64,000 bases of DNA from Siniperca chuatsi. Lineage: Eukaryota; Chordata; Actinopteri; Centrarchiformes; Sinipercidae. Position numbers and translations under genes: made by a program. Location of the stretch: NCBI RefSeq assembly GCF_020085105.1, contig NC_058055.1:16005822-16069821 (forward strand), in the 5' to 3' direction. This document shows positions 1-64,000 of this stretch, one piece after another. The notes beneath the pieces were generated by a model, which was not told the DNA's origin, searched no databases, and saw only the letters and a program-made list of their open reading frames with translations. Position 1 is the stretch's first letter; the number at the start of each line of letters is the position of its first letter.

Positions 1-556
1 TGTACTCCCGTATCAGTTAAAGCCGGCTGTACCGCTCCGACTCCATGTTTTTCGATTCATTTGCTCCTTGATTCCTTCATCGTGGAAGGGAGGTGATTCT
101 CCTCGCCGCCATTTTTAGGGAACTGCCTATCGATGAGAGAAACTTTGCTAGCTACTAACGTTAGCAGCTAGCTAGTTGGCCAGTATCCTGCCCTGCCTGC
201 CTACCGTTGTGACAGTTAACGCTTGACAGTCGTTAGCCAGGTCAGCTTGCCTCACGTTGGTATAAATTATTCCTGCAGCTGGCAATATACATGACAAAAA
301 CAACGGTTACTGCTGAGAATAATTTAGCTCGACTTGAAGTCAGCGTGACAGTCTATATTGGGTAGGGCAATTGTGCGGTTAGATTAGCGAGTTAGCATTG
401 CTAACTTATTAGCTAGCGAATTCACACTTTGATTTCTCTGGGCTGCATTGCCTCGACTGTGATTTGGTGTCTGCCACTCACTGCCGTGTTCAGGGTGACT
501 GGATTAACCAGCCGTTATACCCCTCTTCTCAACCTGTGTGGATTCATTTTGACCAG
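1..556 (+). promoter_or_regulatory. taok1: taok1 promoter and non-coding first exon
   Basis: The strong donor CAG|GTGAGT at 556/557 ends a sequence with no long reading frame, and the first coding exon lies about 6.5 kb downstream, so this is read as the 5'UTR exon of the TAO kinase gene. The start of transcription is not fixed by the sequence. At 105-116, GCCGCCATTTTT is the reverse complement of a good YY1 motif (AANATGGCGGC), a class often found at or just after the start of vertebrate housekeeping genes. The region is rich in TAACGTTA and GCTAGC words, which continue to about 1.13 kb. A small upstream reading frame starts at 290. The exon assignment is inference from the donor and from the UTR-first gene structure of TAOK1 in vertebrates. 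Confidence 0.6.
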
Positions 557-3500
557 GTGAGTTGTTCGCTAACTTCAGCTTTCTACTAACTAACGATGGG
601 TATATGCTAGATTTATTCTCCAACGCTACATGCTGCAGTGAAGCTTGATTTCAACATAGGTTAGCTCGCAAGCTAGCCAGCTAGATTGGTTGCTATTCGC
701 CAGCTAACCTAAAGTTGCTGTCACAACTTGTAACGTTATGGTCTGCCGCATCGACAGATTTTAGTCTGCCTTACGAGGCAACTTCAATGATCCCTTGTTA
801 ACACAGAGGTTTTTGTTTTGAATGCCAATGTAGCACGCAAATAATATCAGTGTACGGGGAGCAGGGCTAGCGAGCTAAATTGCGAGTGGTTTGGTTTGTA
901 GTAAATAATGGTAACAGATTGCTTTATCTAAGAAGCGTTAGCTAGCTACGTTAGCTTGCTAATCCGCTTTATGCAGCTATCGTTGCATGCAGTGCCACTC
1001 CCTCGTTTTTGTTTTTGTCCACTGTGGCTGTAACGTTACGTTAAGTGAAACTCGGCTTTGGATGTGTCTGTTTTGGAAGTTTGTTCATCTGTAAGGGACA
1101 TCAGGAGTCACATACTGTCTGAATAGCTAGCGGTGTGACGGTAGGTGACATTGGTCAAGCCTCTTTCCATGTCTGTCGCACGTAAATGTCCTGGTATTGT
1201 GTTTACAAGCAGCATTAGCCAGGAGAGTCGGACAGATCATTGTGATTTTCATTGTGTAAGTGACATGCAGAGCTCGCATCCATCTGCCGCTGATGACTTT
1301 TTTTTTGTGCACTGACGTGAGTCGCATTCCTCAGTTTGCTGTGTTGATATTGCGTAACACTGGCTATCACTCAGCAAGCTACTCTTCTGCTTGGCGTATC
1401 TCCGACTTCGTCGCTTAACTTTTGCATGACACAAGAATTTAACATTTGAATATGGTTAAATCACGGATAACGTCAGTATTGTGATACCGAGTTTACCATT
1501 CACCTAACCAAGACGTTGCGCTCTAGTGGAGTGATCTGTCAAATTTGATGTCCAAGGTTTGATGTCTGATATACCCAAACACCTACACGTGTTTTATGTG
1601 CCATCTATTCTGGCTCTGTTTGTCAAATAAGCACTGCAGTATGAGCAGTCCACCAATCTTTGTTGGTGTCTTTAGACCGTGATGAACAGACTGCCCATGC
1701 TAAAAATGCAGCCAGTGGGCTAGCTCTGAAAGGCAGGTACGACTTGTCCTCTTGCTCTGTTATCACAGATTTCTGCTGGGCCGCCTGTCCCTGCCTTCCT
1801 ATGTTCTCTGTAACCTGTGCTGATCTGCACACCTGTCATTTGCTCATTTATGTATCTGCATGCTTGTCAGAACAACAGTGCATTCACAGGCTGGAACAGC
1901 TCCCCTTCTTTACTTTCAAGGACTTGCTGGTAGCTGATGATGAGAGGTACGCAGCTGTTATTGACTGTGAACATCTCGATGCAGGAGAAGCCTTTGCTGT
2001 TGTATGGGGGGGGGGTGCAATACTGCCATCATAATGTTATTTTTTTAGTGATTTTGAAATATGTAATTTACATATGAATGACATAGTATGAACCTTATTT
2101 AGCTTACTGATTGTAGTGCTGCAGTAATCTTTATTATATTTAATGTAATTCTTTTTAGATGGCAAAACTAATGGCTCATCAAATGACAGTGATCCTCAGG
2201 TTTTAACTGTGTTTACTAACCCGACTGACAGTCTTCAGTGACATGGCAGTTTAAAAAGGTGAGGTAACAAACGTATGGTTCTCTTACTTAAAAGGACTTC
2301 CTTAGCATCTGTTCAAGGTCTTTGAGGCTGGCTGTTGAACATTTGGAATCTGATAGCATATTTGATGAGTCAGACTGAGAGCCACCACATCCACTGAGAT
2401 GACTTTGTAAACTTGGGTGTTTGGATTCCTGTATGTCTTGTAGTTGAAGGTGCCACAGGGAGAGTGTCTCTTGTTCAGAGGAAACTTGGTATGTTGTCGA
2501 TGTTTGTGACATTAAACCCAACAGGAAGAGTGTAAATGGAGCTCTGTGAGTGAAAGGAGATGGGTCAAATCCTCTTAGTGTTTAGTCACTCAATTTCTTG
2601 CCTCTGTCACCATCATCTCTGTAGCACCACAAATCGGGATGTGTTGTTGTTGACATTGGGTAACTAGAGAGCTTTCACTTCCTCTGCTCAGTGAAAGCCA
2701 CAATCTGTAATCAGTCTGGGAGGCAGGAGCATGGACAGCCCACCCTCCATCTTGGGGGGATAAAATGTAGTGTGTTCCTGCTTTGAATTATTTAACAATA
2801 CAGCATTTAGCATCTTGCTGAAGGACATTTTGAAAGTAAAAGTATGGAAGTATATGAAACGCATATATTTTCTGTTGAGGTGTTTGTGTGAGTGAGTGTG
2901 AGATACCTGATTGTATTTTTTATTCCTACATACTCCTACAACTTTATTATCTGTCATGTCAAGTCTAGTTTAATTCTTCTTAAAGTAAAAGAATGAAGCA
3001 CTGGTGACCTTCCACTCTTTCATATCTAATAAAGTGGCCAGGGAGTGTGTGTATATTATCGTTTTCTAGTACTTTCTCCTGTGTGCACTGACGTAAAGAC
3101 GAGCTGCTGTAACAAAGCTTACTATTTTTTACCTCATGCCGAGCCATTACAAATTTCGAACTTTTTTACCCTTCCTGTCCTATCATCAAGAAAAAATGCC
3201 TTTAACTGTTTGTTTTTTTTCAGTTGGTTATGCTTTTGAGTTATCCCTTTCTCCCCATGTTCGTGCCTTAATTATCCAGTTTCAACAGGAAATCAGACAG
3301 ACCAACATTGAACATTGTCTACAAAATCACACCGTGGAAACAATAATTATCAAAGTAGTCAAATAATTATCACAATAGTCAGGGCTATGTTTACATATTT
3401 ATGGTACCAGTGCAGTTGTCTGTTTGGATTTTAGGAAGGTCTGAGGACAGAATCGCCGTAAATAAAGTGATCGAAAGTAAAGTGGTTCTCTTTTTGGTTC

Positions 3501-6500
3501 TTTTCATGATGCAGCGGTTGCAGGGTGCAGAGTCATTACAGGGGCAACACATGACCAGGGTGAAAAAAAGGAATGAAACTAAAGTTGAATAGACCTTTTT
3601 CAAACACAGGTGTAAATAATTACATGATTAATTGCTGCATTGCATTGCAGAAATTGCTGGAACTGAGCCATTGTTTATGTTCTTAGTTCCACCTGTGCTT
3701 TTTCTACTATGACAGATTAAGAAAAAGGTCTATGAAGTAATACAATTTATTTGGGAAGGATAAAGAAACGAGAGTGCTTTGATGCTGACAAGGCTATCAA
3801 GATTTGGGTTAGCAAGATTTATTAAGAAAACAAAACAATGTGTAAAGTATAAGATGGAATGCATATCTTGCTCTCAGGTCCACTTTTGTATGCAAGTTTT
3901 AACCAGAAATGTGAAACATTCTTTAAATGAAACATGCAGTTCATGTTTCTTGACAATGTTATTGCAATGAAATTAAACTTGGGTCCTTTTTAGTTTCTAG
4001 TTTCCCCTGTATTATTGATCACTACACTGTCACTACACCAGCAAAAAGCCCACCCCTCACAGTTGCCTTAGAAACACAGACATTGTTCAACAACACACTG
4101 AACATTTAGCATCAGAAAAACATTACTATTAGAACAAACGACTATTAGAAAATAGTCTAGTAACGGCTATAGGAATCATTTCCTTACAGCAGTTAGCAAA
4201 ATCCTTATCAGACGAGGAACAAAATGTCTTAAGTGAGTGCAGCTTTAATTAAGAGTAATTAATCATACCATTGCTATAAGGAGGCTAGGAGTTATCTCGA
4301 CTGCCTACAGTAAATAATCAGTAAATACTAGAAATTAATAGTATGCTTGTCAGCAACCTAGCTTGTGATTTTATGTTCTCACACTGTTTCCATGAGTGAA
4401 ATCAGTGTGTGCTGAGTCACGCAAAGTTTTCATGAGGAAGTACAATCACATGTTAGGTGGGAAAAATTGTTCTAGTTCTTAAAAAAGTAAAGAAAGCTTT
4501 GACAGCAGAGTATTAATAACATTGTTTTGTTGTTGCTGCTGATGTTCATGGTTTGTGTATCATGCTGATTTGGGGAGTGAAGCAGTCAGTTTTGTCTATG
4601 CTAGGAAATTAATCATTTTGAGTACAGCAGTGATTTTACTTTGTAAACACTACACCAAAACCTTAGCCCATTGTACATTTACTATCAAGTCTCTCATTCT
4701 CTCACATACACACACACACACAGATGAGTCTGTCTGTTGATATACTGCATGTCAAATGTCTTTTTAAAAATATTTTATCATTTTTATATCCCGTCTGCAT
4801 GGTTTAGTATTGTAAAACTGGCACATTTGTGTAGATGTATTGGGTAGATCAAAGTCTGTTGCTGTTGAGAAATGTTGATTGGCTTGTCAGGTCGCAACAA
4901 ACATTAAGAATTGTTCTCAATGTATTGCCTAACTCTGGAACACAGTGCATTGCTTTGAACATCAGTTTGATTATTTTATGTGTGATTTTTGCACATAGTA
5001 CATTCCTACACCTGAATATTCAGTGTTTCATGCACAGTTGCATTAACCTGTCCTGCTTCCTAAAACTTTGATTTATAGGGCTTCTTACAGCCTTTAACTG
5101 TCAAAGTGTTGATGTTGTTGGGACACATTTAGCAGCCAAGCAATATGTAATGCTCTTCTCACAAGCAATGCTTTTCTAATAATGAAGAAGTAGAAGAAAC
5201 AAGTAGAAACAGAAGTAGACAAAATGTGAATGACTGTCTGTTCACTAGAATCCAACATAAGAAGATCCAGAAGACTGGATCTCTGTTCGTGTTACTCAAG
5301 TTTGTTCCCAGCAGCAGTTTTTAGCTTCTCTCCACAACTCTCTGTTGTCCTTGAGGGCTGTGTCTCTTGGTATAAGAGTTTCACTCTTGTTTGTTTTCTC
5401 AGTCAGCTGGATAGCTTTTTCAGCAGGACAAACCTTGTGACATTCAGCTAGCAGTGTGGTTTTGGTACAGCAGGCTGTACTGATAACTCTAGCCAGATAC
5501 ATTAGCGGTGCTGCCGACTCAAAGATAAACCAAAAGGGGAAACTGAGCGTTTCTGTAATGATATATGTGTGGTGTTTGGGTTAACCCCCCTTGAAAATGC
5601 ATCGTCACAAAGCTGAAGACTTTGCTGTTTTTCTGAGCTCATGAAAAGTTGACTTTTTAAGAGATATATGGTTCTCACAGGAAAGTTCCGCTTCATCAGA
5701 TATAATAGTAAAACACTGACAGGGAACATTTTACTGCTGAATAGTACTTTCCTTTTGAAACTTTTAAGTACATTTAGCTGATAATACTTAAACTTAAGTA
5801 AGGTTTTGGGTTGGAATCGAACCCGGCCGCTACAGTAAGGACTCAGCCTTAATGGTATGCGCTCCAGGTGAGCTACCAGGGTGTCCCAGTAATTATTGTA
5901 ACTTTAATATTAAAAAACATATTAGCAAAATTGATGCGTCCAGTTTAGAGTACACAGTAAGAATTTGACCCCAGGTCCTCTAATTGATCATCCAATACAG
6001 CTCACCCCTCATCTCATTAGTGTAGGCCACCTCATAGCAGTGGACATGAAATCAATCCTTGAGCTGGGATATTTGCATTGCCCAGTCATTCCAGTAGCTT
6101 ACAGATCTGCAATAACTGCTGATGCAATCTTAACTGATGCACTTGTGATGACTCTGCAATTAGTAGATTATATGAGGGTCAGCACTTGAAGGGGTGACCA
6201 GTGGCTAAAATCACTGTGTTTTAAAGTACTTACGGAGTCCCTGACCTTTCTGAAGAAACTGTGTATGTGCTCTCTTTAGCCAGTGTGAATGCCACCAAAT
6301 GGAGCCCTGCCCATGTCTTTTACCAATTGTTAAACATATCAGTGGGATAGGGGTACTTATGTGTAAGTCATTAGGTGGGATGTTTGCTGGGCATGATTGT
6401 GTAAGGAACAAGGATCATTGGATATTGTTACAGGACCGGGGTCACCCTTAAGTTTATTATATAACATTTATTATTTCCTCATTCCAAAATAAAAATCCTC

Positions 6501-7008
6501 TCTGATACAAAGTGAATTCAGAAGTGTTTTCATGAAAACTTGGAATATTATGTAGCCAAATTCCATGTTTTTAATGTTTGGATGTGGCCACATTTTGTAC
6601 ATGAACACGTGAAATCACTGAAGTAAAAAATTACAGGCTGGCTCCAGTCCGGCCAATGTAGAGAGTTGTTCTTGAGCCTTGCAGCCTTTTTCCAGGCTAT
6701 GTATCACTTTGTAGTGTATCTTTGGTGTGTGTTGTGGTTGGAATGGATGAAGAGCAGACTTTGATCTTGCGACACAAATCCAAATCTAAAACATGATGGA
6801 CTCGAGTCACATTTTATCAAAGTTGTGCTGAGATTTCCTCTCCTTTCAAAGTCTGGCCATTGACTTTTCTTACTGGTATCTTCATACTCGCATCAGCTGA
6901 GCAAATAGACTCTTCTTCATACTGTGATGGATCAGGGTGTTGGCTCTTGTCCTTGCTAACCTCTGTCTTTCTCTCTTTGTCTTCCCCTCACCCCTTCTGT
7001 CCTTCTAG
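557..7008 (+). other. taok1 intron 1 (about 6.5 kb)
   Basis: This non-coding stretch lies between the 5'UTR exon donor at 557 and the acceptor TTCTAG at 7003-7008. Candidate reading frames here are short, lack family signatures and are not flanked by matching splice sites. It holds a reverse-oriented tRNA-derived SINE head at 5805-5889 and a short (CA)n run near 4706-4722. I see no other gene. Confidence 0.6.
5805..5889 (-). repeat. truncated tRNA-derived SINE (head only)
   Basis: Read on the minus strand, this has a tRNA-like A box (TGGTAGCTCACCTGGAG) and a B box (GGTTCGATTCC) at tRNA spacing, so it derives from a tRNA gene with polymerase III promoter boxes. The expected clover-leaf pairing is poor and there is no T-run terminator, so a working tRNA gene is unlikely. 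It resembles the head of tRNA-derived SINEs that are common in percomorph fish, of which 27632-27792 is a fuller copy. Confidence 0.65.
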
Positions 7009-7135
7009 GTGCCCATGTGCTGGTTCCTTAGGCCCATCCATTACTGCAGATGAATCTTCAGCTGCTTTGGCGTAGCTCAGCACCCAGATAGTCCCATCCC
7101 CTTTGCGTGGGTGATAAGGGACTACATTAACCAGG
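7009..7135 (+). other. taok1: taok1 5'UTR in second exon, with two uORFs
   Basis: The acceptor CCTTCTAG ends at 7008 and the coding ATG is at 7136. Two short upstream reading frames lie between them: 7015-7053 (12 codons plus stop) and 7050-7091 (13 codons plus stop). They overlap as ATGA, so the start of the second shares bases with the stop of the first. Such uORFs often lower translation of the main frame, but no effect has been shown here. Confidence 0.6.
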
Positions 7136-19592
<12,457 letters not shown>

Positions 19593-21753
19593 AACACACA
19601 CACACACACACACACAAGCAACACAATAATTGTCTTAAAGTTTAATTCTTGTGCACCGAGGTAACACTGTACACAGACACACACACCATGCATGCACCAC
19701 ACATCCTTCACATACACTTGTTGTTAATTCACAGTTCTTCTGACACACACTGCACAGTACTGACGCTGGGTTTACCTCAGCCCAGTTCCTCTCCCATCAC
19801 CACTGCTCTCTTACATCAGTATACTGCTAGCAGCAGTCTGTGGAAACCCAAGATGGCTGAGGTCCGTATACAGTATGCCACAGTGCAATAGTGTCATAGC
19901 CTACAGTGCTATTTTATGTGTTTTATATTTGCCATATTAGCCTCTTTTGCTATAGACACAAAGTAGTATATTCATATTAACTACCATGGAGTTTATTATC
20001 AAAAGTTGTTTGTTTGCAGTTTGCTGTTTTATACATATGTGGGGTAAATCGGATGCTTTCAGATGTGGTAGCACAATAATGTGCTTTATGGGAAAATTTG
20101 CATTCAGTGAGCAATTTTTAGAATAACATTTAAACATGTGTCCTTGTGCAAATTCCTACAAACCACTCACAGCTCAAGATTTAAGCACCGACATCTTACT
20201 GATAGAAAGTTTAATGAGATTATTATGATAATGAGTTTATGTGCAATGTTACAGAGAAATTAGAAGGCAGAAGGTAATGTAGGGGTCTGACTTAAGATTG
20301 ATGATTGAAGAACAGACAGTTTCAGAACAAACAGGTCTAGAAGAAAAATGAAAAGAGAAAGCGAACAAAGGTTGTTGTAAGTGAGTACCAGTGGGTGTCT
20401 CCTACTTTATAGTAGTAGCACAGGGACGGCTAAGGTGTCACGGATAGCTAAAAGTATGCAATTCTGCATTCCATGAGCGACTTAACTGAGAAGCTTATCC
20501 TCCACCAGAGAGTAAATATAACAGTGCAGTGTTTGTTCGAAACGAAAAACCGCATACTCTGTCCTCGATGCCACACGGGTTCGTAGCCCCCTGGTGTTAT
20601 TGTGTACTGTGAGCAGGGCTGCAAAGATGCCAAAAGTAAGGGTGCAGAGTTAGATTTGTCATTAGAATTATTCATGCCAACATACTGTTATGTGTTTAAT
20701 GAGATTGTGCCAGAGATGTCAGTGGAAGTTCAGTATAATACTATGTGGCCAAGTAGATGGATGTGTTGCTGGATTGGAGGAGAGAGAAGGCAGTGTTCAG
20801 CCTCATTGGCTCATCTCTTGGGTTTCCACAAGCCTCTGCCCTTCACTCACACCTGCCCAGTGGACGGCCAGTCTGAGGGATACTGTAGCCGTATTAGTCC
20901 ACAAGCCCTCATGACAGGGATGGGTTTTCAGCAGCGCCTAACCTCCTACTTAGATAGTTAAATAGTTTCCAAACTGGTGTTCACTCTTCGCTTGTTTGCA
21001 TTAATTTCCTGGTCTAATTTGGCAACTGTGTTGGTCGGTGAAAGTGATGCACTACACAGTAAAAAAAAAGAAAAAAAAAAAAGAAAAGAACTTTCTCTGA
21101 CAAGTTTAACCATGCCTGTTGGCCTACCTCTAAGTACAGCTTCACCACAGGGTGTCGTGACTTGTCAATGACTTGCACTTTGGCACAGGCATTCTACCCC
21201 ACACTAAATGTTAATCAGACACATACATACAAAAGTAGTAGATTTTTACTCCCCAGTCAAACCGTATGTTCCTTTGCACACTTGGCTGATGAATGCATGT
21301 ACAGGGGGCACTTAGCGCACTTAGCAGTTGTTAGCTGAGTTGACTGTAAATCAGGGCAACTCTGGGCAACTATATACATCTCAGTTGCCTAAAAACATCT
21401 GTGTGTTGTTTTTTTATTTTTAAAAGAAGATCATTTTAAGGAGCTAAAGTTCAAGTGAATGAGCAGGGAGTGTGAAAGAGGAGCTTCAGAAGCCCTCTGC
21501 TGGTTAGTGACTGCTGAATGTCTCTTTGGGTTGATGGGCGGTGATGCTGTGATCTCCGCTGCCATGCCCCTGCAACCTTCCCCGGTCTGACACCCCGCTC
21601 TGTCTCACCCCTGGTGACCCCAATGTCATGTTCTGACCACCGATCTCCCCGCTGCCCTCCACCTCCATTTCCTCCCCTCCTGAGCCCGGTGTGGTCTTTA
21701 CTCCCTCCCTGACCTATTTGGGAAGAGCTCTTCAAGTGAAAGAAAAGAAGAAG

Positions 21754-21853
<100 letters not shown>

Positions 21854-23749
21854 ATCTATAAAAAGAAGGATTATAGAGATAAATGTGGAAGTCTTATTGT
21901 GAAATGCAGAGATTATGCATTATATGAATTTCAGAGGTGGAATGTACAGGAAACCTGTTAATATTGTATATTTTGAATTTGAAAATATGGAAATCTAATT
22001 GACAAATCAAAAACAAATTAACTTGTGAAGTGGACACAGTGATGTGATTTTAGGACAGCGGTATTCAAATGAACGTTCGATTCACAGCCGCTGAGTTTTC
22101 ACTGTCTTGCAGCTGCGAGTTCTGAGATTTGTTACAGATATTCTGTTGTGAATGATGATAACACAACTCTAGGTCAGATTGCCTTGAGTAAATGGCAATA
22201 GTTTGTTTAATGCTGAATGAGGATGATTTTGCACATAATTTGAAATCTTAGTTATATAGCAATGGCTATATTTTACTTTATGACATTATGATAGAAGACT
22301 CGACCTGTCCGTTGAGGTTTTTCATGGTTTTTAGAAGACTCTCAAACTTAAAGTCAAGGTTAAAGATCTATAAAATATGAAAAACTGCTGATTTCTAAAA
22401 CATTTGGCTGCATAAACAATATTTTGTGAACTCCACAACCTGAAATTGTTTCCAAATTGTTGCATAAGACAGTGGAAATATATCTGTTGTTTGGTATCTA
22501 CAATGGGTTACTCTTAGGTGTTGTGGGGTCCACTGATATTATTTGGACTTTTATTTCTGATTTATGAAACATGCGCCCTCTTTAGTTGTGGCTATACACA
22601 AAGCATTTTCACACTGCACTTAAGTATTTGCCTTTTTTAAAATCTTACCACCCTTCACTCAGAACTTATAACCCTGCTGTTTTTCTTGGCTCAGTTCTGA
22701 AAACAGAATAAAAAAAGAATGTGGTGGCCTAACTTCTCACTTCAGCCAGGATGCCATTGTACTCAACATCTTTTATCAACCATTTTTTCCCTATCTGTGG
22801 GGTTTTTATTTCCTTTTATGCCAGAAAGGGTCATTTTATTTTCCAGATGATGTCTGCAGAGGGCCAGACGAGACAGATTTTTAGACCTTCTCTTGTGTTT
22901 ACTAGAACTCCCAGGTGTTTTGCAAGGCAGTCGGGGCTAAAGTCTAGCTTTAGACCTTGGTCACTCTGAACTGGATCAGTTGCACTGATTGCACAAGTGA
23001 TTGACCAGATTAAAGAGTCTACTGTGATCCCCCTCAATGTGCTGAGGGACGGCTGCCATTGGCTGAAAGTAGGGCAGGGTTATGTCTCTGTACAGTCTGT
23101 TTATCAGTATTCCCTTTATCTCTCCTGTCATTTGGTGGATCTTGCTGTTTTATTCTCCGTAGTCCAGAGACCTGTATTAAACTGTATTAAATTGTATAGA
23201 TTGTGCAAAAAGCTGAATGTCGCCTAGCAGAAGAGAAAAGCTATTCCGTACAGATGACAAAGTGATTTAAAATGTATAAAAGAAATTCAGAAACAAAGTT
23301 TAGGGGATAAATGTAATATTTTGTTTGTAATTACTATTTTTTGTTGGCAGAGGGCTACTGGATAAAGAATCATCTGTAATAAAGTAATTTTAATATTTCT
23401 TTGTCCCATGGTGTTTTGTGTGGGAGGAGCATGACAATGTATTTGAAGCTTTAAAAAACCTGAACTTCAGCATAAATATTTGAATTCTTTACACTGTTTG
23501 TATAAATGCCTTAGGTATTGGGATTCAATTTTAATTGATACAGTCCTACATGTTTGTTTAAAGCCCAGCCCAAAAAAAAGACCTGTATACGACTTCAAAC
23601 TGCTTGTTCAATTTGGATAACTTCTCTTTTCTAGACTGTGCACAGAGAGGTTTCTTAAAGCAGACAGCAGCTACGTTGCCTGAAACACTTGTTGCTTTAA
23701 TAAGCAACATGTTTAGATAAATGCTGATAAATACAAAATGGTGAATCTT

Positions 23750-23775
23750 TTTTATTTTTATTTTTTCAATAAAAA
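23750..23775. terminator. Bidirectional polyadenylation signals between taok1 and abhd15
   Basis: The plus strand has TTTATTTTTATTTT followed by CAATAAAAAAA. The AATAAA on the plus strand (23768) can serve taok1, and the two TTTATT words read as AATAAA on the minus strand can serve abhd15, whose stop codon lies about 300 nt away. This compact convergent 3'-end layout is inferred from hexamers only. Confidence 0.5.
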
Positions 23776-24062
23776 AATGTCAAGGGAACCCATGTTCTGA
23801 GAACATGTCATTTTTGTTGGTTTTTACCAAAGTTCATGTCTACTTGATATTTAGTTTAGTTAGTTTTTTTCTGAAATCAAAATGTTTTCAACAGTCCACT
23901 GTCCTTATTTTCTTTCCCAGTTGTTTGAAGTACTGTCCTATCATCATCTTAAAAATCCAGCTACAGATGTAACTTGAGAATAACAAGGGAAAAAACACAA
24001 ATCTTGCCCAAAGTCGATAAAATGTCTCTCTGCAGATCTCATCCTTCGCCATCTCTTCCTCC

Positions 24063-27030
24063 TCAGCGTGTGTAGGACCTCTTCCAGGTGAAGTTACCTT
24101 CCTCTGCATCCACACTGCTCTGCTCAGGTGCCTGCAGTCTTGGTCTCCTCATCATGTTGGCTCGCCTCCTGCGAGTGGGAGCCACGTTGCTGGCCCTGCT
24201 CCTCTGCCAAGCCTGACTATATTCTCCTAGGGGACCACCGCAGCTCGCCCCGTCCCTCTCCTCCCCTTTCAGGAAATCAGCCACTACTCTAAAGTACTCC
24301 AGAACTGCGATATGACTCCAGTTACCTTCCTCCACCTCCTCATTTCCAGTCCTCCCTCCCTCCATCTCTTCTCGGCCCTCCAGAGTGAATCCACAGTGCC
24401 CTCCTCTGTGTGTCAACGCCAGAAGGAAATAAGGATTGCTCTGGAAAAGAGGAAGGGGTAAAGTGGAGGCGGGGGGAGGAGAGGGTCGTCTCGGCTGCAG
24501 ATACAGAGCACAGGGACTGCCACCTCATCTGCATCTCTCAGTGGTTCGTTCCTCTCCCAGTAGCTGTCCCAGTCCTTGGCTGGGTAAGCCCTCTCGCCCA
24601 GTGCCCAGGCCACTGAGGGTGCCAGGCCCTGCGAGGAATGAGATCCTGAGCCCAGTCCAGAATTTAGAGAGCTTATTGGAGGTCTGGGGCCCCTCTGCTG
24701 AAGCTGGCCTGAAGAGCAGGAAAGAGTTTCCTCAAAGTCTCTGAAGGAGGAACAGCTGAGGGCCCGATCCACATCCAGGTTGCCTCTGAAGGAACTTGCA
24801 TATCTTATGACACCATGTGAAGAAAAAAAACTTTTTTATGATCCTGTCCATATGCATTCATGTTATAAGTGCTATTAATACAATTTCATTTTGCTTTCAT
24901 GTCTCACCTGCTGAGCTGCAGTTTCCGGTGAAACAAACCCCCCCAGCGATAAATAGGAGGCATGGCTCTTTCAAACCACAGTTGGCCCAGGAGTACAGGT
25001 GAGATGGCAGCAGCAGCTGTCAGGTATGAACTTGATCCACACTCCCCCAAGTAGGAAAGAAGAATCCCTGAGCCTGAACCCTCACTCACCGCAACCAGCA
25101 CAGAGGATGGGTGGCGGCTGTGGACATAAGTTACTGCCTGAAAATGGAAAACGTCAAAGATATCTTTACTGTCAGGTTTAAAAAAAAAAATAAAATAAAT
25201 AAAAAACCCACATTGAATGAACAAAATTAAAATTTTAGCCATGCTCACAGACACACCACTTTGGTCCAGATTGAAATATCTAAACAACGGTTTAAAGTAT
25301 TGCAATGAAATTTTGTACAGACATTCATGGTCCCCAGAGGGTGAATCCTAAAAACTTTGGTGACCCCTTAACTTTCATCTAGAGCCACTGAGGTCAAAAA
25401 TTCAGTTTGTCCAATACTTTGATTTACGACCAAATACCTGCAAAGCTCATGACATTCCCATCAGCCTCAGCAGTACTTCTGTTTAGTGATGATGATTTAG
25501 CTAATATTAGGATGCTAACACTCTGAAATGGGATGGTGAATGTGGTAAACATTGTTATTGTGAGCATGTTAGCATGCTGACCTTAGCATTTAGCTCAGCA
25601 CCACTTTACCTCAATACAGCCTCAGAGCCGCTAGCATGGCTGTAAATTTAGTCTTGTTCTTGAGCTAAGACATTTTATTTGCGTAAAATTGTATTTTGTT
25701 CATTGCCTATTGGAAATGAAATAGGGCTGCAACTAAATATAATTAGCCATTAAAATGTTAATGCTTTTTTTGATTATTTGCTGAAACGTCAAAAAATTGT
25801 GAAAATCTTCAATCACAATTTATCAGAGAGCAAAGTGGCGCCCAGTCCAATACCCAAAGATATTAAATTTACAATGATATAAAAGAGAACAAATCCTCAC
25901 ATTTGAAAAAATCCTCACATTTGAAAAGATGGGGTTAGACCATTAAATATTGGACATTTTTGCTTAATAAATGACCAAAAATGATTAATCGAAATTGTTG
26001 GCTATTAATTTTCTGTCCATCAATTAATCGACTAATTGTTTCTGCACAAATTGACAGGGGCCTCATAAAATCACTATATCTATTTATTACTGTATCTATT
26101 TTAAAAATAAAAAGTGTACTTTACCCTAAACTTACAAGATAAAAATGGAGTGTACACCTGCCTTCTGATGTAAGTCACAATAAAACTTTCTTTCTATACC
26201 TGCTCAAGATCAGCTGGGTCTCCAAACTCAGTCAGTCGCGCTGTGGTCAGTGGGCACCCTGCTGTGCCTCGAGCGTGAAACACCACCACGTAAAAGCCCT
26301 GACGCATGGCCTGATGGCACAGCACCTTTAGGTGGGTGGTCATCCCTCCCCAGGACTGAGGAATGAGGAGGAGGACAGGAGGTGTTGCGGTGAAACAGCC
26401 TAACGCCTTTCCCCCTGGCTGATGCTCCTTCCTCCCCTCCCACCTCTTCCTCCCAACTGCCTCACCCAGTCTTGTTCCCACAGCCCAGTCAAGAGCTACA
26501 ATACCCCCATCTCTTAATAACAGATGGTCTCTAGTGAACTGTAACGTGTCTTCATGCTGTCCACACAGCAGGCTGGACAGAGTCTGGAGGTGGGGGTCTC
26601 CCCTGGGCCAGGAGGCCAGTCTCGGCCTGGCCAGAGAGCCACAGTGTCGAAGCAGATGTTTTGCCAGTCCAGTGGGTTTGCAGATGAGCCTGGGATCATC
26701 TAAGGCTTGATCTGACCCAGACAAAACATCTGTCCCTGGTGATCCGGCCTCTTTGGTCCATGTTCTTGTGTTCCTGTCTAGTGGCAGCTCCAGGATCAGG
26801 CAAATAAAGACCCAGAGTCTCCAGCCTGCAGCCCTGACCGTCAGTCTCGTCCAACAACGTACCTTGGGCCAGCGGAAAGCCAGAGACAGCAGCAGAAGTA
26901 GCAGGGATGGGAAAAAACAGAACAGACAATGCCATACAAATAACGCCATTGATAAATGCAGGAGTTTGTAGTTTAACATAAAATCCAGTGATTTCTCTGG
27001 GAAGTTTTGCTGTGATTCCCTCAATAACAT
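24063..27030 (-). CDS. abhd15: Alpha/beta hydrolase domain protein 15, with one apparent frameshift
   Basis: ABHD15 is a membrane-anchored alpha/beta hydrolase-fold protein linked to PDE3B and control of fat-cell lipolysis in mammals. Exons on the minus strand are 27030-26200, 25137-24908 and 24803-24063, with clean GT-AG sites. ATGs at 27030, 26979 and 26949 are in frame; the third directly precedes the hydrophobic anchor (CLFCFFPSLLLLLLSLAF). Visible landmarks are LICKPTGLAKHLLR, SWPRGDPHLQTL, GDPADLEQAVTYVHSRHP, the nucleophile elbow AVSEGSGSG (Ser about residue 295 from the first ATG), LSYLGECGSSSY, the acid region CSRDDP, GGHCGF with the catalytic His, and the conserved end WKRSYTR. The frame changes between DDPLLPP and LFQSNPYF at the G6 run 24471-24476, where one base is missing compared with the family. 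As written the reading frame would stop at 24413-24415, before the His. This is either an assembly error or a true loss. Confidence 0.88.
24471..24476 (-). other. abhd15: Apparent 1-base deletion in abhd15 at a homopolymer
   Basis: Upstream the conserved frame has codon starts at minus-strand positions equal to 1 mod 3 (CICSRDDPLL). Downstream the conserved frame (LFQSNPYF, GGHCGF, WKRSYTR) is at 2 mod 3. The two frames meet at a run of six G (six C in the mRNA), and one missing base there explains the shift. No other defect is seen in the gene. Confidence 0.85.
25290..25660 (+). repeat. Dispersed 'GTTAGCATGCTAAC' repeat, copy 1
   Basis: A block of about 370 bp with recognisable words: GACATTCATGGTCCCCAGAG, GTGACCCCTTAACTTTCATC, CCTGCAAAGCTCATGACATT, GCATGTTAGCATGCTGACC and GCTAGCATGGCTG. 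Related copies lie at about 42283-42630 (same strand) and 33700-34045 and 54560-54960 (opposite strand), with a partial one at 32045-32290. It is non-coding and lies in abhd15 intron 1. Confidence 0.75.
25724..26050. repeat. Dispersed non-autonomous element, copy 2
   Basis: It begins AGGGCTGCAACTAA and ends near ATCGACTAATTGTTTCTGC, matching the family described at 16073-16424. It lies next to the copy of the other repeat family in abhd15 intron 1. Confidence 0.7.
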
Positions 27031-29345
27031 CTGACCCCCATATTTTTACAAACTCCTGTTGCTTCATGTACCAGTGTAAAAGTCTCGCCTGATAAGTTCA
27101 CTGATGTTCTGAATAGTCGTCTTCTTTCTCCAGTTTGTTAAGGAAAAGTCAAAAAACAAAGAAACAAGCAGGAAGAAAGACTGGGTCATGTTAATTGTTG
27201 TCTCTGGACTCCTAACCCCCCCCCCCACACACACACACACACACACCCACACACACCCGGGCTCTTTCTCCTCCCTCCATAAATCATTTACTGCAAGCAA
27301 ACACTGGCCACATACATCTGTCCCATTAATGTTGATTAATGATTACAGTCGTTGACCTTGTTCCATGTCTGGCATTACTTCTTTTGCATTTACCCAAGTT
27401 TGCCTGTGAATATTTTTGGGATTGTTGATACAGCAGTCCTGGTAAAGTTTCCTTTGATGGTTTTAGTCTAGCTCAAACTTCTTAAAGAGAAAGAGAAATA
27501 CCTAATGACAGATGAATAGTACTGTACAATCACACTGAGGGGAGCATGGCCATGTTTTATCAGCACCATGCCACCTATAAACTGAACTTTTTGTAGTGTG
27601 ATACGGGACAGAAACACACTTTAACCCTTTCAGGGGATCCTGGTCACCTAGGGGTTAAGGCGCTGACCATAAACCACTAAGTCCCTTGTTTTGGTTCTTG
27701 GCAAGGATCTTAGTTGCATCTCATTCCCCATCTCTGCCCCACCCCTCATTTCCTATCATCTTTCCACTGCCACTGTCAAATAAAGGCATACAGATATTTT
27801 AAAATATAAGATATATAAATGCCCCTTTTCTGTGAATCTACTTTAATTGCAATAATAATCCAGCCTAGAAGTTATTTTAACTATAATATTACTGTTGTCT
27901 TTGATGAATAAAATGTATTGTTTAGCTGTAAAATACCTGCAATACCAGAAACTCAAGATAGAAGATTTGAAAAAGACTTCTTCTGAAGAAGAAAAAGATT
28001 TCTAATTTCGTTTTCAGTTGTAAAGATAGTTGAGTAGCCTGGAATGTGAGTAATGATCTCTATCAGTCCTTTGGTTGTGTTGTAGCACATAATTCTCATA
28101 CTGTACCATCAGCTGCTGCTGTCAGGTAGTTCAACTGCAAAAACCGGTTTCTCACACAAACGCTCATCATGAGAAATGAAAATGAAAGAATTCAAATAAA
28201 TACAGACACACTATACATGGTGTTAAGTTTATCATGATGTTATGCTAGGGCAACAGGTCAAAAAGGTAAACAGACTCCACCCCAGAGATTGAACATTATA
28301 AATGAAATTTCCACAATAGATAAAAAGTCTACAAGACGACATCAGGACTGAAGGTACAGTATAGTCATAAGTCAGATTTTTAGATTTTAATCAGCATCTA
28401 AATTAATGTTGTGACTACATTGCAAAAGGTAAAATCAAGGTGCAATCATTTAGAAAAATATTCTATTATTTAGTTCCAAAACAATTTAATGACTGTTTCA
28501 GTGTTTTTGATTTTTGAGGATGTAAGAATGTATACCATAATGATAAATGTTTTGAATGTTTATAAAATATCAAGGACTACTACTACTTTAACTTTAATTT
28601 CAAAATCAATTGACCAGAAAACCAAAACCCAAATAAATTTTTATGGGCATTTAAAGTGATGGTAGTAAGTAAGGAGAGCTACAGTCTCTGTAATATTGTG
28701 TTAATATGACATAATTTCATTGTAATGAGATGTGAGGTGCTCTTATTCGAGTGCTGGAGGGAAATCCTGTTTTGTCGTGGTAAATGTGGTTCATTGCGTT
28801 ACATCCAGTTTTATGCAAAAGTTTGCCAACTTGAGAAAAAATTACATGTTTGGTTGATTTTCTAACAAACAAAAAAAAAAACTAACCAAATCAAACCAAA
28901 ACAATTTTTTGTTTGATTTGTCCTCTTCATGGGAAACATGAATGTTTGTGTGCAATCAGAAAAAGTTTATCTTAAATTTTACCAAATTTATTCTGGATCA
29001 AAATGCTAAGTGAGGGGAAATTTTAACCTACTATGGTTCTAGATCAGGGGGTCACCAACATCTTCAGGGATCACCCGTTAGGGATAAATAAAGATCCATG
29101 GCATTCAGCTCTGTAGTTGATGCTCTGGATTAAAGTAATAAACTAAAGAGACCAACTTCCTTAGGCCCTGTGACTAGCAGGGCAAAAACATTTACATACA
29201 TTTTGTGTATGTAGGTATTTAAAATATTCACCAAAGACACTACTGCAAACAAAAGGAGTGACCTTAATGACTAATACTGTGTTTGCCTCATAGGCCATCT
29301 ATGATAACCAGTAAAATAAATTGTGTTTTTTAACCTTTCCCGCAG
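27031..29345. other. Intergenic, abhd15 upstream region
   Basis: This is a divergent interval between the abhd15 start and the first recognised vwa7-like exon, so it should hold both promoters. A C-tract followed by (CA)n lies at about 27220-27257 and a SINE at 27632-27792. The rest is AT-rich with no recognisable coding exon. Confidence 0.6.
27632..27792 (+). repeat. tRNA-derived SINE
   Basis: The tRNA-like head has a degraded A box (TGGTCACCTAGGGGTTAAGG) and B box. A C/T-rich body (CATTCCCCATCTCTGCCCC, TCCTATCATC) follows, then the tail CTGTCAAATAAAGGCATA. This head-body-tail order is that of a common percomorph tRNA SINE. The B box is decayed, so it is an old copy. Confidence 0.75.
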
Positions 29346-29370
29346 TGTCTCTCAGACAGGTTGTGCAGAG

Positions 29371-29639
29371 ATGTCTGGGTTGGCTGCATTGTGTCTCCTG
29401 CTCCTGCAGACTGGAGCTTTCGGGTTTGAAGTCATATTCGCAGGAGATTCTCTGAGTCATCAGGATATCACTGAAAGAGCGATCTTAAACGCCACCGTGC
29501 AGGTGTGCCGCGCTGTGGCCCTGGCTGAGGGCAAAGGCTTCACATTTCCTGTAAGGACTAAATTCAACCAAATTATGTTGACTTATTCGAAATGACCAGT
29601 GCCTGTATTATTAATAGATGTGATTTGTCACTGCAATAA

Positions 29640-29683
<44 letters not shown>

Positions 29684-32600
29684 CCACCGCCTTTTACTGC
29701 TGAGTCTGTTGCTGCTGCCTGTCAAGCGTCAAAATCATCCAAGAGCTTCCGCCAAACCATCAATTTAATCCAATCCCGCAATCAACTAGTAGACCTTCGT
29801 CATGCCTTAGACTCAAGCTATCACTTTGACAATGAGAATTTTGCTGAGGGAAGGAAAATCATCACAGAAGGATTATCAGCTGTGAAGGCCAGCAACAAGC
29901 GAGGGAACTTTGACGCTGCGAGAGAAACACTGGGAGTAATCTTACACCCTTTACAGGTACTTTCTATTGTTTGTTTGGTTTCCATTTTTAAGTTTCTTAC
30001 ACAATGTCACGCTTTAAAACTAAAACTCACTCAAGTTCAGCAAGCAGCACAACAGTGTATTTCCATAAGCCAGATGCAAATTAATTTCAAAATTGTATGC
30101 ACTGCAGTTTATTTTATTTTACAACAGCCTATTAAAGGGAACATCTTTAAATGGCTTGGTGAAGAGTTCTGAAAAAGTGATCTTGGTATTAAAAGATATA
30201 AGATGCTGCTTTTAACATGTTGTAAATATTTAACTTGTCTTCCTTTTTAAATAATAGGATTTCTACAGTCATAGTAACTGGGTGGAAATGGAAAACAAAT
30301 TCCCAAACTCCAATCTGATCAGATCAGACACCAGCATTGGTAACATTGCAGGTAAAGAGATCACCTAATATCAATGTGTGTTTGGCTGTGTTACCAAAAC
30401 AAAACAGATATGAGGAAAGATGTGATGTGATTAGAGAGATCATTTTACAAACCAAACACTGACAAAATGTCTTGTCTTGTTTCCTTTCCCACAGCTAAAA
30501 GTAGAGCAACCTGTCGCAACTGTAATGGAAACGACTGCACGAACAACATTTTGGAGGACATCCTACGGGCAAAGATACTGACCTCGGGATATTTTGGTGC
30601 TGTGCCTTTTTTCTCTACCAAACCAAACGGTAAATGTCCCACCTACCTGTCCACCAAAAGAATTGTGTTTAATTTAAAGTACAAAAAACTATTTATAAAA
30701 TGTCAATTTGTCCTAAGTAAAATGCATCCAATAATAGTCCGTGTCATCGTCCCCATATGTGAAGAAACAACTGTGGGCAATGGTGGCCGGCAAGTTTGCT
30801 GCTAAAATACTCAGAAATAGTGAATTTGAACCATTTTCAGATAATCATTGCAAATTTCTGGCACCAAGGCATGCAAATATTTTAGATAGGTATTTGAAAA
30901 TGTGTATGTTTTGGAAATATCAAATATTAGTTTAACATCTACATTGTTGATGTTCTTGCACAAATGTTCAATTTTAACTTAATGTTCACAAAATATTAAC
31001 TTGTGATAATGGATTCTGAACCAAATAAACACTAGCTGTGTCCCAGTTTTATACTACATACTAATTGTATGCAGTATACTAATCTTCATGGTGGAAGAAG
31101 TGATCAGATCTTTTACATATATATCGAATGACAATGTGAAAACTATGTGACAATGTCAAAGGGGTCGCTCATAGTGATGAACCTACAGAGAATTAGCACC
31201 TGGAGGCAGACAGACACAGTTAACGACTAGCTGGTGAACACAGTGGAGCATTTAGCAACTAAAGAGCCAGATATTTCCCTCAGGAGTTGGTGGAGACCAA
31301 AAACTGAGCTGAAAGAGAGAATATTGGACTTACATTCATCAGGTGGCCAGAAACACGACTCCAAAAGAATGATAATGTTTCTCCGTGACTGGTGGATGTG
31401 TAACAGGTGCGGGCATATCAACTTAAAAACTGATAATATGTCAATGTTGTGTTCCCAACTCAGTTATTGCAGGTTTAAGTAAAAGGACAGAAGTATTGGC
31501 ATCAAAATATATTTAAAGCACCAACAGTAAAAGTACTCACTATGCAGAATGGCCCATTTCAGAACAATGTGTATTATATTATTAGATTATTATTATTAAT
31601 GCATTAATTATATTTTGTATTATTAATCTGAATCTGCATATCAAATAAACGTAATAGAGTAGAACATCTGCCTCTAAAATGTACTCAAGTAGAAGTATAA
31701 AGTAGCAGAAAATGGAAATACTCAAATAAAGTACAAGTTCTATAAAACTGTACTGAAAGGGAGTTCAAAAACACATATTTTCCCTCTTACCTGCAGTGCC
31801 ATTTATCCATCTAGATTGTTTTGGTGTGAGTTGCCGAGTTTTGGAGATATCAGCCCTAGAGATGTCTGTATTTTTTTGAATATAATAGAACTATTTGGCA
31901 CTTGGCTTGTGGTGCTCAAAGCGCCAAAAAAATACTTGCAATACAGCAATGTCTCTTTCTAGAAATCATGACCCGGTTACTCAAGATAATCTACAGATGT
32001 TGTTGGAAGCAGATTCATGTAGGAACTATCTAAAAATGTTTTCCAGCTATTGGTGATGTCAGGGGATCACCAAAGTCATTAGAATTCATCCTCTGAGCAC
32101 TATGAATGTCTGTACAACATTTGATTGCAATCCATCTGTTAGTTTTTAAGAAATTTCAGTTCAGACCAAAGTGGTGGACCGACCCAACGACCAACATTGT
32201 TATAGTATTTTATTGGAATATCTGTTGGCAACGTTTGGATAGGATACAATATTCCTAGAGCCATGCTGCTAGCGTGCTTAAAAACATACATTGACAGAGA
32301 AGATTGTCTCGTAAAAAGCATTGTGGTTAAGAAGAAGGTTATGTAAAGCTGTATGAAACGTTTTGTTCTTGTTCTGTTTCTAATGCTCATCAGGAAAATG
32401 CAGCCATGGAGGTTTTTTTGATCAAACAAGTGGGATCCAGCCTAAAGGTGGGATCAACAAAGACAAGTTGAGCTCCAGTCATGGACATCTCCACATTAAA
32501 GCAGCAAATATGGCGATGGCTGCAACCAGTGAGCTACTACAGGACATTCGAGGGGCCGCTGGTGACAGACTATTCCTATTGTATGAAACCCATTCTGTAT

Positions 32601-35600
32601 GTTTCAGTTACGTACTGTAATGAGGCGAAAACAAAGGGTTTTCATCTCTTTGTTTTATCCGTCTTTCTCCATCCCTCAGGATGATGGGAATCTCCAGAGG
32701 ATCCAGTAAAGCTCTTGGTTTCGCAATCAACATGAGAGGAAGCATGAGTGATGACATTGAAGCAGTGAGGACCGTCACTTCCTCTATAATCAACAGTAAA
32801 GCGAGAAGAGAGGATGAACCCTCACTTTACATTCTTGTGCCTTTCAATGATCCAGGTAGGATCTTAATGCCCCAGACTAGACTTTACAAAGTTTTTTTCC
32901 TCTGAAGTGATGTAAAGGGATACGCTACCAAGTTTATGAATTTATCTTCATCTACTTGCCTGCTAAACTGTAACAAACTCAATGAAATAAACCAGCAGAA
33001 TTGTATGTGTTGTCATGTGTTGTATACTTGTTGGAATATTATGATTGTTCAAATAATATGTCAGCAATATAGTAAGAAAAGTAACAGAATCTGTAACATA
33101 GTCATCCATCATAATACTCCACAAACGCAAGCTCAAGATGAGGATTAAAATAATTTCTTTCTCTACGTGAACCCCAGATTTTGTGTCGCTGACAAAGACT
33201 ACAGACCCAGAAGTGTTCAAGACTGCTATTAATTCACTATCAGCATCCAGTAGAGGAGATCTGAAGGAACTGAGTCTTTCAGGGCTTCAGGTGCTATGAT
33301 GTCTTTGAGACTACTTGCCTCTGCAAAACTTGATAATATGAAAAAAGTTAAAAGTAAAACTACTGTATCATTGCTGTCCTCCTCTTGCTCATATAGCTGG
33401 CTTTAAGTAGTGCTCCTTCAAATTCTGAGATCTTCGTCTTCACGGATGCACCTGCTAAAGACACACACCTGAAAAGCACAGTGATTGCTCTCATAGAGCG
33501 GACCAAGACAGTGGTGAGTAGCTCCTCACTGTAAAAAAAAAAAAAAATCAACATATAGAGTAAAAAATGATAGTGTAATAACTGTGTATAAAGTAATAGA
33601 AAAAGAACTTAAAAACTCATAATGTAAAAACCTGCCTGTACTATAATACCAAGACTAGAGTTTAGAGACACTATGAGTGATGCTGTAATTAAGAACAGCA
33701 GTGCATTGAGCTAAATGCTAATGTCAGCATGTTAACATGCTTTCAATGACAGTGTTAACGTGCTGATGAGTTGTTGGTAATGTTTACCATGTTCACCATT
33801 GTAGTTTAGCGTGTTAGCATGCTAACATTTGCTAATTAGCATTAAACACAAAGTGCCGCTCAGGCTAATGGGGTTGGTTTTGCAGGTATTGGTCATAAAC
33901 CAAAGTATTTGCCAAAAAAAAAACTTGACCTGATGATGGCGCTCAATGAAATGTTTAAGAATCACCCGAGAGGGACATGAATGCCTGTACCAAAGTTCAT
34001 GGCAGTCCATCCAATATTTGGACCAAAGTGGTGGACTGTGCGACATAAACTTATTAAATTTAACATAATAATACAAAATTATGAGATACTAAGTCAAAAA
34101 TCATGACATAAATTATGAGATAATGCTATGATAAAAAAATAGGAAATAGTAAGTCATAATTACTTAATTAAATTTTTTAATTAAATGTTAAAATTATCAC
34201 ATATTCACTGTTAATAAAGATTATAAAGAGCTTGGTTTTTTTGTTTTGTGAAATAATTTTTTCCTCTTTTTTTATGGTTTTGCATGTTTTGTGAATTCTA
34301 AACATAAACCGCTATTAAAGACCTTTTTGATTAAACTTAAAGCCCCTTATGTGTGTGGGCTTTACACCTCAAATTCTCATTCACTTGTTTTCTTTTCAGG
34401 TGAACTTCATGATTACTAACATACCGGGATTTCGTCGTCGAAGACAGAGTGGTAACGACCAACAACAACGACGCAGTCAGATGTCAGAATCAGATGCTCA
34501 GCTGTACAGAGACCTGGCTCAGGCTTCAGGAGGTCAGGCTATTGAAGTCACAAAGAGTGAGCTCCCAGTGGCCACCCGCATCGTAATAGAGTCCTCCAGC
34601 TCCTCTCTGGTATTAACAAAATGCTCTCACTGACCATTACCAATGACTTTTCTAAATAAAATAAATTCAATTGTGTCACCAGTTTCATTTACCCTCCTAG
34701 GTGACCCTTCTGCAGGCAGCCAGGAATCTAGGAAAGGCAGAAAATTTCACCTTCACAGTTGACGAGTCAGTAAGAAACCTCAATATTTACATCACTGGGA
34801 GCTCTGTCATCTTTACTCTCATCAGTCCCTCAGGTGATACTTTGCAGATTAAATCTTTTAATCTTTGTGTTATTTGTATTATTGTAAAGAATGTCTAAGA
34901 AATTTAAATGTTTTATTGTTAAAAATGAATGCAAAAAGTTTGTTTAACTCTTGGCTTTTAATCAGTGTGCTTCATTTCTTGCCATGGCTTTGCTTTTAGG
35001 TGAATCTCAGCAAAGCACCGACACAACAGGATCATTGATCACTGCATCCCAGTCAGTGGGAAATTTCAAGACTCTGCACCTAAAAACACAAGTGGGACTG
35101 TGGGAAATTAAAATGGTGTCAACTAATCCCTACACTCTGAAGGTCATGGGTGAGACCACATAATGAATACTTAACTTTATTATTATTTTAGGTGTAACTA
35201 TCCCTTACCTTTTATGGTTCATCCAAAACACAAAAGAAAGTGATATGTAGCCAGGCAGAGGTTTGTTGTTATTTTCTGAGATTTTGGAGATATCCAGCGC
35301 TACACCTTATGCCACCTATAGCAAACAGAGTGGAGGTGAATGGAATTTGTTTTTTGGTGTTCAAAGCATTAAATGTGTCATTTGAAATATACAACAATTT
35401 TCTTTCCAGAGACAATGTTGCAGGTACTTGGAATAATTACCAGACTTTGCTTTCACTGGAACTACTTTCTGCTGAAAGAATATTGGAACTGCTGTTTTGT
35501 GGAGGCTTGAGCTTAGTTTTGTAATTTTAATCTTTAAACAAACACCACCAAGGATGGTGATAAATGCTCTTCATAGGAACTGTAAAAGTAATGAATAATA

Positions 35601-37114
35601 ACTACTGACCATGATTTTCTTGTAACTTATTTATTTGCAGGTGAGAGTCCCATTGACTTCCTGTTTGACTTTTTGGAAGTATCGCAGGGCCTGTTTGGAG
35701 GTTTTCATGTTGTAGACAATCGTCCCAGAGCTGGTAAAGGAAACAGAATTTGTAATATGCCAAAGTCGTTTGATTTACTTCAGCATATTTGAGTGGATTT
35801 TCTCTTTTTCTGAAGGTGTTAATGGTAGCCTGTTGGTGACGGTAACCGGGAGTGACTCCGCCACCGTGACAGAAGTCATTCTGGTTGAATCATCGGGGTC
35901 AGGAGAGGTTAATGGCAGCGTGGAGGCTCAGGGTGGACAAAACTTCTTAGTTCGGTTTGACAGGATACCATCACAGGTGTTTGTGGTGCTCGTGAAGGGG
36001 CAGAACAGCAATGGTTCCTCCGAGTCCTCAGTGATCTTCCAAAGGCAGTCACCCACCAACATCAGAGCGTCTACTCTAACTGTTACTGCTGTAAGTAAAA
36101 TGCATCCATGACTTTTAAGATAGGTTGCACTGCCACAGTCTTTTAATTATATGACGGATACTGACTGTTTTCCATTTTTCCTTCTGTTTTTAGGTTGATT
36201 CAAATAGCATCTTAGTACCAGGAACACCACTTTCTGTTCCCTTCTTGGTGATGACCAGCGGTGTGGGAGGAAACTTCAGCATCCAAGCCACCAATGACCA
36301 AGGTTTTACTTCAACTTTCCCGTCCAGTTTATTCCTGGAAACTGGAGGCAGTGCTACCGGTACAGTGAATCTCACAGCACCTCTTAACACCCCGTCTGGT
36401 ACTGACGTCACCCTGACACTTGAGGCAGAGGCTCCGGGAGGCACAGACACCAACTATGTTGTGCTGCGTTTCACTGTCCTTACAACGGTAACTCTTCAGT
36501 TGAGGAAGAAAATCACATTTCAATAAATGTTAAGTTAGTGAATAATCATTCTAGCTGATTTAATCCTTAGAATCGTTGTATTTATTGGTTAACTCACTGA
36601 TGTAAAACTGGTTGACTTTATCCACTTTGTCTTCTCCTCATAGGTGACCGATTTCACTCAGCCGGTGTGTCAGCTGCTCAGCCTGCAGTCCCACTGCTCT
36701 GATGATTGCAGCTTGTCTATGTGGGAGCTCTCTGTTCAGGTGACTGATGGGGCTGAAGGGACAGGTATTAACCATGTTAGCCTCAGACAGGGCAACGGGA
36801 CCATGAAAAGCAGCCTGGCCGCTGGCAACGAGAACATAAAGCCAGTTTCCTACAGTGCGTCTTGCTGTTCGCCTGATGTGGAGCTGCTGGTTGTGGATCA
36901 GGTGGGTAATGTAGGCTCCTGTTTCTACAGCGTCAGGAATACAGCCACCAACAACTCACAAGCCGTGACCATCACTACAACCACCAATAGCTCACAGCCT
37001 CCAGTAGCAGCAGGTCTTGTGTCTTCGTCTACCAGAGCTGTTCAGCCTTTTCTTCTTTGCCTTTGCTTCACGATCCTAGGGCTCAATTTACCATTTGAAA
37101 TGGGGATCAACTGA
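29371..37114 (+). CDS. VWA7-like protein (von Willebrand factor A domain containing 7 family), 966 aa
   Basis: Exons: 29371-29550, 29684-29956, 30258-30351, 30495-30629, 32394-32580, 32680-32855, 33178-33290, 33397-33513, 34400-34609, 34701-34833, 35000-35149, 35641-35733, 35816-36090, 36194-36487 and 36644-37114. All phases join. The acceptor at 29345 suggests a further 5'UTR exon. Family landmarks, in order: a signal peptide (residues 1-18), HQDITERAILNAT, DFYSHSNWVE (152-161), TCRNCNGNDC, ILTSGYFG, KCSHGGFFD, GGINKD, a VWA domain starting near residue 290 with IFVFTDAPAKD, and an RRRR basic site (437-440) that could suit a furin-type protease. Ig-like beta-rich segments and a Cys-rich part (CQLLSLQSHC) follow. 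A hydrophobic C-terminal tail follows Ser/Thr/Asn-rich sequence, which suggests a GPI or membrane anchor. The VWA metal-site motif is changed (NMRGS where human VWA7 has DTTGS). Human VWA7 is about 891 aa. Function is unknown; it is probably secreted or at the cell surface. Confidence 0.9.
29642..29683 (+). repeat. (GT)n tract forming the 3' splice site of vwa7-like intron 1
   Basis: About 20 GT units run directly into TAG|CCACCGCC, the acceptor of the second coding exon. The intron is only 133 nt and has no usual polypyrimidine tract next to the acceptor. The exon phase and protein match confirm that this AG is used. Confidence 0.85.
31085..31760. repeat. Nested dispersed repeats in vwa7-like intron 4
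   Basis: The outer parts (31085-31130 and about 31480-31760: GAAGAAGTGATCAGATC, AAAAGTACTCACTATGCAGAA, GTATAAAGTAGCAGAAAATGG) match the repeat at 46622-47105. They are split by a second block at about 31130-31480, with words such as AGAGCCAGATATTTCCC and GGCCAGAAACACGACTCC. The layout suggests one repeat inserted into another. No coding sequence. Confidence 0.6.
32045..32290 (-). repeat. Dispersed 'GTTAGCATGCTAAC' repeat, partial copy
   Basis: It contains GGGGATCACCAAAGTCATTAG, ATGAATGTCTGTACAACATT, GACCAAAGTGGTGGACCGAC and CTAGAGCCATGCTGCTAGC, the far end of the family seen at 25290-25660. It lies just upstream of the vwa7-like exon at 32394. Confidence 0.6.
33700..34045 (-). repeat. Dispersed 'GTTAGCATGCTAAC' repeat, copy 2
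   Basis: Opposite orientation to the copy at 25290. Shared words are GTGTTAGCATGCTAACATTTG, CTAATTAGCA, CATAAACCAAAGTATT, GACCTGATGATGG, ATGAATGCCTGTACCAAAG and GGACCAAAGTGGTGGAC. It lies in the vwa7-like intron between 33514 and 34399. Confidence 0.75.
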
Positions 37115-37244
37115 GTGTTTACATGTTAGCGTGGAGAAGCATTACGTTTTAAAAAGTTCTTTTGGCTTTGGAAAATCAACTGCATACTCAGTTGCCATAG
37201 GTACACATAGCTAAAACTAATGCAGTCCAATACAACAGCCCTGC

Positions 37245-37250
37245 AATAAA
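37245..37250 (+). terminator. Likely poly(A) signal of the vwa7-like gene
   Basis: AATAAA lies 131 nt after the stop codon, followed within 60 nt by T- and GT-rich sequence (TTTGTTTTCTAG, GCTCGTTTTGT). It is the first canonical hexamer downstream. Confidence 0.5.
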
Positions 37251-40200
37251 TCCTGTGAATTTGTTTTCTAGACCTGAAAAGTGCTCGTTTTGTATGACCA
37301 ACACTCAAAAACCTAAAGATATGCAATTAAGAAGCCAGAAATGGGGAATGTTTGACATTTTTGTTTCATGGCACTGGCCAGTACCATGATAAAACTGAAT
37401 ATACCATCCATTACCATCATTATACCATGGTAGTTTTTTGTAAAGGAAGGTTACAATGTTCAGTTTTTATTGAAAGCATTTTAGAGAGGTATAATTCAAC
37501 ATTATGGTCATTTTGGAGGCTGTAGTTTGTTGTGTTGTTGAATTGTATTGTATTATACTGAGAGGTGTCTAACATTTGGGCTATGCTCGTTGATATGAAT
37601 GGATTTAGCTTTGTGAACCTAATCACCTGGCAACTGAGTGTATGTTCAACCGGGTGATTAATACTACTGTAAAATTAATGTTAAATTCTTTAAGCTAAGC
37701 AATATGTTAACCACATGCACTGTATGTATTACAGGGTGCCTTTGTAAGACTTAAAAAAAGCTTAATTGGGTTGTGAATTTGTTATGATTAAGACATAGGC
37801 CATGTGAACATGTCAATTTAATTATGATATCTCAATCAATGATCATGCATTCATATTTTGAGTACTACTGCCGATATTAAGTTGTGGAACAGTATTGTTG
37901 ATTCAATGATTAGATTTATTTGATAATTTAAAATTATAAATACACCTGAGGTTTGCTTCTTACACAGGTGATTAAAAAACATGATGACACATTAAACCTA
38001 ATTTAAAAAAAATTGTCCTCTGTGGTTCTTTTGGGAGAGAGGTGTATGGCAACAGCTGAGGGAAAGAAAGGTGACCTACCAGTGTCAGATTACATTGCAT
38101 CATCAGAGGGTAACAGCTATATTAGATATCCACATAATTTCTAACAAATAAATACCATTCAATAAACCTATTTGTGTAGTATTGCATAGATTGGATATCT
38201 GTAGGTCCAGCATCAATCTTAGGAATGCAGCAACAGGTGATTATTCACATTATAAAAATTAAACATCATCATTGGTTATTATCACCAAAACGTGACAAAA
38301 TTAACAAACACTAGTCCGTACATAAACTGCAGGTTAGATTAGATAACATCATAAACCAGTTTGCTCACCCATGCACAGTGATAAATAACAAAAAATACAC
38401 AAGTCAGACAAGTTACAGCAGACAATGTATGAAAAACATACTGCCGCAACAGTAGTAACACTAACACACAAACTAACAGATATTCCAAGAAGACATTAGT
38501 GTAGATCAGGAGCTCACATAGTCGCTAAACAAAAACAATTCAACAATTTAAAACATTTTTGGAGCTTGACACACACTAAGAACTAAAAGTCAGGATATCT
38601 CGACCTCTGCTGCTTCGATTTTAAAATTTCTGACATTGGTACTTTGGTACAAACATTCGTGATAAAAAACAGGATGACCTTGAAACTGAAGTATGGTTTC
38701 AACTCTCCTCCTCGTTCTTTCCTTTCAAAACCGTCTGTAATGAATCAGAGCTCAAACCAATTAAAGAACCAGAGCTTTTAATAAACTTGTTAATCCCGTT
38801 CCTATCATTGGCAGTAATGGTAGTAATGATAGGAACATAGTTAGGGTTATACTTAAGTTTAGGGGTCACAACAGTGCAGCACTTGAGCAAGGCAGCTAAC
38901 TTTGAGGGCCACGTTGGTGGACTAAAAGTACTTTGTGATCACTTGTGTTGAACAGACACTTGAACCATAGATCGAGTGCCCTTGATCAGTATAAGTCATT
39001 GTATATCATTAGTGTAAATCATCAAAAAATGCTGTTTTGCTCTTCTCACCTAATCAATGGTTTGGTCAGACCAAATCACTATTGATCAAGACAGATTAAA
39101 AGAAGAAATTTTAAAATCGGAGCAGCAGAGGCCGAGATATCCTGACTTTTAGTCAGCTAAACCACTGAAATGTTGGTGCTGAAAACTCACAGTTGCATTG
39201 TAAGTTAATTGAGCAGCTGGAGAGAGAGAGGAATGTTATCTGTACTTAATATCAACAACCAGTACAACTACAAGGAAGCTTATCAATCATGTCAATCTAC
39301 CTGTGGTTATAGAGGACAACACCGGACGCAACAGGTTTGCTTCTATCTACAGAAATCTTAAATGAACTACCCATTGTTCAGCTACAGTACCTGCCTGCCT
39401 GCAGGGTTTGCTTTCATTAGTGTCAATGTGTGTTTTTCTTTTACTTTCTTTCTTTTTTTTCATTAAGAAGAATGTATGTCATGCAAAAGACATGCCAACA
39501 ACCAGCAGGTTTTGTATTGTCACTCCCAAACAGAAAGTGAGTACATCCGTGTACACAGCAGACACAAACCTTACTGGAAAATGTTTAACTACCACTATCT
39601 GGGATTCATCGGGTATTATTTCAGATGTTTAAGTTTCATTAAGTAACCAGTCTTTGCCAGGTCTAGCTTAGTGTAAAGTTTTTTCAGAAATTTATTTAAA
39701 ATTCAACAGAGCCCAATCATTCCTGTTTAACCAATTATTCTGAAAAACAAAGACAAAATAATCTGGAAATACAGAAATCAGATTTACCAGAAGTCATATA
39801 GATTATTACACATTTTAGCTATAGCAATAACTACAGCAGTCAGATTCCTGTGTTTTTCCTTAATGGACAAAGATTTGGTTTCTGTTCCTTCACAATGTTG
39901 CATGGGAAAACTCATCTTTGCATCATGAACTTTTCTAAAGGTTTCTGTTAAAGCCTTGTTTCCCCTCCTCTATTGTTGTGCCCACTTCAGTTGCCTTTTC
40001 CCCTGTTGTGTTTTCTGCCTTGGAGACATTATCAACTCCCTCCTCTTACAAACACAAGGGATATTACTTGACCTTGTTGCTTTTGTGTTTAGTCATCATT
40101 ATACTGAGTCAGCTGTGTACATTGCTGCCATCTGTCTAAAGTTAAAAAGAGTTGCACACAGTGACCTAAAGAAATAAACAATTTAAGCATTAGAATACTC

Positions 40201-40280
40201 CTCAGAAAATCCTGATATGATTAAAAAAGAAACAGAGATGTATATGTATCATCTTTCTCTCGTGCTATTTCTTGAAAAAG
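37251..40280. other. Spacer between intact and decayed vwa7-like copies
   Basis: No exon of the family (in particular none of exons 1-4) is recognisable here, so the second copy lacks its 5' part. The stretch holds the inverted-repeat element at 38583-39152 and otherwise AT-rich sequence with only short unsupported reading frames. Confidence 0.6.
38583..39152. mobile_element. Non-autonomous element with 48-bp terminal inverted repeats
   Basis: The left arm 38583-38630 (CTAAAAGTCAGGATATCTCG...) and the right arm 39105-39152, read in reverse complement, match at 46 of 48 positions. The enclosed 474 bp has no long reading frame. The length and long inverted ends fit a MITE or a foldback element. 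A clear target-site duplication is not visible at the outer edges. It has no resemblance to the flanking gene. Confidence 0.75.
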
Positions 40281-41434
40281 AAAATGCAGCCATGGAGGTA
40301 TATTTGATCGAACCAGTTACATCGAGCCAAAAGGTGGGATCAACAAAGACAAGTTCAGCTCCAGCCATGGACACCTCCACACTGATGCAGCAAATATGGC
40401 GATAGCTGCAACCAGTGCGTTACTACGGGACATTTGAGGGGCCGCAGGTGACAGACCATTCCTGCAGTATGAAACCCATTCTGCATGTTTCAGTTATGTA
40501 CTGTAATGAGGTGTCGAGTAGTTCAAAGTTTTTTTTCATCTCGCCATCCCTCAGGATGATGGGAATCTCCAAAGGATCCAGTAAAGCTCTTTGTTTCTTG
40601 ATCGACACAACAGAAAGTGGGAACAGTGGATGAGCCCTCACTTTACATTCTTTCACAACCTTTCGGATGCTACAAATTAGTCAAATTATCTCTTTGCTCA
40701 TTCTGTCCAATTTAGAACAAAACAAGCATCATCTAGGTGCTTGTTTGCAAATTGTGAAAGTAAATCAGGTGAAGAATAAAAATGTTTCTTTTTCTTGTCT
40801 CCTAATGAACTTCAGGATTTGGGCCGCTGATAAAGACTACAGACCCAGAAGTATTCAAGACTGCTATTAATTCACATTCATCAGCGTCCGGTGGAGGAGA
40901 TGAGGAGGAACTGAGTCTTTCAGGGGCTTCAGGTGCTGTGATGTGTGGCTCAAAATCTGCCCCAAAACACTTGTTGATGTGTAAACAACTAAAACTATTC
41001 TTGCTATTCCATACCTTCTTCCTCATATAGCTGGCTTTAACTAGTGCTCCTTTAAATTCTGAGCTCTTCCTCTTCACGGATACACCTGCTAAAGACACAC
41101 ACCTGAAAAGCAGTGATCGCTCTCATAGAGCGAGCAAGACAGTGGTGAGTATGTAATCTAGATGTCTTGTGAGATTGTAAGAATTTCTTGACACATGTTT
41201 GAGCATTTTTATTGTATTTTTTTGCTTTTGTAATGTTTAGTTATGATTCCTTATGTACAGTATACAATACTGGTTTGTGATGTACTATTCGTGTAATCTT
41301 GAGGCAGGCTTGGAGTTGTGCACCTGTCTAATTGGCTGTAGCCACATCTTTGGGTGGGACTAAGACTATTTTAATGACACTCACCTGTTTGATTCCTCTA
41401 AACCTAACAAAATGCCACTTTGGGCTAAAAACAC

Positions 41435-41640
41435 TGCAGAGCTGCAATAATTAGTCAATTAATACAGGGGTTGATTGAAAATGAATCGGCTACAATGTTT
41501 TCAGTATTTTTTTAAGATAAAATACCAGAATTGTCTGGTCCAGCTTTTCAGATGTGAGTATTTGCTGGTTTGCTCAATCTTCTAAACTGAATATTTTTGA
41601 GTTTTGGACTGTTGGTCAGACAAAACAAGACATTTAAAGA
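41435..41640. repeat. Dispersed non-autonomous element, partial copy 3
   Basis: It starts with GAGCTGCAATAATTAGTCAATTAAT and holds GTCTGGTCCAGCTTTTCAGATG and AAACTGAATATTTTTGAG, matching the family at 16073-16424. It lies where exons 9 and 10 of the decayed vwa7-like copy would be. Confidence 0.6.
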
Positions 41641-42216
41641 AAAAATCTAAAGGAAGACTCAACAGGGTTTGTAGGAAAGGTGGTCTGGTGATCATATGGC
41701 CACCAGTCACTCATTCAAGCATTTGTTTGCAGTTATATTCTTTTCAAAATGTTTTGATGTTTAAATATACTAAATGCAGCACATTTAATTAGTGACAAAT
41801 GTTTTAAGCAATCATTATCTGTATGCTACTTGATTCATTCTTGTAACGGTTTCCTAACAGCTTGCTTATTATTGGTTTTTGTTTAAAGGTGAATATCAGC
41901 AAAGCACCGACACAACAGGATCATTGATCACAGCATCGCAGTCAGTGGGAAACTTCAAGACTATGCGGCTAAAAAACCAAGCTGAACTATGAGAAATGAA
42001 AATGGTGTCAACTAATCCCTACACTCAAGGTCATAGGTGAGACATGACATGATTTAATTTGATCTGTAATTTTGTCTTCTGTTCAAGTAGCTTTCATTGT
42101 TCAGTTTAATTTCTCAGGGATTGTTAGCAATGTTAGCAGCATGGCTCCAGGGATGGTAATGTCAGTCAGTCCACTTTGGTCCAGAAAAAGTCCAGAAAAT
42201 TTTTTGTTATTATCAT

Positions 42217-42278
42217 GTCATTACATGAATTTTATCAAATTTCTATCCATGAAATTCTGGTAAAATTCATGTAATGAC
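42217..42278. repeat. 18-bp perfect inverted repeat (hairpin)
   Basis: GTCATTACATGAATTTTA at 42217-42234 is the exact reverse complement of 42261-42278, with a 26-bp loop. It lies in an intron of the decayed vwa7-like copy, close to the left edge of the repeat at 42283. Confidence 0.85.
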
Positions 42279-42282
42279 AGTC

Positions 42283-42630
42283 ACATCTTCCTCAGGATGA
42301 ACCGTAATCACTTTGGTAATCCCTTAACTTTTCATCCATCATCAGGTCAAAATTTCAATTTGTCCAATACAATACTAGACTTTACTTTATGACCAAATGC
42401 CTGCAAAACTAATGACATTCTCATCAGCCTCAGATGTACTTTGTGTTTAGGGCTACTCAACAAATGCTAGCTAAATGCTAGCTGAACTAAGATGGTGAAC
42501 ATGGTAAACATTATACATGCTAAACATTGTTATTGTGAGCATGTCCATATGTTAACATTAGCATTTAGCTCAAAGCACTGCTGTGTGTAAGTACAGCCTC
42601 ACAGAGCTGCTAGCATGATTGTAGACTCTC
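42283..42630 (+). repeat. Dispersed 'GTTAGCATGCTAAC' repeat, copy 3
   Basis: It shares with the copy at 25290 the order CCTTAACTTTTCATCCATC, CCAAATGCCTGCAAAAC, CTCATCAGCCTCAG, GTTAACATTAGCATTTAGC and GAGCTGCTAGCATG, in the same orientation. It is inserted in the decayed vwa7-like copy. Confidence 0.75.
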
Positions 42631-43757
42631 AATCTTGTTACATCATTCTTTCTGAAATCTAAAACATGATTCCTGGGTGCCCTGACCATATTCTAAGCTA
42701 AATGGCTGGTAATATTTGAACCCTTTGTCATTTTAACAAAGGCTGTCATGCTGTTGTATCAAAACTTAAACTGTTAAACACACTTGTGGAATGTTAAGGT
42801 GGTGAAAAAAGAGGCCACTACAGGAATGATAAAGGCCTTTTGTCATTTTTTCCATCATGACTTTTTCTTTGCAGGTTAGAGTCCTATTGACTTCCTGTTT
42901 GACTTTGTGGAGGCATCGCAGGGCCCCATTCACAGGATTTTAAAATTGCTCAAATTGCTCTTGACACACAATTTGCTGATATGCTGATAACATCATCTAG
43001 TCAGACATGATGAATTTTCTTTTTCTTTAAAAGGTGTCAATGGTAGCTTGTTGGTGTCTTTAACGGGGAGTGACTCCGCCACGGTGACAGAGGTCGCTCT
43101 GGTTGAATCATCAGGGTTGGAGGAGATTAAAGGAGTTGTGGAGCCACAGGGGAGTGGAAGCTTCTTAGTTCAGGTTGACAGGATACCATCAGTGGAGTTT
43201 GTGGTGAGGGTGAAGGGGCGGGATGACAGTGTCACCCCCAGAGCACAGGAACATCACATCAAACATGAGAGGATATGCAGCAACTAAAAGTTTAAATGTT
43301 TCATCACTACAAACACTGACTCTTGTCTGATTTCCTCTGTATTTAGGCTGATTCAAATAGCATCTTGGTACCAGGAAAACCTTTCTCTGTGATGACCAAT
43401 GGAACAGGGGGAAACTTCACCATCCGAGCAACCAACAACTGACGTTTTGACTCTCCAACCAGTTTATTCCTGGATACTGGAAACAGTGCTAATGGTACAG
43501 TGACCCTCTCTGCACCTCTTAACACCCCTTCCGGTACTGACGTCACCCTGACCGTTGAGGCCGAGGCTCCGGGGGGCGAATATACAAACTACGTCGTACT
43601 GTGTTTGTTCATTGTTAACACGGGAATACTCCTACTGAAGAATCGCATTTATTAAAACAAATCTTTGGTAACTCTTTGTTTTACACATTTCCTGTGAAGT
43701 TTCCTGGAAAGCACTCTGTAATTTGTAATTAGGTTATGCTAGCAATTCAATTAATTG

Positions 43758-43795
43758 AATTGGTACACATTCAATTAATTGAATGTGTACCAATT
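43758..43795. repeat. Perfect 38-bp palindrome
   Basis: AATTGGTACACATTCAATT is followed immediately by its own reverse complement, with no loop. A further AATTCAATTAATTGAATT palindrome abuts it on the left and repeats its core. It lies between the last two exon remnants of the decayed vwa7-like copy. Confidence 0.9.
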
Positions 43796-44270
43796 GAATA
43801 CCTTCTCTATATTCCCTATAATTAGTAACAAATTATTTTCAGAAAACTTCTTGGAAACTTGTGAAATTCTTAAAAGAAATTACAGACCCATAAAATAAAG
43901 CATTACCTTCTGCCTCTCTAAATTCCTTTACCTTCACATTGTTGGTTAACTCACTGATGTAAAACTAGCTGGACTTTACCTACTTTTTTCTTCTCATCAT
44001 AGGGGACTGATTTCACTCAGTCGGTGTGTCAGCTGCTCAGCCTGCAGTCCAACGGCTTTGAAAACTGCAGCTTGTCCATGTGGGAGCTCTCTGTCCGGGT
44101 GACTGATGGGGCTGAAGGGACCAGGACCAGGTGCACCAGCTGCTATCTCTGTGTCCACCAAAGTCACTCAGTCACCCCTTCTTTGCCTAAGCATCGTGGT
44201 ATTAGGGCTGCATATACTGACAGCACTGGGCATCCAGAGACTACATGTCAAAGCTGCATTAATCTATATT

Positions 44271-45642
44271 AACATTGAATCAATTACTATGTGTACTGTG
44301 AAAAGGGTTAATGGCAATCCAACAACTTTAAGCTGACTGTGCATTTACTCTACGGTTCAGTATCACTGGTCTTATCAGTACAGTTTACAGCAAACAACTG
44401 ATAAGAAGAGTTGCAACATGATTGGAATCCGACAGACCCGACAATGGATTAGAAGATTCTCCCTCTTTCATGCATGTTTCATTCAAGACGGTCATATATT
44501 TTGGGCTTCACACGGACATGGACATGGATGCAGAAAGTACAAACTGTGCTGAAGTAGGCAATTGTTTGCCAATTTATTATCCATATAAACTGTATAAGTT
44601 AATGTTGAGGCTTTGTGGCTCTCAGCTTGTTCTGGATTTTTATCTGCCCCCTAAAACTGATTAATGCAGCTTTACATCTCAAACAGATTTTCTGGCTATG
44701 TGCATGCGTCACTGGTTGCTTAGGCTTATTACTGCTGTTATAAAGGTATTTTGTCCTCTGAAAGATGCCTTTTATGCTCTGCCTGCTATTCATTGAATGT
44801 ATTTCTTTCTGTTCATGAGCCAAACTAAATCCTAAAGTTGAACAGAGAAGTCCTGCATACGCAGATTGGGATAGTCAAACACCAGCTGGTCACTGTGTAG
44901 CCTCTCACATTTGAAGGTTGTCCAGCACCTCTATATGGCATGTGATCATTTCTCAACAGGAAATTAACTTCCGAAATGTTGTTTCAACAGACGGAAGAGG
45001 CAGACGGGTTTTTGTTGTTTTTTTTAAAAAACACTGTTTTTATTGTTGTCAATGTGTCTAATGTATAATCCTTTACAGAACACACAACGTTTTGCTTTTC
45101 ACATTTTGCTACAAGTTCAACAATTTTTCTCCTGTTTCCTTTTATCACTATTTACATTTTGAGAAGTTTTAATATAAACTGGTCAGTGATCATCTGATAT
45201 GGAGGGCGAGGCAAATACATGTGTTGATGTATGCTTGCGTGGTGTGCATCTTTTATGGTGATGTGTGTCTGTGTTTAGTGGTGGTGCAAGTATGTTTATT
45301 ACTATGTATTTTGGGGAGTTTGTACAAATCACTGTAAAGGTGTGAATATATTAAAAGATTTTTGCCGTCACATTAAAGGTACATTATGTTAAAACTGGAA
45401 TGTGGATTATGTAGAATCAACCGCAAAATAATTGTTATGGATGTAATTTGTTCAAATTTGTTGGACCATCAATTTGCATTTACATTGTCCACATTTATAT
45501 TCTTCCACGATGGTACCTTTAAAGGAGCAACACTGTTAGAGTATTTAGGACAGTGGTTCCTTGTCAGTGCAAGGGAAATGTGTTTCTATAATAGTGATTC
45601 TGACATTCAGACCAGTTCTTCAGAAGGTGTGTTTCATGCACA
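44271..45642. other. Spacer and coro6 3'UTR
   Basis: Only short unsupported reading frames occur. TTTATT words at 45038-45043 and 45295-45300 read as AATAAA on the minus strand and could end the coro6 transcript about 350 or 600 nt after its stop codon. The rest, up to the decayed vwa7-like copy, shows nothing recognisable. Confidence 0.5.
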
Positions 45643-55861
<10,219 letters not shown>

Positions 55862-58736
55862 TTAATCATTTTGTGATAGTTATACGGGTGATTTCTTTTG
55901 AAAATGGTGAAAATGGTTTGATCAAATCTCATCCCTAAAATTGAAGAAGACATCTCATAGAAAAAGCAACCAAACAAATGCTGTCTGAGACCACAGAACT
56001 GATTAAAGACTACAGAAGAGCTTGATATCACAATATCGCTGCAATCTGTCTTATATCTCCTCCTTCATCGTCTTTGCCATTCAGACAGATTGTTGAATAG
56101 TGTTTATAAATGTTTTCTTGCTGAACAGTAACTATAGCTTTCTGCTGTTTTTGCTGTTATTTGTCTTCAAGATGACTCAGTAACTCTATGGTGCTTTCAA
56201 GCTTTATATTTTGAAAGTTGACAGGGCACTTTGCTCACCTTTGGTATTTATTTGATTTAGATTGAAAGTCACATAAGTCACTCATAATTAGGCAGCTGAC
56301 TGATACAGGCCTACTGTCATATTCATACTGTTTATCCATCAATACATTTTAAAAGGAACTGAAAACTGTTTTTCTCAATCAGCTTCTTACTAGGAGCCAT
56401 GGGATCCTACACGAACACTTTCAAAGTCAAAGTTACAACAGTTTTGGTTATTTCACTTGAGAGATTTCTGTATTTGTGTTTTTTTCTGCTCTTCTCACTG
56501 GTTTGAAATGGGTGGGACTCAGTTAGAAAAATGTGATGTCACGTACTTCCATGCACCAATCAGGATTTAGGAACATTTGAATGAGAATCTGATTAACAGT
56601 TGGTGGGTCGTTACTGTCTGATCAAACTACCACCACACAGTCCTGATGAAGCAGATTAGCTGAGTTTTTGACTGTTGTTAAACTTAATAAATAATACATA
56701 AAGATGTTTTTTACTTTGATGTTGCTTATTTAGTCATGAATATTTAATGTTGTAAAGAAATACTTTGAGTTGAAGCAAAGTTTTCAGGGGCTTTAAATAA
56801 CCATCTGCTGTTCTCTGATTAATGAACTCTGTGATGTGTTTTTAGGCTGTTTGTTGACTGACAACTTGCTGATCTGTGGCTGTCCCAGGCCCCAGGCCAG
56901 AGGGACGGTAATCCTCAAAAACACAGGAGATAATCTATAACAGTCATCATTGCAGATATTAATAGTTGATTGTCCCACCAAACACCATGTGTGGGTCAAA
57001 CATCAAAGACAAACACTGAGACACAAATAACAGATAAAAGGCCTGTGAGAGAACGTAATATATATGACAGATACAATGTGAAGTTAGCAATACACAGCAC
57101 ATCAGTTACATTCAATCACACCACATGATACAATCCCCATGAGAATAAGTTTAAAACTTATCTAACATGCATTCCCTGACTGCACTGGCTTACATAAGGC
57201 CAAAACTGAAAACCCAAATCTAGAAGTAGGCCTGCATCAGTCCCTGAAGACGTCTGATAAATGCAGCAGTTCTTGGATGATCATAAACTCAAACTGTCTG
57301 GTTCATTGCAATTAAAATGAAACCACAAAGAGCTCCAACTGAGGCCAGGGTCCAGTTATTTTTCTGTGGAAATTTGTCAACTTATCAGGTCTGTGACCCA
57401 AAAAACAGTGTTTAGTGATGATGTCTGACTTTCAGATAAGAATAACCTGCATTTAGCCCCAAACTGGGCCTGAAGACTGTGGTACACATAACTCAACCGG
57501 GCAGATGAGAGTTTAGAAGCTCTCGCTTCTTTCCTGGAAGCTCTCCGTTATCATGAGATTTACATTCCAGCATTTCAGGGCGAACACAATATCACACATA
57601 CTTGTGTATATTCTTTTATTGGTTCTGTGTCGGAGACTTGTTGTTAGTAACAATAGTATTTTAATTCTGTGTTTTTTCCACCTGGCTCTCAAGATAGTGT
57701 TAATATACAAAAGAAGAGGAAGAAGCTCTCCAGCTGCCTGCTGTTATGACATCCACAGAAAGAATCCAAACTACCCTTGTCTTAATTATCTTGTCTTCAT
57801 TTTTCTCAAGCATCTGACAAGAAAACCTGATTATTTATTTAATGTGCATACCATATCATCTGATTTGAACATGAAAATGCCTTGATCATGGTCTGCTTTT
57901 AAGAAACAGTTTGAAAAACTAAAAAAATCTAACTAAAAAAATTGAATAAAACAGAGATATCTTAAAGTTCATAGGCATTGACTATTTCAAGAAAGTTTCC
58001 ACTCTTTCCAAGTTGATCTGCATACCACTAGCATGAGCTGACGGCAGGCTGCCCAATCTAAAAACTTGTATACTTTGGGAAACCGGTGGCAGAAATATGT
58101 GATGTGATTCAAAGTAAATTATGTTAAACGTGGAAAACCTGACACCTCCTTTAATTCTGCCTCAGGTTGATGAGATAGCCCTCCTCTGGCGCGCATGGCA
58201 CGGCTCTGGAGAGCAGAAACAGAGCGAAAGAATGACACTGCCACTTTCCTAATATAGACATGACAAACTGCACTGTCCCACCCGGGGCCAGCCGCTCCTC
58301 CCACCCGCCAGCCTGATCCTAAATAGTCCCAGAAAGAAGGCAACGCACTCTGTGGCACTTTATCGTTGATGAACGCACCGTAAATTTAAACAGCCAAAGC
58401 GCACAGCCTACACAAACACACATAAACACAGGAACATAGGCTGTCAGGGGCGCGGGAGGTGTGAGGGAGGGAGAGACGGAGGGGGGAGGTTAGTAATGTA
58501 CAACGTGCTCCTTAAAAGTAGCCCACAGCTGTCATGCACGACTCAAGATCTGCTCCGTCCACCACTGGGGGGGGGGGTGCACAATCACAATGTACCGACT
58601 GTTAGGATTTCCAAAGGTGGGGAAGCACTCACTCCTCTCCAGCAGTGCAGTAAAGACGCTGACGCACCCCTCACCCCACTGCAGCACCAACTCTGATACA
58701 CACATATTAGGAAATATAGTCCACAAGACAGCTCAC

Positions 58737-59060
58737 CTCAGGTTTTGGGGAGACCCCTCTTCCCTGGACAACTCTCACGGTTTCTGTTGTACAGCCTACT
58801 CCTCCTCCTCCTTCTGCTGCTGTTATTATTCCTTTGAATGTTATTCCCTGCGATCCGGTTTCCTGGAGTCGGATGCGGACTTTCTGAGGAGACGCACTGG
58901 ACAAGTGCGTGACGCTCCTCGGCAGGGAAAGAGAGAGGGGAGAGTACCGGGGCAGAGCAGGGAGGGGAGAGGAGAGGGGAGGGGAGGGGAGGGAGGGAGG
59001 GGTGCTGTCTATTTTGGAACAGGCTCCGTACAGGGAAACGTGACGCCCGCCGGTTACAGG
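58737..59060 (-). promoter_or_regulatory. coro6: coro6 non-coding first exon and promoter
   Basis: The minus-strand donor CTGAG|GTGAGC at 58737/58736 pairs with the acceptor CCTCAG|CC just before the coro6 ATG at 55594, which implies a 5'UTR exon here. Upstream, 58957-59002 is an uninterrupted run of G-tracts on the plus strand (GGGGAGGGGAGGGGAGGGAG) that could form a G-quadruplex. TCTATTTTGG at 59008-59017 is one base from a CArG box, which would suit a muscle gene, and CpGs cluster at 59040-59080. The exon 5' end is not determined. All of this is inference from sequence motifs. Confidence 0.5.
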
Positions 59061-60204
59061 GGGCCAGCGCGTCCCCGGGGGTCAGTGTCACAACTGGTGG
59101 CCTCCAATAGATGAATAATGACTTAAATGATAGTAGCGGGAGATTAAACAGGTAAATAAACGCACACAGGTGACCTGATCTCCCATGCGGCCTTCAAGTG
59201 CTGCACGTTGACTCCTGCAACCACAAGGTGATGATCAGAGAAAATACACTTAGAATGCTGAAGTTGACCTGTAGCACCTGTAGATGGAGAAAGCTTGCTG
59301 GTTTGCAGACAGCAGGATGGAAATACAAATGTGCGTATTAGATTTATTAGATTAGATTAGTTTGTTTGTTTTTACAGTGGTTATACATATTTTCAAAACT
59401 TTTGACACAGTTCTCTGTACCAACATGCAGCTCAGCACAACAGTTAATGTCACATCCAAAATGCTCTAATACAACCAAAACACTTCATACACAGCTCAGG
59501 ATCAGTTCATAAATGTTGGTCAGTGAAAGCATTTTGTGTCAAAGCAATGAAAAGTGATCCACAGTTTAGTCCACATCGACTCCTCACTGCACTGTCGCTC
59601 ACAAAACAAAGAGCTTTATAAAATACCTCATCCTGGCGTAAGGACAAAACCCCCCAACAGAAAATCAGAGGAATGACGTTGCAAAATGATTACTGCACTC
59701 ACTGGGTTTTATACTGCAGGACATCTATGCTATACTGAACTGAAGATAGTCCTACTAAAGACTTTAGTTGCTGCCTCTGACTTACCAGCGGTGACAGCAA
59801 TACCTTTGACTAACAAGAGCACAGAATACCAAAATACCAACATGTCACCAGCTTTTCCCCCCCTCTAAATTATGATTTAAGATTTTTCCACGGGTGTGTT
59901 ATGACAACATTTAGATTACAGTAAAAAGCTAACTCTGCACTGTTGGCAAGATATGTATGTTGCTGTGGTTTTAGGAGATTAGGAGAATTTTTAGGAGAAT
60001 TTAAGATGTACATGACAAACCCTACTGTATTTATCAATTTACAAAGGTCTCCTCTTCCAAACTTAAATAACTTTTGCGTTTTAACTGTTTCTTTTCCATT
60101 TTTATAGCTCACGCTGTTGCATCTACTTCTTTTGGCAAAATCTTAAAATGTTAAGTACAGTTTTCCAAGTAACAGAGAAAATACTCACCTCACAGAATGA
60201 AAAA

Positions 60205-60490
60205 TAATCACAATAGAATAGAACTGAAATTATTAGTGTATTAATTAAAATGGCCAATTTTGATAATTGATTAATCGAATTATCACTAAACAAGAATTAA
60301 TCCCAAACATTGTCTGATTCCATCTATATAAATGTTGGTACTTTTATCTATTTTATATCATAGTAAACTGAATATCTTTGGGTTTTGAACGGTTAGTTGC
60401 ACAAAATAAGCTATTTGAATATGTCACCTTAGGCTCTGGGAAATTGTGATGGACATTTTACAGAATAAAAAAACCTAAATAATTGCTAGA
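60205..60490. repeat. Dispersed non-autonomous element, copy 5 (decayed)
   Basis: It shows TTGATTAATCGAATTATCAC, AAACTGAATATCTTTGGGTTTTG and CACCTTAGGCTCTGGGAAATTG in the same order as the copy at 50560-50852. One end is missing. Confidence 0.6.
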
Positions 60491-61069
60491 ATGTTTAAAC
60501 CATGACTGAAAAGTATACTCAGTTATGTAATGACTTTACATTACTGTCCACAGACTCACAGCAAAGCACTCAATAACTTCCATTGTTTAATGGTCACAGT
60601 TGAAGCACATGATATAAAAGACTATTTACACTGATAGTTTAAAATACAACAAAAAAAACAACCTGTTTTTGACAATACACACGCATATCCAGCAGCTGCT
60701 ACTACCTAAGCAAGCTCCCCAAAAGAAGCAACCATACATAAAAAAAGCCACATTAAAATTAAAATGGGAGTAAAGTGCATGTATGACAGACCTCCCTGTA
60801 CAGATATTTCTGATAGACTGCAGAGAAGCTTCACTTGTCAGTCACAGGCACACTCCTAAAAATGTGTACAAAAAAAAGATGTACACACCCACATGGTGAA
60901 GTTGTGCTACAGAGTCGCACTCACACACAGACACAAACCAGATATAAAAACATGTTCAGTTCCTAAAATGTCAACACACAATATAGACCTTTACATCCCA
61001 AAGAGAACATGGCAGAAAACTCACAAATATACAACTCTGCCATCAACTCCCAATCCTCGAACCTTGGGT

Positions 61070-61428
61070 TGCAGCAATATACCGGTTTCACGGTATAAGG
61101 CGATATGAAAATTGACGGTTATCATACCATGTACATTTGGTTATCTACGGTATTAAATTCTACCATAATAGTGTTATTAAAAATATATATATTTCAAGTT
61201 TATATTAAGTTTAATGTCTGTCAGGACATAGTATTTTGTGAAATTATAAAGCATTTGTTCAACCAAAAAAAACCCTTTTGTTTTCATTCCTTTGAGGGTC
61301 ATTGTAACTGATAATAATAATAGTAATAATAATAACAACAATAATAATGTAATACCGTATACCGTGAAACCGTGATATTTTCTGAGACAGTTATCGTACT
61401 GTGAAAATCTCATACCATTACAACCCTA
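61070..61428. mobile_element. MITE-like element with ACCGTGAAACCG terminal inverted repeats
   Basis: The left end (GGGTTGCAGCAATATACCGGTTTCACGGTATAA) and the right end (TACCGTATACCGTGAAACCGTGATATT to CATTACAACCCT) are imperfect inverted repeats. An (AAT)n run lies inside at 61308-61348. There is no coding capacity. The wording matches a widespread class of fish non-autonomous DNA elements. Confidence 0.7.
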
Positions 61429-61997
61429 TAACCTACCTTTGCTCCCACACAGTAATACATACAGAAAATGTCTAGTTTGAGTGGCATCAGAACTGTGAGA
61501 GGACATGAGTGAAATGAGTTTACTTCAGTTTATCAAGTAGTGAAGTTGAAATTGTTTCTGACGGACATTCCAGGAATCCAGAGTCTGACGTTTGTGCAGG
61601 TCAGATTTGGTTGAGACTGACTGAGGTATTGTTTAGTCAAAACAAACATGAAAAACACAGCATGCGTCTTTTCTTTGCATTTTGATACTATGCAGTAATC
61701 CTGTCACCAGCTCTGACTACACCTTTCTTTGGGGGAAAACACTAATCTGTGGTTCAACCTGAGCTCTTGTGTGCTTAGATGCGCTGCTGCTAGCACAACC
61801 CAGGTTTAAAATCAGTCTCAAGACAGCAGAATTGACTTTAATTGGTATTATTTGTCAGTTCAAAGTATTTCTGCCAAATGCACCAGCATGATCATTTTGA
61901 ACCAGATCTGCAGGTTTGAGAAGTCTGTTGGAGTGTTGAAATGATGTTGGGCAGATGAATTTACCTGTCAGATTGTACCAGAAGAACAGCTATATCA

Positions 61998-62003
61998 TTT
62001 TAT
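61998..62003 (-). terminator. ssh2: Candidate ssh2 poly(A) signal
   Basis: TTTATT on the plus strand reads AATAAA on the minus strand, about 790 nt after the ssh2 stop codon. It is one of several possible hexamers. Confidence 0.3.
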
Positions 62004-62484
62004 TGGTAGCTACCCGGCACAATATAGCAAATATTGATGAAGACACATGAAAGCACGAGAAGAGGAAAACAGAGGCTATATTCTACCTAACATCAGATCG
62101 GACTATTCAATCAAGTATATATCAAGTTGATGACGGAGAAACCAGCAATAATGTAAAGAGTGAATATGTGCAGGCTCAGGCGTATTATCATTTGAAACAA
62201 GTTACCCATATTCATTTGGATGATTGTTTTTGCTGCTTTTTGAATGTCTTCTGAAATTGTTTATATACTACACAGCGTTTCTTCCAATTTGACTCATAGC
62301 TTTAATTTCAGTTGACAGGAACCTTCATAGCCTTGTCACCGTTCTTGCACTGAGACAAGAATCTCATATCACAAGATTTCACAGGGGCTGTTTGCGGATC
62401 TGCATGGAAGAAACGTACAGAAACGACTTAACATATCCTTTAAGGCAAGAGGCATTTGTTTTGTCCATTTCTCACAGATGTACA

Positions 62485-62786
<302 letters not shown>

Positions 62787-62793
62787 GTGAGGG

Positions 62794-64000
62794 TTACATG
62801 GTGTGGTAAAGAGTACTAGCAGTTCTTTTCTTTAGCCGCCTCAGGGGGTGAGTCCTTCCATATTGCTGCCTTGTTGGCATAAGTGTCAGCCCAGGCAAAT
62901 GCAGAGAATCTTGGTCAGAGTTGGGGAGTTGTCGTCCCTCCGGACTCTGATTTGATGGTGGAGGTGGTGAGGTTTCCCCAGCTTCAGAAAGCCTCTCTGC
63001 ACCAGTCCCGAGGACTTCTGACTGCTGGCCAGCTGAGGAAGGAGAATTGTGGACCCGCTGCTTCTTGGACTCATCGCTAACTGCGTGGGTCGGAGGTTCT
63101 GCTGAGGACGGAGCTACAGTGGAGCGGCTGAGGTCCCACTCACTCAGGTCATTGGCGAGCAGCTCCAGACAGCCCAGTTTGGCCAGAGAGGCTGAGCGCT
63201 TCATCAGGGATGGAGGGGTCAGCCCTGCCTGGCGAAGCCTGGCTTCCACCTCTCTGACGCTCCTATGGACACTGCTACCTCGCTTCTGAGTGGTTCTGGC
63301 ACTGAGGCCAAAAACCTGGTCCACATACCTGGCCTTGCTGGCTCCGCCCATGCTCACCTGCTGCAGGAAGGCACCCAGCTCGCACAAAGTCTCCCATGTC
63401 TCCCTCATGATAATGTCGCTATGGGGTGCCTCTGGGGAGCAGTCCCAGTCTGTGCCTGACTCGAGCTCTGTCACGCCCTCCAAACACAGGAAGTTCACAG
63501 AGGCAAAGGGAGAATGGGCAGAGCAGTGGAAAGAAGAAGAGGTAGAGAGCAATCTAGTATCAGCAGGCTGGAGTTTGTGTCCTTTTGTGCTTCTGTCATT
63601 ATTTCCTAGTGCCCCCATCTTAACTACATCACCACCTTCCCTTTTAACTGGTCCAACCTTCCCATCATCCTCCTGCTGCTGCTGCTGCTGTTGTTCTTCC
63701 TGCACATTGCTAACTATTGACACCTGCGAGCAAAATGATGCATCCTGGGGATTAGACACTGCCGTAAGATGGACGCTGGGTGGACGCCACTGAGAGCAGG
63801 AGGAACTGCTGGAGAGGGACGGTGGAGATGAGGAGGGTGACGGAGTCTCATGCCCCTGTTTCATTCTTTGCTCCAGCTGTCGTGTGACACGCCGCACGGA
63901 CCCCCTCGTCCAATCACTGTAGAGACCAGCAGGAGCCTCCTCTTCTTTGTTTTTCACTTCCTCTTTAACGTCCTCAGCTTCCTTCTGTGATAAAATATCT
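62794..64000 (-). CDS. ssh2: Slingshot protein phosphatase 2, C-terminal tail (partial)
   Basis: Slingshot phosphatases dephosphorylate and activate cofilin, which drives actin turnover. This is the last exon; the frame is open to the window edge, and what looks like a start at 63957 is a GTG inside it (the upstream frame reads SQKEAEDVKEEVKNKEEE). Visible conserved parts are RGSVRRVTRQLEQRMKQ, a poly-Gln stretch of seven residues coded by a CAG-type run near 63670-63690, SKARYVDQVFGLSARTTQKR, LRQAGLTPPSLMKRSASLAK (followed by LGCLELLANDLSEWDLSR) and the ending QYGRTHPLRRLKKRTASTLYHTM, close to the end of vertebrate SSH2. The phosphatase domain itself lies outside the window. Linkage to coro6 supports SSH2 over SSH1 or SSH3. 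Confidence 0.9.
   Translation of the reverse strand, partial: DILSQKEAEDVKEEVKNKEEEAPAGLYSDWTRGSVRRVTRQLEQRMKQGHETPSPSSSPPSLSSSSSCSQWRPPSVHLTAVSNPQDASFCSQVSIVSNVQEEQQQQQQQEDDGKVGPVKREGGDVVKMGALGNNDRSTKGHKLQPADTRLLSTSSSFHCSAHSPFASVNFLCLEGVTELESGTDWDCSPEAPHSDIIMRETWETLCELGAFLQQVSMGGASKARYVDQVFGLSARTTQKRGSSVHRSVREVEARLRQAGLTPPSLMKRSASLAKLGCLELLANDLSEWDLSRSTVAPSSAEPPTHAVSDESKKQRVHNSPSSAGQQSEVLGTGAERLSEAGETSPPPPSNQSPEGRQLPNSDQDSLHLPGLTLMPTRQQYGRTHPLRRLKKRTASTLYHTM

Follow-up and report, generated by a model that had tools for sequence, protein, structure and literature searches.

Probable loss of the metal site in the VWA domain of an intact VWA7-like gene of Siniperca chuatsi, next to a decayed paralog that keeps the motif

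Von Willebrand factor contains two VWA domains, A1 and A2, that function naturally with no metal bound at a MIDAS. Most of the papers listed on VWA7 are human association studies, and among those that also concern fish, transcriptomes of white bass and turbot each name VWA7 once. In the calcium-channel subunit alpha2delta-3, the MIDAS of the VWA domain is incomplete, whereas paralogs have a perfect one, and its effect is weaker (PMC5092059). Here, we analyzed a window of 64,000 nucleotides (the whole stretch of DNA under study) on contig C14 of the 718.8 Mb assembly of Siniperca chuatsi, which holds a live VWA7-like gene of clade A and, downstream on the same strand, the remains of a second copy of clade B (table 1). 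The gene model of the live gene has 15 coding exons, an open frame and GT-AG boundaries at 14/14 introns, and its 966 amino acids are 100% identical to the deposited VWA7-like protein P0002 of Siniperca chuatsi. Pfam finds in the product the VWA7 family domains VWA7_N (residues 65-289; 313.6 bits, cut-off 27.5), VWA_4 (301-477; 198.9 bits), GBD_Hemicentin (493-592; 114.9 bits), and Ig_VWA7 (713-808; 88 bits), the cut-off being 27 for each of the last three. By sequence, the protein clusters with fish VWA7-like proteins, which are probably secreted, and falls beside the Enoplosus A protein, its ortholog, with 81-82% identity.

Table 1. Features discussed in the text; positions are those of the window unless a contig is named.
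Feature	Position	Strand	Details
Live VWA7-like gene, clade A	29371-37114	+	GT-AG introns, open frame, identity to P0002, Pfam
First part of intron 5, live gene	32582-32625	+	42/44 bases as in the decayed copy; sign of conversion
Exon 6, live gene	32680-32855	+	First strand of the VWA domain, which starts here, plus MIDAS loop 1; FAINMRGSM for FVIDTTGSM
N307, M308, R309 replacing D-T-T	32729-32737	+	N307 = AAC at 32729-32731; M308 = ATG; R309 = AGA at 32735-32737
Exon 7, live gene	33178-33290	+	Hairpin loop DFVSL (33178-33191; the D codon is split by the intron, its first base ending exon 6) and MIDAS loop 2 SSRGDLKEL (33246-33272)
RGDLKEL, residues 374-380, live gene	33252-33272	+	RGDLxxL-type motif
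Exon 8, live gene	33397-33513	+	Third MIDAS loop FTDAPAKD, unchanged
Decayed copy, clade B	40280-44240	+	Remnants of exons 5-8 and 11-15; stops, shifts, losses
In-frame stop TGA, decayed copy exon 5	40435-40437	+	
FLIDTTES, decayed copy	40595-40618	+	D-x-T-x-S retained
Exon 7 remnant, decayed copy	40818-40913	+	FGPL (40818-40829) and SGGGDEEEL (40887-40913)
Two family loci close together	C3:21.12-21.14 Mb		DTTGS
Family locus	C3:27.54 Mb		DTTGS; deposited P0249
Family locus	C7:9.26 Mb		DTTGS

The original prediction had read FAINMRGSM, with N307 and R309, at the start of the VWA domain of the intact gene, and DFVSL and SSRGDLKEL further on; the first lies exactly where it had been placed, and both others are present. 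MIDAS loop 1 of the live gene (N307-M-R309-G-S311, in exon 6, whose sequence is MMGISRGSSKALGFAINMRGSM) does not fit the pattern D-x-S/T-x-S, which the broken neighbor, reading FLIDTTES, still carries, just as had been claimed. On this face of the domain, loop 1 carries D307N, T308M, and T309R, the adjacent hairpin loop G351V and P352S, and loop 2 G373S and G374R; the DFVSL site is FGPL in nearly all other relatives and the SSRGDLKEL site is GGGD in most. S311 is retained, as are D376, E379, and D403, the acidic side chains that loops 2 and 3 contribute, and with these in place weak metal binding by the live domain is possible.

To place these changes, we aligned relatives drawn from the best 120 rows of three lists (1636, 1453, and 1021 matches), namely an A/B set of 155 proteins and a wider set of 106 single-unit relatives that includes catfishes, carps, salmonids, herring, and the vwa11 type. 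Long predictions (P0001, P0041, and P0118 in the A/B set and 12 in the wider set) were removed from the counts and only scanned by motif pattern, yielding one or two units each, and because the sets contain isoforms and near-duplicates (e.g. P0013/P0014, P0048/P0136) the counts are of proteins, not species. Among the matches listed, D307 is retained in 259/260 other single-unit relatives aligned; in the A/B set, the residue is D in 153/155 proteins and N in P0002 and P0115, and in the wider set D307, T308, T309, G351, P352, G374, D376, E379, and D403 are identical in 106/106. At columns at least 98% conserved in the 155 A/B proteins, the live gene deviates in 5/20 on the MIDAS face (D307N, T308M, G351V, P352S, and G374R, with no others) and in 0/152 elsewhere, and at columns at least 95% conserved it deviates in 7/23 on the face and 2/207 off it. 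The face columns were picked after the changes had been seen; a scan of all 75-residue windows, which is free of such a choice, found four or more deviations in only three of the 155 proteins, namely P0002 and P0115 (both at 300-375) and P0136 (at 79). On these alignments, the metal-site change of the live gene is a derived, local loss. Single departures from the motif also occur elsewhere, as DTTGG in P0013/P0014 (Lates), DTTVG in P0162 (Hemibagrus wyckioides), and DKTES in P0072 (Siganus). Outside the counts, the second unit of P0174, a fused prediction of Lota lota, reads VIATTASM near residue 1159, a third and different loss of the first MIDAS Asp (D to A).

It had been proposed that orthologs bearing the motif would point to a sequence error in Siniperca. 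Orthologs do read DTTGS, but an error does not follow from this, because several changes cluster on one face while frame and splicing are kept. A sequencing or assembly error would agree with the fact that P0003 and nearly all relatives read DTT and that a single assembly was seen, which is also the source of the deposited Siniperca chuatsi proteins, so that these give no independent confirmation; no further sinipercid occurs among the matches listed in the searches for relatives. However, judged against the common residues, such an error would have had to alter no fewer than seven bases within about 530 bases plus an intron, each time sparing frame and splicing; errors would not cluster on one face, and among the best candidates, near-identical matches in the assembly are confined to exons of the window itself, all of which makes this explanation extremely improbable.

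The intact gene had also been called the fast-evolving copy, and this holds for part of it. When the live gene is compared with Enoplosus A and changes are polarized with 12 clade A outgroups of our choosing, it shows 18 derived amino-acid changes against 4 in exons 6-7 and 78 against 70 in the remainder (Fisher p=0.011). Exons 6-7 therefore stand out, and the end branch of the live gene in the tree is longer (0.14 vs 0.087), but over the whole gene the difference is 96 against 74 (p=0.11). Because of these polarized counts and of the contrast between face and off-face columns, the live gene is, as judged from the alignments, constrained overall yet released on one face. This bears on the view that the whole gene is an unconstrained nascent pseudogene, in which the MIDAS changes are merely the first visible damage. 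The adjacent B copy is dead, other family loci could compensate, exons 6-7 are accelerated, and between the live and dead copies dN reaches 0.132 against a dS of 0.15 in exons 5-8 (partly through change on the dead branch), all of which would suit such a view; nevertheless, it is unlikely in light of the open frame, the complete set of GT-AG introns, the restriction of changes at conserved columns to the face, and an overall rate close to that of the Enoplosus ortholog. Recent relaxation, instead of a new working mode, is possible for the VWA domain itself. The net charge of this domain is -1 in the live gene and -8 in its sister; as a signature, net charge was rejected because 5/153 other proteins equal the value of the live gene.

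Among the matches listed, the only other protein of the A/B set to resemble this loss is P0115, the B copy of Scomber scombrus, which shares D307N and T309R exactly. It is further changed at C303, P352, and G375 (S303, K352, and E375), when the live gene is changed at C303, P352, and G374, and the A copy of the same mackerel (P0027) reads DTTGS. By sequence, then, the mackerel B copy is an independent repeat of the same two changes. Such a repeat would be expected if positive selection had remodeled the face for a metal-free interaction, perhaps with an arginine as built-in cation, and the new basic residues on the face of both proteins (R309 and R374 in the live gene, R309 and K352 in Scomber), like the shift in net charge, point the same way. 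With ancestral codons inferred from the decayed copy and four paralogs, however, D307N (GAC to AAC, following ATC) is a CpG transition and thus an easy mutation, T309R (ACA to AGA) being a transversion; moreover, the same net charge is reached by those five other proteins, and Scomber also gained an acid (G375E). On balance, we regard an adaptive switch as fairly unlikely.

The neighbor is indeed broken, as had been stated: in addition to the exon 5 stop, exon 6 lacks some 58-59 bases right after DTTES (from the offsets of two matches), exons 11, 12, and 14 contain stops, and about 59 residues of exon 15 are absent. No trace of exons 1-4 and 9-10 was detected by tblastn at E 1e-3, nor at 1e-2 when four proteins were used as queries against the entire window. 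Its FLIDTTES is real, even though it lies 8 bases away from the 40603-40626 first given for it, and it retains FGPL and SGGGDEEEL as reported. What did not stand is its description as a sister of the intact gene. In summed tblastn scores of 158 queries against the decayed copy, P0045 (Enoplosus) comes first with 731.9 bits, and the first 27 rows (of the top 40 of 158) are all clade B, followed by the clade A protein P0003 (Enoplosus) with 624.6; the live gene itself scores 563.8. Trees likewise pair the live gene with Enoplosus A and put the decayed copy inside a supported clade B that also contains Thunnus, Seriola, Poecilia, and a flatfish. Because trees and tblastn sums agree in this, A and B are, on sequence grounds, old tandem paralogs of percomorph fishes, of which B was pseudogenized in Siniperca, and the dead copy is not a recent duplicate. 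A root from vwa11-type outgroups fell inside clade A, and the rooting was not relied on. The end branch of the decayed copy (0.089, with 47% of columns filled) is little above that of Enoplosus B (0.083), which suggests that it died fairly recently.

Nor can the live gene be called the last survivor of its family, because at least four further family loci exist in the same genome, all four of which retain DTTGS (table 1); as a guess, the locus at C7:9.26 Mb may correspond to VWA7 of human. These four loci, each of them a putative whole gene, could fill metal-dependent roles. That a fast copy outlived a more conserved recent sister is accordingly very unlikely: the end branches differ in the expected direction (0.14 in the live gene), but the dead copy belongs to an old clade, fills under half of the columns, and the overall rate of the live gene is not significantly above that of its ortholog. 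The initial observation is right and sharper than first thought, and its interpretation is right for the metal site, whereas its readings of sisterhood and overall speed were not borne out.

The two clades have, however, not evolved in isolation. We paired the A and B copies of 30 species (exon 1 could be compared in 29 of them and exon 15 in 28), leaving out Siniperca itself and Thunnus, for which the two copies stem from different species. After correction for row and column means, A and B are more alike within than between species chiefly in exon 5 (excess identity 0.039, z 7.6) and exon 6 (excess 0.023, z 5.9); exons 15, 9, and 4 show smaller peaks (z 4.9, 4.4, and 3.1), and exons 10-12 little excess (z 0.1, 1.1, and 0.0). 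Part of this excess may reflect rates shared within species, an effect that centering reduces but does not remove. An uncorrected comparison of 34 A/B pairs shows the same exon 5 peak. Between the live and decayed copies, dS rises from 0.15 in exons 5-8 to 0.43 in exons 12-14 (Fisher's test on rounded counts, p=0.001). Together with the near-identity at the start of intron 5 (table 1), these sequence comparisons support recurrent exchange between clades A and B in exons 5-6 by gene conversion, which would be partial and repeated, since in only 9/30 species is the own-species B the nearest B where the VWA region begins. Such within-species exchange in tandem genes can mislead trees of the region. 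It might then be asked whether the odd motif itself was transferred from the dead copy into the live gene, exchange between the two being supported; this is scarcely credible, because the dead copy reads DTTES, FGPL, and GGGD and so was not the donor. For the same reason, the changes of the live gene most simply postdate the last A/B exchange. An inverted repeat also links an intron of the live gene with one of the decayed copy (33677-33939 / 42336-42602, 71% alike over 283 columns) and is perhaps an old dispersed element.

In the predicted structure, the VWA domain of the live gene comprises strand 301-307, helix 310-330, strand 339-345, helix 359-367, helix 381-391, and strand 397-402, and it finds structural matches in integrin I domains and in the I-domain of Pactolus; the boundaries are the same as in a DTTGS ortholog, AlphaFold2 being insensitive to point changes. 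Foldseek with the whole 966-residue model gave low TM-scores and was not used alone, and a PDB sequence search with the live protein returned three matches at E 0.65 or worse, which were discarded. From I-domain topology, we infer MIDAS loops at 307-311, 368-380, and 403-408, with the hairpin 346-353 on the same side; 3/4 of these loops are changed in the live gene, the third MIDAS loop being unchanged. We take it as probable that, of the percomorph tandem pair, B turned into a pseudogene in Siniperca and A altered the metal-binding face of its VWA domain, the fold and the other domains remaining. Because the first coordinating Asp would be lost and an arginine would sit where Thr/Ser would coordinate, the domain would no longer hold Mg2+/Mn2+, any partner binding would be metal-free, and the new arginines R309 and R374 may supply the charge of the missing ion. 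We thus consider it probable that the live VWA domain became metal-independent, with fold and rest of the protein still constrained, in agreement with the original suggestion that metal-dependent binding was lost in the intact gene, which the lost motif likewise makes probable.

The loop 2 changes have a further side. RGDLKEL fits RGDLxxL, described in PMC8138772 as the motif most critical for integrin alphavbeta6 binding. Among the matches listed, no other of 158 proteins and none of the 106 wider ones has RGD at residues 374-376, and Leu is found at 377 in 7/154 and at 380 in 62/154 others. Chance is the first explanation, because G374R in a GGGD loop and leucines seen elsewhere suffice, and the motif may be buried or fortuitous. 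A bolder and very improbable scenario is that an I-type domain changed sides, having given up its metal site (N307, with R309 as built-in cation), gained RGDLKEL, and become a ligand for RGD-binding integrins, the mackerel B copy having taken the same first step alone. If this were true, a protein that once held ligands by metal would now itself be a ligand of RGD-binding integrins.

With regard to metal independence, the reading that we prefer, the locus offers a clean natural experiment, in which one functional VWA face was released with 152 conserved columns elsewhere intact and to which the mackerel repeat of two exact changes adds; it makes testable whether metal is needed at all by the VWA domains in this little-studied family.

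Elsewhere in the window, a coronin-like gene occupies 46000-56000 on the minus strand (DUF1899 at 55301-55861, 105.6 bits, and WD40 at 48593-48898, by Pfam), and long simple repeats show up as reading frames of repetitive sequence at about 47600-47800, 21700-21850, and 62400-62800. By eye, the plus-strand frames at 13600-19600 resemble a TAO kinase, Pfam having given no such name, and together with the coronin-like gene they would be reminiscent of the gene order near human TAOK2 and CORO1A.

Compared with described systems, the live gene shares with teleost VWA7-like proteins all four domains in the same order (VWA7_N, VWA_4, GBD_Hemicentin, and Ig_VWA7) but, unlike them, has lost the D-T-T of loop 1 and the GP and GG of the neighboring loops. 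Von Willebrand factor A1 and A2 deviate from the motif at positions other than those of the live gene. Pactolus (PDB 2iue, "Functional Switching of the Rossmann Fold") is beta2-integrin-like, and its other domains and its substitutions differ from those of the live gene. Like the known RGDLxxL ligands of integrin alphavbeta6 and its kin, RGDLKEL, a putative ligand motif, lies in a loop that precedes a helix (which starts at 381), although residues 371-380 have a mean pLDDT of only 77. Like the live gene, alpha2delta-3 stands out among its paralogs in lacking part of the metal site (PMC5092059); it differs in having an established partner, a calcium channel.
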